NCBI RefSeq assembly: GCF_040958095.1
Contig: NC_091173.1
Coordinates: 20,325,082-20,389,081 of the forward strand
DNA: 64,000 nt
Direction of reading: 5' to 3'
From: Procambarus clarkii
Lineage: Eukaryota > Arthropoda > Malacostraca > Decapoda > Cambaridae
The notes under the pieces were generated by a model. That model saw only the letters and a list, made by a program, of their open reading frames with translations. It made no database searches and had not been told where the DNA came from. This document shows positions 1 through 64,000 of this stretch, one piece after another. The number at the start of each line of letters is the position of its first letter. The first letter of the stretch is position 1. A program made the translations under genes and the position numbers.

Positions 1-880
1 CAAGGATCAAAGTAGTCAGGCAGGTGACATTCTTGATGCTACAGGACATTTTTAAAGCAGCTCCAATAGGGTCATTGAAGGTGGTAGAAGGTCACTGGAG
101 AGGAGCTCAGTCTAGTCTTATATGGCACACAGCACAGGTGCATTTCCTAAAAAGTTATGTTATCAGATGTGACCACCAAATTCATATCTAATTAACATTA
201 CCTACCTGCCTGAAAATTTAGTTTCCCCTATTACCACCGGATGGCAGCACCCTCACCAAAACACTGTCCTTTGGCCTCCACCTCATTACTTTCTAAAGAT
301 ACAGAATATACATTCCATGTTTTGCAGGTTGAAAATTGATTAAAAATACCATATGCAGATAAATATACACTGTTACTCCTCCCAATTTGTATTCACTTAA
401 CCTTTCTCTGAAAATACTGAAGAGAGAGAGAGAGCATCAATGACACTTTGTCCTTTTAAAAACATGTCAGGGCACAATAAAATTGTAAAATAGTTAATTT
501 TTCAATTTCCTTCCCAAGTGAAAACACAGAGAATTCCCCCCCTCCCCCACCCTCCCTCACCCGCATTGGTAAGTGACTAATGGGACAAGGTGTGGGGAGT
601 CACCTGACCACCGACAGCTACCTCATTCGCTGAGCAAGAGGACATTCACCACCACCTGCCTCTACACCAACAGTAACCAGGATCAGCCACATCGCCTATT
701 AGTGTCATGGGAATCGTTTTTCATTTTGTATATGTGTGCGTGTAATTACCTAAGTGTAGTTAAAGGTATATGAGCTACGCTTGTGGTGTCTTCCCAGCAC
801 AATTTGTCATACAGTATAATGCTTTGAAACTACTGATGCTTCTGGCCTTCACCTTCACCTCACCTAACTTGTTCCAACCG
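1..880. other. No gene recognised; AT-rich intergenic DNA
   Basis: No coding exon or repeat family could be recognised in this stretch. It holds a short GA run near 421-434 and a C-rich patch near 536-565. Open frames are short and show no family motif. Confidence 0.5.
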
Positions 881-1001
881 TCTACCACTACTGTATTACT
901 CTTGTTAATGATACAGGTCTATAATTGAGGGGGTCTTCCCTACTGCCACTTTTGTAGATTGGAACTATGTTAGCCTTTTTCCATACATCTTCTAGGGCTC
1001 C
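881..1001 (-). pseudogene. LINE reverse transcriptase fragment (RT N-terminal motifs)
   Basis: Read on the minus strand, this piece encodes KKANIVPIYKSGSRE followed by PLNYRPVSLT. That is the conserved start of the RT domain in CR1/Jockey-type non-LTR retrotransposons. The frame breaks with TAG codons soon after the LT motif. It lies next to a minus-strand LINE 3' end (from 1018), but the order is not colinear, so it is probably a separate truncated insertion. Confidence 0.7.
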
Positions 1002-1017
1002 TGAACACAGTGTGTGT

Positions 1018-1585
1018 GTTTACTAACCTAGTTGTGCTTGTGAGGGTTGAGCTTTGGCTCTTTGGTCCTGCCTTTCAACTGTCAATCAACTGGTGTACAG
1101 ATTCCTGAACCTACTGGGCTATCATATCTACATTTGAAACTCTGTATGGAGTCAGCCTCCCACATCACTTCCTAGTGCATTAGATTTACTAACTACTGAC
1201 ACTGAAAAAATTCTTTCTACTGTCTCTGTGGGAGAAAATGGGCATAATTTGAAAATTAAAAAAAAGGGGTACTAAGTTTCCACCTGTGTCCCCTTGTTCG
1301 TGTTCCACCCGTGCTGAAAAGTTTGTCTTTGTCCACCCTGTCAATTCCCCTTAGAATTTTGTTGGTAGTTATCATGTCTCCCCCTTACTCTTCTGTTTTC
1401 CAGGGACGTGAGGTTCAGCTCCTTCAGCCTTTCCTCGTAGCTCATACCTCTCAGTTCCGGGACGAGCCTGGTGGCATACCGCTGAATCTTCGCTAACTTT
1501 GTCTTGTGTTTAACTAAATATGTACTCCAGACAGGAGCTGCATATTCCAGGATTGGTCTAACATAAGTGGTATACAGGGTCCTGA
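1018..1585 (-). pseudogene. 5'-truncated LINE copy: RT C-terminus plus 3' tail
   Basis: The minus strand encodes YTTYVRPILEYAAPVW, LVKHKTKLAKIQRYATR and LRGMSYEERLKELNL, the C-terminal thumb region of a CR1/Jockey-like RT. It then runs into the family 3' tail (near 1018-1150), recognisable by the gcgggaccaaagagcc-type box. The same tail recurs at about 10.75, 16.85, 25.9, 28.3, 30.85, 32.1 and 49.0 kb. The copy is 5' truncated at a (GT)n run and frameshifted downstream of position 1390, so it is dead. Confidence 0.85.
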
Positions 1586-1587
1586 AT

Positions 1588-1589
<2 letters not shown>

Positions 1590-1643
<54 letters not shown>
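1590..1643. repeat. (GT)n then (GA)n microsatellite
   Basis: About 36 bp of GT dinucleotides is followed directly by about 17 bp of GA. It abuts the truncated 5' end of the minus-strand LINE copy. Confidence 0.95.
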
Positions 1644-1649
1644 ACGGGG

Positions 1650-1775
1650 GCGGGGTGTTTCAAACGTGGGTTGGACATGTATATGAGTGGGATTGGGTAG
1701 TTATAAATAGGAGCTGCCCCGTATGGGCCAATAGGCCTTCTGCAGTTACCTTTGTTCTTATGTTCTTTACCCCCC
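1650..1775 (+). pseudogene. LINE 3'-end fragment, second family
   Basis: The plus strand reads LDMYMSGIG, then, after two in-frame stops, GAAPYGPIGLLQLPLF. A related 3' end lies at 62.56-62.83 kb (LDIYINEFE and a later IGLL). This is the C-terminal end of a non-LTR element different from the family at 1018. It is non-functional. Confidence 0.6.
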
Positions 1776-1869
1776 CATTTTTGGAGGACGAGCTGGTGTA
1801 AACCCTCTCCCCTGTACATTACTCTTATGTTCTTTGTACACGAATTCTTCTGAATGAAGTTAAATATTA

Positions 1870-2440
1870 TTAATTTCATGTCTGCTACATCTTATCAACT
1901 TCATTGATACGGGGCGTCATACAACTACTGCACATTACAATTTTGGTCTTGCAAAGGTCGTGAAGAATTTCTTTAATGTTTCGCCATTCATGTATTTAAA
2001 AGCGGTTCTGAAGTTGGAAAAGTAACCAACGCTCCACTCTCGGTGTTGTTTATGTGAGCCTCAGGTAAGTGACAGTTTTCTATCCAGAACCACCCCTAGA
2101 GATCTCTTATCAGAATTCTTAGAGTTTACACATAACTTGTAAATTGTGTGGGGCCTATTTTCTCGCATTCCACATTCCATAACAGGCATTTAATCACATT
2201 AAATTTCTCTTGTCATGTGTTGCTCCATACACTTAACCCTTGGCAGTTGTCGAGTTACTATCTTCCTTATAGTAGCCTAGTATCATCGGCAGGCATTCAT
2301 ATAATTTTGTATTCCTTGTAGATTGTTTATATAGACAAATTAAGGCAATGAACATTAATGGTGCTAGAATTTAACCCTGTGGTACTCCACTATAGTAATA
2401 TTTCTCCAGTCTGATACATTGCCTGTGCATGATTACCGCT
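1870..2440 (-). pseudogene. Decayed LINE reverse transcriptase (palm to thumb)
   Basis: The minus strand carries, in order, a VPQG box followed by LAPLMFI, a degraded YADD catalytic box reading ADDTRLL, a DKRSLGVVLDRKLSL segment, and FKYMNGETLKKFFTTFARP. These are RT palm motifs B and C and the thumb of a non-LTR element. They are spread over several frames with many stops, so this is an old inactive copy. The YADD box shows as PADD. Confidence 0.7.
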
Positions 2441-2534
2441 CTTACTTTTGTCAGACAGATTTTCATTTATATCAGAAGTTACCCCTCCAATATGTTCGTT
2501 TCCAGAACAACTTCATATGTGAGATATTGTTGTT

Positions 2535-2640
2535 GTTATAGATTCAGCTACTCGGAACAAGTTCCAAATAGCACGGGCTATGGTGAGCCCGTAGTGGACT
2601 TACCTAGCACAGGAGCGGTGCTGTGTTCATTTGTAGGACT
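2535..2640 (+). repeat. Dispersed repeat tail with CGGGCT/AGCCCG hairpin
   Basis: The segment around 2574-2591 (CGGGCTATGGTGAGCCCG) is shared with 62.17-62.27 kb and, inverted, with 14.37-14.48 kb. All three are followed or preceded by an acaggagcggtg-type box. It is a recurrent retroelement tail with a 6-bp stem around a variable loop. Confidence 0.65.
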
Positions 2641-3559
2641 CTTTCCTAAAAATCTTTGCGCATGTGCGCGCGTATAGTATCATTTCAAATACAATGTGTA
2701 AAAATAGTCCCAAAATAACGAACTTTGTCACTGTCCCAAACGCTTAAAGGTCGTGCTGTACATTCTTTCCTAATTTCTTACACCCCCCCCCCCTCCATCC
2801 CAAATATCCCCATTATCGCTATAAGTCTTTTCCTTCCGTACACAGATTTCCTTGTTGCTCCCACATGCTGGCCTCACTAGGTTAGGTGAAGAAATGCACC
2901 TTTGAGAATTCTGTCACTTTCACTTCTGTATTTTCCTACCTTATCTCTCCGATGCCACTTTCGTCAGTTCGGAAAGCTTTGGCTTGTAAAAGTTCTTTAC
3001 TCAAAAGGGGATATATTTCTTAATCGATAATCTGTAAAGGGGTCGTTTACCATTAGTTACACGAGACACACATTTATCTTATAAATTTTTGGGTTTGCGG
3101 TGTTTTTGCACTTTACAATTTGCTCTTATTGACGCTCACAGCTTCGACTGATCTGCCGTACCTGTCTTCAGGCAAGACTTGTTAAAGCTGCGGCCGTCTC
3201 CAATAGACGCATTCATAAATTTTTATATACAGTATTGTGCATAAAAATAAGTTTATTCTCGTATATAAATTAATATTATTATATATTAAAGTACTACTTA
3301 TAGTTAGGCATTGCTTAGGTTAGACTAGATGTGTAGATTCTGTAGGCGATTATTTGTATTTGAAGTACGTAGGTGAAGAATTTGAATTTTGATTTTTTTT
3401 TGAAGTATCTAGCAGGGAGGGGCCGGCACCGCCCCTCCCTCATTCTCTATGGCCGCGATAAGCGCACACAGCCCATCCTCCTCCCGGGAACGCTTCCTCA
3501 AGTGCACTTTCGCGCGAGTAATACTTTTTTCTTGTAGCTAGCATTAAGAGAGGGTTAGT
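2641..3559. other. No gene recognised
   Basis: Unassigned DNA. It contains a C-run near 2784-2793, AT-rich DNA near 3200-3400 and a GC-richer patch at 3415-3520 with a few CpGs. No splice-bounded exon or domain was seen. Confidence 0.4.
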
Positions 3560-4310
3560 ACTTACTACTACTACTACTACTCGTACTACTATGAGAGTGC
3601 ATCCTACTCTCCTTAGTAGGGTACTATTTTACTTCTCCTTTATGTTCACATGTCCAGTGCCGTTTCCTTGTATACCTTTGTCAGCCTTGTACTCGGCTCT
3701 CTTTACATGGTTATTATGTTGTTTTATTTGGGAGGTGCTCCGCTGGGAATTCTCATTATCTGCTGATGTAGACCTGACCAAATGTAAACTGTGTCAACAA
3801 AATTATTCGCACACCCTCCGTCACTATGTGATGGAGTGTGAAAAGATACGTGAATTCAGAGACAATTCTATAACCAATTTTCCAGCAATGTGTAAATATT
3901 TCATTCAAAATGATCTGCTACCAGAAATATTAGCCAAATATCCCCAGTTTGGTAACTGTAGGTAGTAACTAAGTGATTGTAACCTATCCATCGCTGCCCA
4001 CTGGATGGGGGGCGGTGTGCAGGACAAACATATCAATTGTAACACTAGCTCTCCACATATGTCAGTTGCTTAATTTAGAAACTGTACTTGAGGTCGATCT
4101 CGAACCCATTGATGATGTGACGACTTATACTTAATTTTGTAACTAGCTCATCAAGATTGTAACTAAATGAATTGTGGGGTTCAGTCCCTGAGCCCATTAT
4201 GTGCCTCTGTAACCCTTTCCACTACCACCCACAAGATGGGTATGGGGTGCATAATAAATGCACTAAACTAACTGCTCCGCCGGAACCCCCCAGAGTAATA
4301 TGTTACACTT
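3560..4310 (+). pseudogene. LINE 3' end with zinc-knuckle C-terminus and 3' UTR
   Basis: The frame 3591-3965 starts with ATG, but only its second half (from about 3740) looks like a transposon. It contains a CCHC-like knuckle (C65, C68, H78, C83 of the frame) followed by MECEKIREFRD and LLPEILAKYPQFG. This layout is typical of the extreme C-terminus of non-LTR ORF2 proteins. A downstream 3' UTR (4100-4290) recurs at 7.80-7.96 kb and, inverted, at 6.73-6.88 kb. A related end (PEIIAKYPR-like) sits at 35.45-35.65 kb. The copy is 5' truncated; the first 50 residues are probably flanking DNA. Confidence 0.75.
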
Positions 4311-4465
4311 ATGGCAGTAGACGTAGTTGCATAGCTTAGTTAAAATACCTTAACTCATCGAGCACGTATTATACAAGCCAATGTTTAAGGTTTATAAGGT
4401 TTAAATTTACTCTGCACAAATATGAGTTATGGGAAAGCTGAACGTTTGATAAGTACATGCAAATC

Positions 4466-4930
4466 AACTAAGCATATCCTAAGCCATAGTCGCCTTGAAG
4501 TTTATTGAAATGCACACTACCTTTCTTTGCGTTGATTGCTGTAATTGTTTTGTTTACTTTCCGCTTAAGGTCTTCCACAGGGTTCCTCGTGATTCGTTGA
4601 AATTTGGTGTCATCACTAAGGATGTCGCTAATTTTGTTCATGTATTCTTGGGTTGGAATCAACACATATGCGGCTGTCTTGTCGGCTTTTCTTATTGTTA
4701 CATCTTCCAGATTTGTTAGTTGTTTTGCTGCTTCTTTGAGTCGTGGGATTAAGATTGTAGATGAATATGTTCCTCGTTTTTTCCCGCTTCTGCTAGTAGT
4801 TCAGGCTGAAGTGTGTCTGTTGTGATGACTTTTTTGTTGTCTTCTAACTTATGGATGTCGTCCAGAAGCATTTCGATTTCAAGGCGTTTTTGAAGCTACT
4901 TAGGTCTTGACATGAATTGGCAGTTTAGGT
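4466..4930 (-). pseudogene. Penelope-like element RT N-terminal fragment
   Basis: The minus strand encodes TIRKADKTAAYVLIPTQEY, then DILSDDTKFQRITRNP, then FNKLQGDYGLGY. This is the conserved region upstream of the RT core in Penelope-like retroelements, where a VIRKADK box precedes a GDY-GYIYG box. The frame is broken once in an A-run (near 4785, one base missing) and stops at the point where the RT fingers should begin. No GIY-YIG domain is present. This is a short dead fragment; the Penelope assignment is from recalled family motifs. Confidence 0.7.
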
Positions 4931-4981
4931 CAAGATTCAAGAGATCTAAGATCATGTGTAGTTAGGTTTATGCAGCCATCA

Positions 4982-5091
<110 letters not shown>

Positions 5092-5469
5092 TTAGTCTCT
5101 CTTTCTCATATATTAATATTAGTCTCTCTCTTTCTCTATCTTTCTAGCTTTATCTCTCTCTCTCACTTTCTCTTCATCTCTCTTTTTCTCTCGCGCTTTC
5201 TCTTTCTCTGTCTCTCTCACATATAATAATTTTGAAGTATAAAACTACATTCGGTAACTCGATCGGGCTCCCCACAGCCCTAAGGCATGTGTGTGCAGCT
5301 TGAAAACGAACTGTACTCATTCTGTACACATCCTGCTCAGTGACTTCCCCAACACCGCCGGAGGAGGCTGCCGACGTATCTCTCAACATATTCGACACTT
5401 CATAGGACTCTTCAGTAGGTGGCACGTCATGGTTTTAAACACAATTACCGAGATTAGGACATATACATT

Positions 5470-5740
5470 TGAAATTGAAATAACTTTATTGAGGTAAAAT
5501 ACACACAAAGGGATGAGGTAGCTCAAGCTATTTTCACCCCGTTTATACATTTGAAGTCTCGAATACCTAGGTGAATTAACGTACCACAGTGCTGGTCTTC
5601 AATAATAATATCCATTGGGTTGAAAAAACTTTTGAAATGGTGACCTTTTCTTTTCAAGGATAATCGTGGGGGGACTCTAAGCCATGCATGGCTGGCCCAC
5701 TACACTGTTATTTATTTCTCTCCTATTTAGGTGATGGCTA
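5470..5740 (+). repeat. Dispersed repeat, SINE-like
   Basis: The segment with ctttattgaggtaaaat, gggatgaggtagctc and a downstream ggactctaagccatgc box resembles a dispersed decapod repeat. No tRNA-like promoter boxes are obvious, so the class is uncertain. Confidence 0.35.
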
Positions 5741-6349
5741 GACTATCATTAAGACTTTCATATACTTTATATAAATAATACACGATATATGGAGTGTGCT
5801 ATAACTTTTAATTTTTCTTTAAAGGTTAAGCCCTAATCCAAATTGTGTGAAGATATTAGAGCGCCTTTTTTTCAGATATCTGAAAAACATATATAACCTT
5901 AATCTGTGTAAATGAAGAATATTCAGTTATGAAAAATTAATAAGTTGAATGGTTCTGCACACCTCAATGGACTAGTAAAATATAATAGATACTATATCAC
6001 ATTGGGATGACAAACGAGAATTTATATATATTGTTAAAACCCCATTTTACAAGAAAAATCGAATTGACTGAAGTCAAATCACAGACATTCAAGGGCCAGA
6101 AAGAATATAAAAGCTATAATATCTTCACATCTGTGAGCTAAGTGTACACGGAGCACATATGGCGTTTACCATTAATGTGACAAAACCAGTGGAAATAGTC
6201 TGGGATATCGTTACTTAATGCATATACGACAGCTATATAATAACAGTTGGCATGTGTGCTAAATAGCAGCAAAACAAATTAAAAAGTTGAGAAATTAACT
6301 TGTATAACGTTGAATTAATGTTACTCTTAGATATTTTACCCAGAGGGTA
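5741..6349. other. No gene recognised; AT-rich
   Basis: Strongly AT-rich DNA with no open frame of note, no splice-like exon and no repeat I can name. Confidence 0.4.
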
Positions 6350-6660
6350 GCAACACAGACTGACTACTGCCTACCACTAGCAACACAGCCTACTGTTAGC
6401 CTCTAACACAATAACCCAGGCCCTGTGACCACTGTTAACATCTAGTACTATAACCTAGGCATACCGTTGGCCTCTTAGCACCAAAATCTATGTGTACTGT
6501 TAGCCTCTATAGCACTATTTAAGCCTATACAAGGTCAACAATAATTACTGCTGTATATTATTATTTACCTCTAGCACAATAGCCTAGTCTTCTATATTAG
6601 CCTCAACAATATAGCAATGGCTACTGTATGTTAGCCTCTAGCAACATAGTTTATTATTTT
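6350..6660. repeat. Decayed tandem repeat, about 55-65 bp period
   Basis: A loose repeat of the phrase (ctactgttagcctctagcac + aatagcctaggc) appears five to six times with substitutions and small indels. It looks like an old minisatellite losing homogeneity. Confidence 0.6.
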
Positions 6661-6729
6661 CACTTTTAAAGAAACAAATTTCATATCACTATTTTCCACA
6701 GTATGTATTCATCCGTATTGGATTCATTG

Positions 6730-6880
6730 ATTGTTGCCGCCGAAGGCGGCTAGTTTATTGTGCACCCCATACTCATCCTGTGAGCGGTAGCGCAAAAGCA
6801 TTACAGATGGCACAAAAGGTCTTTATCAGACCTCATCTTAGATTATTACATAAACAATTTCATCTATCCTTCACACCTTA
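6730..6880 (-). repeat. LINE 3'-tail copy, inverted
   Basis: The inverted sequence matches the terminal part of the 3' tail at 4180-4290: a gtgcaccccata box, a (c/t)gtgagcggt box and a cgccgaaggcgg terminus. It is a short truncated copy of the zinc-knuckle LINE family. Confidence 0.5.
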
Positions 6881-6989
6881 TAGTTACAATGTCAGCTAGT
6901 GGATTAAATTTGATTATCCTGTAGTTAAAAAGCAAAAAATTAAGACGAACCTATTACACGTGACGACGTTCCTTCCCCCGACACTACAG

Positions 6990-7160
6990 ACAGTATATTA
7001 TTGCAGTTTATTATTGCATTTCTCTTTGTCACTCCGTCGCTGTCGACAGCAAACGTTGTGTGTGTAATGGCTGGCGGTTGTGTTCCGGAAGGTTCTCTTG
7101 CCCCCCCAGAACGATCGCGACGGTTGGCTGGCTCGGACGCGTTGTAACCTGATAACGTTT
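6990..7160 (+). other. GC-rich patch with a 27-codon ATG frame; not called as a gene
   Basis: A CpG-containing island (ccgtcgctgtcgac, gatcgcgacgg) in AT-rich surroundings includes an ATG at 7068 followed by 26 sense codons and TAA. No splice site or homology supports it. It may be a small exon or chance. Confidence 0.15.
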
Positions 7161-7794
7161 TACGATTATAATGTTTGTTTTCTTTGAATAACCGAACTAT
7201 AACAATATATTTATTTTGTTACAGATATACAATAAGTCAAGTATGATGGCCCGGTTATATTTGTTGAATATGCAGTATTTATTATTGGTGTGAGTACGTA
7301 TAATTAGCGCTCAAATATCCATGGTTGTCTAATGTTTTATGATTTTATATAATAATAAAAATTTATTTATGCAAAAATACACGGGGGGTATGATTAGAGT
7401 ATACATTTCATGTGCAGATATGTATTGGCTATCCTGTATCCAAATTACATTCAGTGTTTTGCCAAGATTACTCAAGATCACTGTATACATAATATACAAT
7501 ATCACTATATAAGCAGCACTTAGTGGGCCAGCCAGAGGCTTAGGGCCCGCGCAGGAATATTCCTGAAAAAAACCTATATAATCAAGACCGCAATCTGCGT
7601 AGCGCAGATCTTTGTAGATTACACCATAACAGCGCGCATGTATTGTATCTGGCATATAAATTGTCATCCACACTTCCGCGGAAATAAACATTCCATTCAC
7701 CTGTGCTCTTGGAGACTCGAACCCTGGACCCCCATATGTGTGTGAGGCCTATAAGCTCTATCGAAGCTGTACCTGTCATCTCTTGTGGTCGGTC

Positions 7795-7965
7795 ACGAGC
7801 CCATTGTTCATGTGAAATTTTTCAAGACTGTAAGTTGCTTAGCTAAATGAATTGTGGGGTTCAGTCCCTGAGCCCATTATGTGCCTCTGTAACCCTTTCC
7901 ACTACCCCCCCCCCCACAAGATGGGTATGGGGGATAAATGAACTAAAACGTGCGTTGGAAAGTAA
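7795..7965 (+). repeat. LINE 3'-tail copy
   Basis: Near-identical to 4150-4270: the gaattgtggggttcagtccc box, gcccattatgtgcctctg, then a C-run and agatgggtatgggg. It is a truncated 3' end of the zinc-knuckle LINE family. Confidence 0.7.
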
Positions 7966-8049
7966 ACATATACGATTAAAACCACATGAATCGTTCACCA
8001 ACGTTACAGTTCGAGTCCAGTACAAACATGTGCTACATTTCAAAGCTTT

Positions 8050-8215
8050 ACGTACTGAACCTCGTCAGGATGCATCCCGACAACAAGGTGACTTGTTTGG
8101 GGGTTGCATCCTGGGGAAGGTTCCCAGGTTTCCCCACAACTCTTGGGTTCCTATTTACTGCTAGGTGGACAGGAGCATGAGGTGATTGGAAACGCGCCCA
8201 AGATCTATTAGACTG
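8050..8215 (+). repeat. SINE-like dispersed fragment
   Basis: Boxes such as gcatcctggggaaggttccc and tatttactgctaggtg occur. The latter resembles the ctagcagtaaataggt box of the SINEs at 28.1 and 54.5 kb read on the other strand. It is a partial copy of uncertain orientation. Confidence 0.4.
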
Positions 8216-8850
8216 CATTTGCAAAATCTGCGTTAAATATCTTCAATCACAGTACAATAGTATTTTAAATATCTGAAAAATCATAATTTTAATTTTTGAA
8301 CATAATATGTCGAATATATATCAACCTTTAATCATAAGATAAATATATCTAATGATTTCATGCGAACTGGTAACAGTCAGCTGATAATGGTTGCGTGTGA
8401 AAGTTACAAAACGTTGTGAACCTGGGTTTATTTGGAAGCGTGACTATCTTTGCCAGACGTACGATTCTACATATACAGTATATATATGTGCAAATGCGAC
8501 ATTATTATATCTTAACGTTGTTATTTTTGTCATAGTAAACGTTTTGAAAGCTAATAGGTTAACAGAGGTTAATTGTAGCGAGGCATATTCAAAGAAAAGT
8601 ACAGCAAACCTCCACCAAGGAAAATATTTCCCGGCAGCAAGACTGATTCTCCAAACGTTGGTGGGAGTTGATATGAGCGGCGGCACTGATGCGCGCCTCC
8701 GTGGAGACTACGTGCGCCCTCCTCTACGTCAGTATTACTGCTACGTTTGTACATACAGTCATATAGTCTTTAGTTGTGCACACACCAGCGAGTGTTGAAC
8801 AGTTTTACCGAGTGTGAAAGAAAATTAACCTAAATAACTAAAATCAACAA

Positions 8851-8874
8851 GCTAATACGTGGAATTTGTTACAG
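8851..8874 (+). promoter_or_regulatory. Candidate 3' splice acceptor (branch point plus AG)
   Basis: A gctaatac branch-point-like motif (8851-8858) lies about 19 nt before ttgttacag, ending at 8874. This would start the downstream coding exon at 8875 in phase with its frame. There is an in-frame TAA at 8853-8855 and no in-frame ATG before codon 40, so an upstream exon is the simplest way to supply the start codon. Confidence 0.5.
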
Positions 8875-9758
8875 TTGTGGAACGTGCTGCTCAACAACCC
8901 TCTGATTTGCTGCAGCAGTTAGCGATTCACAATTTAACGGCTGTCGATGTGTTTGGATTGGCCCCGAGTGGCGGAATGAGCTTAAGCGGACACCTGCCTA
9001 CTCAGCCTGTGGATTTCACTGCTGCTCTGCCACTAGCAGTTAAACCGATCAAGCAGGAACCGCTGCAAGTCGCTCGCGGTCCTGTGACGCAAGTTAAACA
9101 AGAGCCGTCACGAGTTGCTCTGTTTATGACGCAGGTGAAACGGGAACCATCACAAGTAGTTCTTCCTATGGCGCAGGTGAAACAGGAGTCGTCGCAAGTC
9201 GTTCCACCTATGTCCCAGGTGAAACAGGAGCCCTTACAAGTCCCATCAGGTATAGAACATTTCACCACGTTGCTCTCGCATTCGGCAAACCTGTCGCTAG
9301 CCAATAGTGAGAGAGGTGAAGGAACCTCTGGTTCTGCTCAAGAACAAACCACCTCATACAGCGTCAGCCATAGACGACCCAGAATGGAGACACAGGGAAC
9401 TCAAACGCCGAGGATGGAGACGCTGGGAACTCAAACGCCGAGGATGGAGACGCAGGGAACTCTGACACCATCATTCTCCGGTCCTACTCTGGCTTCCGGT
9501 GGCTCGTTGGTTTTGGGTTCACCAGAGGGGGCTATGTACCTCTCAGGTCAGTCGATCCCAGTGGCTCTGGTGTCTGCTGGTACCCTTCCAGCTGCCATGG
9601 CTCACAGCACACCGTTGCAACTTCTGCAGGAGAGGGAGCAACTGAGGCGAGAAAACGAGGCTCTCCAATCTCGCGTCTTCCAGTTCCAACAACTATTCAG
9701 AGACAAGCAAAAGTTGACTTTGGTGCTCAACAAGATGGGCATCTCCGCTAGTTTGTGA
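8875..9758 (+). CDS. SUMO-motif-rich leucine-zipper protein, terminal exon
   Basis: The frame is open from 8856 to a TGA at 9756-9758, giving 294 residues from the proposed exon start; the start codon is presumably in an upstream exon. Numbering from GTG 8859, residues 64-125 hold five evenly spaced (14-15 aa) KxE motifs: IKQEP, VKQEP, VKREP, VKQES and VKQEP. These fit the SUMO consensus and mostly the SUMO synergy-control form. Residues 175-204 hold three copies of a 10-aa RMET(Q/L)GT(Q/L)TP repeat. Residues 253-290 form a leucine zipper: L255, L262, L269 and F276 at d positions, with N266 and V273 at a positions, as in bZIP proteins. No basic DNA-binding region precedes it. Middle regions are Ser/Thr/Gln/Pro-rich and probably disordered. 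A nuclear transcription co-regulator acting through zipper dimerisation is the likely role (inference). Family not recognised. M40 (8976) is an alternative start. Confidence 0.7.
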
Positions 9759-10720
9759 CGTACCTTGCCATCCTCACCCTCCCCTCCATACTTTCCCTGC
9801 TAATACTATAAAAGTATATGGTGGACCCATGTCACCATGACAATTTATCTGTAGTCGCCGGGAATTACTGGCTAGGAAATCCTTACTAAACCCGATATTT
9901 AGGTTTTAGGCCCGGATGTTCTGTAGTAAGTTAAGTAGTGTTCCAGGCATGGTGTTTTTTTATAATTACTTGGGTATTAGGCCTATCGACTGCAAGGATA
10001 AACAAAACTTTAATCTACATTATTTTCAATGACAATAGTGGTAGCGGCCAGTGAATCAAGACTTAATTTGATAGGCTTACCATTGTGCTATCCATGTTGA
10101 GGAAGTAATAATGTAAGTATTTATAACAACCTATTACAAACTACTGTCCAAATTAGACCTAAAAGCTGCTTAGAATACTTGGCCCAAGTAATGTCTCGCG
10201 TGGAGCTGTTAGTTGCCAGGTTTTGTTAATACTAGAAGCTTAATGTAAATAGCAATTGGTGCGCTTATCACCGATCAGTTACTGTTGCACCCTCAATACA
10301 CATTTATTCAATTCCATTCATGATTGAAGTATGAAAACTTTGTATACCCACTTGAGAAATTAATCTCAACATATATAATATTTTAGAGAACCATTGTTAA
10401 TTAATTATAATATTACTCGCACTGTACAGTTTAACTAGGCATTTTTGTTGATATTAGCATGAAAAATGTGAAAATAGCCAGGAAGCAAATTTTGTTGTAT
10501 GTAATTTGGGAAATATTTTGAAAACCTTCAATAAATTTAAAGACGGATTTTGTTTATTTTACCCACATATAGTAAGCAAATTTATGATTGAAATCGATAT
10601 GATCCCTAATAAATTGTATTCAGGACATTACAACAGTTTCTTTGTGTATGGTCACTACAGTAAAAACCCAAAGTATTTTGAAAAGTGTGGAGGGGAAAGC
10701 AATATTTTAATGTAAATTAA
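9759..10720 (+). other. Probable 3' UTR of the zipper gene
   Basis: AT-rich DNA without coding potential follows the stop codon. Candidate poly(A) signals AATAAA occur at 10530-10535 and 10608-10613. The UTR end is not determinable from sequence alone. Confidence 0.35.
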
Positions 10721-10744
10721 TAATTCTAAAATACTGGGTATCTC

Positions 10745-10980
10745 TGTCCTGTACTCACCTAGTTGTGCTCGCGGGGGTTAAGCTTTGGCTCTTTGGTTCC
10801 GCCTCTCAACAGTCAATCAACTGGTGTACAAATTTCTGAGCCTATTAGGCTCTATCATATCTACATTTGAAACTGTGTATTAGAGTCTTCCTCCACCACA
10901 TAACTGCCTCGTGCATTCCATTTGTTAACTACTCCGACACTAAAAAAGTTCTTTTTAATATATCTATGGCTCAAATAGAA
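10745..10980 (-). repeat. LINE 3'-tail copy, inverted
   Basis: Begins ctcacctagttgtgctcg and runs through the ctttggttccgcctctcaac and tgtgtatta boxes of the family tail, ending near a decayed acactaaaaaagttcttttt segment. It is a 5'-truncated minus-strand insertion downstream of the zipper gene. Confidence 0.8.
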
Positions 10981-11400
10981 CAAAACATACAGCCATATCT
11001 CTATGGCTCAAATTAAACAAAAACGTTCACCGCCTCAAAAGGGAAGACGCCTACTCCAAACCAGACAGCAGCTCACCTAAACCAGGACAACAGCCAACCG
11101 CCACCCCATAAGCCTCCTGCCGCAGAATAAGAACTCAAACCAACACCAACCACAAGCTCCAAGCCATGACCAAAACATCATGCCAACTCATCATGGTGGA
11201 CAGGCCACCGAACTGTCAAGCTTCCTCGTTCCCCATCTAAATCCTCTTTAAGAATTTCATCTCATCCTCCTTCTTTCCCTCAACCTTTCCAAGCCCTGTG
11301 GACATTGGACTTCCGGACTATGGCTCATCTGTGTAAGCTGGGGCGAACAGGTGTTATATAATTACTCTGGTTTAGAGCTTTTCTTTTGTTAATTATTTGT
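10981..11400. other. No gene recognised
   Basis: Unassigned DNA between a LINE tail and the 34-bp minisatellite. No domain or splice evidence. Confidence 0.4.
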
Positions 11401-11441
11401 TGGTGAACAGTTCCAACACTTCGCCCCCGTGTTCTATAGTT

Positions 11442-13992
11442 CCAGTACGTCGCCCAGGTGCAGCTGTGCACCGGTCCAACACGTCGCCCAGGTGCAGCTG
11501 TGCACCGGTCCAACACGTCGCCCAGGTGCAGCTGTGCACCGGTCCAACACGTCACCCAGGTGCAGCTGTGCACCGGTCCAACACGTCGCCCAGGTGCAGC
11601 TGTGCACCGGTCCAACACGTCGCCCAGGTGCAGCTGTGCACCGGTCCAACACGTCGCCCAGGTGCAGCTGTGCACCGGTCCATCACGTCACCCATGTGCA
11701 GCTGTGCACCGGTCCAACACGTCGCCCAGGTGCAGCTGTGCACCGGTCCAACACGTCGCCCAGGTGCAGCTGTGCACCGGTCCAACACGTCGCCCAGGTG
11801 CAGCTGTGCACCGGTCCAACACGTCGCCCAGGTGCAGCTGTGCACCGGTCCATCACGTCACCCAGGTGCAGCTGTGCACCGGTCCAACACGTCGCCCAGG
11901 TGCAGCTGTGCACCGGTCCAACACGTCGCCCAGGTGCAGCTGTGCACCGGTCCAACACGTCGCCCAGGTGCAGCTGTGCACCGGTCCAACACGTCGCCCA
12001 GGTGCAGCTGTGCACCGGTCCAACACGTCACCCAGATGCAGCTGTGCACCGGTCCAACACGTCACCCAGGTGCAGCTGTGCACCGGTCCAACACGTCACC
12101 CAGGTGCAGCTGTGCACCGGTCCAACACGTCACCCAGATGCAGCTGTGCACCGGTCCAACACGTCACCCAGGTGCAGCTGTGCACCGGTCCAACACGTCG
12201 CCCAGGTGCAGCTGTGCACCGGTCCAACACGTCACCCAGGTGCAGCTGTGCACCGGTCCAACACGTCACCCAGGTGCAGCTGTGCACCGGTCCAACACGT
12301 CGCCCAGGTGCAGCTGTGCACCGGTCCAACACGTCACCCAGGTGCAGCTGTGCACCGGTCCAACACGTCGCCCAGGTGCAGCTGTGCACCGGTCCATCAC
12401 GTCACCCAGGTGCAGCTGTGCACCGGTCCAACACGTCGCCCAGGTGCAGCTGTGCACCGGTCCAACACGTCGCCCAGGTGCAGCTGTGCACCGGTCCATC
12501 ACGTCACCCAGGTGCAGCTGTGCACCGGTCCAACACGTCGCCCAGGTGCAGCTGTGCACCGGTCCAACACGTCGCCCAGGTGCAGCTGTGCACCGGTCCA
12601 ACACGTCGCCCAGGTGCAGCTGTGCACCGGTCCAACACGTCGCCCAGGTGCAGCTGTGCACCGGTCCAACACGTCGCCCAGGTGCAGCTGTGCACCGGTC
12701 CAACACGTCGCCCAGATGCAGCTGTGCACCGGTCCAACACGTCACCCAGGTGCAGCTGTGCACCGGTCCAACACGTCACCCAGGTGCAGCTGTGCACCGG
12801 TCCAACACGTCACCCAGGTGCAGCTGTGCACCGGTCCAACACGTCGCCCAGGTGCAGCTGTGCACCGGTCCAACACGTCGCCCAGGTGCAGCTGGGTCCA
12901 ACACGTCGCCCAGGTGCAGCTGTGCACCGGTCCAACACGTCGCCCAGGTGCAGCTGTGCACCGGTCCAACACGTCGCCCAGGTGCAGCTGTGCACCGGTC
13001 CAACACGTCACCCAGATGCAGCTGTGCACCGGTCCAACACGTCACCCAGGTGCAGCTGTGCACCGGTCCAACACGTCACCCAGGTGCAGCTGTGCACCGG
13101 TCCAACACGTCACCCAGGTGCAGCTGTGCACCGGTCCAACACGTCACCCAGGTGCAGCTGTGCACCGGTCCAACACGTCGCCCAGGTGCAGCTGTGCACC
13201 GGTCCAACACGTCGCCCAGGTGCAGCTGTGCACCGGTCCAACACGTCGCCCAGGTGCAGCTGTGCACCGGTCCAACACGTCGCCCAGGTGCAGCTGTGCA
13301 CCGGTCCAACACGTCGCCCAGGTGCAGCTGTGCACCGGTCCAACACGTCACCCAGATGCAGCTGTGCACCGGTCCAACACGTCACCCAGGTGCAGCTGTG
13401 CACCGGTCCAACACGTCACCCAGGTGCAGCTGTGCACCGGTCCAACACGTCACCCAGGTGCAGCTGTGCACCGGTCCAACACGTCACCCAGATGCAGCTG
13501 TGCACCGGTCCAACACGTCACCCAGGTGCAGCTGTGCACCGGTCCAACACGTCGCCCAGGTGCAGCTGTGCACCGGTCCAACACGTCACCCAGGTGCAGC
13601 TGTGCACCGGTCCAACACGTCACCCAGGTGCAGCTGTGCACCGGTCCAACACGTCGCCCAGGTGCAGCTGTGCACCGGTCCAACACGTCACCCAGGTGCA
13701 GCTGTGCACCGGTCCAACACGTCACCCAGGTGCAACTGTGCACCGGTCCAACACGTCGCCCAGGTGCAACTGTGCACCGGTCCAACACGTCGCCCAGGTG
13801 CAACTGTGCACCGGTCCAACACGTCGCCCAGGTGCAACTGTGCACCGGTCCAACACGTCACCCAGGTGCAGCTGTGCACCGGTCCAACACGTCGCCCAGG
13901 TGCAGCTGTGCACCGGTCCAACACGTCGCCCAGGTGCAGCTGTGCACCGGTCCAACACGTCACCCAGGTGCAGCTGTGCACCGGTCCAACAC
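11442..13992. repeat. 34-bp minisatellite, about 75 copies
   Basis: The unit reads cagctgtgcaccggtcc followed by aacacgtcgcccaggtg (34 bp). Copies are nearly identical. Variation is concentrated at a few sites: cgtcG/Accc, ccaG/Atg, tccaA/Tcac, and gcaG/Actg in a late cluster (13733-13840). One copy near 12892 has lost 6 bp (tgcacc). Each unit can fold into GGTGCA-GCTG-TGCACC, a 6-bp stem with a tetraloop. Because the unit lacks stops, several frames stay open for about 850 codons, but none begins with ATG, so I do not call a gene. A partial match in the left flank (11409-11430) may be the seed. Confidence 0.97.
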
Positions 13993-13999
13993 TCTAGGA

Positions 14000-14365
14000 A
14001 CACCGCTGTGTTGCAAGAGTGATTAGCTTCCCTGTAAGTTATTACCGCCACTAATTAAAATCTCTTATTAATTATTAATGCCACTATTAATTAATTACTA
14101 ATATCACTAATTAATCTCTTCAGAGGTGAAAATAAACGCCAGATCTCCAATAATATTGAAACAAAACAAAAATATTGCCTTGCTGTTGTAATTGACACGT
14201 AATGTACTGCAACATCCAGGAAGAGTTGACGTTACAAATTGTGGCGTAACTATTTGTGCTGAAATGTTCTGTCGTTATGACAGAACGTTCACTCAGAGCA
14301 TCCATTCCTTACCACCGTCCCAAACCAAATCTTTATCCCTTCCATGTGCTATATTGTAATGGCTC
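14000..14365. other. No gene recognised; AT-rich flank of the minisatellite
   Basis: Contains decayed taattaattactaatatc repeats (14050-14115) and otherwise nothing recognisable. Confidence 0.4.
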
Positions 14366-14369
14366 GGCG

Positions 14370-14480
14370 CTTTCTCCTCGACACCGCTCCTGTGTCGGGT
14401 AAGTCCACTACGGGCTCACCATAGCACGTGCGACTTGGAACGTTTCGTTCCCAGTAGCTGAATCTTAAACAACAACTTTC
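14370..14480 (-). repeat. Dispersed repeat tail with CGGGCT hairpin, inverted
   Basis: Inverted match to 2535-2640 and 62170-62265. One arm of the hairpin is mutated (cgggct paired with agcacg). Confidence 0.65.
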
Positions 14481-14710
14481 TCCTGCTTGTTCTCTTCCCT
14501 TCACTCTTAGGATAAACAACATGGCCCAATAAATTAGCGCCTTAGAGTAAAACTAAAGTAAAATATTCTAAACATTTTAAAATGAAATAAATTATTATGA
14601 GCTTGAGGAGGGTTCTAAAGAAGGGTACACTAGGCTGGTGCAAGACCAGTGTGCCGATGATGGTGTATATGGTATTTCCTCTTCCCATCATACCCAAGCC
14701 TCATGCTGGG

Positions 14711-14805
14711 GTCCCGTATCTCCCCCCCCCTCCTTCTCCATCATATTCCCCCCGACAGAGGGGGGAATATGATGAGGAAGGAGGGGGGGGGGGGAGATAC
14801 GGGAC
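14711..14805. repeat. Long near-perfect hairpin (about 45-bp arms)
   Basis: GTCCCGTATC at 14711 pairs with GATACGGGAC ending at 14805. Between them a C-run, a tccttctcc box and catcatattcccccc pair with their complements around a 5-base loop (gacag). A small difference in C/G-run length is the main mismatch. It is followed by pyrimidine-rich DNA to 15130. Confidence 0.9.
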
Positions 14806-14814
14806 CATCATATT

Positions 14815-15130
14815 CATATTCCATACTCCATCATATTCCTGCTCCCCTTCTCCACATGTTTGCAACGCGTCCACCTTCCTGCTGTCTCTACCTGCGTCAT
14901 CACACCCATCTCCCCCTATCCCTGCCTCTTAACCCATTTCTTCCCTGCCTCCCACACCCATTTTTTCCTTACCTCTCACACCCTATTCTTACCTGTCCAC
15001 CACACTCTTTTCTTCCTACTTCTAATAACCTTTTCTTCCCTGTCTTTCAAAGCCATTGTTTACCTCCTTCCTGACCTCGTCCTTCCCTCCCTCCCTCCAT
15101 CTCACCCCCGCCCCCCCCTTCATGTCTTAG
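14815..15130. other. Pyrimidine-rich tract
   Basis: Strong C/T bias on the plus strand with loosely repeated cacaccc-ttttcttcc phrases. Open frames here are compositional artefacts. Confidence 0.6.
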
Positions 15131-15705
15131 ACAATACTGTATATGATCATAGTGATTAATTACTCACTATGCTGCTTTATGACTTTCTCTCAGGTAAATA
15201 ATGTACTGTAATTTTATGTAAACTCAATTATAAATCTATAAACATTTATGAATAAAGTTTTCCAATTGAATTCTTTCCTTAGCATGTCACCACTTGCAAA
15301 GGCAACTCTTGGACAAGTGTTCATGCACGTACACAATATTAAATATTTCTTGTAACTGGCATTCCGAGTATTTTCGTGTAAAAAACACTATACACATGAC
15401 TCTATTATATGCAATAGTCTTGTATATAATAATATTGATTAATATCTCGGAGAAAATACCCATTTTAAATACGCTACATTAACATTGATTAATGCAACTT
15501 TGGGGTCGGCCACAGCTAAGGCGGGTTGGCTCGATAAATACTTCACCCACGCGCACTATAATTGTATGCTCTGTACTAGGCTCTAATAACCTAATATAAT
15601 AACCACACAATCAGTTGGATATATCTAGGTACCTATTTAATAATAAATAAATGATTTAAATAAATAAATAATAATATAGAATGAATAAATACTGGTAAGT
15701 GAAGA
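15131..15705. other. No gene recognised; AT-rich
   Basis: No supportable feature apart from AT-rich runs such as the aataaataaatg cluster near 15645. Confidence 0.4.
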
Positions 15706-15709
15706 GAGG

Positions 15710-15825
15710 TATTAGGTTTTGAAAGGAAACGTACCTAACCATTTGTGTCCCTCCCGGAAATCGAACTGGGGTTCCCCGATTGTGAGAAGAGATTGAACCC
15801 AACGATACTACAAGACCCTTAAGAA
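15710..15825 (-). repeat. tRNA-derived SINE, decayed
   Basis: The minus strand holds a B-box-like cagttcgatttcc (near 15760) preceded by tRNA-like sequence. The same arrangement with gaagagaggcat and cgggaatcgaac boxes is at 22.57-22.69 kb, so these are two copies of one family. Confidence 0.55.
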
Positions 15826-16375
15826 TCTAAAAAAAAAAATGGAGTGAAAATGAAAATATATTGGTCTTCCACATTACCTGAGGAACTTGGAAAATAGAGA
15901 AATATATTTAATAATGACCAGACTAAGGCTGGGGCAAACTAGCAGCACACGACTATATATATATACAGGACATACATAAATGAACATTGCATCCACTTTC
16001 GTGTTATAGAGAATTAATTGAACATTATCTCCGCCACTGTTTTAAATATGATGGAGAAATGCAAACAAGAACTTATCACTGTCGAGCAAGGGGGGGGGGG
16101 GGGGAAGACCTTTCACTACGAATAAAATATCAGGTAGTCAAAACATTGGCTAAATATCTCCAGTGAATCACATCATTAGGCTATATATGACCTATTCATA
16201 CAACCTAACCCCACCCGGACGATCATCCATAGAAAACGTAAACCCTGCAACAAAGAGTCACAACGATCAGCTGACGCCATCACAACATCTAGCCCTCACC
16301 GCCAATGCTTCGAGTCTGATTGTGAAAACAACCTTCAAGTCATGCCAGAGCATCAGCATTGACGCGCCACAGTGA
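15826..16375. other. No gene recognised
   Basis: AT-rich DNA with a short TA run (15955-15965) and a G17-18 run near 16090. A 70-codon frame at 16163-16375 lacks any recognisable motif. Confidence 0.35.
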
Positions 16376-16852
16376 CAGGACTCTTGGTTGAACCTTGACA
16401 ACGCGTTCACGTCTGAACACCCGGCCTGGAGGCTGTCGGATCACGTGATACAATATTGCCCTTTGGGTCACGAGACTGTTGTTAAGGCATTCCTATACAA
16501 CGGTCCAGATTACGACGCCTGGCGCACATATCGCCTGGGGTCACAGGGAAGTTGACGGATTTTATACGTTTTCTGGCTGGTTCTTCTGGCTGGGAGACGG
16601 TATCCGGCGCCGGCATGGCCGCGTGGTGCCAGGGGTTGGTGGGTCTTGGGGTGGGCTCCTGGTGGGCGGCTGATGCTCCGCCGGAGGGCGGTGACCTTGC
16701 AATGATTTTTGGGGCTCAACGTTCCCGCGGCCCGGTCCCCGACCAGGCCACTGGAAGACTGCGTTCTGGCCTATTTGGAATTCTGGCCTATTTGGAACGA
16801 GTTTAAGAGTAGCCGTATTTGTTTGCCTTGATTACCCAGTGTTCTCCGTGTA

Positions 16853-16925
16853 CGTACCTAGTTGTGCTTGCGGGGGTTGAGCTTCGGCTCTTTGGTCCCG
16901 CCTCTCAACCGGTGTACAAATTCCT
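16853..16925 (-). repeat. Very short LINE 3'-tail insertion
   Basis: Starts tacctagttgtgcttgcg and covers only the last ~70 bp of the family tail, with the middle gtcaatcaact segment deleted. The tail's ttcctgag end merges into the 28-bp minisatellite. Confidence 0.75.
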
Positions 16926-17237
16926 GAGGGGTGAGGCAGGTGCTTGCCTCCCTGAGGGGTGAGGCAGGTGCTTGCCTCCCTGAGGGGTGAGGCAGGTGCT
17001 TGCCTCCCTGAGGGGTGAGGCAGGTGCTTGCCTCCCTGAGGGGTGAGGCAGATGCTTGCCTCCCTGAGGGGTGAGGCAGGTGCTTGCCTCCCTGAGGGGT
17101 GAGGCAGGTGCTTGCCTCCCTGAGGGGTGAGGCAGGTGCTTGCCTCCCTGAGGGGTGAGGCAGGTGCTTGCCTCCCTGAGGGGTGAGGCAGGTGCTTGCC
17201 TCCCTGAGGGGTGAGGCAGGTGCTTGCCTCCCTGAGG
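16924..17237. repeat. 28-bp minisatellite, about 11 copies
   Basis: Unit ctgaggggtgaggcaggtgc plus ttgcctcc. Copies are identical except one g-to-a change near 17051. Each unit contains GAGGCA-GGTGCT-TGCCTC, a 6-bp stem. It sits exactly at the junction between a LINE tail and the host element and appears to have expanded from that junction sequence. Confidence 0.97.
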
Positions 17238-17499
17238 GACTCTTGGGCCTCCCCATATAGTCGTAGTGGCTCGCCGCTTTCTCCCGATATTTCCCTTCCC
17301 TTCCCCAGATCTGCCCCTCAGTGCGCCTTTTGCCACAAAGCGCACCAGTCTCCGCAAACAGGCAACGTTCATACAGCCGCACGACTTAACGATTCACCCA
17401 TCAAGGGTGTGCAAGGGCACCCAGGGCACCGCTGCCGTCAGGGGCCCCGACATCAACAACATTGCGACAGCAGGAAAAAACCTTCACACAATCTGCACG

Positions 17500-18075
17500 T
17501 ATCATAAAGGACACACACAAGCAATTGCCAGCCTAACCAAACCAAGCACTAAAGCTAAATTAATCAGACTTACCTATAAATAAAATATTATATAAAATAT
17601 AAATTCATATGCAAAAATACCGTTTTTAGATGGATACAGATGGTAGAGATAAAATGTAAAACGGTGGCAGCTTGGAGGAGCAGTGCGAGGATGTGGTGGG
17701 TGACGCCACTCTGTGGTTAAGAGTTTATAACCATGCATTAAGGAGTCAGCGTCCTTGGGCGGTGAACAATGTCAACTGTGATGAGTCATAAGAAGTGATT
17801 ATTCTCGTGACGATCTCGTCACATCCGTACTATTATAGAATTGTGTAACGCGTCTTTGTAAATCTACATTAGACAAAAGCGAGACAGATAGTTGTGACCA
17901 ATCCTGGTGCTCTGTACAGTCTCATGACCTTCCTGGAATGTAATTTGCCAGACAGCCGCGAGGCCTACAACACTTCACCAGTGGAAAAAGGACGTCTTCG
18001 TTGTATTCTTAAAGATAAGCCTATAAAGTGTTTGAGTGAGAGATTTCGTAATTATAATAAAGCATTTACATATGA
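17500..18075. other. No gene recognised
   Basis: A 61-codon frame at 17894-18079 opens on GTG and has no recognisable motif. It is not called. Confidence 0.35.
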
Positions 18076-18084
18076 ATAACCCAA

Positions 18085-18240
18085 CTCACACATATGAATG
18101 AAAGAGACGACGTTTTGGTTCATCTTGGACCCCTTTATAAAGTGTTGACAGCAAGAGTTAATAAAGTTCAGGACGGACCGAAATGTCGTCACTTTCATTT
18201 CACTTGAGTGGGTTATGTGTTTCACCCACGTTGTTGTGAC
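18085..18240 (-). mobile_element. Diverged hairpin-SINE copy
   Basis: Contains diverged arms (gacgacgttttggttc against ggaccgaaatgtcgtc) around a longer loop. It ends with cacgttgttgtgact, matching the inverted head of the hairpin family seen intact at 31.37-31.55 and 52.56-52.75 kb. An old copy in minus orientation. Confidence 0.6.
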
Positions 18241-19080
18241 TTAGTATTTATAATTACATATATTTGCGAGCCACTCCATTTTCAAATAGCACCTAACCCA
18301 AAGTAGCCTAATCTAGTATCATTAACCTAACTAAAATAAACCTAATCTAATTAATTCAGAAACTTTAGAAGTGCTAATAGTTAGGGAGCTCGTCGCGATA
18401 GCCTATTCTGTTACCATGATATCACAATAGCAGCACAATTGTAAGTTTGTAAGAGGTTTATCTACTTAATTTGAATGTTACCGAAATACCAATGGAAATT
18501 TTAGCCGACCTTTAGGTCTGTAAACCTTTATGGTAACAAGACTATCAAAAAGCACATTTACGGATTAACTTGCAAAATTAATTTGACTGACTGCGTTGCC
18601 TCAGGCTTCGTGTGAGACTTTTGCTCTGTAATTACATATAATCTTCAAACTAAAAGTAAGGTTCGCCGTCATTCTTAAAATATTGTTTAATAGTTAATGC
18701 TTAACTGTTCAATTATTAACGAATGTAGAGATAGATAATACACGAACCTGCATGATATGTCATTATATATTGATAATGAAAATAAAATACGCAAATTTCT
18801 AAGTAAATATAGTAATGTTGGTTGCAAAAGATATGTTGTACTGATATGATATGATTTTGCACTATGCACTGATAGATATGATATGTTGATTGCACTGTAA
18901 ATGTACCCAATTAATTCTATTAGTTATTAAATTTCTTTTTGTCACTGTAGACTGGTATTGATCTCTTCATGATGATGGGACACAGTGAAATGTGGTGGTT
19001 AAGAAAATGAATAGGGAGCATAATAATAGATGGAGTGCATAGTGCACTACATTAGGTGCACACTAAACAATTGGGATGTT
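18241..19080. other. No gene recognised; AT-rich
   Basis: Nothing supportable beyond AT-rich DNA with decayed gatatgatatg repeats near 18830-18890. Confidence 0.4.
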
Positions 19081-19081
19081 C

Positions 19082-19195
<114 letters not shown>

Positions 19196-19306
19196 GGAAG
19201 TTACAGGGAAAATGTGGTAAAAGTGAGCAGGTCCCTGAGGATTCAATTACCTTCCTTGTGTGACACCTTGGACTCTTGACGGAGATGTGTAAAGTCTTCG
19301 AACTGT

Positions 19307-19319
19307 ATGTGTGTGTGTG

Positions 19320-19402
<83 letters not shown>
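19307..19402. repeat. (GT)n microsatellite
   Basis: About 95 bp of GT with one interruption. With the (CA)n at 19.1 kb it forms an inverted pair 115 bp apart. Confidence 0.97.
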
Positions 19403-19403
<1 letters not shown>

Positions 19404-19639
19404 GTAACTGTTGTTCCTCATAGTGTTTCTTTAAGTTGTTCTTACAAATATTGCAAAAATACAAAACATGTTTCCCATGAAAATGTTGAGTAACGCATAT
19501 AGCTGCATACGCTCCTCTGGCCACCTCCACCAAGCCAGCATCTGCAACGACCCATCCACACTTGCTGTCGAGTAATTAATCCTTGGATTACTGTTTATTA
19601 CTGCAATATATCTTGACACTGGTGGAGCCAGGGCAATGG

Positions 19640-19930
19640 ATGGTAGGAGATGAATAGGTTGTTTGGGGAGGAGGTTGTTTGCTTAGGATACGGCCTTTGC
19701 TATGGTGGGTAGGGGGGTGGATGACTGTTATAGTGGGGAGGGGTGGAATGACTTTATTAAGGTGTGATACAAGTGACAGGATGAACAACCCAGCGGGTTT
19801 TCTTCCTTTTGGGGAGTGTTGTACATACTGCTATGGCGGTGTGTCCACTCACAAAATGAGTGGCGCTGCCCAATAAACTCGCCCCTCGGGGCAAAAATTA
19901 AAATAACCTTTCTGTACCGCCTCTTACCCA
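19640..19930. repeat. Dispersed repeat fragment
   Basis: A gaatgactttattaagg box, a cagcgggttttcttcc box and cccaataaactcgcccctc suggest an unnamed dispersed repeat; a cccaataaattagcgcc relative is at 14.53 kb. No coding content. Confidence 0.35.
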
Positions 19931-20069
19931 TTTGTAATTTTATTTAGATTTTCTGTTAGTTTTCGAGTACGTAAATTAGTGTAGTTATTTCATGCCTTCA
20001 TCTGGTGAAGATAGGGTGAGGAAGGACCCATTCGTCAGGGTCGTCTGGGAGGTCTTATGACCCTTTCGA

Positions 20070-20335
20070 CATGTCTTTGTCTGACATGTCTATTCCAGTG
20101 AATAAAAAATCTTGTATGGTGCTTATGTCTCGTCGGATTCTTCTCATTTCCAGTTACGCGAGGTTTAATATCTCAGTATTTCCCTTAACTCATACACTGC
20201 CAGCCTCTAGTATTACTTTAGTGACATACCTCTGGCCGCCTTCTCAAACTTTGTTTTGAGTTTAACAAGACGCGGACCCCACGCTGGCGCCGCGTAGCCT
20301 TGAATTACTCACCTAAGGATGCTGCTTATCTTAAT
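20070..20335 (-). pseudogene. Decayed LINE RT C-terminus
   Basis: The minus strand reads YAAPAWGPRLVKLKTKFEK and then ARGMSLK, aligning with the YAAPAWSPYLVKHKTKLE and LRGMSE region of the copy at 24.9 kb. Stops and frameshifts follow. A (GT)n array begins at its 5' side, as in several other copies. Confidence 0.65.
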
Positions 20336-20354
20336 AACTACAGGGACGTGAAGT

Positions 20355-20457
<103 letters not shown>

Positions 20458-20699
20458 AGAAGGGGGGCGGGGTGTGGTGACTGGTGTCAGGCAAGCGAGC
20501 TTCAGCCGTCAGCAGCAGCTCATGGCGTGAAGTGTAAGCAGTAAACATGGTTTCCAGCAGTGGGGACTTAGGCTGGGTGAGGGTACCTACGGAGAGGGAA
20601 TGGGAATAGTCTCTGAGGAGTGGGGGAGAGAGAGGTAAGTGTGGAAAAGGGTGGCGCAATATATAAGAGGTCATGGGGGAGAATGAAACTGTTGGGGGT

Positions 20700-20982
20700 C
20701 GCACTAATAGAAAACCACGGAAAATTATCACTGTACAAACTTTCCTCAAATGAGGAAAATCATTGTCCAAGCGTTGTGTGAAACATAACACTGTCCAAAT
20801 GTTTCTCAAAACGGGACAATCGCTGACAAAACGATTATTTTTAATGAAGAAATGTTGCCAAAATGTTTATTAATAGTTGACAATCGTTGTAAAAACGTAA
20901 ATTTCTATTGAACTATCATTTCTAAAACGTTAATAATCACTGTTGGCCAGGCATTGTTAAACGATAAATTTTTATGAGAAAT
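20700..20982. repeat. Decayed tandem repeat with aaacgtt/caatcgttgt phrases
   Basis: Loose repeats of caatcgttg(t/a)..aaacg occur here and resume at 21360-21425. The intervening SINE has therefore inserted into this older repeat. Confidence 0.5.
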
Positions 20983-21352
20983 TACACACAGAAATCACAA
21001 TAGCGTGATGTATCAAATGCATCAATCCACAAGGGCCGTGACGAGGATTCGAACCTACGTCCGATAGCATCCCAGACGCTGCCTTAATCGACTGAGCTAC
21101 GACATGGTAAAAAGAGTTGAAACCAGAAGTTCTACTGAACTTACTTGGATTATGCAGCCTCTCCGAGACACAAATTAGGGTTTAACACAACTCCCCTATG
21201 CACTCGAGCTATGTCAATAGGCCGTTCTACCTCTTCGCCCTTACATCATTACACTCTTTTGACCATGTCGTAGCTCAGACGATTAAGGCAGCATCTGGGA
21301 TGCTCTCGGACGTAGGTTCGAATCCTCGTCACGGCCCTTGTGGATTTGTTTG
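20983..21352. mobile_element. SINE with two divergent tRNA-like heads and 13-bp TSD
   Basis: Flanked by direct repeats TTTTATGAGAAAT (20970-20982 and 21353-21365). Inside, two tRNA-like modules lie in opposite orientation: one on the minus strand (about 21108 to 21028), one on the plus strand (21265 to 21345). Each has an A-box (tagctcagnCGattaagg type) and B-box (ggttcgaatcc). The inverted arms extend past the tRNA part (catggtaaaaagag against ctcttttgaccatg). A single-headed relative with its own TSD is at 63284-63406. Confidence 0.8.
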
Positions 21353-21429
21353 TTTTATGAGAAATCGTTGTCTAAACCTTGATATATTTGAACAATCGTT
21401 GTGAAAACAAATGATTGTAAAAGAGAACA

Positions 21430-22480
21430 CAAGACTTTCAAACAGCATCCTGTCATTTACCTAAATTAGGCTGTTTATGTTAAACTGCAAAGTGGTACAG
21501 ACAATGTTAGGCGCGAATTTGAAGAGAAAGTACTTGTCTAATGTATAGTTTAAATACATACACACTATTACACCATATTATATCACCTGGTAACTATATA
21601 TGTTCATTACCTGATTAAAAAAAAAGTATTTTGCTTTGTTGAGCTGAAATCCGTTTTTCTATAATTTTAAAGCCATTATTTCGTGTTATATTTAATTGTA
21701 AAATATTAAGTTATTTATGAATCAAGATAATTGTCATGCCCTTTGAAAATGTTTGAATATTTGTAATAAATCACTTTATCCAACATTTCATAACTATGAA
21801 ATAATTTCTTTTTAATTAGGTGGGTTCCATATGATGAATTTCCAAGCCTAGTGTCCTTGTCACCCGACACTGAATTAGTCTGTCGTCTCGAGCGTTCACA
21901 ATGTCTAAAAAATGATGTACTGAATTCCCCAAACACAACCTAACCGAGGAGCGAGGACGGGACAGCCCGTCAATTTTGCGATCCGCTATGATTTATAGTA
22001 CATCATATTTTGACCGTCGGGGATTTTTTTTGCGTCAAAAGTTAATGTACTATATGAGAGGATAGGCTGGTCGCACCTTCCAGTTTGCCAATATTCTCTC
22101 TCAAATATGGTGACTAGACTGTGTGCACTATATCATAATATGAAGTGATAGTGAATATTATAGTGAGGATGACTTATATGCAAATCAAGACTAATCCCTT
22201 TGGCACTGCACATGTTATCTCTAACCACTCAGGCACATGTATAGCTAGGATTACTGTTTGTTTTCGTCTAGGAGTCTAGATAATCCACTTATCATAGATA
22301 AGATAATCAATTGATTAGATAATCTATTATCTTAATACTCAATCGTCTATATCATTTACATTTACTCTTTAAAATAAAGTATTTTAGCAGGACCTTTATC
22401 AATGGTTTCTGAAAATCTTATAATTCTGATATATTATGTCTACTACCTTGCCTTTACCTTTAATATTAAATATTACCGAG
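21430..22480. other. No gene recognised; AT-rich
   Basis: No exon, domain or named repeat. A GC-richer segment (21935-22030) and degenerate agataatc repeats (22270-22335) are the only texture. Confidence 0.4.
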
Positions 22481-22549
22481 GTCCTCCCCTAGGGCCTAGG
22501 CCAACACACAACATTCCCCAAGATTCAACAGACAACAATTTTTAACTCC

Positions 22550-22695
22550 CAGATAATTATTTATTGCGATGGTGAAGAGAGGCATCAGATTAAAAGAAAC
22601 ATACCCGAACGTTTTTTTTCTGCCGCGGGAATCGAACTTGGGACCTCTCAGTTGAGAGACGACTCCTCTGGCTACCACACCACGTTGGTCGAATC
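22550..22695 (-). repeat. tRNA-derived SINE, minus strand
   Basis: The minus strand has cgtggtgtggtagccaga (A-box-like) and agttcgattcccgcgg (B-box). The same family as 15.71-15.82 kb, shown by the shared gaagagaggcat and aaacataccc-type tail. Confidence 0.6.
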
Positions 22696-24535
22696 AATAT
22701 GGTACAAACAGTTCGTTTTAATATGACTTTAATTCTCTTTGTGATATAAATGATCTCCAACATGGGATGGGATCGACATACATTTTATACAAACGTTATT
22801 ATCATTGATGTCCTTGCTTCTTACATGGTCAACCGCTTGGTATAGAACCAGAGAAAGAAGCGGACAAAGAGACAGAAAGATAGACAGTGATAGACAGGCA
22901 GAGAATGAAGGAAACGCTTCCACCAGTCTTGTGTCTCCTAATGAAAAATCATTTTCGGTGTTTTGGAGACTGTGTGCTCTGACGACCCGAAGGGGAGGCG
23001 GGTAGTTCCCGTGAGACACCTTTCTAGCCAGAGGATAGCAGACAGACTAAAAGTGAGCCCTTTGGGACGATTAGCTTATACTTTATCAAGTGTGGTACAT
23101 ATTGTTTCTTTAGTTATATTTGTATTATTCAGTCACTGGTTTTTATATTTGGGTTGGTTTAATATTGACGCAGGAAACGCCGTTATTAAACAACCGAGTT
23201 TACTGGTACAAGTAGGAGTCAGTGGTGTAGGTGGCCGACGAGAAGGTGACGATGCTGCCTGCAGACTGTAAAGGGTGTGCAGTGTACAAGGGATGACGTA
23301 CAAGGTAAAAGGTCAAGCGTCGAGTGTAGGAGTCTGCTGTCGAAGGTTGCGATGCAGGGAAATCCTCCGTCAGGGGGCTCCCCTGAATGTCTGGTGTGAG
23401 CGGAGGGAGGGAAAGTGACGAGTGTCCCGGGGGAGGAGAGGGTTAGACGACTGTGGGACGTCGCCACAAGTTGGTGGGTTCTGGCGGCGGAGTTCCTCAA
23501 GCGATGATGTGCCTCTGTAAACTATCCCTCCACCGTCCACGGGATGTTCACGTGGGCGCCCCATACTCACGTACGTTCACGTACTCCCACACTCACGTAT
23601 GGGGTGCATAATCAGGAAATGAAAGGAAATTGTGCTGGTTATGACGTGGTCTTTGCGGTGAAGGCACGCGTGTGTTCACTAATAGTCGGTGCAGTGCTAT
23701 GTCCGGCGGCCCAGCCTAATGTCTAGACAAGAGTTTCCTCTGCTGTCTGCGTCCGGTACACCTAATTTAAAACCCCTAAATATGGACTGAATATTAAACG
23801 CCTTGATAAAATATTTTATGAAGCTAGGAAAATTAATAGATTTTCTTGACTAGTCAACCTTTAATAGACTAATCATAAATTTAGATTAGAGAAAAATATT
23901 TCAAATCTGAAACAGTTCTCGCCGTATGAGGCGAACACAGTATAACGGCTGCAAACGTTTTTACGCGACCATTTAAGTCGCTCGGCCGCGTTCGTTGCTC
24001 CCACCCGAAGCTGTGTAAACACCGACAAGAATAAATTCTTTACTCACATTTAAAACTGGGCAAGTGATGACATTTTTAGATTCACATCTTCCATGATTTT
24101 TTTTTATTAATACATTAGGTACATCATCATTTGTGCCATGATCAAAGTCTGGACTTGTTGAAGCCTACGGACGGCACCCGTGTCATTTGACTCATTTATA
24201 ATGCCTTATATGGTCATGGTATTTACTAATCTTTACTTGTTCTAGTTGCGTTAAGGTGACATTTGTTTTTTATTATGATGTTAACGTTGGCAAATCGGGT
24301 CTATTTAAATGCGGGTTAAATTGTTGAAACGTTTGTGGCCCATTTCTGTTATTTTTGCCGTAACACGTTTAGTTTTATTAAAACAATTTATACTGTTTTT
24401 GGAGGTGATTGACCTGCCTCCAAACACTATCGTGTGTGTGTGGTGTTTGTGGCTCGTTTGCACAATTTAATCAACCTCTATTTCCAAACCTGTTCCTGAT
24501 CGACAAAACTTTCCCATAAAAATCGTTTAAATTCT
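22696..24535. other. No gene recognised
   Basis: Mixed-composition DNA. A gtgcctctgtaaac and tatggggtgcataatc pair at 23508-23615 resembles the zinc-knuckle LINE tail with an inserted cacgtac segment. Otherwise nothing supportable. Confidence 0.35.
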
Positions 24536-24537
24536 CC

Positions 24538-24855
24538 CTCACGCACACCCACGTACACGCACATTCACGTACACGCACATTCACGTACACCCACGTACAC
24601 GCACATTCACGTACACGCACACCCACGTACACGCACATTCACGTATACGCACATTGACGTACACGCACATTGACGTACACGTACACGCACATTCACGTAC
24701 ACGCACACCCACACTCTAGTACATGCACACTTACGTGCAAGCACGTACACGCACACTCACACACGCATACTCACGTACACACACACTCACGTACATTCAG
24801 GTATACTCACGTACACGCACTCACGAACACGCACACTCACGTACACGCACACACG
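24538..24855. repeat. Degenerate (cacgtacacgcacattca)n minisatellite
   Basis: Variable 12- to 18-bp units built from cacgtacacgcaca and attcacgtac phrases. It abuts the 5' truncation point of the LINE copy that follows. Confidence 0.9.
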
Positions 24856-24861
24856 TACTCC

Positions 24862-25925
24862 ATTGGATAAGGGAGTATCTAATTAACAGAAGGTAGCGAG
24901 TCACTGTGAGGGGTGAGGTCTCAGATTGGCGAGATGTTACAAGTGGAGTCCCACAGGGTTCAGTCCTTGGACCTATACTGTTTCTGATATATGTAAATGA
25001 TCTCCTAGAGGGAATAGACTCGTTCTTCTCATTGTTTGCTGATGATGCAAAAATTATGAGGAGGATTAAGACAGAGGAAGATAGTATGAAGCTACAAGAT
25101 GACCTAGACAAACTGAATGAATGGTCCAAGAAATGGTTATTAAAGTTCAACCCGAGTAAATGTAAGGTAATGGAACTAGGTGCTGGAAACAGGCCAGACA
25201 CTGGATACAAAATGGGAGATGAAGTCCTTAATGAAACGGACAGAGAGAAAGATCTAGGAGTTGATATCACACTAAACCTGTCTCCCGAAGTCCACATCAA
25301 AAGAATAACATCTGCGGTGTATGCGAGGCTGGCTAACATCAGAACTGCCTTCAGGAACCTGTGTAAGGAATCATTCAGAACCTTGTATACCACATATGTA
25401 AGGCCAATCCTGGAGTATGCGGCCCCAGCATGGAGCCCGTACCTTGTCAAGCACAAGACGAAGCTGGAAAATGTTCAAAGATATGCCACTAGGCTAGTCC
25501 CAGAACTAAGAGGCATGAGTGAATAGGAAAAGCTGCGTGAACTACACCTCACGTCGCTGGAAGACAGAAGAGCTCGAGGAGACATGATCACCATGTACAA
25601 TATCCTCAGGGGCATTGACAGGTTAGATAAGGAGAGATTATCAACCACGAGTGGTACGCGAACAAGGGGACACAGGTGGAAACTAAGTACCTAAATGAGC
25701 CACAGAGACATTAGAAAGATTTTTTTTTTCAGTGTCAGAGTAGTTACTAAAGGGAATTCATTAATTAGGAAGTGATGTGGTGGAGTTTGACTCCATACAC
25801 AGTTTCAAATGTAGATATGATAGAGCCCAGTAGGCTCAGGAACCTGTACACCAGTAGATTGACGGTTGAGAGGCGGGACCAAAGAGCCAGAGCTCAACCC
25901 CCGCAAGCACAACTAGGTGAGCACA
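24862..25925 (+). pseudogene. CR1/Jockey-like LINE: RT half to 3' tail, longest copy in the window
   Basis: The longest uninterrupted stretch (24894-25526) covers RT motif B (SGVPQGSVLGPILFLIYVND), the catalytic box FADDAKIM, WLLKFNPSKCKVM, KDLGVDI and TTYVRPILEYAAPAW. It follows truncated DNA encoding WIREYLINRR, ended by TAG where the family has a Gln codon (C-to-T). Another TAG lies at 25524-25526, and a third stop replaces the Gln of the KLSTQMSHRD box. A T-run (25719-25729) breaks the frame. The 3' tail ends caagcacaactaggtgagca and then a short CA and long CT microsatellite. The RT N-terminus and endonuclease are absent. It copied RNA into DNA when active; this copy is dead. Confidence 0.92.
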
Positions 25926-25958
25926 CCAATACCGACTCACGCCACAAGTACACACACA

Positions 25959-26145
<187 letters not shown>

Positions 26146-26149
26146 CCAG

Positions 26150-26725
26150 GAAATGAATGGGAGGAGACCGTGGGAGAAGCTTGGCATGTGTGTGTGGGAG
26201 AGAATAAGATGATACAATGGGTTGTGAAAATAACACTTGCTGATCATTGAGTGGTACAATGTTACACAGCCACTCCCCACACAGTCACCGAGATAAGAGC
26301 TCTCAGGATCAAGACTCAGCTAACATTTACCTCCACACTTACGGAACCTCAACCTCTTACCTTAATCAAGTCGCCGTTAAAATAACTAGTTTACGATCTC
26401 TGAAGCGCTGCGGAATTCTCCACAACAACAACAACAACACCTCTTGGACGAGACCGACCTCGCAACATGTCCAAGCTCGTAAGATGTACAGGTTTCGTAA
26501 GATTGACAGGTAAATGTTTAAGTATTCCCTGCCCAGTACTTAGACCCTGAAGCGGGTCTAAATGAGCTGTAGAGAGAGATAGAACAGGTTTACGGAAAAA
26601 TATGAAGGATCAAAGAAAATGGAGCTACAGGGAGGGGTGACGGCAACAAAGTGGGACAGTCTTTACAGTTGTTATGGACATACTGGAAAAATTATCTAGA
26701 TACCAGTGGTTTAACTGAGTGTGCA
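26150..26725. other. No gene recognised
   Basis: Unassigned DNA with a short (aac)n run at 26425-26440. No convincing exon. Confidence 0.4.
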
Positions 26726-26734
26726 GGCAACTAC

Positions 26735-27035
26735 TCCACACGCAGCCACAGCACAGGCAGCCACACCACAGGCAGCCACATCACAGGCAGCCACACCACA
26801 GGCAGCCACATACCAGGCAGCCACAGCACAGGCAGCCACACCACAGGCAGCCACATACCAGGCAGCCACAGCACAGGCAGCCACACCACAGGCAGCCACA
26901 TACCAGGCAGCCACACCACAGGCAACTACTCCACACGCAGCCACAGCACAGGCAGCCACACCACAGGCAGCCACACCACAGGCAGCCACATACCAGGCAG
27001 CCACATCATAGGCAGCCACATCACACACAGCAACA
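26735..27035. repeat. 15-bp minisatellite, about 20 copies
   Basis: Unit caggcagccacacca with variants catacca, cagca and catca, plus two variant aactactccacacgcagc blocks that mark a longer (about 195-bp) duplication. The repeated protein-like frames are by-products. Confidence 0.95.
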
Positions 27036-27104
27036 CAGAGATGGTTCCAGGTAAGACTGGTGCGGGTAAGGGGAGGTGGTGGGGGACACAAGCTGATATA
27101 AAAT

Positions 27105-27345
27105 GATGATTCGGAAGCCCCTACACCAGTCGGATGAAGGTTGAGAGGCGAGACCAAGAGCTGAAGCTTATTCCTCATAACGACAATTAGAGGAGAATAT
27201 GGCGAGAATGCCACATACCAACACACACATAAATGCTTTATAATGCCTTGTGGTTACCAAGAGTTGGTTCCGAGGATCAATGTCTCCGCAGCCCGGTCTC
27301 TGACCAGGTCTCCTGGTTGACGTTCTGGTCAACCAGGCTGTTAAA
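27105..27345 (+). repeat. Diverged LINE tails
   Basis: 27130-27195 resembles the family tail (ttgagaggcgagaccaag, then agagctgaagctt). 27280-27345 carries a different LINE terminus with a cagcccggtctctgaccagg box and tctcctggttgacgttctgg. Confidence 0.5.
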
Positions 27346-27479
27346 CCCCACAGACACAAACACATGCAAACACACTCTCAATACACAAATGGTAACATAA
27401 AAACACCCGCTAACATCACTATCCGCTACGCTGAAACCTGGTTTCGCCAGAAAAATAAACAGACACACTAAAACATATA

Positions 27480-27600
27480 AATACCCTCTAGCTCCACAAC
27501 CCCCCCCCCTTCTCCACACACCCACACAGATCCACGGCCTTCCCCGCCCCCACACAAACACCGCCCCCCCCCACAACACCTCGCTGGACAGCGTGTGGGA
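27480..27600. other. C-rich low-complexity tract
   Basis: Repeated C-runs separated by acacaaac; no coding content. Confidence 0.7.
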
Positions 27601-27869
27601 ACAAAATAAAGTCCTCCCGGGGGTCGCCGCCCCCCGGGCTGATGTCTTGTGAAGTTTGCTTAAGACGTTAGTGGAACCGCCAATATCCAGCCCGAGACTC
27701 ACACGCTACAAGATGAGGCAGCCACACCACATGATGTGGCTGTGGCAGCCACATGCCTCTTCTCACCCCCGCATGGCCCTGGTGGTGGAGGAAGAAGTTG
27801 TGGAAACCACCTCCATCCACTTCTTTACGGCCAGATTCGACAAAGAATTCGTCAGTGAGAAGAGTTAAA

Positions 27870-27948
27870 TTATGAACCCAGCAGGTGCAACGAGGCTCGT
27901 AGGCGGGGTCCAAGAGCTAATAGCCCGATTCTGCAGCCACAAATAGTA

Positions 27949-27949
<1 letters not shown>
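27870..27949 (+). repeat. Retroelement tail ending in (CA)n
   Basis: The phrase ggcggggtccaagagctaat followed by agcccgattctgcag and acaaatagtaagcac recurs at 54.65-54.71 kb. It is a 3' end of another retroelement family. Confidence 0.6.

Positions 27950-28027
<78 letters not shown>
27950..28027. repeat. (AC)n microsatellite
   Basis: About 78 bp of AC ending in an A-run and G-run. Confidence 0.97.
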
Positions 28028-28032
<5 letters not shown>

Positions 28033-28043
28033 AAAAAGGGGGG

Positions 28044-28235
28044 GCCCTGGTAGCCTGGTGAATAGCGCGCAGGACTCGTAATTCTGTGGCGCGGGTTCGA
28101 TTCCTGCACCAGGCAGAAACAAATGGGCAAAGTTTCTTTCACTCTGAATGCCCCTGTTACCTAGCAGTAAATAGGTACCTGGGAGTTAGTCAGCTGTCAC
28201 GGGCTGCTTCCTAGGGTGTTTGTGTGTGTGTGGTG
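28044..28235 (+). mobile_element. tRNA-Thr-like SINE
   Basis: The A-box-like tagcctggtgaatagcgcgc and the B-box ggttcgattcc stand in tRNA spacing, with cctgg...ccagg acceptor-like ends. The anticodon-like position reads CGT in the loop ctcgtaa, suggesting a tRNA-Thr ancestor. The body carries cctagcagtaaataggtacc and gggctgcttcctagg, repeated at 54.55-54.60 kb. It is followed by a LINE tail. Confidence 0.75.
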
Positions 28236-28370
28236 TAGCTTCAAGTGTAGATATGATAGAGCCCAGTAGGCTGAGGAACCTGTACACCAGTTGATTGACA
28301 GTTGAGAGGCGGGACTAAAGAGCCAGAGCTTAACCACCGCAAGCACAACTAGGTGAGTACACACACACAC
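28236..28370 (+). repeat. LINE 3'-tail copy
   Basis: Starts in cttcaagtgtagatatgat and runs to caagcacaactaggtgagta, then (CA)n. Strongly 5' truncated, lacking all coding sequence. Confidence 0.85.
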
Positions 28371-28544
28371 AGTGGACACACAGCTACATCACAGGCAGTC
28401 AAACACAGTGTTTTCCAGAATAAATTGCAACATAATACTCAGACCAGAGTTATTTGTGTTATTGTGTGAAAAGAATCTGTTCTAATGCAACACATCCGGA
28501 TTTGTTTGTTTTGTTTTGTGTGTGAACTCACCTAGACCCCACCA

Positions 28545-28935
28545 CAACACCACCAAGGACCACCACAACACCACCATGGACCACCATCACCACAACACCA
28601 CCATGGACCACCACCACCACAACACCACCATGGACCACCACAACACCACCATGGACCACCACAACACCACCATGGACCACCACAACACCACCATGGACCA
28701 CCCCACTACAACACCACCATGGACCACCACAACACCACCATGGACCACCACAACACCACCATGGACCACCCCACTACAACACCACCATGGACCACCACAA
28801 CACCACCATGGACCACCACAACACCACCATGGACCACCACAACACCACCATGGACCACCCCACTACAACACCACCATGGACCACCACAACACCACCATGG
28901 ACCACCACACCACCATGGACCACCACCACCACAAC
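28545..28935. repeat. 21-bp minisatellite (accaccatggaccaccacaac)
   Basis: About 17 copies, with a 26-bp variant containing accaccccactac that recurs three times at regular spacing, marking a higher-order duplication. No real coding evidence. Confidence 0.95.
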
Positions 28936-30225
28936 GTTTCACCAACATCCGAGAATATAACTAGAACAACAGTGACGCATATAGGAAACAAAACACCATT
29001 CACCCAAACAATCTTTCCTATAAAAAATGAGAAGAAAAACAATAATTAGCTACTTGGTTACATAGTTTATTTCTGTAACATCCCATTGTACTAAGAGCTT
29101 CTTTAACGTTGGCTGTGACGACGTGTAGAGTGGTGCCCTCTGGCGGCGCCGGGCGGACGGCGCCTAACGTAACTTAAGCTTAACCTAACCTGACAGTATC
29201 TAACTAAATTTAACCTAACCTGACCCAATTTAACTAAATTTAATTAAAAAGAGGGCATCAGTTAGTTTTTTAAACTGTTCTATGCCAACAAATCTTTTTT
29301 GACTAGTTGCATATGAAAAAGGACTGCAATTGTTCCTAGTTTCAGTACTGCAGCCTAAATAGAAAAGGAGATTTAATTTTGTTTTTCAACGAATATTACA
29401 CATTTTTAGTAAGTTACTACAACCACCCGTTTCAGATATAATCATTCTATGACACTTTTCTGCCACATTAACATATAATTAAGGATCTTATGCCGCGGAT
29501 TGTCCAAAATATGTTTAGTTTTACTAATACAAATAGTCAAAGTTCCTCCCTAAAAAAAAATATGCAAATATATCATGTTTATTGCTATTATTAAATCAAT
29601 AAATGAACTTGGAAAAAACGCCGTTTTTTCGAAAAAACGAAAAAATCAGATTTTAGAGACATAAACTTTACATATAAGGTGGAAGTTTCATATAAATTGA
29701 ATAAAAATGAAAGAGTAACAACTCCGTTTATGTTACTTGAAAAATAAATCATTAAATAATAAAGTCTAAGGTGCTGCCATCTGTGGCTGAGGTTGACATC
29801 AACCAATTTCCTCCAAAATTGGCACCCTTACAGATAGGCTTACATGGTCTCACACGGTGTACAGTACTCTGGGGTCTCCCTTTCCAAATTCCAGATAGCA
29901 ACTTATATATTAACCAGCTTCGCATATGCCGCCGATGTGATTGTGTCTATGTGTACGCAGCGGTCAGTTGAGTATGTGCGTGTATGCACACACGCGCATA
30001 CTGTAAGATACTGTATGACACAGGATAACCGAGATTACAATACTCGGATTACAATGACCTTATAAAGGGATATGAGAGTTTAAACGTCTTCAAACTGTAT
30101 AGAGTATATTGGGCGGGAGGCAGACATTAAATATTAAATTTAATGGGAAATATCAAATTTCTCATTAAATTTTATTATATATTAAATTTTTAGGAAAAAG
30201 GGGGAAATAAAAAGGTAATAAAAGG
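28936..30225. other. No gene recognised; AT-rich
   Basis: Contains a small GC patch at 29120-29165, followed by two taacctaacctgac phrases (29185-29230) resembling degenerate telomeric-type repeats. Otherwise AT-rich and featureless. Confidence 0.4.
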
Positions 30226-30315
30226 GTGTATGTGTGTGGGAATTACGCTTTAAGAAATGGGCATAAAACTCTGAGTTTATCGGTAATTCTTTTAACTTTA
30301 TATATAGAGGCTCAC

Positions 30316-30522
<207 letters not shown>

Positions 30523-30555
30523 TATATACATTTAAAAATATAGACACATATTTAG

Positions 30556-30660
30556 ACGCATGCACACACGCACACGCTGGCACACACACGCACACGCTGG
30601 CACACACACACACACGCTGGCACACACACACACGTGCACGCTGGCACACAGACAAACACA
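30556..30660. repeat. Short minisatellite (cacacacacgctgg)n
   Basis: Five units of about 20 bp built on cacgctggcacaca. Confidence 0.8.
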
Positions 30661-30764
30661 CAAAGGAGGTAAGGAAACACAATCAGGTGAGACGCGGGTG
30701 TAGGCGGTCTGGTCCGATTTCCAGCGGATATTTTGGGACAAAGAAAAGTGAATCAACACATTTT

Positions 30765-30765
<1 letters not shown>

Positions 30766-30845
<80 letters not shown>
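30766..30845. repeat. (GT)n microsatellite
   Basis: About 80 bp of GT immediately next to the terminal gtactcacctagttgtg of the inverted LINE copy, the usual arrangement for this family. Confidence 0.97.
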
Positions 30846-30848
<3 letters not shown>

Positions 30849-31359
30849 CACCTAGTTGTGTTTGCGGGGGTTGAGCTTTAGCTCTTTGGTCCCGCCTCTC
30901 AACCGTCAATCAATAGGTGTACAGGTTCCTGAGCCTATTGGGGTCTATCATATCTACTCTTGAAACTGTGTATGGAGTCAGCCTCCACCACATTACTGTC
31001 TAATGCATTCCATTTGTCAACCACTCTGACACTATAAAAGTTCTTTCTAATATCTCTGTGGCTCATTTGGGCACTCAGTTTCCACCTGTGTCCCCTAGTG
31101 CGTGTGCCCCTTGTGTTAAATAGCCTGTCTTTATCTATCTTATCAATTCCCTTCAGAATCTTGAATGTGGTGATCATGTCCCCCTTAACTCTTCTGTCTT
31201 CCAGCGAAGTGAGGTTTAATTCCCGTAGTCTCTCCTCGTAGCTCATACCTCTCAGCTCGGGTACTAGTTTGGTGGCAAACCTTTGAACCTTTTCCAGTTT
31301 AGTCTTATCCTTGACTAGATATGGACTCCCTGCTGGGGCTGCAGAATTGATAGGGCAGA
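30845..31359 (-). pseudogene. 5'-truncated LINE copy, minus strand
   Basis: The minus strand encodes AGSPYLVKDKTKLEKVQRF, LRGMSYEERLRELNLTSLED, GDMITTFKILKGIDKID, RGHRWKLSAQMSHRDIRKN and a CRYDRPQ-like end, then the 3' tail to 30847. The frame is open for about 150 codons, so this is among the younger copies. It lacks everything upstream of the RT thumb. Confidence 0.9.
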
Positions 31360-31371
31360 CAAAGCCAATTT

Positions 31372-31552
31372 GTTGACCAGACCACACACTAGAAATTGAA
31401 GGGACGACGACGTTTCGGTCCGTCCTGGACCATTCTCAAGTCGATTGAATGGTTGAATGGTCCAGGACGGACCGAAACGTCGTCGTCCCTTCACCTTCTA
31501 GTGTGTGGTCTGGTCAACATACTTCAGCCACGTTATTGTGACTCCTCGCCTG
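31372..31552 (-). mobile_element. Hairpin SINE-like element, full length (minus)
   Basis: On the minus strand it begins caggcgaggagtcacaataa and ends tggtctggtcaa, like the copy at 52.56 kb. The core is a near-perfect hairpin with arms of about 65 bp (gacgacgacgtttcggtcc against its complement). Imperfect 12-bp flanking repeats caaagccaattt and caaagccagttt (31360-31371, 31553-31564) look like a target-site duplication. Confidence 0.8.
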
Positions 31553-31564
31553 CAAAGCCAGTTT

Positions 31565-31760
31565 ATTTAACACCAGGGACACACGCACTAGGGGACACAG
31601 ATGGATATTGAGTGCTCTAATGAGCCATAAAGACAATGGAAATAATTTTTTTTTAGTGTCAGAGTAGTTAATAAGTGGAATGCATTAGAAAGTAATGTGA
31701 AAGAGTGATCGTGGACAAGCAGTGAACTATTGAAATTTTCATCCGTAATTCTCGGGTTTA
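31565..31760 (+). pseudogene. LINE RT C-terminal remnant
   Basis: The plus strand reads TRTRGHRWILSALMSHKD, then a frameshifted equivalent of NFFSVRVVN. It matches the copies at 25.66 and 48.8 kb. Short, with stops. Confidence 0.7.
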
Positions 31761-32038
31761 ACACATTCACCAACCTGTGATAATTGGTGCAGTGGTTTAC
31801 CAGTGGAGCACCGCGCACCACATCGCTGAGCACCGCGCACCACATCGTCCTGGAGTGAGTGACTATAGTTTTCCAGGGAGGCAGCGTACATGAGCGCCCG
31901 GAGCTGGCCTCCCCCACACCAGGCTGTCAACACAAGCAGGAGCCGTGTTCCACAAGCCATAATGAGCCGGGCGGCCATCACACGAGCGTGTCCCACAGTT
32001 TTTGTCTGGCTTACTGACCGATTTTTGTGGCCAGTATG

Positions 32039-32040
<2 letters not shown>

Positions 32041-32090
<50 letters not shown>
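32041..32090. repeat. (GT)n microsatellite
   Basis: About 50 bp of GT next to a LINE tail terminus. Confidence 0.95.
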
Positions 32091-32093
<3 letters not shown>

Positions 32094-32920
32094 CACCTAG
32101 TTGTGCTTGCAGGGGTTGAGCTCTGGCTCTTTGGTCTCTGGAATTTCTCCTTGCTCTAGGGTGAAGACCTCCTGGAATTTCTTATTCAGATCCTTACACA
32201 CTTCCTTGTCATTTGTAGTGAATCCTTCCGCCCCTATCCTTAATTTCATAACCTGTTCCTTTACTGTTGTTTTTCTCCTGATGTGGCTATGCAGCAATTT
32301 AGGCTGAGTCTTTGCCTTGCTTGCGATGCCATTTTCGTATTGTCTTTCTGCCTCTCTTCTCATCCTGACATATTCATTCCTGGCATTCTGGTATCTTTCT
32401 ATGCTCTCCAGTGTCCTGTTATTCCTATAGTTTCTCCATGCCCTTTTACTTTGCTGCTTAGCTAGCCTACATCTCTGATTAAACCATGGGTTTCTCATCT
32501 TCATTTCACTGTTTTCCTTTTGGGCTGCGACAAACTTGTTTGCTGCTTCCTTGTACTTCTGCGTGATGTAGTCCATCATATTTTGGGCCGTCTTTCCCCT
32601 GAGCTCTGTTTCCCATGCTATATCTGTTAGAAATTTTCTTATCTCCTCATAGTTTCCCTTTCGGAATGCCAGCCTTTTGTTTTCAGTATCCCTCCTCGAG
32701 CTCACTAACCCTTCTTCAATCAGGTACTCAAACGCCAGTACACAGTGGTCGCTCATTCCTACTGGGGCCTCAAAACCGATTTCTTTTATGTCAGAGTCGT
32801 TCAGAGTGAAGACTAGGTCGAGTCTCGCTGATAGGTCATTGCCTCTCATTCTTGTGGGTTCTCTGACATGCTGGGTTAAAAAGTTTATAGTCACCACCTC
32901 AGTCACACGTGTGGGCGTGT
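32091..32920 (-). pseudogene. LINE deletion derivative: endonuclease end and linker joined directly to 3' tail
   Basis: The minus strand has an open frame of about 269 codons (32906-32097, opening on GTG). It starts within the C-terminal part of an APE-type endonuclease: LDLVFT at residues 30-34 and the SDH active-site box at 52-54. A charged linker (WFNQRCRLAKQQSKRAWRNY) follows. At residue about 258 it runs straight into the 3' tail (KEPELNPCKHN is tail sequence). The whole RT domain is missing. The join falls in gagaccaaagagcc, where linker and tail share about nine bases. The 5' end is cut off by a cgtgtggg repeat. Confidence 0.85.
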
Positions 32921-33050
32921 GGGTGTGCGAGCGTGTGGGCGTGCGGGCGTTAAAAGCGAGACACGATCAGAGAAGCGCCAATATTCGCGTCCATTTATTC
33001 TCATTTAGCGCATCAAACGAGTTTCTTTGAAAATACTCGACGGATTTTAG
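32921..33050. other. No gene recognised
   Basis: A short GT/GC-rich cgtgtgggcgtg repeat, then unassigned DNA. Confidence 0.4.
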
Positions 33051-33460
33051 AGAAGGGTTCAGGTGGTAGACGAAGGGTTCAGGTGGTAGACGAAGGGTTC
33101 AGGTGGTAGACGAAGGGTTCAGGTGGTAGACGAAGGGTTCAGGTGGTAGACGAAGGGTTCAGGTGGTAGACGAAGGGTTCAGGTGGTAGACGAAGGGTTC
33201 AGGTGGTAGACGAAGGGTTTAGGTGGTAGACGAAGGGTTCAGATGGTAGACGAAGGGTTCAGGTGGTAGACGAAGGGTTCAGGTGGTAGACGAAGGGTTC
33301 AGGTGGTAGACGAAGGGTTTAGGTGGTAGACGAAGGGTTCAGATGGTAGACGAAGGGTTCAGGTGGTAGAAGGGTTCAGGTGGTAGAGTAAGGGTTCAGG
33401 TGGTAGGAAAGGGTTCAGGTGATATGGAAGGGTTCAGGTGATATGGAAGGGTTCAGGTGG
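33051..33460. repeat. 20-bp minisatellite (gaagggttcaggtggtagac)
   Basis: About 16 regular copies, then units decaying to ggttcaggtgatatggaag at the right end. The aggttt and cagatgg variants occur together twice, 100 bp apart, marking a five-unit duplication. Confidence 0.95.
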
Positions 33461-34373
33461 TATGGGAAAGGGATCACGTTGAAGGAAAGGGTCTTATGTA
33501 ATGGGATTAGTTCGTGTGGGCGGTTAGAGGTTCATTTGATATCTGGGGCTGAGAATGAATGGGAAGATAAAGTTTTAGGTGCAATGGAAGGGAGCCAGAA
33601 GGGAGAGGAATGGTTCATAAAGGGGTGAGGCACTCAAGGGGAGAGAGAGGGCGTGAGGCACTTGGGGAATTGAATGGGGAGGTAGTTGAAGGCACTCGGG
33701 AGGAAGTAGTGGGAGAGACGAGAGAGAGAGAGAGATGGCGTGGACAGGTTTAACATACGTCGCCTTTCCCGTCTCCTCTTCCATTCTCTACTCTGGCGCC
33801 TCCCCCTTTACCGTCTCTCATCTCCCCTTTCTACACGTCTCTCTCGCCTCTTCCGTCTGCTCCTAATAACACAAGCACCGTCAACTCTTAGAGTGCAAGC
33901 TGCGGGTGCCGTCTGACTGACTTCTCTCACCTCAATCTTGCACTCTGTCACCTCACTCGCACTCTCACTCCACTATCTCACTCTCACCTCACGTTCTCGT
34001 CTCAGTCTCACTCTCAACTCGTGCTCACCGCACTTGCGTACAATGACTACACTCACTCTCCCTCACCCCACTCACCCAGCCGGAGTGGGAGGGGAGAGAG
34101 AGGGAGTAAGATACTGAGGGATAAGGGACGAAGCGAATGAGGGAGAAGGGAAGGAGGGAATGATGGACCTAGACAGCAAATGAGGGAGGAATATCCTGCA
34201 AGGTGTTGGTTGTTGGTGAGAGGGAGAGTGTGCGTGGGCTTCGGGAGAGGGAGGGAGAGAGAGAGTGAGGGAGAGAGACAGAGAGAGAGAGAGAGGGGGT
34301 AGAGGGGGTGATGGAGGCGAGGGAGAGGGAGGAGGAGGAGGAGAGGCAGATCGATGAAGAGGGAGAGAGAGGG
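33461..34373. other. No gene recognised; purine-rich upstream of a candidate promoter
   Basis: Mostly G/A-rich on the plus strand, with a C/T-rich segment (33765-34080) in between. No coding evidence. Confidence 0.4.
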
Positions 34374-34437
34374 TATAAAGAGGAGTGAGAGCGTCGGTGG
34401 GGCTCAGAGGCTCCCAGTGAGGTGACCGTCGTGGACA
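34374..34437 (+). promoter_or_regulatory. Candidate core promoter: TATA, Inr and DPE
   Basis: TATAAAG begins at 34374. An initiator-like ctCAGAGG has its A at 34406, 32 nt after the first T of the TATA box. A downstream promoter element match GGACA lies at 34433-34437, which is +28 to +32 from that A. The arthropod spacing rules for TATA, Inr and DPE are all met at once. Transcription itself is inferred. Confidence 0.5.
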
Positions 34438-34749
34438 CTCACACACTCACACTCAGGTGGCCCTCTGGAGGCCCTCACCACGCCCACATCTCCCCCACCA
34501 CCACACACCTACCAACACTACCCACAATTACCAATCTTACCGAGTCCCCACTACCTCATCCCCCCACACACCCTCCAAACATCTCCTCCCCGCCTCCCAA
34601 GATCTCCTTTCCTCGCTAGAGAGGAAAAGGGGGCGAGAAAGAGGCAAAGGGAGGCACCTGTTGACGGGAAAGGGGTGACCACTCCCTCTCTCTCCCCCTC
34701 GCTCACACACCTGTTGCTGCCAGCCTCCCCGCCGCCGCCCGCGTTCAAG
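34406..34749 (+). other. Candidate 5' leader exon ending in a strong splice donor
   Basis: From the proposed start at 34406 to 34749 there is no ATG at all. The segment ends in ttcAAG followed by GTAAGT, a consensus splice donor (intron from 34750). A 344-nt ATG-free leader followed by an ideal donor suits a non-coding first exon whose coding exons lie downstream, possibly outside the window. Composition is C-rich with CpGs near the donor. Confidence 0.45.
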
Positions 34750-35045
34750 GTAAGTCTCTCTCACACACCTGTAATGTCCTGACTCGCTCTCATAACCTGT
34801 TGACAACACGTCCTGCAACCGGTTTCCACCCCATGTTGAGTGGTAAATAACAACATCCAAGAAATACCTGTAGGATGGTCCAGAACATTCTGGGAAAGGA
34901 CGTAGGATGTTTCAAACTTTTGTTTTACAAGATGGTGTTAACTTGGTTTCCTCTATAATCATCTGTAACACGATTTTTTGGTTCCGTTAACAGAATTTTC
35001 TCTTAATGGAAAGAGGCGAGGTCTTTATAATCTTATTTTGGGGGT

Positions 35046-35105
<60 letters not shown>

Positions 35106-35195
35106 CTTTGGAGTTATTGGTAAGAAAGAGGAGAGAATTTTATACTAATTCATCGGTTATAAGACTCTGAAATGGTTTCCTATATTTGTCGGACT
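34750..35195. other. Possible first intron start; includes (TA)n
   Basis: Holds a (TA)n microsatellite at 35049-35101 and otherwise no recognised element. Confidence 0.4.
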
Positions 35196-35202
35196 TTGAA
35201 TT

Positions 35203-35392
35203 AGTATCATGTCACTGTAGCACTGTGGGATGGTATCATGTTACTGTAGCACTGTGGGATGGTATCCTGTTATTGTAGCACTGTGGGATGGTATCCTGTT
35301 ATTGTAGCACTGTGGGATGGTATCCTGTTATTGTAGCACTGTGGGATGATATCCTGTTATTGTAGCACTGTGGGATGGTATCCTGTTACTCT
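35203..35392. repeat. 29-bp minisatellite, about 6.5 copies
   Basis: Unit gtagcactgtgggatggtat plus cctgttatt. The first two units carry catgt(c/t)ac variants. Confidence 0.9.
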
Positions 35393-35444
35393 TCCTATGG
35401 GTATGTGGCGGGGACTGACGTCTCCGTGTAAGCATTCTGTCACT

Positions 35445-35665
35445 ATCTGGGTTGTGGTGTGATGATGCACTACCAGAAATCATAGCCAAATACCCCAGGT
35501 TCACTTACCGTAGTGCAAGCATGCCACGGTAACCTTCCCACCTCCGTCCTTGGCTCGGGTTCGAGTGCATGATAAGTCAATCAAATTACAAGCAACTGGT
35601 TCGCCTCAAATGTAAATTGCTTAGCTTGGAGACTGTTGTGGCCAAGCTCTTATAACGCATTATAG
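35445..35665 (+). repeat. LINE 3'-end copy (zinc-knuckle family)
   Basis: The plus strand reads LPEIIAKYPRF at the left, matching LPEILAKYPQF at 3.93 kb, then a non-coding tail. 5' truncated. Confidence 0.6.
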
Positions 35666-35679
35666 TGTAAAAAGGTTTG

Positions 35680-35960
35680 GGGGGATGGATCGATGTCCAG
35701 AGGGCTTCGAAAAGGATGGGGGAGAGGAGGGATGGGGGGATTTACAATTCTGGAAGAGGATGGGGTTTGTGAGTGAGAGGGGGGATGAAAAGTTTGGTGG
35801 CTTGTCCCTCTCGGGTTGGCCTGAGGTGTGTGGGTTTGGGTGGGTGTGGGTTGAGGAAGGTTGTGAGTGCGTCGGTTGGGTTGGCTGGTGTGGGTGTCTT
35901 AGTTGGTGTTCGGATTTCTAGGAGGCGGCGGTGGTGGTGGCTTCAAGAGGCTCATCACAC
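35680..35960. other. G-rich tract
   Basis: Plus strand rich in ggtgtggg-type phrases with no coding motif; a possible acceptor-like tttctag at 35915-35921 is not supported further. Confidence 0.3.
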
Positions 35961-36019
35961 CAACGTCAATGTTGCACTGTTTGCAACACAAAAAATGTTT
36001 TTTTTTTTCGTTTTGTATC

Positions 36020-36145
36020 GAAAAATCTACAGAGAAATGGGAAAGCCGGTGTTAACAACGGCTTTAATTGGCCGAAACGTTCATCTCCCTTTTCCATTTC
36101 TCTGTGGATTTTCCGCATACCAATAATCACTGTTTCGTGATCGCC
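36020..36145. mobile_element. Possible distant relative of the hairpin SINE
   Basis: Arms tctacagagaaatgggaaag and cttttccatttctctgtgga flank an inner loop with cgaaacgttcatctccc, resembling the structure, not the exact sequence, of the hairpin family. The right end cactgtttcgtgatcgcc loosely matches the family's inverted head. Confidence 0.35.
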
Positions 36146-36148
36146 AAT

Positions 36149-36151
<3 letters not shown>

Positions 36152-36226
<75 letters not shown>
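36152..36226. repeat. (TA)n microsatellite
   Basis: About 75 bp of TA just outside the left flank of the large palindrome. Confidence 0.97.
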
Positions 36227-36228
<2 letters not shown>

Positions 36229-36310
36229 CCACATACTGAGCGGACTGACACAATACCCACAAGAGTGGACCTTCTCTGACCCGATTTATACAATATATAT
36301 ATATATATAT

Positions 36311-37684
36311 GCGAACAAGCCTGAATGGTCCCCAGGACATATGCAACTGAAAACTCACACCCCAGAAGTGACTCGAACCCATACTCCCAGAAGCAACGCA
36401 TCTGGTATGTACAAGACGCCTTAATCCACTTGACCATCACGACCGGACAAAATGAGGTGATAGCCGAGGCTATTTGAACCACCCCACCGCCGGCACTCGG
36501 ATAGTTATCTTGGGCATAGCATTTTACCAAATCACCTCATTCTTTGGGGCAACACGTGAGGAACACAAATGCGAACAAGCCTGAATGGTCCCCAGGACAT
36601 ATGCAACTGAAAACTCACACCCCAGAAGTGACTCGAACCCATACTCCCAGAAGCAACGCATCTGGTATGTACAAGACGCCTTAATCCACTTGACCATCAC
36701 GACCGGACAAAATGAGGTGATAGCCGAGGCTATTTGAACCACCCCACCGCCGGCACTCGGATAGTTATCTTGGGCATAGCATTTTACCAAATCACCTCAT
36801 TCTTTGGGGCAACACGTGAGGAACACAAATGCGAACAAGCCTGAATGGTCCCCAGGACATATGCAACTGAAAACTCACACCCCAGAAGTGACTCGAACCC
36901 ATACTCCCAGAAGCAACGCATCTGGTATGTACAAGACGCCTTAATCCACTTGACCATCACGACCGGACAAAATGAGGTGATAGCCGAGGCTATTTGAACC
37001 ACCCCACCGCCGGCACTCGGATAGTTATCTTGGGCATAGCATTTTACCAAATCACCTCATTCTTTGGGGCAACACGTGAGGAACACAAATGCGAACAAGC
37101 CTGAATGGTCCCCAGGACATATGCAACTGAAAACTCACACCCCAGAAGTGACTCGAACCCATACTCCCAGAAGCAACGCATCTGGTATGTACAAGACGCC
37201 TTAATCCACTTGACCATCACGACCGGACAAAATGAGGTGATAGCCGAGGCTATTTGAACCACCCCACCGCCGGCACTCGGATAGTTATCTTGGGCATAGC
37301 ATTTTACCAAATCACCTCATTCTTTGGGGCAACACGTGAGGAACACAAATGCGAACAAGCCTGAATGGTCCCCAGGACATATGCAACTGAAAACTCACAC
37401 CCCAGAAGTGACTCGAACCCATACTCCCAGAAGCAACGCATCTGGTATGTACAAGACGCCTTAATCCACTTGACCATCACGACCGGACAAAATGAGGTGA
37501 TAGCCGAGGCTATTTGAACCACCCCACCGCCGGCACTCGGATAGTTATCTTGGGCATAGCATTTTACCAAATCACCTCATTCTTTGGGGCAACACGTGAG
37601 GAACACAAATGCGAACAAGCCTGAATGGTCCCCAGGACATATGCAACTGAAAACTCACACCCCAGAAGTGACTCGAACCCATAC
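36311..37684 (-). repeat. Tandem 260-bp units, left arm
   Basis: Units repeat every 260 bp and appear identical in every full copy read. Each carries, on the minus strand, the tRNA-Leu-like module described for the right arm. The frame of about 88 codons in each unit opens on TTG and shifts between units because 260 is not a multiple of three, so it is not a gene. Confidence 0.95.
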
Positions 37685-39670
37685 ACTCGGATAACTATCC
37701 GAGTGCCGGCGGTGGGGTGGTTCAAATAGCCTCGGCTATCACCTCATTTTGTCCGGTCGTGATGGTCAAGTGGATTAAGGCGTCTTGTACATACCAGATG
37801 CGTTGCTTCTGGGAGTATGGGTTCGAGTCACTTCTGGGGTGTGAGTTTTCAGTTGCATATGTCCTGGGGACCATTCAGGCTTGTTCGCATTTGTGTTCCT
37901 CACGTGTTGCCCCAAAGAATGAGGTGATTTGGTAAAATGCTATGCCCAAGATAACTATCCGAGTGCCGGCGGTGGGGTGGTTCAAATAGCCTCGGCTATC
38001 ACCTCATTTTGTCCGGTCGTGATGGTCAAGTGGATTAAGGCGTCTTGTACATACCAGATGCGTTGCTTCTGGGAGTATGGGTTCGAGTCACTTCTGGGGT
38101 GTGAGTTTTCAGTTGCATATGTCCTGGGGACCATTCAGGCTTGTTCGCATTTGTGTTCCTCACGTGTTGCCCCAAAGAATGAGGTGATTTGGTAAAATGC
38201 TATGCCCAAGATAACTATCCGAGTGCCGGCGGTGGGGTGGTTCAAATAGCCTCGGCTATCACCTCATTTTGTCCGGTCGTGATGGTCAAGTGGATTAAGG
38301 CGTCTTGTACATACCAGATGCGTTGCTTCTGGGAGTATGGGTTCGAGTCACTTCTGGGGTGTGAGTTTTCAGTTGCATATGTCCTGGGGACCATTCAGGC
38401 TTGTTCGCATTTGTGTTCCTCACGTGTTGCCCCAAAGAATGAGGTGATTTGGTAAAATGCTATGCCCAAGATAACTATCCGAGTGCCGGCGGTGGGGTGG
38501 TTCAAATAGCCTCGGCTATCACCTCATTTTGTCCGGTCGTGATGGTCAAGTGGATTAAGGCGTCTTGTACATACCAGATGCGTTGCTTCTGGGAGTATGG
38601 GTTCGAGTCACTTCTGGGGTGTGAGTTTTCAGTTGCATATGTCCTGGGGACCATTCAGGCTTGTTCGCATTTGTGTTCCTCACGTGTTGCCCCAAAGAAT
38701 GAGGTGATTTGGTAAAATGCTATGCCCAAGATAACTATCCGAGTGCCGGCGGTGGGGTGGTTCAAATAGCCTCGGCTATCACCTCATTTTGTCCGGTCGT
38801 GATGGTCAAGTGGATTAAGGCGTCTTGTACATACCAGATGCGTTGCTTCTGGGAGTATGGGTTCGAGTCACTTCTGGGGTGTGAGTTTTCAGTTGCATAT
38901 GTCCTGGGGACCATTCAGGCTTGTTCGCATTTGTGTTCCTCACGTGTTGCCCCAAAGAATGAGGTGATTTGGTAAAATGCTATGCCCAAGATAACTATCC
39001 GAGTGCCGGCGGTGGGGTGGTTCAAATAGCCTCGGCTATCACCTCATTTTGTCCGGTCGTGATGGTCAAGTGGATTAAGGCGTCTTGTACATACCAGATG
39101 CGTTGCTTCTGGGAGTATGGGTTCGAGTCACTTCTGGGGTGTGAGTTTTCAGTTGCATATGTCCTGGGGACCATTCAGGCTTGTTCGCATTTGTGTTCCT
39201 CACGTGTTGCCCCAAAGAATGAGGTGATTTGGTAAAATGCTATGCCCAAGATAACTATCCGAGTGCCGGCGGTGGGGTGGTTCAAATAGCCTCGGCTATC
39301 ACCTCATTTTGTCCGGTCGTGATGGTCAAGTGGATTAAGGCGTCTTGTACATACCAGATGCGTTGCTTCTGGGAGTATGGGTTCGAGTCACTTCTGGGGT
39401 GTGAGTTTTCAGTTGCATATGTCCTGGGGACCATTCAGGCTTGTTCGCATTTGTGTTCCTCACGTGTTGCCCCAAAGAATGAGGTGATTTGGTAAAATGC
39501 TATGCCCAAGATAACTATCCGAGTGCCGGCGGTGGGGTGGTTCAAATAGCCTCGGCTATCACCTCATTTTGTCCGGTCGTGATGGTCAAGTGGATTAAGG
39601 CGTCTTGTACATACCAGATGCGTTGCTTCTGGGAGTATGGGTTCGAGTCACTTCTGGGGTGTGAGTTTTC

Positions 39671-39672
<2 letters not shown>
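37685..39672 (+). repeat. Tandem 260-bp units, right arm, with Pol III-type modules
   Basis: Seven to eight identical units. Each has a perfect A-box (TGGTCAAGTGG, first at 37763) and B-box (GTTCGAGTC, first at 37821), 58 bp apart as in class II (Leu/Ser) tRNAs, then TTTT in gagttttcag about 35 nt later, a possible Pol III terminator. Acceptor- and T-stem pairing is poor, so these are tRNA-Leu-derived SINE-type units, not working tRNA genes. The last unit ends abruptly at (TA)n. Confidence 0.9.
37756..37856 (+). ncRNA. Representative tRNA-Leu-like Pol III unit (repeated in each copy)
   Basis: The proposed transcript runs from the gtcgtga acceptor-like 5' end through the A-box and a long variable region to the T-run. 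A potential RNA of about 100 nt would come from each of roughly 13 copies on the two arms. Expression is untested. Confidence 0.35.
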
Positions 39673-39747
<75 letters not shown>

Positions 39748-39811
39748 CAATTAAAATACATACATAAAATCAAAAATATATATATATACAATATATATAT
39801 ATATATATATT
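39673..39811. repeat. (TA)n arrays at the right shoulder of the palindrome
   Basis: About 70 bp of TA, a short AT-rich spacer (39744-39772), and a second TA run that continues into the inverted flank. Confidence 0.95.
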
Positions 39812-39954
39812 GTATAAATCGGGTCAGAGAAGGTCCACTCTTGTGGGTATTGTGTCAGTCCGCTCAGTATGTGGGGTCTCGGGAAGGTCTGGTGGTCGTG
39901 GATGCGTCTGATCACTGGTCGTTGAAGAGTAGCTTGAAGAAGAAGAAGTGGTAG

Positions 39955-40172
39955 ATGTGTGCCTCACGGCACACATCTACCACTCACGACACACACATCT
40001 ACCACTCACGGCACACATCTACCACTCACGGCACACATCTACCACTCACGACACACACATCTACCACTCACGGCACACATCTACCACTCACGGCACACAT
40101 CTACCACTCACGACACACACATCTACCACTCACGGCACACATCTACCACTCACGACACACACATCTACCACC
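39955..40172. repeat. 20-22-bp minisatellite (cggcacacatctaccactca)
   Basis: Ten units, alternating a 20-bp cggcaca form and a 22-bp cgacacaca form. The left junction is a short inverted repeat (tggtagatgtgtgcc then ggcacacatctacca, 39949-39980). Confidence 0.95.
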
Positions 40173-40215
40173 TCCGGGCTACTCATGCCCGTGCCACCTC
40201 TTGTGTGGCTCAATC
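40173..40215 (+). repeat. Retroelement tail with CGGGC hairpin
   Basis: cgggctactcatgcccg (40175-40191) followed by tgccacctcttg; the same tail is at 52.30 kb and inverted at 47.15 kb. Confidence 0.55.
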
Positions 40216-41345
40216 TTTACCATCAGTTTACATTCGTGAGTAGGTAGAGTCGTTACATTTTTACATAGGTCCCCCCCCCCCAAAAGGAAGTGATTAAACT
40301 ATCTTAATTAAATTATGTCAATTAACTAAATTACATAAATTATTAAATGTGGTTGCTGGGGTAGTGTTTGATAACTAACACTGTGAAGGCGCTGAGGTCA
40401 GTGTCACGTGACCAGTCTGTAGACCGTTACCAGAAGTCTCTATATCTATTTATCTATCTATCTAGTCGCTCCTCTCTAACATCCACGTAACTACCTCCAA
40501 GCTAGACCTAACTACACTGAATTATCAAACCTGGTTCGTAATTATTTCAACTAACAAAATAAAACAGGCAGAAAGCAACTAAAATAATTCATATTTATGA
40601 CACATAAATTAATTATAATTATATAAATTAAAGCTAACTGGAAACTAATTATAAAGTGAATCGATTCTAAACTGATTTTAAATGATAAACACTAAATTCT
40701 GTAATTATATTGTGAATAATTTAGCTTTAAACAAACTGTAACATAATTATTAAATATGTCAGAGCGGTTGATGGTGTGGCATATGTCACTATATTGCCCC
40801 GGAACTGCACATTAGCGGGGGTTTGCGGGTGGGTGGAAAAAGGGCACGCAATTAATTATATCGGTGGGTCTACCTGCCTTGTTCTCTCTCTTTCGGCCCC
40901 CTTCAATTCTCTTCTGCTTTTCCTTTCTCTTCTGATTCTCATTACACTCCTCTTCTCATCCTCCTTCTTTCGTCTCTGCCTCTCTTCTCTTTTTTCTGCT
41001 CTTTCTCACTTGCTTTTGTTCTTTGTCTCCTCTATTGCCCCTCCTACTCCTCTTCCTCTCAAGGAGAGGATTAAATTGCTTTTGTGTCTATAATTAAAAG
41101 TGTGTCGCCGTGATGTGCTAAGTCCTCGGCGTCCCAAAACAGCTCTGTTTTCTGCTCTGTTTATATCTTGGACTTTTATGTTGGGTTTTCTTGTATGTAT
41201 AAAAGTGTCGATGTTTTTGTTATTTTCATTATTTTGTATTAATGTATTTTAATTGCTTTTGTAGACACAATCTTTAATGATGTTTCTGCGAAGATGTATT
41301 TTTTTTTTAGTTTTGATTTATTTATTACTGTATTTGTTTCACTAA

Positions 41346-41350
<5 letters not shown>
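40216..41350. other. No gene recognised
   Basis: AT-rich, then a C/T-rich tract (40860-41075), then AT-rich again. No coding evidence. Confidence 0.4.

Positions 41351-41420
<70 letters not shown>
41351..41420. repeat. (TA)n microsatellite, left of MITE
   Basis: About 70 bp of TA. Confidence 0.97.
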
Positions 41421-41425
<5 letters not shown>

Positions 41426-41804
41426 GTACCTAGTAGCCAGAACGCACTTCTCGGCCTACTATGCAAGGCCCGATTTGCCTAATAAGCCAAGTTTACTGAA
41501 TTAATATATTTTTTCTCTAATTTTTTTCTTATGAAATGATAGAGCTACCCATTTCATTATTTATGAGGTCAATTTTTTTTTATTGGAGTTAAAATTAACG
41601 TAGATATATGACCGAACCTAACAAACCCTACCTAACCTAACCTATCTTTATTGGTTAGGTTAGGTTAGGTAGCCGAAAAAGTTAGGTTAGGTTAGGTTAG
41701 GTAGGTTAGGTAGTCGAAAAACAATTAATTCATGAAAACTTGGCTTATTAGGCAAATTGGGCTTTGCATAGTAGGCTGAGAAGTGCGTTCTGGCTACTAG
41801 GTAC

Positions 41805-41809
<5 letters not shown>
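41421..41809. mobile_element. MITE with 74-bp terminal inverted repeats and TTAGG core
   Basis: The left terminus (atgtcgtacctagtagccag, 41421-41494) is the reverse complement of the right (41736-41809) with about three mismatches in 74 bp. The core holds a hairpin of (CCTAA)n at 41626-41645 against (TTAGG)n at 41653-41672 and further ttaggttagg runs. The element sits inside (TA)n on both sides, consistent with TA-targeted insertion. It has no coding capacity. A diverged terminus of the same family lies at 50.57-50.63 kb. Confidence 0.9.

Positions 41810-41899
<90 letters not shown>
41810..41899. repeat. (TA)n microsatellite, right of MITE
   Basis: About 90 bp of TA. Confidence 0.97.
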
Positions 41900-41902
<3 letters not shown>

Positions 41903-42834
41903 ACAGAGCATGCGTTTGAAATCTTAACACGTAAAGAGTGGCTTGTGGCGGGTCCCTCTTGACAGTTCAAGGTCGACCTGCATTGCGTCTCGATGAATTT
42001 CCGTGCCCAAACGTCACCCGTGAACATCCTGGTGTCTTTCATCAGTCATGTGACGACGCCGCGGGTAATGTGGGTCACGGTGCGCGGGTCCGGGTCGTGC
42101 TCCTCCTTCCACGACGACCACGACGACAGAACCAGCAACCACCAGTAATACACGCTTCAATATTCAGGTCATGAACGGTCCCTTGCTCCTTCGGCGTGTT
42201 TACACTCAAGGGTCCGCCAGTGTCCCAGTTTTATTCCATAAGTCACAGTCACTAGTACTGTGGTCCCTGCTGACTATGGTCCTGCTGACTATAGTCAGCA
42301 GTTTATTGACCATAGTTTATTGGAGCATTTCAATTTTTTATCAGCCTGGAGGCAGTCTGTTCAGAAAGGTCTCTCCAAGTTCGAGGAGTCTCCCGAGACT
42401 GAAGGATACCTATTACTACTACACATATAAACATTGAATTGACAAGTACCCCTCCTCCGACCCATAGCTTAGTGTTAATACTACCAGAGGCTTTACATAA
42501 GCACAAGGCCTAGTTTGGATCTAGTTGTCTGTTGCTGTTTGAATTCCTCTGATTTCTTTGGTGATGCTTGGTCACTTGTGCAAAAGGGCTGAAATACTAA
42601 TCTCTATTAAATGCTTGAATGGAAAGTCAGGAATTTCCAAAGCATCCCAACACACTTTTAGCCATTTACAAACGCAACAACTCATATAAAGTTCAAATTT
42701 TACAAAATGAGAAAAAAGCAAGCGCTGGAGTACACATACACTCACTTGAGACTCACGTCAACCTCCAAAGCTCCTTCAATTTGCAGCAAAAGTCACTTTA
42801 AATGACAATCAGATCAGGCCAGCAACACTCTTCA
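41900..42834. other. No gene recognised; includes a 20-bp perfect palindrome
   Basis: CTGCTGACTATAGTCAGCAG at 42282-42301 is a perfect palindrome within a small repeat cluster of ctgctgacta and ttgaccata phrases. No coding evidence. Confidence 0.5.
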
Positions 42835-42865
42835 TTCAACCTCATGGTTCAACCATGAGGTTGAA
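42835..42865. repeat. Hairpin with 13-bp arms
   Basis: ttcaacctcatgg and ccatgaggttgaa around a 5-base loop, at the left edge of the dispersed element copy. Confidence 0.9.
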
Positions 42866-43490
42866 CTCCTGGTTCAACCTTGACGATCAGCGAACGTCTG
42901 GACACCTGCTCCGTCTGGGGGCCTCGTATCACCTTCTGTTTCGCGATTTTCGGTTTTGATCCTGCCATTTGGCGGTCCCCTTCAACGATCCGGATTTTTA
43001 CGACGCCTGGCGCACATATCGCCCGGAGTCACAGGAAAGTTGATAGATTTTTAACGTTTTCTGGCGGGGAGACGGAATCCGGCGCCGGCTTGGCTAAGAG
43101 GTGCCGGGAGTTGGTGGGTCTTGGTGGGCTCCTGGTGGGCCCTCAGCTGTGGTGGGCCCCCGATGGGCCCTCAGCCGTGGTGGGCGGCTGACACCTGCTC
43201 TGTCGGGGACCACTGAATGTCTTTTTGCGTTTTAGTTTGGGGACGAGTTCTTGCTCTTGCTACCCAGTGACCTCTGTGTGGGGCGGGGCCTGTGCCTATC
43301 TCCCAGAGGGACTCCTGGGGCCTTCCCAGTCATCTGCTCATCTGTGTTTATTGGCCGCCAGGCGCATTAGTTTCCGCCGATAATCGACATTGATTTCGCC
43401 ATTAGGCTTCACGATTAACCCTTCCCGGGTACACCGGGGCGCATCCGATCCATCGATCGCCATCGTCCTTAAATCAACAACAACAACTCA
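42866..43490 (+). mobile_element. Dispersed element of unknown class, second copy
   Basis: Colinear with 16.38-17.49 kb, but without the LINE tail and 28-bp array. Shared blocks: ttcaaccttgac, cctggcgcacatatcgcc (43008), ttttctggcg, cggcgccggc, gttggtgggtcttgg and the final catcaacaac-like end. A gggccctcag(c/t)(t/c)gtggtggg phrase is duplicated at 43138-43185. Class unknown. Confidence 0.5.
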
Positions 43491-43769
43491 ACCTCATGGT
43501 CAGCAATACACCTCTCCACTCTCACTCCCAACACACCAACTCTACAGAGTGAAGATACTGGCAAGAGAGGACCAGCAAGTACTCGTCAAAACCATCAATG
43601 ATTATGAAAACCACGAACCACCCCGTCACAGAACTATAGAGAACTCACTTTACCAGTTAGAACGATTTTGAACAAAACAATTCAGAAAGCCGCGAACAAC
43701 GTGCTTCACTTTCGCCACCCGGGACAAACATTAATCAATTACCGCATTAACAGTTCACGGCTACTCAGT

Positions 43770-44120
43770 TCCGCCCAGTACCCTCCACCACCACCCACGA
43801 CCACACAGTCACGCCCAGTACCCTCCACCACCACCCACGACCACACAGTCCCGCCCAGTACCCTCCACCACCACCCACGACCACACAGTCCCGCCCAGTA
43901 CCCTCCACCACCACCCACGACCACACAGTTCCGCCCAGTACCCTCCACCACCACCCACGACCACACAGTCCCGCCCAGTACCCTCCACCACCACCCACGA
44001 CCACACAGTCCCGCCCAGTACCCTCCACCACCACCCACGACCACACAGTTCCGCCCAGTACCCTCCACCACCACCCACGACCACACAGTCCCGCCCAGTA
44101 CCCTCCACCACCACCCACCA
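43770..44120. repeat. 40-bp minisatellite, about nine copies
   Basis: Unit ccctccaccaccacccacga plus ccacacagtcccgcccagta. Copies differ mainly at cagtCcc/Ttcc/Cac. Confidence 0.95.
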
Positions 44121-44215
44121 AACATTAACTCAAGTACATGGGGAGTGTTAACCCCCTTAAATCATTAATTAATATCGACTAGAGCGCGCTATTAATAAGC
44201 CCGGGAAGAGGTGTT

Positions 44216-44372
44216 ACACCAGCAGGGGTGTGGGTGTCGTCCCCACACCTCCCACACCAGCAGGGGTGTGGGTGTCGTCCCCACAGCAGCAGGGGTGTGG
44301 GTGTCGTCCCCACACCTCCCACACCAGCAGGGGTGTGGGTGTCGTCCCCACACCTCCCACACCAGCACCACT
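44216..44372. repeat. 38-bp minisatellite, four copies
   Basis: Unit accagcaggggtgtgggtgt plus cgtccccacacctcccac, with a shortened unit at 44282-44292. GTGTGGG and CCCCACAC can pair within each unit. Confidence 0.9.
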
Positions 44373-45150
44373 GCCTAGGACGTTCCTCTCCTGGTGTTTC
44401 TCCCTCTATCTTATTACACACTTCCTCAATGTTTGTTTTTAAATTGACATTTTGAGCAACATTCGGACTGTTGGGAACAGTTGGACGTTAACTTTACCAC
44501 CCCGAGTCCGTTAACTCCACCGTTGATGTACGATAATCAGGGGTTTCTGAATACGATTTTGCTCTGAGTTTGACAAACCACATGTGTTCGTTAGCTTCAC
44601 CGATTATGGAAGTATGATACACGCGCTATGCGGATACATACGTTGCGATATATGGATCGTATACACGCCGAGCTACGTGTATCCATACGTTGAATGCTAT
44701 GAATACATCCCCTAAGCTATGTGGATACCTGGGATCGCTGGATCTTTTTCAATCGTGTGTCGACATATATAAATAAGAATGGGTTTGGGTGTATGTGAAT
44801 GTGGGCCGCTGCCTTCTGTGTGTGTGGGATTACAAGCGTTCTGCGTTATCTGTTATCATGTTCTAACCCTGTTCATTCACCTGGGCACTGGGAGACTCGA
44901 ACCATCGACCCCTACGAGTCGGTGTTCGGTTTTTTATGTTCTAATTTGTATATTTCTTGTATAATGTACATTTTTATGTTCTAATGGTATGCCAACAAGC
45001 AATATTGATAATACTTACGGCAACTATACGCTCAAACGTTCAAAAATGAACTGTAGGGACGAACAAGATTATGTATAGTATGAATTAACCCAAACGGCAT
45101 TCAATACAAATGGAGATTAACTAAAGAGCCTAACTAAAACTATCCAAGCA
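44373..45150. other. No gene recognised
   Basis: A cluster of short repeated phrases (gctatgcggatac, gatacacgc, at 44620-44740) looks like a decayed tandem. A minus-strand B-box-like gggagactcgaacc (44889) hints at a SINE remnant. Confidence 0.35.
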
Positions 45151-45154
45151 GTAT

Positions 45155-45420
45155 ACGCTATCACAGACCTAAAATACGCTATCATAGGTCTAATATACGC
45201 TATCATAGGCCTAATATATGCTATCATAGGCCTAATATACGCTATAATAGGCCTAATATACGCTATCATAGGCCTAATATACGCTATCATAGGCCTAATA
45301 TACGCTATCATTGGCCTAATATATGCTATCATAGGCCTAATATACGCTATAATAGGCCTAATATATGCTATCATATGCCTCATATATGCTATCATATGCC
45401 TAAAAATACGCTATCATAGG
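45155..45420. repeat. 21-bp minisatellite (cctaatatacgctatcatagg)
   Basis: About twelve copies. The unit length is a multiple of three, so the minus strand reads a 7-residue repeat (MIAYIRP), which explains the apparent 92-codon frame. Confidence 0.95.
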
Positions 45421-46440
45421 CTACTATATTACAGTACATATAAGTGTAATACTAGACCTAGGAATGTTTAGTTTTTTCGTACGTTCGTATATGTACTATC
45501 GTTCTAGGAAGATGAGTTGCTTAAAAACCTATTTAATGCCTCGAAAAAAATATATGGTTAGGTTACGAATTTAATAGATAAATGGAACATTTCCCTTAAA
45601 TCATAACCTTGAAAATGCCCTTAGGTAATACCCCCTCCTTAATAAACCTAGAAATATTAATTACCAAGAATTCCAGAACAAACTCTACACTCCATAAAAT
45701 ATAATCTTCAGATAAACAAATTCTGTAAATCCGACACCTTAACCCCGGTAGAAACACGCAACAAATCCCAGGATTACTGAGGGGAGGATTATCCTGGTTC
45801 AGCGACCGGCTCCAGACAAATCCTGCAACAAATTTACGAGACGCGCGATTGATCATAACAGGATTTTCGGACATGTGAAGGAATAGTGAAGATTGTGTGT
45901 GTGGCGGGGGCGGCTTGTGGGCGGCTGACGGGCGTGTGTTTTCCCGCCATCCTCATACACCGTCGCATTTTGACGTATACTCTACCTAAGACCAAAAATT
46001 GTCGTACTAGAAAAATGGGAGCGGGTTACGAAATTGATAATAATATAGTAATTCTATTAGTATTTAAATCAATCCATAAATATATTGCGAGATAAATAAT
46101 AAATTAATTAAGGCGATAATGAATGCATAATAATAATAATGCCATACGTGGAGTTGTGATTTTCCATTTCTTTTACCCTGGACGCATGAAGGAGAAATAC
46201 CAGTTCCTTAACAGGCGTCACTATACTCTAAATAATATTCTCGGTTCTATCAAACCACAACTCGGCGTATTTATCATTATCAAATGAGAAAAAAAATGAC
46301 TTCAAACGTGAATGAGGTTGGAGGCTAGGCTGGAGGTGGACTGTGTCCGCGGCCTCAGTCACCCCAGACCGTGAGGTGGAGGTGCACTGCACTCTCTCCT
46401 CCGCCGAGTAATGGCTCGCTAAGCACGGCTCTCGGCCAAA
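45421..46440. other. No gene recognised
   Basis: Mostly AT-rich, GC-richer from 46310. No supportable exon. Confidence 0.4.
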
Positions 46441-46735
46441 ACAGTATTTCAATGCTGGGTGTTGTTAATTTAAGTGCCGTATGTGCCCCGGTGCGGGTGT
46501 AGCTCGACGCCTGACGGTGAAAACGATAAATAAGTTTGGTGGGAGACAGGCCGGCCGCCCTGAGGGCCGCCACTGGAGGAGGAGACACACCCGCTGACCC
46601 CAGGTAATATATATTACCTGTTCAAAGGACAGACACCCTTTGAACTCTGCAGGTAGCCGGAGGAAAGTCGTAGCCTATGGCAACGTGTTGCCGTGACGTG
46701 TGGCCAGTCGTCCACCACTAGCAGAGGTGAGTGGT
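46441..46735 (+). promoter_or_regulatory. Possible promoter/leader exon region with X-box and splice donor
   Basis: A GC-rich island is followed by a 20-bp palindrome CAGGTAATATATATTACCTG (46601-46620), an inverted repeat TTCAAAGG/CCTTTGAA (46621-46644), a GTAGCC-TAT-GGCAAC match to the RFX X-box consensus (46670-46684), and CAGAG followed by GTGAGT (46727), a good splice donor. The co-occurrence suggests a TATA-less promoter and first exon, but no transcript evidence exists. Confidence 0.25.
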
Positions 46736-46739
46736 GAGG

Positions 46740-47119
46740 AAAGTGAGTGTGTGTGATGAGTCCCTCACTCACCTCAGTGAGGAACTTAAGTGCACATTTA
46801 CCCCAGGGTCTCGGAGCCTATTGCCACCAACCTCTTAACTTGCTAACTTAACCCCTTCACCTAATAGGTCACATTGTTAAGGAGAAAACCGTTTACAAAT
46901 GTGAGGTATTAGTACAGATGAAAGCAGTGTATTATTGACACGTTCTCTGCGTCAGCCTCAATAGGTTATGCGGCTTGTCTCAGTTTGTACGTTACTGATT
47001 AGCAAAAGTTAAATTTTGTACGGAGTGGCTAATGGAATGACCGTGGTGTGTGTGGCCCGCGGGGTCTGGACCTGCCGCTCATCATGTACATTCCGTTCTT
47101 CATCAGTCACTTTACCATG
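46740..47119. other. No gene recognised
   Basis: Unassigned DNA, possibly intronic if the preceding donor is real. Confidence 0.3.
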
Positions 47120-47175
47120 ACTGATGAAGATTATGCCACCCAAGAGGTGGCACGGGCACGAATAGCCCGTAATTT
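47120..47175 (-). repeat. Retroelement tail with CGGGC hairpin, inverted
   Basis: gaagattatgccacccaaga then cgggcacgaatagcccg (47153-47169): the inverted form of the tails at 40.18 and 52.30 kb. Confidence 0.55.
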
Positions 47176-47403
47176 TCCGATGGGTGTAGTGTTATATATA
47201 TTGCTTGTTGGTCTTCAGTACTGGAGTGTGTGGTGAGGTGTGGGGGGTTACTACGTGTGTTCTCACCTAGATGTGACGACAAGGACGCTATCATCTTATA
47301 ACACCCCCCCCCCTCCACCCTGCTTTACATTCTGAGATTAATGGTAGGTAAGATTAATGTCATAGGTAAGCTATTAGGAACTGAGCAGTAATAGTCAATC
47401 CAA

Positions 47404-47570
47404 CAGTCTCCGTGGTGTAGTGGTAAGACACTCGCCTGGCGCTCCGCGAGCACTTTGTCATGGGTTCGTATCCTGGCCGGGGGAGGATTTACAGGGACCT
47501 GCCCGAAACGCACCGCGTACTAGTTGCTGTACAAGAATGTAACAACTCTTGTATATATCTCAACAGATAA
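47404..47570 (+). mobile_element. tRNA-derived SINE
   Basis: An A-box-like tggtgtagtggtaagacac and a B-box-like gggttcgtatcctgg stand in tRNA spacing; the body is gccgggggaggatttacag. The related inverted copy at 61.85-62.05 kb shares the tcctcccccggccaggata block. Confidence 0.7.
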
Positions 47571-47581
47571 ACAACACTAAG

Positions 47582-47609
47582 GTACAGGTGGTACCTTCAC
47601 CACCTGTAC
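47582..47609. repeat. Hairpin with 10-bp arms
   Basis: GTACAGGTGG and CCACCTGTAC around an 8-base loop, just after the SINE tail. Confidence 0.85.
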
Positions 47610-48735
47610 TTCTTAACTATATACTCTTAGTACTTATGTACAACACGGATAACACCGCAGGTGTCACTTTCACACACGACACTCCAAAAAAATTTCTGCA
47701 ATCTTCTATCCCGGCGAGTCCACTTCTATCTTCTATCATACAACACTCAAGGTATCTTTCCAGAGCCATTCTTCTCTGGAACTCACGACAGCGAGTCCAC
47801 CTTCCTCATTAAATCACGGGCCAGTACTCCACAGTATCGCCACAGTGTCAAAACACCACTTCGTCTCTCCAGCAACACGCTGGCTGGCTTCCCCTAAAGG
47901 CTTCACCTATAACAAGCCTTTACTTAAAGGACAGACGGACGGTAATTTGATCTAAAACCACAACTGGGCCATCCCGGAACACGTCGGTCCAATCACCAAT
48001 ACTTCACTGGTTATCACAGAGAATTCAGTAATTCAGTCTCCACTGACTCGGCCCACTTGCTCCCATTAGAACAAATCTTGCAGCCAGGACTGCCCTGGGT
48101 GAACTGACTCTTGTCGACCAAGAGTCGATCAGGTATTTTCACATCAGGTATAACTTCTGAGAAGTAAAAATTGTATAGTAAGAAGGAAACTACACAGGTA
48201 TCAGTAAGGTTACTGCCTTCAACCGGGGAACAGAAAACTAGGGTCGGGTGCGCTCAACAGATGGCTCTGACATCGTCACACATACCCAATCAAGTGAACA
48301 TATTTTCCAGTCTCCCCTAAATTCTGCCTGACATCAGAACGCAATAACACAAGCCATACCAGATGCGTTCGAGCATACACAACAAAAGCTGGAGGAAAAA
48401 TATTTTAATTTAAAAAGTAAAATTTTAATTTTGAAGGCCCAAAATTTAAAAATTCCATATGTGTCTTTTATGGGAGGGTGGTGGCGGAATAATTGCATTT
48501 CCTGCGGGTAAATTTGATTTGAAGATGATGAAAGGTTATGGCAGTTCGGGGCCGCCTCCGTCTTAAGGATATACATTGTGAATAATGGTGGCGATAGTAT
48601 GAACACATTGTTAAAATAATGTAAATATTCACTACTAAAACTAATAAATAATAAGTACTAATAATAATAGTAATATAAAATAAAAAAAACATTAAATACA
48701 AGCGCGCGCACGTACACACACACACACACAAGGGG
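47610..48735. other. No gene recognised
   Basis: Open frames of 78-90 codons occur on both strands without recognisable motifs. A short cataccagatgcgttcgag phrase (48355) recalls the 260-bp unit but does not extend. Confidence 0.35.
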
Positions 48736-49069
48736 GGGACATGATCACAACCTACAAAATCCTCAGGGGAATCGACCGGGTAAACAAGGATGAACTATTC
48801 AACACTGGAGGGACGCGAACAAGGGGACACAGGTGGAAGCTGAGTACCCAAATGAGCCACAGAGACATTAGAAAGAACTTTTTCAGTGTCAGAGTAGTTA
48901 ACGGATGGAATGCACTAGAAAGTGATGTGGTGGAGGCTGACTCCATACACAGTTTCAAGTGTAGATATGATAGAGCCCAGTAGGCTCAGGAATCTGTACA
49001 CCAGTTGATTGACGGTTGGGAGGCGGGACCAAAGAGCCAGAGCTCAACCCCCGCAAGCACAATTAGGTG

Positions 49070-49070
<1 letters not shown>
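48736..49070 (+). pseudogene. 5'-truncated LINE copy with intact C-terminal frame
   Basis: From ATG 48741 the frame reads MITTYKILRGIDRVNKDE, RGHRWKLSTQMSHRDIRKN and VVNGWNALESDVVEADS to a CRYDRAQ end at 48983, with no break. This is the C-terminal 80 residues of ORF2, so it is a young copy, followed by the 3' tail and (AC)n. It cannot encode an enzyme. Confidence 0.9.

Positions 49071-49073
<3 letters not shown>

Positions 49074-49163
<90 letters not shown>
49074..49163. repeat. (AC)n microsatellite at LINE 3' end
   Basis: About 90 bp of AC continuing from the tail's gtgagtac. Confidence 0.97.
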
Positions 49164-49164
<1 letters not shown>

Positions 49165-49189
49165 TCAGATTACATTTGCGTCATTCCAA

Positions 49190-50000
49190 TTTCGAGAAAA
49201 ATGAAAAATAAAAGTGTAAAAAGAGGGGAAGGAGAAGGCGGGAAGGAAGAATAGGTGAAGGAAATAAATGCAGTACAAGAGAAGAAAACAAAAAAGCTGT
49301 AAGAACGGAGGAGGAAGATAAGATAGAGGTGAGAGACTGTGAGGTGCCTGAGCACTGGGAGAAAGAGGGGAAATGAAGATAAAGGAGGAATAAGAGATGA
49401 AGGAGGAATAAGAGATGAAGGAGGAATAAGAGATAAAGATAGAGAAAAAGAAGATGAATATAACAATGCAGACGAAGAGTCACAATAACGGTTCTGAAGA
49501 TATGATAACCAAACCACCTTCATCTTCTAATGTGTGGTTTGGTCATCATGAATATGATAAAGATGAAGAAGATGAAGAAGGTGGAAGAGATGGAGGAGAG
49601 AGAGGGAGAGAGAGGCCCAGAAGAAGGAGGAAACAGGGAGATGGAGGAAGAGAACCACGCTACCCAGTTAATCTAATTTTCTGCTCCAGTAATCCCACGG
49701 GAGGTAGAGAGGAGGAGGAGGGAGGCGCCACAAGGATAAAACTCATAATAAAGAAGTCGATTAAAAAGAAGAAGAAGGAGGAGGAGGAGGAAAGAATTTA
49801 CTGCGAAATGTAATAGAATATAAATAATGTCATGAACGCAATAAAGAAAGAAAATGAGAGATAATAAATTGAAAGAAGCAAAGTTATACACACTGCAGGA
49901 GAAAGTTATTTACACTGTAGGAGGAGGAAATGAAGACAAGAGCCAGAATATAAGAAAGCAGAAGCAAAGACGAAACCAAAATAAATGAAAAATATAAAAT
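49190..50000. other. Purine-rich tract
   Basis: The plus strand is dominated by A and G (gaggaag, gaagatgaag phrases), with a gagatgaaggaggaataa unit repeated three times at 49383-49438. Open frames here are compositional. Confidence 0.7.
49469..49547 (+). mobile_element. Hairpin-SINE copy lacking most of the hairpin
   Basis: Starts cagacgaagagtcacaataa, continues gttctgaagatatgat and accaaaccacc, then jumps to cttctaatgtgtggtttggt. The head and outermost arm bases of the family are kept, but the inner ~110 bp of hairpin is gone. Flanking atgaatataacaatg and atgaatatgataaag (49454, 49548) look like a decayed target-site duplication. Confidence 0.6.
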
Positions 50001-50031
50001 TATGTCAAAATGTGTGTTGTGTGTGTGTGAG

Positions 50032-50112
<81 letters not shown>
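50032..50112. repeat. (CA)n microsatellite
   Basis: About 80 bp of CA, preceded by a gtgtgtgtgtgag segment that makes a small inverted pair. Confidence 0.97.
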
Positions 50113-50113
<1 letters not shown>

Positions 50114-50574
50114 AAGTCAATTCAGCCTCCACGCATCAATTATTGGTTATTGGAACATTCCCCTAAAATTCCTTCCCAGTCCAAAATTTCAGGAGCGGAT
50201 AAAATTCGTTCTGATTCCCAGGTTATTTGTGTGAAAAAAATTAGATCGTTTCCGCGAGTTGAATTGAAAAGGCGAGGGAGAGAAGGGAGGGATGGTGGGG
50301 GGGGGGGGTTGTGATATAGGGGAGAGGGGGTGGTGATATTGGGGGAAGGAGCTTTGATATAGAAGGATGGGTTTTTATGATGAAGGGATGATGTATTGTA
50401 GAGAGTAAGAGGTCCTAAATGTAAGGTGACGGGTGATAATTGGACGAGAATGCTTGGTAGGAAGTGCTTTGGCTATGTTTAATCTTCCGTTACTGTTTCT
50501 ATCAGAGGTGGCATCACTTCTCCACACAGAGAGACCATCTCCTGAGACATCCTGATCAGCAATACTAAAATCGG
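50113..50574. other. No gene recognised; G-rich segment
   Basis: A G-run and gggggaagg phrases at 50275-50350; nothing else supportable. Confidence 0.4.
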
Positions 50575-50630
50575 GCCTTACATACTAGGCCAAGTTGTTC
50601 TGTTCTGCCTATTGGGCACGATATATATAA
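50575..50630. mobile_element. Diverged MITE terminus
   Basis: gggccttacatactaggcc and ctattgggcacgatatat align with the TIR of the MITE at 41.42-41.81 kb, again beside (TA)n. Confidence 0.5.
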
Positions 50631-50661
50631 ATATATATATATATATATACACGATATATAT

Positions 50662-50875
<214 letters not shown>

Positions 50876-50929
50876 TTTGTTAAACTGTGTAAAACGGGGT
50901 TGTTAAAATGGGTTTAAGGTAGTAGTTTG

Positions 50930-51040
50930 TTGAGGGTGATGGTGGTGGTTGTGAGGGAGGGTGGTGGTGGTGGTTGTGAGGGAGGGTGGTGGTGGTGGTT
51001 GTGAGGGAGGGTGGTGGTGGTGGTGGTTGTGAGGGCTGGT
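50930..51040. repeat. 27-bp minisatellite (ggtggtggtggttgtgaggga)
   Basis: Four units with a variable number of ggt triplets. Confidence 0.85.
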
Positions 51041-51385
51041 AAGTGTGAGAGCACAGTACACAGCACAGGTGACATGAACGCCCAGTATCACAGCACACAC
51101 CACAGTAATGGAGAAGACAGCACAAGACACACTATAACCCCAAACGATTACACAACACAACACCACAACACGTGACTGTACATGAGAATACAACTGAGGA
51201 CACCACATCACAGGAGAGCACACCACAGGAGAGCACAGCACAGGAGAGCACAGCACAGGAGAGCACAGCACAGGAGAGCACAGCACAGCACAAGAGAACA
51301 CAGCATGGAACAAGAACTTTAACTTGGCAGTGTGCCCAGGTTGATGCCAGATACCGCCAGCTGGACTAACCCGCCCAACTTCATT
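51041..51385. other. CA-rich DNA with a 15-bp minisatellite
   Basis: Six or more units of aggagagcacagcac at 51210-51300; no gene. Confidence 0.7.
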
Positions 51386-51394
51386 CATGGAAAC

Positions 51395-51969
<575 letters not shown>

Positions 51970-52037
51970 CCTCCTCATATCTCTACAAACAAGATAATCG
52001 CAGATAAGAGCCTGCACCTTTCTAAAGTAGACAGTAG

Positions 52038-52065
52038 ACACACACACACACACACACACAGAAAG

Positions 52066-52117
<52 letters not shown>
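52038..52117. repeat. (CA)n and (GA)n microsatellites
   Basis: About 22 bp of CA, a short spacer, then about 48 bp of GA. The GA run can pair with the preceding (CT)n. Confidence 0.95.
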
Positions 52118-52118
<1 letters not shown>

Positions 52119-52294
52119 AGCATCGTGTCCCAATTCTATTGTGCCGTTGAGGCATGAAAGCTCCCCCCCCCCCTCACCTCACCCTACACAAACACGCCAC
52201 TGAGAAAAAAACCCAGCCGGGCCTGATAGAAAAGTCCCCCCTGGGTCCTAAAGCAAGTCTCACGACCAAAGATCACATTAACTCCTCAAAATAT

Positions 52295-52350
52295 CAACCA
52301 CTTACGGGCTTTTCATGCCCGTGCCACCTCTTGCATTGCTTAATCTTCAT
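52295..52350 (+). repeat. Retroelement tail with CGGGC hairpin
   Basis: cgggcttttcatgcccg (52305-52321) followed by tgccacctcttgcat, as at 40.18 kb. Confidence 0.55.
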
Positions 52351-52563
52351 CAATCAAGCCATCTAAAGGAGGCGGCCGAAGATCTGAGCGGACCTCCGAC
52401 AATGATCGACATTCGACAACAAAGGAACGGAAGATTGAATATTGTATATTGAATATTAATATTGAAGAAAGGATCAGTAGTGGAACCAGTAAACTAGAGA
52501 CTAGTGTCGCTTGCATGCGTTCCATGCAGAGTACGGGTACACTAGTGGCACTAGAGGCAAGTG

Positions 52564-52750
52564 CAGGCGATGAGTCACAATAACGTGGCTAAAGTATGAT
52601 GACCAGACCACACACTAGAATGTGAAGGGACGACGACGTTTCGGTCCGTCCTGGACCATTCTCAGGTCATTCTCACAATCGACTTGAGAATGGTCCAGGA
52701 CGGACCGAAACGTCGTCGTCCCTTCACATTCTAGTGTGTGGTCTGGTCAA
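52564..52750 (+). mobile_element. Hairpin SINE-like element, full length, 15-bp TSD
   Basis: Flanked by perfect direct repeats CACTAGAGGCAAGTG (52549-52563 and 52751-52765). The element begins caggcgatgagtcacaataa, has a 36-bp unpaired head, then two near-perfect 68-bp inverted arms (52600-52668 and 52681-52749) around a 12-base loop. A 15-bp TSD and lack of true terminal inverted repeats favour target-primed retroposition over a DNA transposon. No clear Pol III boxes and no coding capacity. Confidence 0.88.
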
Positions 52751-52765
52751 CACTAGAGGCAAGTG

Positions 52766-53085
52766 ATTCATCAGTAAAGTTTATGACCTAGAGAGGGGGT
52801 ATAAGAACGCTGGGGATTCATCAAGTGGCTGCCAACCTTACATCTAAGACTTCCGAGACGGCAAGTCCTGCTTTAGCCAACCTGCTAGAGTTGTGTCTCT
52901 AGGCCGCGGTGATGATGAAGAAAAGTATAGGCAGATTATTGTCTTGTACCAACGGAACTGTTCTACGTAAAACGCTATATCAACTAGAGAAACAAGCATG
53001 GGTAGCTGAGAGAGCACAGAGAATACCTTTCTGATAGGAAACAGAGACTTACCGTGAAATTAGAAATAACCGAGTTTCATCACTT
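52766..53085. other. No gene recognised
   Basis: Unassigned; possibly the decayed upstream part of the LINE remnant that follows. Confidence 0.35.
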
Positions 53086-53089
53086 CTTG

Positions 53090-53490
53090 AGGCGTTCATG
53101 AGCATTTTTGTGGATGCAGAATTAATGAGTCATAGCCCAAAAGGATGGTAAAAGATGCAGGACGACCTGAATAATCTATAGGAATAGTCAGAGAAATGGC
53201 TGCTAGACATAATCCCAGATAAATGCAAGCCAATGAGAACTGGGGACCAAGAAAACCATTCGAACAGCATGAAATAAAATGGAACCAACTCCCTGATACA
53301 GCAAAAGAGAGAGACCTTAAATAAATAAAATATATTAGATAAAACTGTCAAGACTCAATTAATACTCAATCATAAATATAAATATGATCAGAAAAAAGGT
53401 GAAAGCCGTCACTGCATTAAATCAGTAATGTTCGAAAGGCGAGGCTTAAGAGCTGAGGCTCGACCCTGGAAGCATATGTAGAAGAGTATC
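53090..53490 (+). pseudogene. Decayed LINE RT and tail
   Basis: The plus strand reads FVDAELMSHS (degraded YADD box), KMQDDLNNL, then SEKWLLDIIPDKCKPM, matching KLQDDLDKLNEW and KWLLKFNPSKCKVM at 25.1 kb. A diverged tail (gaaaggcgaggcttaagagc) follows. Multiple stops. Confidence 0.7.
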
Positions 53491-54540
53491 CTATAGAGAG
53501 GAACGAAGGCACGTATATAATCACCAGAGCGGTAGTTAATCGTGGGTCGTCAGTTCCGTAGAGTTATCATCGTTACATCACACCCGCTGTTACTCTCCCC
53601 ACGCATCGCCCCCTTCACCTGTCCTCTCGCGCAATGAACTACCGTTCTCATGCTATCAACCCCGACGTTAAAACTGCGGCGGATTAATGAAATTAAACAC
53701 AACGTATAGTGTACGCTTCCTGTATTATACTGATGTTGCGGGGCTTAAGAACTAGGAAATTATTCGACCATCTTCCTCTTCTGTTGGTTTTCAACAGTAA
53801 CTTAAATGATAATAACAGTTGTAATAACTGCATCAGTGACGCACACACACACACACACACCACGTTCCCCCATTTCTTCCTTGAGAATGCATGTATGCAA
53901 ATCAAGCAGTGTCCAGGGGGAAGGGGGAAGGGGGGATGGAGATGAGGGAACCCGCTCATAAATCTTGTTTTATGGTCCCATCAAATCTCTTATTATTCAG
54001 GGGCTCGACTTGCCTCTCCACCCCGTCTCCAGACTCGCCAGGAGAGATGGTTAAAGTCGCAGCCAGTCTCCTCCTCCTTATGCTCTGTAATCCTTAATCT
54101 GATCCTTTACACTGTTGTGCCTTCTACTGCTTGTTCCCTTCCTGGGAAGGTTTGAACCTGGACCTCTGAGAATTTCTGTGTGTTGGTTTGTGGTGGTCTT
54201 CAGTGGTGGCCAGAGAATTCTTTAACCTTAAAATTTACTTTTAACCTCAAAATTTAACCTAAATTTTAACCTTGCCGTTATTGGTTGCTACCTTAGAGGA
54301 CCTCTGAGCTTTAACCCATCAACTTAGAGCGGTTTTAGACTTTATAGAACCTGCAAACTTGGGCTCGATACAGCCGCGGTCTGAGACCATCTTGCAGCCA
54401 ACGTCAGCGTGGAGCACCATTCATCACCATGAAACAGTGAAGCGCGCACCGTAACAGTGCCTTTAAAACCTTTTGATATCACTATCCTTTTATATAGTGA
54501 TATTATAGGGATATTTTGATATCCTGTAGATATTGTAGGA
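53491..54540. other. No gene recognised
   Basis: Contains a short (CA)n at 53841-53859, a G-rich patch near 53915-53945 and decayed ttaaccttaaaattt repeats (54220-54275). No exon supported. Confidence 0.4.
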
Positions 54541-54544
54541 TACA

Positions 54545-54720
54545 CTGTTCACCTAGCAGTAAATAGGTACCTGGGAGTTAGACAGCTAATACGGGCTGCT
54601 TCCTGGGGATGTGTAGTAGATATATGAGTACAAAGTTGATTGATTAGAAAGGCGGGGTCCAAGAGCTAATAGCTCGATTCTGCAAGACGAACAAATAGTA
54701 AATACATACAAACACACACA
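54545..54720 (+). mobile_element. Truncated SINE body and retroelement tail
   Basis: acctagcagtaaataggtac and gggctgcttcctgggg match the body of the tRNA-Thr-like SINE at 28.1 kb, without the tRNA head. The ggcggggtccaagagctaat tail matches 27.89 kb. Confidence 0.7.
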
Positions 54721-55050
54721 TAACATGAAAGTCAAGAGATATAATAACGCACAAGGCACCAAAAAATGATGACTTTCGAACACTTACACAAATATGTAAG
54801 TAACATCACACATGAGAATAGGTCAGAGTAAATAAATTAACAAGAACAACATATCTGAAATACAGCCGAACAAAATAATACAAACAAAAATACAAAAATA
54901 GATTTCACCTTTTTTTTCAGGAAATGTTGACTACACATGCAACGGGAATTTAATTGCAAATCTAACAAGAAATTTTTACTTTTTTAAGATCGAAAATAAC
55001 TTGTTGTTAAAGTTCAAATGTTGCTGTCATGAGATTGTTCTGATCTTCAC
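54721..55050. other. No gene recognised; AT-rich
   Basis: Nothing supportable. Confidence 0.4.
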
Positions 55051-55054
55051 ACTC

Positions 55055-55732
55055 CCAGTGTACCGTCACGCTCATAGTGTACCGTCACACTCATGGTGTA
55101 CCGTCACACTCACAGTGTACCATAACACTTATGATGTACCCTCACACTATCACAGTGTAGGACACTTATGGTGTACCCTCACACTATCACAGTGTACCGT
55201 GACACTTATGGTGTACCCTCACACTATCACAGTGTACCGTGACACTTATGGTGTACCCTCACACTATCACAGTGTACCGTGACACTTATGGTGTACCCTC
55301 ACACTATCACAGTGTACCGTCACACTATCACAGTGTACCGTCACACTATCACAGTGTACCGTCACACTATCACAGTGTACCGTCACACTATCACAGTGTA
55401 CCCTCACACTATCACAGTGTACCCTCACACTATCACAGTGTACCGTCACACTATCACAGTGTACCGTCACACTATCACAGTGTACCGTCACACTATCACA
55501 GTGTACCGTCACACTATCACAGTGTACCGTCACACTATCACAGTGTACCGTCACACTATCACAGTGTACCGTCACACTATCACAGTGTACCGTCACACTA
55601 TCACAGTGTACCGTCACACTATCACAGTGTACCGTCACACTATCACAGTGTACCGTCACACTATCACAGTGTACCGTCACACTATCACAGTGTACCCTCA
55701 CACATAGTGTACCGTCACACTAAGCGGTCACA
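55055..55732. repeat. 21-bp minisatellite (tatcacagtgtaccgtcacac)
   Basis: About 30 copies. Diverged units and a longer unit containing cttatggtgtaccctc occur on the left (55055-55290); a homogeneous array follows on the right. Because 21 is a multiple of three, frames read 7-residue repeats such as HYHSVPS; no gene is implied. Each unit contains CAGTGTAC/gtcacac pairing potential. Confidence 0.96.
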
Positions 55733-55915
55733 CTACTTTCAGTAATCATCATTATCATTCATTATTTATGAGTTAGTAACCATCAGTAATTAATTATTAG
55801 TATCAATAATCGTCAGAAACATTACTCATCAGCGAGCATCAGTAATCATTAGAGTCATTACTCATCAGTGTCATTAATCATCAATGAGTACCGGCACTCA
55901 TCCATGTGATATAGG
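55733..55915. repeat. Degenerate catcagtaat repeats
   Basis: Irregular repeats of atcagtaat and cattactcatcag phrases; a decayed tandem. Confidence 0.6.
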
Positions 55916-56017
55916 CTCAGTACTGTCAATGGGTCTAGTCCAGTTTGTGGATTCATTTCGCCATTAAAAGGATGCTAACTCATAATGTTATATTAAACAC
56001 TGAAACACCACCTCATA

Positions 56018-56180
56018 ATGATGCTCGCACGCTACCTCACACTATGAAGCACACACTACCTCACACTACAAGGCCCACTACCTCACATTATGAGGCACAC
56101 ACTACCTCACACTACAAGGCCCACTACCTCACACTATGAGGCACACATTACCTCACACTACCTCACACTAAAAGACACAC
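56018..56180. repeat. 22-24-bp minisatellite (actacctcacactatgagg)
   Basis: Six to seven units alternating tatgaggcacac and acaaggccc endings. Confidence 0.85.
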
Positions 56181-56485
56181 TTCTTCATGCTATCAGCCCC
56201 ACTACTGGAGATATCACCACACTGTCACGCTAATGAGCGTGAAAGCTATTTTGGCCAGGCGCTACATATTACATTTGGCCACGTACAAACAGCTTACTCT
56301 GTACGTAAGGAACACTTACGCCTGTATGAGGAACACTTGCGGAAGGTCAGTACTCGTCTAAATTCGTCTAAATGATATATTTACCGATCACTAAATGTCC
56401 TGAGGGCGGTCTCTCGCGGTCTTCAGGGGGTCGGGACTGTGGGTATGTATGTCCTCTACTGTGTTGAACGTTCTGGCCACCTGTA
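56181..56485. other. No gene recognised
   Basis: Unassigned DNA. Confidence 0.4.
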
Positions 56486-56487
56486 TG

Positions 56488-56750
56488 TGTTTTGGGAGTT
56501 GTGGCTGTGTCTGTGTTTTGGTAGTTGTGGCTGTGTCTGTGTTTTGGTAGTTGTGGCTGTGTCTGTGTTTTGGTAGTTGTGGCTGTGTCTGTGTCTTGGG
56601 GAGTTGTGGCTGTCTCTGTGTCTTGGGAGTTGTGGCTGTGTCTGTGTCTTGGGGAGTTGTGGCTGTGTCTGTGTGTCTTGGGGAGTTGTGGCTGTCTCTG
56701 TGTCTTGTGAGTTGTGACTGTCTGTGTGTTTTGTGAGTTGAGAGTGTTGT
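56488..56750. repeat. 26-28-bp minisatellite (gttgtggctgtgtctgtg)
   Basis: Nine to ten units differing in ttttggta, tcttggga and tcttgggga endings. Confidence 0.93.
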
Positions 56751-56989
56751 GAGTTCATCCTCCCAGCGTGGTTTATGAGTTGTGAGACAAAATGATGGTA
56801 GTTGTGTCTGCTGGTGAACTACTGTAGCTATTGTTATTACCCAAGTGTTAGCATAATCGTGTGAAGTGTAATCCTCCGTTTTCTACGGTGTGTGTGGGAG
56901 ACTGTTGTCTATTGTACTGGAGAGTAAGTCCTTTCCCTCCCCCCCCCCCCCCACACACACACCACAAGAGAATTATCAGGGAAAAGCGC

Positions 56990-57145
56990 CAGGCTATTAC
57001 GACTATATAGCACTGAGAAGGGATCAGGATGAGGACTTGTGATGGGATGGGGAAAAGGAATGGTGCCCAACCACTTTGACGGTCGGGGGATTGAACGCTG
57101 ACCTGCATAACGCTCTACCGTCCAGCCCAAATGGTTATCTAACCG
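56990..57145 (-). mobile_element. tRNA-derived SINE, minus strand
   Basis: The minus strand has a ggacggtagagcgttatg A-box region and a gcgttcaatcccccgacc B-box. It matches the plus-strand copy at 63.13-63.28 kb (ggacggtagagcgacgg and gcgttcaatccccgacc). Confidence 0.7.
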
Positions 57146-57735
57146 CTACTTGCACCTGGCCATAGACCCAAATAACAAAACACTCATTGCGTCAGTCGTT
57201 GACCTTTGGCCTATTGACAACGAGCTGAATAGATTATCTGATTAACTACTTTACAGTTCCGCCAATAATTAGCAGCTGGAGGTCTTTTTTTTTTCCCCTT
57301 GCCCAAGAGGGCGTGAGCAGTGAACGAGGTGGGGGGGGGGGAGAAATTGTTGTCTCACTTCACATGTCATTTGTCGAAACAATAGCATCAAGAACAGTGC
57401 ATTTAGTTCTGGTGTTTATGATTGTGATGCTTTTGTCCTCGCGTCAAAGGTTCCTCTGGTGAGAGGCGGTGATCAAACAGCACATGGAACACCAGCAGTT
57501 GCAAGAGCAACAACAGTGGGGGTGCTGCAACAACAGAAGCAACACCACTAACAGGCACAGAGCAGGAAGAAGAGGTGTGATGGCAGGCAAATGCATGTGA
57601 CCAAGTTTAAGTAACAGCATTACCGAGTCTGCTGTTAGTGCACGCCCAGAGTTGAGCCCCCTCCGCTAAAGGTCACCTCGCTGCCATGTATTTAAAGATT
57701 TACTTTTCTGTGCCAGAGTCAAATACGAACGTGAA
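57146..57735. other. No gene recognised
   Basis: Includes a T-run/C-run at 57282-57300 and a G-run at 57330. No coding evidence. Confidence 0.4.
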
Positions 57736-57739
57736 TCTA

Positions 57740-58830
57740 AATGAAAGTATGATTGGGACTCCGAAAATGAAGGCGAAGGGAAGAGAAATAACAGTGCTGG
57801 AAGGAAAGGAACAAGGAACAGCCAAAGGATCCGAAGTCACTCATGGAACTCCTTGTACACAACAATATGGGGAAGACTTGCCAACTAGGGAGGAAAAACA
57901 GCGCAAGAAAAAACACTCAATAATAGAGAAAATCACCGTGAAAATATATAGAAAAACACAAGGAAAGGGAAATAAAAACTGAAGGGAAGAAAAACCATTG
58001 TGGCTGAGAAACATTCGTGAAAGAAAATGAAGGATCCAGAGTGAGAGAAATCTTTCAGAAGAGAACAATTAAATCAAGTAAACGATCGGATGATGGATCT
58101 TGTGAGTCATCATTCTCAAATGAAGGAAGATTGAATAGAAGACTGACGGCAGACGACAGAAAAAATACTTGATATCAGTGGGAGATGAAAGAGCAAAACA
58201 GCTTCAATGGAAGAACGGAAAAAAAGAGGAAGAATTGAAACCCGAGGGAAGCACCTGGCGAGCAGATAAAAGAGGAACAAGAGATAAGGAGATAAATTAG
58301 AGGAACCGGAAGACAACGAAGAGAAGGGAACTATGAGGAAAATGTACCAAGGCAACGAAACAAACAGGAGGAACTAGAAGAGAAAGATACAAACAGGAAG
58401 AAAGAGAAGACAATCAGATAAACAGGAGGAACCAGAAGAGAAAGATTCAAACAGAAGACAATCAGATAAACAGGAGGAACCAAAACCCAAAGAGATAAAC
58501 AGATGAAACTACAAGACAAGGATGAGGAAATGAATCCTATAGAAAAGTTGAAGAAAGATATAGAAGATAATGAAAGAAAGGGACCAAAGAGACAACCCAA
58601 CAGAGAAAGGGTGGAGAAAATAGAAGAACAAATGAACCAATGAAAGGCAGAAACAGTCAAGAATTTGCAGGGTCTATTAAAGGAGTTTTGGAAACAATGC
58701 AATTGTGTAAGGAATGAAGAGGGGGTGCAGTGACGCAGAGACAAAAGTCAATTATTATATGCAAGTTACCCAAGTCACAGAGAGAGAGACATGGAAGAAA
58801 AGACAAGAGGAAGGGTGCAAAAATATGTTA
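57740..58830. other. 1.1-kb purine-rich tract
   Basis: The plus strand is dominated by A and G throughout, with local duplications (gataaacaggaggaac, cagaagagaaagat at 58340-58500). Frames on either strand, including an ATG frame at 57686-57982, are rich in Lys/Glu or Ser/Phe for compositional reasons. Confidence 0.75.
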
Positions 58831-59344
58831 AAATCTTGCAAATGGTAATGGCAAGTGACCGAGGGGTCAGTGTGGCATAGGGAGGTATGAGGTGGAGCAT
58901 ATACGGCCAGTTAAGATAATATTCAGACATAAGGGGAATCTCTGGGCTGTGTACTGGCATACAAATTGGTTAATATAGGGATGTATATCTGAGTACATCT
59001 GAAGACGAGAGAGAGCAAGAGAGAAGAGGTAGGTAGACTGAGTGAAAATGACAAGAGACAGTAGCCGGTGAAAAAGTCGTTCACCGGCTACGTTCACCCG
59101 AGGCAGTCGTTCAAAGCAACCAACGCCCCGGCAACCCAGCTATAAAACATACACACGATAAAACAAACACACTTGCAACAAAACACATTGAAACGCTCAC
59201 AACAAAACACCCCCCCAAAAACCCATGCAGTTACCATCTCAGGTGCTTGCTAAACAGCACATTATATCACTTTAAAACTTTCAATAAAACATAAGGGGAA
59301 ACTTCCTCATGAAAAATAAAATACGTTAAGAAAGTCGCTTACTT
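58831..59344. other. No gene recognised
   Basis: A small inverted repeat tagccggtgaa/ttcaccggcta (59061-59088) is the only structure; otherwise unassigned. Confidence 0.45.
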
Positions 59345-60170
59345 TCCCTAATTAATAAAACTAACTTCTGTATCGTGCCAAAATTGGCCAGAGATGCACT
59401 TTTCATAAAAGAATTTTTTGTAACCGGTTAAGAGGCTATTATTTTGGTTTGATATTGAAGTGGTAAGAACAGGAGCTGCGACACCGAACTGGAGATGCAG
59501 AAGGCCACTGGTCAACGAACTTGCCTCTCTCAGCGCTCTCAGATACGAGGTCGTAGACCTTTGGATTGTACCTGGATGGGGTTCTGGGAGTTTGTGTACT
59601 CCCCAAAGCCCGGCCTGAGGCCAGTCTTGACTTGTGAGAGTTTGGTCCACCAGGCTGTTGCTTGGAGCGGCCCACAGGCCCACATATCTATCACAGCCTG
59701 GTTGGTCCGGCACTTCTTGAAGAAAACTATCTAGTTTCCTCTTGAAGGTGTCTATGGTTGTTCCGGCAATATTTCTTATGCTCGCTGGGAGGATGTTGAA
59801 CAACCGTGGACCTCTGATGTTTATACAGTGTTCTCTGATTGTGCCTATGGCATCTCTGCTCTTCACTGGTTCTATTCTGCATTTTCTTCCATATCGTTCA
59901 CTCCAGTATGTTGTTATTTCACTATGTAGATTTGGGACCTGGCCTTCAAGTATTTTCCATGTGTATATTATTTGATATCTCTCTCTTCTCCTTTCTAGTG
60001 AGTACATTTGGAGAGCTTTAAGACGATCCCAATAGTTTAGGGGCTTTATCGCGTCTATGCGTGCCGTATATGTTCTCTGTACTCCCTCTGTTTCAGCAAT
60101 CTCTCCTATTCTGAAGGGGGAAGTGAGTACTGAGCAGTACTCAAGCTGGGACAGTACAAGTTATTCGAAA
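59345..60170 (-). pseudogene. LINE RT C-terminal region and tail, third family
   Basis: The minus strand encodes LERRRERYQIIYTWKILEG, then ITTYWSERYGRKCRIEPV, NIRGPRLFNILPASIRNI and TTIDTFKRKLDSFLQEVPDQ. This is the C-terminal signature of CR1-type retroelement ORF2 proteins (RR-RY-IIY-WKILEG, G-RLFN-LP). The frame is open for about 180 codons to 59470 and includes transcribed tail-like sequence (ATG 60007 is internal). The upstream RT is missing. Confidence 0.85.
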
Positions 60171-60234
60171 AGTACAACCATTATGATGGGATCCCTCGAT
60201 TTGAAGGTTCTCGTAATCCATCCTATCCTAGTGT

Positions 60235-61190
60235 GCCAGTGTGTCATTGTGAGTCTGTATTGGTGTGTGACTGAGTCAGTGTGTTAGTGTGTCCGTGTGT
60301 GAGTGTGTCAGTGTCTGTGTGTGAGCCTTTGTTAGTGTGTCACTGAGTCAGTGTGTTAGTGTGTCCGTGTGTGTGAGTGTGTCAGTGTCTGTGTGTGTGA
60401 GTGTGTCAGTGTCTGTGTGTGAGTCTATGTTAGTGTGTGACTGAGTCAGTGTGTGAGTGTGTCCGTGTGTGTGTGTGTGTCAGTGTCTGTGTGTGTGAGT
60501 GTGTCAGTGTCTGTGTGTGAGCCTTTGTTAGTGTGTCACTGAGTCAGTGTGTTAGTGTGTCCGTGTGTGAGTGTGTCAGTGTCTGTGTGTGTGAGTGTGT
60601 CAGTGTCTGTGTGTGAGCCTTTGTTAGTGTGTCACTGAGTCAGTGTGTGAGTGTGTCCGTGTGTGTGTGTGTGTCAGTGTCTGTGTGTGTGAGTGTGTCA
60701 GTGTCTGTGTGTGAGCCTTTGTTAGTGTGTCACTGAGTCAGTGTGTGAGTGTGTCCGTGTGTGTGAGTGTGTCAGTGTCTGTGTGTGTGAGTGTGTCAGT
60801 GTCTGTGTGTGAGCCTTTGTTAGTGTGTCACTGAGTCAGTGTGTGAGTGTGTCCGTGTGTGTGTGTGTGTCAGTGTCTGTGTGTGTGAGTGTGTCAGTGT
60901 CTGTGTGTGAGTCTTTGTTAGTGTGTGACTGAGTCAGTGTGTGAGTGTGTCAGTGTCTGTGTGTGTGAGTGTGTCAGTGTCTGTGTGTGAGCCTTTGTTA
61001 GTGTGTGACTGAGTCAGTGTGTTAGTGTGTCCGTGTGTGTGAGTGTGTCAGTGTCTGTGTGTGTGAGTGTGTCAGTGTCTGTGTGTGAGCCTTTGTTAGT
61101 GTGTCACTGAGTCAGTGTGTTAGTGTGTCCGTGTGTGTGAGTGTGTCAGTGTCTGTGTGTGAGCCTTTGTTAGTGTGTCACTGAGTCAGT
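60235..61190. repeat. 97-bp higher-order repeat built on gtgtgtcagtgtctgtgtgt
   Basis: A gcctttgttagtgtgtcact marker recurs at 60521, 60617, 60714, 60812 and later, giving a period of about 97 bp. Inside, shorter gtgtgtcagtgtctgtgtgtg units alternate with a ccgtgtgtg unit. About ten higher-order units are present. Confidence 0.93.
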
Positions 61191-61480
61191 ACTCACCTAC
61201 ATGTGCTTGCAGGGTCGAGCTATGCTCCTAGTCCCGCCTTCCCAACACTCGTAAATTAATGCTATGACTCATTTCTCATGCTTTTCTCATATTTACATTT
61301 ACAAATTTTGAATCTAATTATCTTCAACGACTTCTGCATCTTACCTATTCTCTTTATTGACAGTTCTAACACTGAAAAAGTTCTTCCTGAAGTCTCTGTG
61401 AGTTGCGTCTCCAGTTTCCATCAGTGGCCCCTCGTTCTGTGGTTCCCAGTGTCGTGTGAGTCAGTATGTTCATCTATCAG
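61191..61480 (-). repeat. LINE 3'-end copy, diverged family
   Basis: Begins actcacctacatgtgcttgc, with tagtcccgccttcccaac and actgaaaaagttcttcctga boxes: the same layout as the main family tail but well diverged. Minus orientation, 5' truncated. Confidence 0.7.
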
Positions 61481-61830
61481 TGTGTGAGTCTGTATATAGT
61501 TTTTGAGCTTATAAAGAGACAGGGAAATTTAAATTCGACTGCGACATATAGCGAATCGTAAACAGAGCCATTGTAAAGAGGTATTTTTAAAAAACGAGAT
61601 ATAACCAGCGATATGTTTTGTTCATTTTTCGAGAATCATTAACTTTGTTCACTGTCACGTCACTTTGGATCATATTCCGTCATTATTTCCTGCCTGGGAG
61701 CATAATTCAGGCCACACACACACACCCTTAGGGTGACTCCCTCCATCTCTCAGGGATGACTGCCGTAATTTATTATTTGTATGATTTATTGATTTATATA
61801 TATACAAGAGTTCTTACATGCTTGTACAGC
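61481..61830. other. No gene recognised
   Basis: Unassigned DNA. Confidence 0.4.
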
Positions 61831-61839
61831 CACAGCACG

Positions 61840-62048
61840 CATAGCGGTTCAGGCAGGTCCTTAATCTTAATTTCCCCCAGAATACGACTCGCCGAATCGT
61901 TTAACAACCAGGTACCCATTCACTGCTGGGTGAACAGAGGCTACAGTTAAGGATTGGCGCCAAGTAAATCCTCCCCCGGCCAGGATACGAACCCAGGCCA
62001 AAGCGCTCGCGAAACGTGGGGTGAGTGTGTTACCACTGCCACGGGGAT
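61840..62048 (-). mobile_element. tRNA-derived SINE, minus strand
   Basis: The minus strand reads ccgtggcagtggtaacacac (A-box region) and ctgggttcgtatcctggcc (B-box), then gggggaggatttacttgg. The same family as 47.40-47.57 kb. Confidence 0.7.
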
Positions 62049-62169
62049 GCTGTCACTCTCTTAGCAACACTTCCTCCTCAACCTTCTCTCCATTAGGGAT
62101 AGTTTCCTACCATGTCCCTTGTCTTATGGATAGTTCCCTCGTAACTCACCTCCCTCAGCGATTGTTCCC

Positions 62170-62270
62170 CTCTTGTTATAAATTCAGATACTCGGAACAA
62201 GTTGCAAGTAGCACGGGCTATGGTGAGCCCGTAGTGGTCTTACCTGGCACAGGAGCGGTGATTGTTCCCC
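62170..62270 (+). repeat. Retroelement tail with CGGGCT hairpin
   Basis: cgggctatggtgagcccg (62214-62231) within a segment nearly identical to 2535-2640. Confidence 0.65.
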
Positions 62271-62374
62271 TGCATCAACATTCATATATTTTCCCGTCAC
62301 ATTTTCTTCGGCACTCTGAGGTGCACATTGTCTTCCTCTTTTAGATTATGCACTTCAGTTTTGGTCGGCGAAGT

Positions 62375-62535
62375 ATTGAGTGTCTGTGGTGGCGTGGCGG
62401 GTTAAGGCGCGCGTCTGGTAGTCACTGTGATGATGGTTCGAATCCCCGCACGGCTGGTTACCTGGTTGATGGGGTTCTGGGAGTTCTTCTACTCCCCAAG
62501 CCCGGCCCGAGACCAGGCTTGACTTTATGGCTCCA
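62375..62535 (+). mobile_element. tRNA-like SINE fused to LINE-terminus sequence
   Basis: An A-box-like tggcgggttaaggcgcgcg and B-box ggttcgaatcc define the head. The body, from ggggttctgggagttcttct to ggcccgagaccaggcttgac, matches 59578-59632, which lies on the antisense strand of the LINE at 59.3 kb. Confidence 0.7.
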
Positions 62536-62559
62536 ACTGATTTTCTCATTTGATGTTTC

Positions 62560-62835
62560 ACGTTCAATACACTCGCACCAAGTGATACATATTGGGTACG
62601 GTTACAGTCAGGAAAGACCTGGGTAAACACTGGTTTGAAAAGAGGGTTGTACAGATTTACGGAACTAATTATCGGATATACACGGGATCACAGGAGGATT
62701 TCAAGGGTAGGCTAGACATATACATTAATGAGTTTGAGTGAATATATAACTGCCTCGTATGGATCATACGAGCCGCCTCGTTTTGGCTAATAGGTCTTCT
62801 TTCGTCTTGGTAATTCTCATGTTCTAATATATTAT
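62560..62835 (+). pseudogene. LINE 3'-end fragment, second family
   Basis: The plus strand reads GTNYRIYTGSQEDF, GRLDIYINEFE, then AASFWLIGLLSSW in shifting frames, matching the fragment at 1.65-1.77 kb. The family's 3' end only. Confidence 0.6.
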
Positions 62836-63120
62836 TCCATGTCACTTGGAGATATTTCTCACTGTAATACCAGCGTGTCTGCCTGTATCTTATTATTGAC
62901 CAAAGGGGCGGGCTTTGTAATATAATGGATATTATCACTAATATATTATATCATTTATTTTTGGTTATCAATAATACAATTAATAATATCATAATTATCA
63001 ACGGAACAGCAAGGAAAGCACAAATAAAATAATTTAATAACATTGATGACAATGAAATTATTATCGTCATGAATCATTACTGTTTGTTTACCCGCCGTCT
63101 TGGCCTTCGTGTGCTGACCC
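62836..63120. other. No gene recognised; AT-rich
   Basis: Nothing supportable. Confidence 0.4.
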
Positions 63121-63124
63121 CTAC

Positions 63125-63283
63125 CCCTTGGACTGGACGGTAGAGCGACGGTCTCGCTTCGTGCAGGTCCGCGTTCAATCCCCGACCGTCCAAGTGGCAG
63201 GGTATCGTTCCTATCCTCTGCCCTATCCTAAATCCTTATCCTTTCCAAGTGTTATATAGTCGTAATGACTTAGTGCTTTCTAA
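63125..63283 (+). mobile_element. tRNA-derived SINE, interrupted at its 3' part
   Basis: ggtagagcgacggtctcgc and gcgttcaatccccgac give the tRNA-like head; the body ends cgtaatgacttagtgctttc, where another SINE has inserted. Its minus-strand relative is at 56.99-57.15 kb. Confidence 0.7.
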
Positions 63284-63406
63284 CACACAGAAATCACAAG
63301 AACGTGATGCATCAATTGTCGTAGCTCAGTCGATTAAGGCAGCGTCTGGGATGCTCTTGGACGCAGGTTCGAATCCTCATCACGGCTCTTGTGGATTTGT
63401 TCATTT
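63284..63406 (+). mobile_element. Single-headed tRNA-like SINE with 11-bp TSD
   Basis: Flanked by GTGCTTTCTAA at 63273-63283 and 63407-63417. The A-box tagctcagtcgattaaggc and B-box ggttcgaatcc are perfect; the leader is cacacagaaatcacaag and the tail gtggatttgttcattt. It is nested inside the preceding SINE and is the simple form of the two-headed element at 20.98-21.35 kb. Confidence 0.85.
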
Positions 63407-63656
63407 GTGCTTTCTAATTACTTTGTTGCTGACTACAGGGGAACACACACACGCGTGTGAGCTGTGTGTTGGTTCCGTTAATGTTTTCCTTACATTACTG
63501 CCCCTGTGGGCTCCGGGCGGTGGGTTAGGGCCCGCGGGCGCTCAAGTTATAACTGAGTTAGGTAACTTTGTGGTAACTCCTGGAGTGAGCGACGGGTCCT
63601 GTCTTTGGGGATTTGGCTCAGATGCCCAGCCTTCATTGTGACTGCTGAGTCTGACG

Positions 63657-63659
63657 TAC

Positions 63660-63685
<26 letters not shown>
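63657..63685. repeat. (GT)n microsatellite
   Basis: About 28 bp of GT. Confidence 0.9.
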
Positions 63686-63691
<6 letters not shown>

Positions 63692-63814
63692 ATGTATATC
63701 CCAGCACTGCTCTATTACCGAAGTTGGGACCTTGACTACCACCCCGTCACGGAGCCTGTGAGTCCTCTGGAGACTCACGCATCACCAGCTGCTGCCACCT
63801 GCAACTCTATATGT

Positions 63815-64000
63815 ACTCACCTATATTTTACTCACCTATTTGTGTCTGCAGGATCGAACATTGATTCTTGGATCCCGCCTTTCGAGCCATCGGTTGTTTA
63901 CAGCAATGACTCCGGCCCTATTTCCCAATCATACTTAGTTTTAAAATTATGAATAGAGTTTGCTTTGCCAACCTGTTCCTTAAGTGCATTCCATTTTTCC
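63815..64000 (-). repeat. LINE 3'-end copy, diverged family, runs off window
   Basis: Two starts, tactcacctatattttact and actcacctatttgtgtctgc, then cggatcccgcctttcgagcc-like boxes and a tgcattccatttttcc end. A minus-strand tail related to, but distinct from, those at 30.85 and 61.2 kb; continues past the window end. Confidence 0.65.

Follow-up and report, generated by a model that had tools for sequence, protein, structure and literature searches.

The palindrome of 260-bp tandem units that lies in the 64,000-nucleotide stretch of Procambarus clarkii DNA analyzed here (contig NC_091173.1; hereafter the window) belongs to a family of palindromic tandem insertions that is spread through the genome and comprises thousands of elements. 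It probably arose when a non-autonomous, tRNA-derived retroelement inserted once, its synthesis being primed twice on one template RNA. The preliminary description of this locus was correct in what had been seen, and too modest about the nature of the palindrome. This family may reveal the insertion mode of Penelope-like elements and retrozymes, which is poorly understood: its genomic ends preserve the start used on each side, the cDNA junction and the sequence of the template. It would also account for a one-step origin of palindromic satellites that are dispersed and have identical units.

The palindrome and its unit

As had been described, the 260-bp units form two opposed arms of unequal length (Table 1), arrays with 100% matches at 36309–37684 (5.3 copies) and 37690–39672 (7.6 copies), with (TA)n shoulders on both sides. 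The five full units of the left arm are one sequence and the seven of the right arm are another, its reverse complement, and among these 12 units there is, as first noted, no difference at all. The exact mirror image extends over 1376 nt on each side (36309–37684 and 37815–39190, centre 37749.5), with 130 nt separating the two halves. The turn-around had been placed near 37685; the location holds, and its form is now amended to a 22-nt hairpin within these 130 nt. Matched inverted flanks are also present, but the length of 67 bp given for them must be corrected, since the exact match covers 85 bp, the inner portion of which is a TA run.

Table 1. Features of the palindromic locus (positions within the window)
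Feature	Position	Strand
(TA)n tract beyond the left inverted flank	36152–36226	
Left 85-bp exact inverted flank; its (TA)n inner end adjoins the array	36226–36310	+
Left arm (5.29 copies of the 260-bp unit), ending on its outer side in end A (unit position 260)	36309–37684	-
Left-arm A boxes	37476, 37216, 36956, 36696, 36436	-
Turn-around hairpin, 10-bp arms and 2-nt loop	37684–37705	
Right arm (about 7.6–7.66 copies of the 260-bp unit), ending on its outer side in end B	37690–39680	+
First right-arm unit, A box to B box	37763–37829	+
Stretch of 91 nt within the unit, 11-bp perfect inverted repeat at both extremities	37918–38008	+
Further right-arm A boxes	38023, 38283, 38543, 38803, 39063, 39323, 39583	+
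(TA)n tract adjoining end B	39673–39743	
Right 85-bp inverted flank	39793–39877	-

These flanks are without similarity to the unit (284 of 300 shuffles score equally high), and the outer 31 nt of the left one occur, with up to 3 mismatches, at only two places in the 4.03-Gb genome, which are the left and right copies themselves; this restriction rules them out as the TIR of a fold-back transposon. A 36-nt pattern spanning the turn-around was found at a single place in the same genome (up to 2 mismatches), and the window locus shows no visible target duplication. It is very unlikely that the palindrome is an assembly fold-back, because the arms are unequal and their outer ends differ, and because the layout is repeated at 25 other two-armed elements that have other flanks and, mostly, other turn-arounds.

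The unit carries the A-box and B-box that had been reported at the spacing of a class II tRNA. With the patterns TRGYNNARNNG and GWTCRANNC, which we take to be the consensus of the two boxes, pairs 58 nt apart were found in eight units of the right arm and five of the left (13 units), and an equivalent pair arose in 4 of 2000 trials with the dinucleotide-shuffled unit. The TTTT run said to follow soon afterwards lies 25 nt downstream of the start of the B-box. In alignments of the core to tRNA sequences that we presume to be representative, tRNA-Leu scored 54 (maximum of 500 shuffles, 34), a second tRNA-Leu 48, and those for Ser, Lys and Met 31, 28 and 22, respectively; ARAGORN and Rfam called no tRNA in the unit. 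These comparisons support a tRNA-derived, SINE-like unit, close to the earlier view of one that is tRNA-Leu-like and SINE-derived, and, like a SINE, the unit has a tRNA-related head with both boxes. The opposing transcription that had been envisaged is, on the other hand, the reverse of the case: because the boxes of each arm face outward, the predicted Pol III transcripts would diverge, and double-stranded RNA from them would require long read-through. The position of the TTTT run means that a Pol III transcript should end before it covers the unit, and read-through would be needed to cross the whole of it. The family disperses Pol III-like boxes of this kind, directed outward, in TA-rich DNA.

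Cynops PolIII/TAN, Xenopus OAX, Rana/polIII and the squamate SINE-derived satellites also have tandem units that include a tRNA-like stretch, the Cynops unit being about 360 nt long and that of Rana 250 nt (PMC10702118, in its accessible portion). Unlike the present family, these repeats are handled there as satellites, and the words “inverted” and “palindrom” have zero counts in the paper. Six pieces of the P. clarkii unit had no exact match in viral contigs or in phages and, in a collection of genome contigs, a single bacterial one of 19 nt; a search for them as text in papers found none.

Polarity and termini of the family

The searched genome comprises 4,027,284,227 bases in 2308 contigs (the window lies on the one numbered C24). 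An 89-nt core of the unit occurs in it at 78,720 places (39,702 forward and 39,018 reverse, up to 3 mismatches), and the reversed pattern, used as a control, at none. A first sample of 17 loci on contig C1, drawn from 100 exact core places among the matches listed and hence biased to young copies, had minus-then-plus arrays at 15; with the addition of a 19-bp right arm at locus L041, only L033 is one-sided. A second sample consisted of 10 loci out of 91 B ends (defined below) with a short TA run genome-wide, each chosen for one B end with its other end unselected. Together with the window, these 28 stretches (the samples being L027–L053) contain 37 pieces, of which 26 are minus/plus, none plus/minus, seven minus only and four plus only. 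All 26 two-armed elements consequently have their tRNA-like heads outward, and this uniform polarity and the 78,720 core places argue that the window palindrome is not a private inverted duplication. The same count departs from what is expected of a SINE, mostly single units with one 3' tail, since 26 of 37 pieces are two-armed in a sample picked by exact core or by a B end. Given a genome-wide family, a palindrome formed by local template switching, with an asymmetric deletion of 110 bp (compare the available parts of PMC4689423 and PMC10766186) was rejected as a full account. At one sampled stretch, L051, no clean element was obtained.

Where they are intact, the outer ends sit in (TA)n and are of two kinds. 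End A reads ...TTCGCAT/(AT)n (the slash marks the terminus), at unit position 260, and end B reads ...TTTTCAGTT/(AT)n, at about unit position 224, the two being 36 nt apart; end B of the window locus has the short form CAG/ATAT. Genome-wide there are 15,209 exact A ends and 12,004 exact B ends, with 0 for the reversed controls, and these constitute a record of both sides of the insertion reaction. Among the 26 two-armed elements, 20 are A+B, one is B+B (L047) and none is A+A; the remainder have some other end (L045 and L049), an assembly gap (L028 and L029) or an end that falls off the stretch (L046). A script rule assigned 17 of the 20 A+B elements, and three (L044, L048 and L052) were classed by eye because a C of the target interrupts their TA run. 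For an unselected test we took C1 up to 33.86 Mb, with its 100 A and 71 B exact ends, and paired facing neighbours no more than 10 kb apart: 38 of the 40 facing pairs were A+B (21 and 17 in the two possible orders), two were A+A and none was B+B. Shuffling of the labels gave a mean of 19.5 A+B pairs and a maximum of 31, so that 0 of 10,000 shuffles reached 38. The 91 of these 171 exact ends without an exact facing partner within 10 kb may have mutated partners, or stem from half-lost elements or variant ends. At end B, the GCATAT of the unit is ATATAT in most loci, possibly the mark left by a (TA)n primer that mispaired with GCAUAU of the RNA and was then extended.

These termini bear on two other accounts. 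A tandem satellite that underwent one inverted duplication is suggested by the window's turn-around, which coincides with a short inverted repeat (GATA-GT-TATC) in the unit, as is common for replication template switches in those parts of the literature available to us. Nonetheless, the identical design, A+B ends included, at other two-armed loci makes this origin highly improbable, and as a general account it is refuted. The sequence of events proposed at first, an array that was later duplicated in inverted form, is likewise not supported: the different exact termini A and B exclude a later inverted duplication as their source, and both the polarity and the A+B rule recur elsewhere. In the second account, machinery of the LINE type carries out twin priming on a long transcript that spans many units of one array. 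LINE twin priming leaves inverted 5' parts with the polarity observed here, and the window contains an RVT_1 frame that we presume to be that of a LINE. Both A and B are present in every unit of a multimer, however, and A+A and B+B insertions should therefore be common, yet they make up only 3 of 61 classed cases (21 and 40 from overlapping samples). Although a coordinated dimer could still impose the A+B rule on a multimer, we regard this account as distinctly unlikely.

The target sites provide further discrimination. At L044, L048 and L052 the TA run has a C and the element is bordered on either side by ACATATATAT; this duplication is missing at L050 and L053, where the C is in the left TA run and absent from the right. 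A target duplication of about 10–12 bp is accordingly seen at three of five informative loci. No such duplication is predicted by repair copying, in which breaks in (TA)n would be filled on both sides from an existing element by synthesis-dependent annealing, an early joining creating the new turn-around. Repair of this kind requires no enzyme of its own and might account for A on one side and B on the other, for the (TA)n flanks and for the identical units, but its donor must already be an A+B palindrome; we give it little credence.

The flanking DNA itself differs from locus to locus. L033 has a locus-specific inverted flank of 55 bp (98%) that encloses the insertion, and also a 73-bp direct match between its flanks. 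L043 is bordered on each side by a copy of a long direct repeat (exact over 277 bp, with TA runs in addition) and has weak inverted matches; the repeat represents either a tandem duplication of greater age or a target duplication that is very long. At the other 13 of the 16 loci compared, no inverted flank repeat was found. The inverted flank of L033 and an empty TA-centred palindrome in the window, at 50663–50874, lead us to read the window's 85-bp flanks as the presumptive halves of a TA-centred palindromic (TA)n target.

One template for each locus

Within loci, only 9 of 4,193 sites (0.2%) distinguish the left from the right arm consensus in 20 elements, and L047 accounts for five of them, whereas left and right arms taken across loci differ at 2,562 of 78,021 sites (3.3%). 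The comparison excludes the ten positions nearest to end B. It also omits six two-armed elements out of 26, namely the duplicates L029 and L036 and, for their short arm, L041, L048, L049 and L050. Because many young loci have a near-identical monomer (168 of the 376 comparisons across loci differ by 0.5% or less), the argument for one template depends on those loci that have private variants. Relative to the window unit, all 23 variants of L044 and all 24 of L046 are common to both arms, as are 14 in L047, where 2 and 3 more are private to single arms. Similarly, a 1-nt deletion and two substitutions are present in both arms of L032, and, in the two-armed loci examined, unit position 119 is T throughout or A throughout both arms, according to the locus.

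The turn-arounds show the opposite behaviour. Their unit phases are of 14 distinct kinds among 16 loci, the only repeats being L028/L029 and L035/L036. Both of these pairs look like duplicated DNA, to judge from their common outer flanks, and L035 and L036, with the same flanks and turn-around, represent at most one event. Turn-arounds that are private to loci argue against a shared DNA source, which should spread its turn-around. Such a source would be a fold-back DNA transposon of the Tetris or Galileo kind (for Galileo, see the accessible portion of PMC3688188), moved by cut-and-paste, with A and B as its ends and an unstable centre that is revised by deletion. The fixed ends and the long inverted arms of subrepeats are those of a fold-back transposon, and central revision would account for the differing turn-arounds. 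According to the available part of PMC4079207, Tetris of Drosophila virilis also has inverted arms of tandem subrepeats of comparable size (about 220 bp), but it has a shared outer flanking domain and 8–10-bp target duplications, whereas in the 260-bp family no common outer domain was found and the turn-arounds vary by site. Furthermore, the ends here are offset sites within one unit, without a common outer TIR domain at the many loci where one would be expected; the dispersed copies that we sampled lack common turn-arounds; and the 85-bp flank is unique to the window locus, other loci having different flanks. We therefore consider a fold-back transposon to be an unlikely source of the family.

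A candidate route of insertion

The copies in the genome display (TA)n flanks, one polarity, the A+B rule, a single template per locus and differing turn-arounds. The polarity, paired ends, identical units and private turn-arounds would all be explained together if a single template were copied from both sides of a break, and double-primed copying from one template is, in our judgment, quite likely. The process that we propose would begin with an enzyme that cleaves both strands within a (TA)n tract, after which the two exposed (TA)n 3' ends would pair with one template RNA, at sites A and B respectively. Reverse transcription would then proceed from both ends in the same RNA direction, making several circuits of a monomeric circle of 260 nt (or running along a multimer whose units are identical), and each side would gain a tandem array with the RNA 3' end outward. 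Finally, the joining of the two cDNAs in the centre, at a random phase, would generate the minus/plus palindrome.

We incline to a circle, rather than a multimer, as the template. If it is a circle, one end is A and the other B because a monomeric circle offers each site once; the near-strict pairing could come either from such a small circular template or from the halves of a dimer acting in concert. The pattern CTGANGA, which we take to be the hammerhead core, is on neither strand of the unit, and no Rfam ribozyme was found in it, which leaves the unit with no known route to a circle. Circular folding of the monomer is unremarkable (-83.5; 60 shuffles averaged -75.6, the lowest being -87.6). 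It is only tentatively, and at somewhat less than even chances, that we suggest the fuller scheme of a ribozyme-free, tRNA-derived circle copied from both break ends, at A and at B, with every insertion born as a palindromic tandem array. Were both the circle and the double priming true, they would represent a new mode of retroelement insertion and a new source of palindromic satellites.

There are partial precedents. In a review it has been proposed that small circular RNAs give rise to multimeric cDNA that is inserted by the machinery of autonomous elements, the likely helpers in animals being Penelope-like elements (PMC7761336; see also PMC7229834, both in their accessible parts). As far as those parts go, metazoan non-LTR retrozymes are non-autonomous and have small tandem units (150–450 bp), and the 260-bp units, with their many core places, are similarly small, tandem and dispersed across the genome. 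Retrozymes, however, have a type I hammerhead ribozyme in every unit, whereas none was found in the 260-bp unit, which has tRNA-like Pol III boxes instead. In the same parts of PMC7229834 and PMC7761336 we found no description of a palindromic two-armed insertion with paired A/B ends, and the word “inverted” has a count of 0 in PMC7229834. Among the literature matches listed, mostly papers available without subscription, none described palindromic retrozymes or palindromic SINE arrays.

In vitro work on a Penelope-like protein showed that the enzyme cuts AT-rich DNA on both strands and extends each of them, using two adjacent internal start sites on the RNA that bound a 30–40-bp tail and do not differ between strands, and the authors of that study leave the later steps of insertion to be validated (PMC11167929). 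To judge from its genome copies, the P. clarkii family has in common with Penelope-like elements the AT-rich target, the two adjacent start sites 30–40 nt apart, the cutting and extension of both strands and the tandem copies. The two systems differ in that the in vitro starts are equal by strand, whereas nearly every classed insertion here has one A and one B, and a strict A+B rule therefore requires an extra cause. We infer an RNA intermediate, its circularity and a Penelope-like (GIY-YIG) reverse transcriptase; that a Penelope-type enzyme was the engine has, in our view, about an even chance.

Frames of the GIY-YIG type are present in this genome, with at least 30 matches among the 150 scored of 4,843 candidates. 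Five of 30 GIY-YIG loci were compared with the unit: apart from a copy inserted in L055 there was no significant common stretch, and the start region of the unit, which would be expected in a partner element, was not found in these five. At L056, an RT-like frame (RVT_1, E 2e-4, below the Pfam cut-off) is followed by a GIY-YIG frame (E 9e-7), and four of the five GIY-YIG loci compared contain (TA)n runs or have them alongside.

Inverted repeats and (TA)n tracts

Besides the palindromic two-armed array of 260-bp units, several further inverted arrangements are located in the window (see table), and some of these are likewise associated with TA-rich sequence. The inverted arms at 41 kb are bordered by (AT)n, and their end, GTCGTACCTAGTAGCCAGAAC, or a near form of it, is found again adjoining (TA)n at other loci (L032, L039, L046 and L054-L056). 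The 50-kb palindrome has (TA)n at its centre and carries no insertion; this empty site may exemplify the type of target, a TA-centred palindrome, that the array's inverted flanks suggest for it.

At L055, a locus with a GIY-YIG frame, a relative of the unit (3250-3518, minus strand; 91%) terminates in (TA)n, and the element of L043, another stretch of the same genome, is flanked on both sides by an exact direct repeat of 277 bp together with TA runs.

Other tRNA-like sequences

The copies at 21 and 63 kb, whose A and B boxes lie 45 nt apart, constitute a second tRNA-like family in the window, in which the inverted arrangement occurs once. The tRNA-Thr(CGT)-like sequence, called by both ARAGORN and Rfam, could be either a gene or the head of a SINE; a (CA)n tract is close to it.

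Tandem repeats and a reverse-transcriptase fragment

All three forward frames of the 34-bp minisatellite are open. Of the 20-22 bp repeats, CTCACGGCACACATCTACCA, the first copy is inverted.

Additional features of the window
Feature	Position	Properties
34-bp minisatellite	11447-13992	75 copies, matches 97%
tRNA-like inverted pair	21024-21117 / 21253-21346	94 bp, 96% alike, spacing 135 bp
Third tRNA-like copy	63317-63407	single, 91-93% identity
Reverse-transcriptase fragment	24897-25523	Pfam RVT_1, E 5e-16
tRNA-Thr(CGT)-like	28045-28115	
Short inverted-repeat family, two palindromic copies	31371-31519 and 52597-52752	90% alike
20-22 bp repeats	39947-40171	
Inverted arms	41351-41513 / 41717-41879	~163 bp each, 96% alike
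Palindrome	50663-50874	212 bp

Follow-up and report, generated by a model that had tools for sequence, protein, structure and literature searches.

The palindromic array of 260-bp units that lies in the window (the whole 64,000-nucleotide stretch of DNA analysed) was, in the reading we favor, made in a single insertion, in which a Penelope-type enzyme would have cut both strands of a TA tract and copied one RNA from both cut ends; we put the probability of this reading at roughly 0.6. A palindrome most likely forms with each insertion of the family, because 8 of 13 sampled arrays are arranged head to head, each of 24 loci compared has a turnaround of its own, and 28 of 30 pairs of neighboring array ends combine one long end with one short end.

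Structure of the array in the window

An earlier, sequence-only reading of this DNA described about 13 identical 260-bp units in inverted arms of 5.3 and 7.6 copies, with a turnaround at position 37685. The assembly bears out both points (Table 1). Successive units in the window show zero mismatches, the unit is identical between both arms, and the head-to-head arms form an inverted repeat of 1,383 bp at 100%. The turnaround sits on a short palindrome of the unit, and the 30-mer that spans it has a single occurrence in the genome when up to two mismatches are allowed. The two outer ends differ in kind, one being long and the other short. The (TA)n shoulders that had been noted are present on both sides, with the qualification that the right one also holds about 33 bases other than the TA repeat.

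Table 1. Coordinates of the array, its promoter-like motifs and its flanks, counted from the first base of the window
Feature	Position	Strand	Description
Downstream half of older dispersed repeat, split by the insertion	35692..36005	-	BLASTN: L023 query 216-544 against about 36004-35692, 71%
Left (AT)n shoulder	36152..36226		37.5 copies (TRF)
Extra inverted copy of right flank	36226..36310	+	85/85 bp; L023 query part 150-217 aligns here too
Left arm	36309..37684	-	5.29 units of 260 bp (TRF); outer end of long type, ..TTCGCAT followed by (AT)n, read on the - strand
Turnaround (head-to-head join)	37685..37693		ACTCGGATA joined to ACTATCCGAGT; ACTCGGATA copied back
Right arm	37690..39672	+	7.63 units of 260 bp; outer end of short type, ..GAGTTTTCAG followed by (AT)n
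A-box-like motif	37763..37773	+	TGGTCAAGTGG; first complete right-arm copy, recurs every 260 bp
B-box-like motif	37820..37829	+	GGTTCGAGTC; in the unit, recurs with the 260-bp unit
TTTT run, possible Pol III stop	37846..37849	+	16 nt downstream of the B box
Tail, the 36 nt between short and long end sites	37855..37890	+	end comparison at L030, L034-L038 and L043-L057
Right AT-rich shoulder	39673..39810		includes about 33 bases that are not TA repeat, at about 39744-39776
Original of the 85-bp flank	39793..39877	-	85/85 bp against 36226-36310
Upstream half of the same split older repeat	39810..39930	-	BLASTN: L023 query 100-217 against 39930-39810, 83%

A dispersed family with long and short ends

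Exact unit-unit junctions number 87,424 in the 4.03-Gb genome. These junctions alone (87,424 x 260 bp) account for about 22.7 Mb, or 0.56% of the assembly, which is a lower bound. The unit has two fixed sites, designated long and short and 36 nt apart, at which arrays give way to (TA)n. Exact long ends next to (AT)n number 13,495 genome-wide, with 6,634 on the + strand and 6,861 on the - strand; the + strand has 6,947 short ends, and its ratio of long to short is about 1:1. The corresponding - strand figure for short ends, 19,591, includes the same end as many as four times. The most frequent form of the short end among those listed is ..CAGTT followed by (AT)n. Both outer ends have (AT)n at or near them in 26 of the 28 loci tabulated, the exceptions being one side each of L039 and L041; the end searches required (AT)n, and the TA setting of L043-L057 is therefore given by the search pattern.

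The sequence-only reading regarded a palindromic array with intact Pol III boxes in every unit as unusual. It did not mention that the two outer ends are of different kinds, nor that the structure recurs across the genome. Among the first 100 junctions listed, all from one chromosome, 8 of 13 arrays are head to head, none is tail to tail and five show one strand only in that list. Of these five one-strand clusters, four were retrieved (L039-L042); inspection by eye showed a short inverted stub in L040, and L042 is a patchwork.

Pairing of the ends was analyzed on one chromosome (C1, 0.90-23.95 Mb), on the basis of two lists that each cover only the first places in the genome: 62 of 100 long ends, namely those located no further than 23.95 Mb, and 58 separate short ends, the latter drawn from 100 rows in which the same end appears up to four times. 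Neighboring -/+ end pairs within 8 kb number 30, against a chance mean of 1.2, and comprise 28 long+short, 2 long+long and 0 short+short pairs. In all 15 of the long/short pairs that were fetched, which are the smaller ones of the 28, a single -/+ turnaround lies between the ends; the smallest arms among them measure 58 and 25 bp (L056).

Palindromes of tandem repeats are hard to assemble, and fold-back reads might in principle have produced such structures as an assembly artefact. We consider this very improbable, because a fold-back should leave equal ends on both sides, whereas the ends are unlike in 28 of 30 pairs and 14 of 16 loci with comparable flanks have no inverted flank copies beyond the TA tracts.

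Turnarounds and arm similarity

Turnarounds were compared at 24 loci (L019, in which a short inverted stub was seen by eye, and L039-L042 were left out). They differ in all 24, their distribution along the unit does not depart from uniformity, and the joins show microhomology or small inserts. These data bear on the order of events. According to the sequence-only reading, a tandem array arose first and then underwent inverted duplication; the tandem units and inverted arms are as described, but the proposed order fits poorly with head-to-head arrays being common, with turnarounds that differ and with 28 of 30 pairs being long plus short.

They also bear on two mobile-element alternatives. If the family were a foldback DNA transposon like Tetris, a transposase would have moved it, and the arms would be its long terminal inverted repeats, each with tandem repeats inside. 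Tetris does set a precedent for dispersed inverted arms that are built of tandem repeats, at about 220 bp close to the present unit in length, and that grow into satellites, as given in the cited part of PMC4079207. Copies moved as DNA should nevertheless inherit their turnaround, whereas all 24 differ and the window 30-mer is single in the genome; like terminal inverted repeats and an inherited inner structure would likewise be expected, whereas the ends are unlike in 28 of 30 pairs. A foldback origin is accordingly unlikely.

Twin priming by a LINE-1-type enzyme produces a 3' segment with a fixed end plus an inverted 5' segment. One arm with a fixed 3' end, and joins with microhomology or small inserts, would both fit such an origin, but the outer end of the inverted segment should then vary, and in these arrays most such ends fall on the short site, at a distance of 36 nt from the long site. 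We give twin priming little credence.

Arms were compared across 23 loci, from which L019 and L053 were dropped since one arm was too short; L039-L042, L056 and L057 were not included. In 15 of 21 loci no arm matches better than the opposite arm of the same array, and the own-arm mean of 0.990 exceeds the maximum obtained by permutation, 0.981 (0 of 5,000 permutations). In the other six loci, an arm from elsewhere is closer than the own opposite arm, narrowly in L032, L043, L045 and L047 and clearly in L049 and L033; not every array, therefore, need stem from one RNA. Unlike ends, a turnaround peculiar to each locus and variants that the two arms of a locus mostly share are not what inherited terminal inverted repeats, a later duplication or a fold-back read would predict.

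Inverted flanks and the split older repeat

The matched inverted flanks of 67 bp that had been reported for the window are indeed inverted and identical; their length is 85 of 85 bp, because the match continues into the (AT)n. Sequences matching this flank at 81-84% occur in at least six other places in the genome, inside an older dispersed repeat that has relatives in L023, L024 and L027. The upstream and downstream halves of the older repeat, separated in the window, run on without a break in L023 (BLASTN). The flank was considered as the terminal inverted repeat of a foldback family, and this was dropped in view of the other places, at 81-84% and within the older repeat. Judged from sequence, the flanks do not look like terminal inverted repeats; they look like an extra inverted piece of an older repeat that the array has split. 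Translation had suggested that the older repeat might be the 3' end of a LINE, and Pfam gave no match in the pieces tried. The 85-bp inverted flank of the window stands outside the model of two-sided insertion.

Flanks were compared in 28 tabulated loci, with L042 skipped; in 16 of these, each side offers 40 or more bases outside the TA repeat. Within that set, inverted flanks past the TA tracts are present in the window and L032 alone. L032 was examined as a case of the same flank duplication and rejected, as its flanks are two ends of a Penelope-like element that face each other. These observations weigh on the idea that palindromes result from inverted duplication of single arrays at the DNA level, by template switching at fragile TA tracts. 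The inverted and identical 85-bp flank of the window, and its turnaround placed on a short palindrome, are in favor of such duplication; as a rule, however, it should yield equal outer ends and inverted flanks, the latter being confined to the window and L032 among the 16 loci and explained in L032 by the two facing element ends, and the pairing of long with short ends (28 of 30) speaks against it. This origin is improbable for the family.

Pol III-type boxes of the unit

The motifs TGGTCAAGTGG and GGTTCGAGTC, which we take by consensus to be an A box and a B box, are spaced by 57 bases, start to start, in the 260-bp unit. A box pair of this kind arose by chance in 30 of 200,000 trials of a first-order Markov simulation of the unit. 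The A-box letters of the window unit are unchanged in 20 of 23 loci and those of the B box in 21 of 23. The 3' part of the unit has a sole other carrier in the fetched DNA that was searched, namely a SINE-like repeat at L009. On the strength of its A and B boxes, the unit is SINE-like in sequence.

Of the Pol III boxes and tRNA-Leu likeness previously ascribed to each unit, the A-box-like motif, the B-box-like motif and the TTTT run are all present; the likeness to tRNA-Leu extends to the two boxes only, with no tRNA cloverleaf in the unit detected by ARAGORN (default settings) or Rfam. The Rfam tRNA model applied to 121 bp of the unit gave no match up to an E-value of 10, and an old SINE can lose its fold. 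Neither Rfam nor a relaxed core search detected a hammerhead ribozyme in the unit. Arms of several units could not be copied from a transcript that terminates at the TTTT of a single unit, and the array template was probably not a transcript ended there.

A candidate enzyme source

With 260 bp, the unit is too short to encode an enzyme that could carry out such an insertion, and the enzyme would therefore have been supplied from elsewhere. The same genome offers a candidate source, a Penelope-like element of the GIY-YIG endonuclease type that terminates at (TA)n. This element, separate from the array and with a GIY-YIG-like core at L058, has an end at L032 that meets (AT)n roughly 120 nt inside the presumed reading frame, and this kind of end occurs 1,424 times on the + strand of the genome. 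Of 12 such ends in the C1 stretch, 3 are no more than 150 bp away from an array end in the list (chance 0.015); this proximity may reflect nothing more than a shared preference for TA tracts. The match to GIY-YIG is weak, with a 51-aa part at an E-value of 0.0015, below the curated cut-off, and no match for the 214-aa frame or a 124-aa part. No sequence similar to the tail of the unit was present in the Penelope-like pieces compared.

Proposed course of the insertion

In the two-sided insertion that we propose, the enzyme, probably of Penelope type, would cut both strands of a TA tract. Synthesis on a single RNA, either a 260-nt circle or a multimer, would start from one cut end at the long site and from the opposite cut end at the short site. 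The two cDNA arms would grow towards each other, and end joining, with microhomology or short inserts, would then unite them head to head. A more specific version is tentative, and we hold it to be possible rather than probable: a SINE-like RNA with Pol III boxes would be the client of a Penelope-type enzyme, the long and short starts would lie on a single 260-nt RNA circle, and rolling-circle copying that proceeds from each side of the cut TA tract would give a palindromic satellite in one step.

In vitro work published in 2024 showed that copying starts at two sites and that both strands are extended; the later steps of integration are described as yet to be validated in the cited part of that report (PMC11167929). 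The thousands of array ends, which pair long with short in 28 of 30 cases, and the turnarounds, which differ in all 24 loci, would form a statistical record of the steps by which Penelope-like elements integrate, namely the use of one start site per strand and joining by end joining. If the reading as a SINE-like client is true, the thousands of long and short ends of this genome would be a natural record of how Penelope integration works. The suggested route is that of a satellite born tandem and palindromic and dispersed by retrotransposition, not by way of unequal exchange.

Comparison with known systems

Six strings of the repeat gave no match in the literature text searched, and neither SINE arrays of the two-armed kind nor SINEs mobilized by Penelope were found among the papers listed from the open-licence literature searched. 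Individual features do have counterparts. Animal retrozymes, as characterized in the cited part of PMC7229834, have units of about 170-400 nt in tandem arrays and are expressed as linear and circular RNA. They resemble the present array in their short tandem units; head-to-head arms with unlike ends are not mentioned in that part. Tetris of Drosophila virilis has inverted arms of about 220-bp tandem repeats and grows into satellites (PMC4079207, in part); it and other foldback elements differ from the array described here, in which the turnaround is new in each copy read and the ends are unlike. The SINE-derived satellites Hy/Pol III of Hydromantes and Satellite 1 of Xenopus are tandem repeats from a tRNA-related region (PMC9659126, in part). 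The arrays reported here are, by comparison, dispersed, two-armed and set in TA tracts, and inverted arms are not mentioned in the cited part of that report.

The closest likeness is to Penelope-like elements. These are described as using an AT-rich target, with both strands cut and extended and with reverse transcription starting internally, at two adjacent sites that bound a tail of 30-40 nt (PMC11167929, in part), and the tail as optional on one of the inverted ends, with head-to-head the most frequent arrangement (PMC3846280, in part). Our arrays share the AT-rich target, the tandem and inverted, mostly head-to-head arrangement, and a tail of that size; head-to-head placement with a 36-nt tail on one end is seen in 28 of 30 pairs. 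A target-site duplication, if there is one, would blend into the (TA)n around it. There are also differences. Penelope-like elements have a frame of about 800 aa, as stated in the cited part of PMC3846280, and encode a reverse transcriptase and GIY-YIG, whereas the 260-bp unit is too short for either and carries Pol III-type boxes; the arms here are multi-unit arrays, unlike those elements. The hammerhead, which is reported in Penelope-like elements and is defining for retrozymes, was not found in the unit, and insertion in vitro was unaffected in hammerhead mutants, according to the cited part of PMC11167929. On present sequence evidence, we would file this repeat family as one that works like a Penelope-like element, not as one that is a Penelope-like element.

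The palindrome and its family

The window (G000:C24:20325082-20389081, in an assembly of 4.03 Gb and 2,308 contigs) had been read as containing a palindrome of about 13 identical 260-bp units, and this description holds: the arms comprise 5.29 and 7.63 copies, 1,383 bp are inverted at 100% identity, and no mismatch separates successive units or one arm from the other. The interpretation that came with that reading is borne out in part. The turnaround, where the arms join head-to-head, consists of a copied-back piece and lies on a short palindrome, GATAACTATC, that belongs to the unit itself. A 30-mer across the turnaround occurs once genome-wide. A neighboring element of about 386 bp is flanked on each side by (TA)n and has inverted ends of about 90 bp and TTAGG-like inner repeats. 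It resembles a TA-target MITE; its end (GTCGTACCTAGTAGCCAG..) also adjoins (TA)n, by eye, in L019, L034, L038, L046 and L056, which are other stretches of this genome. The window further includes a 34-bp minisatellite (75 copies, 97% alike).

A-box-like, B-box-like and TTTT sequences are all present in the unit, as the sequence-only reading proposed, and a comparable box pair arose by chance in 30 of 200,000 simulated units; no tRNA fold was detected in the unit. Because the arms cross many TTTT runs, an RNA ending at the TTTT of one unit is excluded as template. A second SINE-like repeat, adjoining (AT)n, carries the 3' part of the unit (L009:908-983, 82%; also L042:1738-1813 and L057:413-465), and this common part may serve as a recognition region for both. 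A tRNA-Thr(CGT) call adjoining a (CA)39 tract and a further A/B-box pair (window 28045-28115 and near 62390) are likely other SINEs.

The window palindrome itself is ordinary; what is extraordinary is the array family to which it belongs. The genome has 87,424 exact matches to the unit-unit junction (44,080 and 43,344 by strand). Among the first 100 junctions in the matches listed (contig C1, 0.9-5.8 Mb), which form 13 clusters, eight clusters run minus-then-plus, that is, head-to-head, none runs plus-then-minus and five lie on one strand. One array, at G000:C1:909014-915281, has 22 exact junctions in a single direction and no exact end among the matches listed.

Paired ends and turnarounds

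An array terminates at (AT)n at either of two sites, which are separated by 36 nt in the unit (positions 224 and 260). The long end, TTCGCAT followed by (AT)n, has 13,495 exact occurrences, and the short end, mostly ..GTTTTCAGTT followed by (AT)n, has 6,947 on the plus strand. Among the ends in the matches listed for C1 0.90-23.95 Mb, 39 neighboring pairs lie within 8 kb, 30 of them minus/plus, where chance gives 1.2 on average and at most 5 in 2,000 trials. These 30 comprise 13 long-short, 15 short-long, two long-long and no short-short pairs; were end types independent, about half would be alike. Three short/long arrays at G000:C1:12351135, 12355297 and 12359676, spaced by 4.2-4.4 kb, probably reflect a larger tandem duplication carrying an array.

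We read the 15 smaller of the 28 long/short pairs (L043-L057), and every one has a single head-to-head turnaround between its ends, with additional fragments past the TA tract in L044 and L057 and a non-aligning stretch within an arm in L049 and L052. L034-L038, L030 and L032 (long/long) are built likewise. Other forms are a single arm (L039, L041), an arm plus a very small inverted stub (L040), a patchwork (L042), an older array joined to a single unit from another subfamily (L033), and, in one of 20 10-kb stretches chosen by place (L019), one arm of about five units with a short inverted stub. All 24 tabulated turnarounds differ; their positions in the unit are consistent with an even spread (KS p 0.66 and 0.57; 24 loci), and at the joins the arms overlap by 0-11 nt or are separated by an insert of 1-20 nt (BLAST bounds).

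In 15 of the 21 loci with two usable arms, an arm's best or tied best match is its own opposite arm, the exceptions being clear in L033 and L049 and narrow in L032, L043, L045 and L047. Mean arm-to-arm identity is 0.990, reached by none of 5,000 permutations (maximum 0.981), and across 12 loci units are 0.97-1.00 alike within an array vs 0.90-0.996 between arrays. Most arrays thus probably stem from a single template each.

Flanks

The two halves of L023, a relative of the flank, abut in the query and sit on either side of the array, and therefore insertion split one copy of an older repeat; L024 and L027 align in the same pattern. The pieces of this older repeat that were compared have no Pfam match. 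The window's inverted flanks do match, the left one being an 85-bp inverted copy identical to the right, with at least six other genomic places at 81-84%. The left flank is an extra copy. Inverted flanks are not part of the array structure, because no such match occurs in 14 of the 16 loci whose two sides each offer 40 or more non-TA bases; beside the window only L032 has one, and its flanks are two ends of a Penelope-like element facing each other. Each arm of the palindrome seems to adjoin a copy of the right-hand side, a pattern compatible with two cut sister molecules or with templated insertion.

Features of the window and alignments of L023
Feature	Window position	Strand	Remark
34-bp minisatellite	11447-13992		
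L023 query 216-544	~36004-35692	-	abuts query 100-217 half
Imperfect inverted repeat	36012-36123		35-bp arms, 86%; between split older repeat and (AT)n; MITE-like
L023 query 150-217	~36226-36293	+	third piece
L023 query 100-217	39930-39810	-	
386-bp element	41423-41808		

A candidate Penelope-like element

The L058 element has a GIY-YIG-like core (PF01541 E 0.0015, below the curated cut-off and for a 51-aa part only); its 214-aa frame and 124-aa part have no Pfam match. Among 26 relatives PF26215 is frequent, PF00078 occurs in P0011, and PF01541 in P0009 and P0016. Downstream of the core, a frame starting MSFGELLF (start codon presumed) is truncated after 40 codons at (AT)n, an end found 1,424 times on the plus strand. 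On C1, 12 such ends were compared with the listed array ends, and three proved to be no more than 150 bp away from one (chance 0.015); a fourth adjoins the variant short end of L038. This proximity may arise simply from both the element and the array family targeting TA tracts. In L030 (one case, by eye) about 32 nt of further element sequence precede (AT)n and could represent a tail of the element's own; the 36-nt tail of the 260-bp unit was not seen in the Penelope-like pieces compared.

Comparison with known systems

The nearest known systems are Penelope-like integration, animal retrozymes, foldback elements and SINE-derived satellites, and the array family fits no single one of these four definitions fully. 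In one survey, both Procambarus species covered are reported with more low-divergence Penelope and SINE copies (PMC10454600). No hammerhead was detected in the 260-bp unit, a difference from Penelope-like elements; for the green anole element, hammerhead mutants are described as without effect on insertion in vitro (PMC11167929). That element is reported to cut and extend both strands of an AT-rich target, with reverse transcription starting inside the RNA at two adjacent sites, most commonly 111-118 bp into the reading frame; the stretch between the two sites corresponds to the 'tail' of 30-40 bp present in genomic copies (PMC11167929). Rotifer elements are described as optionally carrying the tail on one inverted end and as commonly forming inverted head-to-head structures whose joins are palindromic (PMC3846280). 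The arrays resemble such integration in that they target TA tracts, have two end sites separated by 36 nt, combine a long with a short end in 28 of 30 pairs and are built head-to-head. The integrating enzyme would be Penelope-like, acting on a circular or multimeric template RNA, with one strand primed at the long site and the other at the short site.
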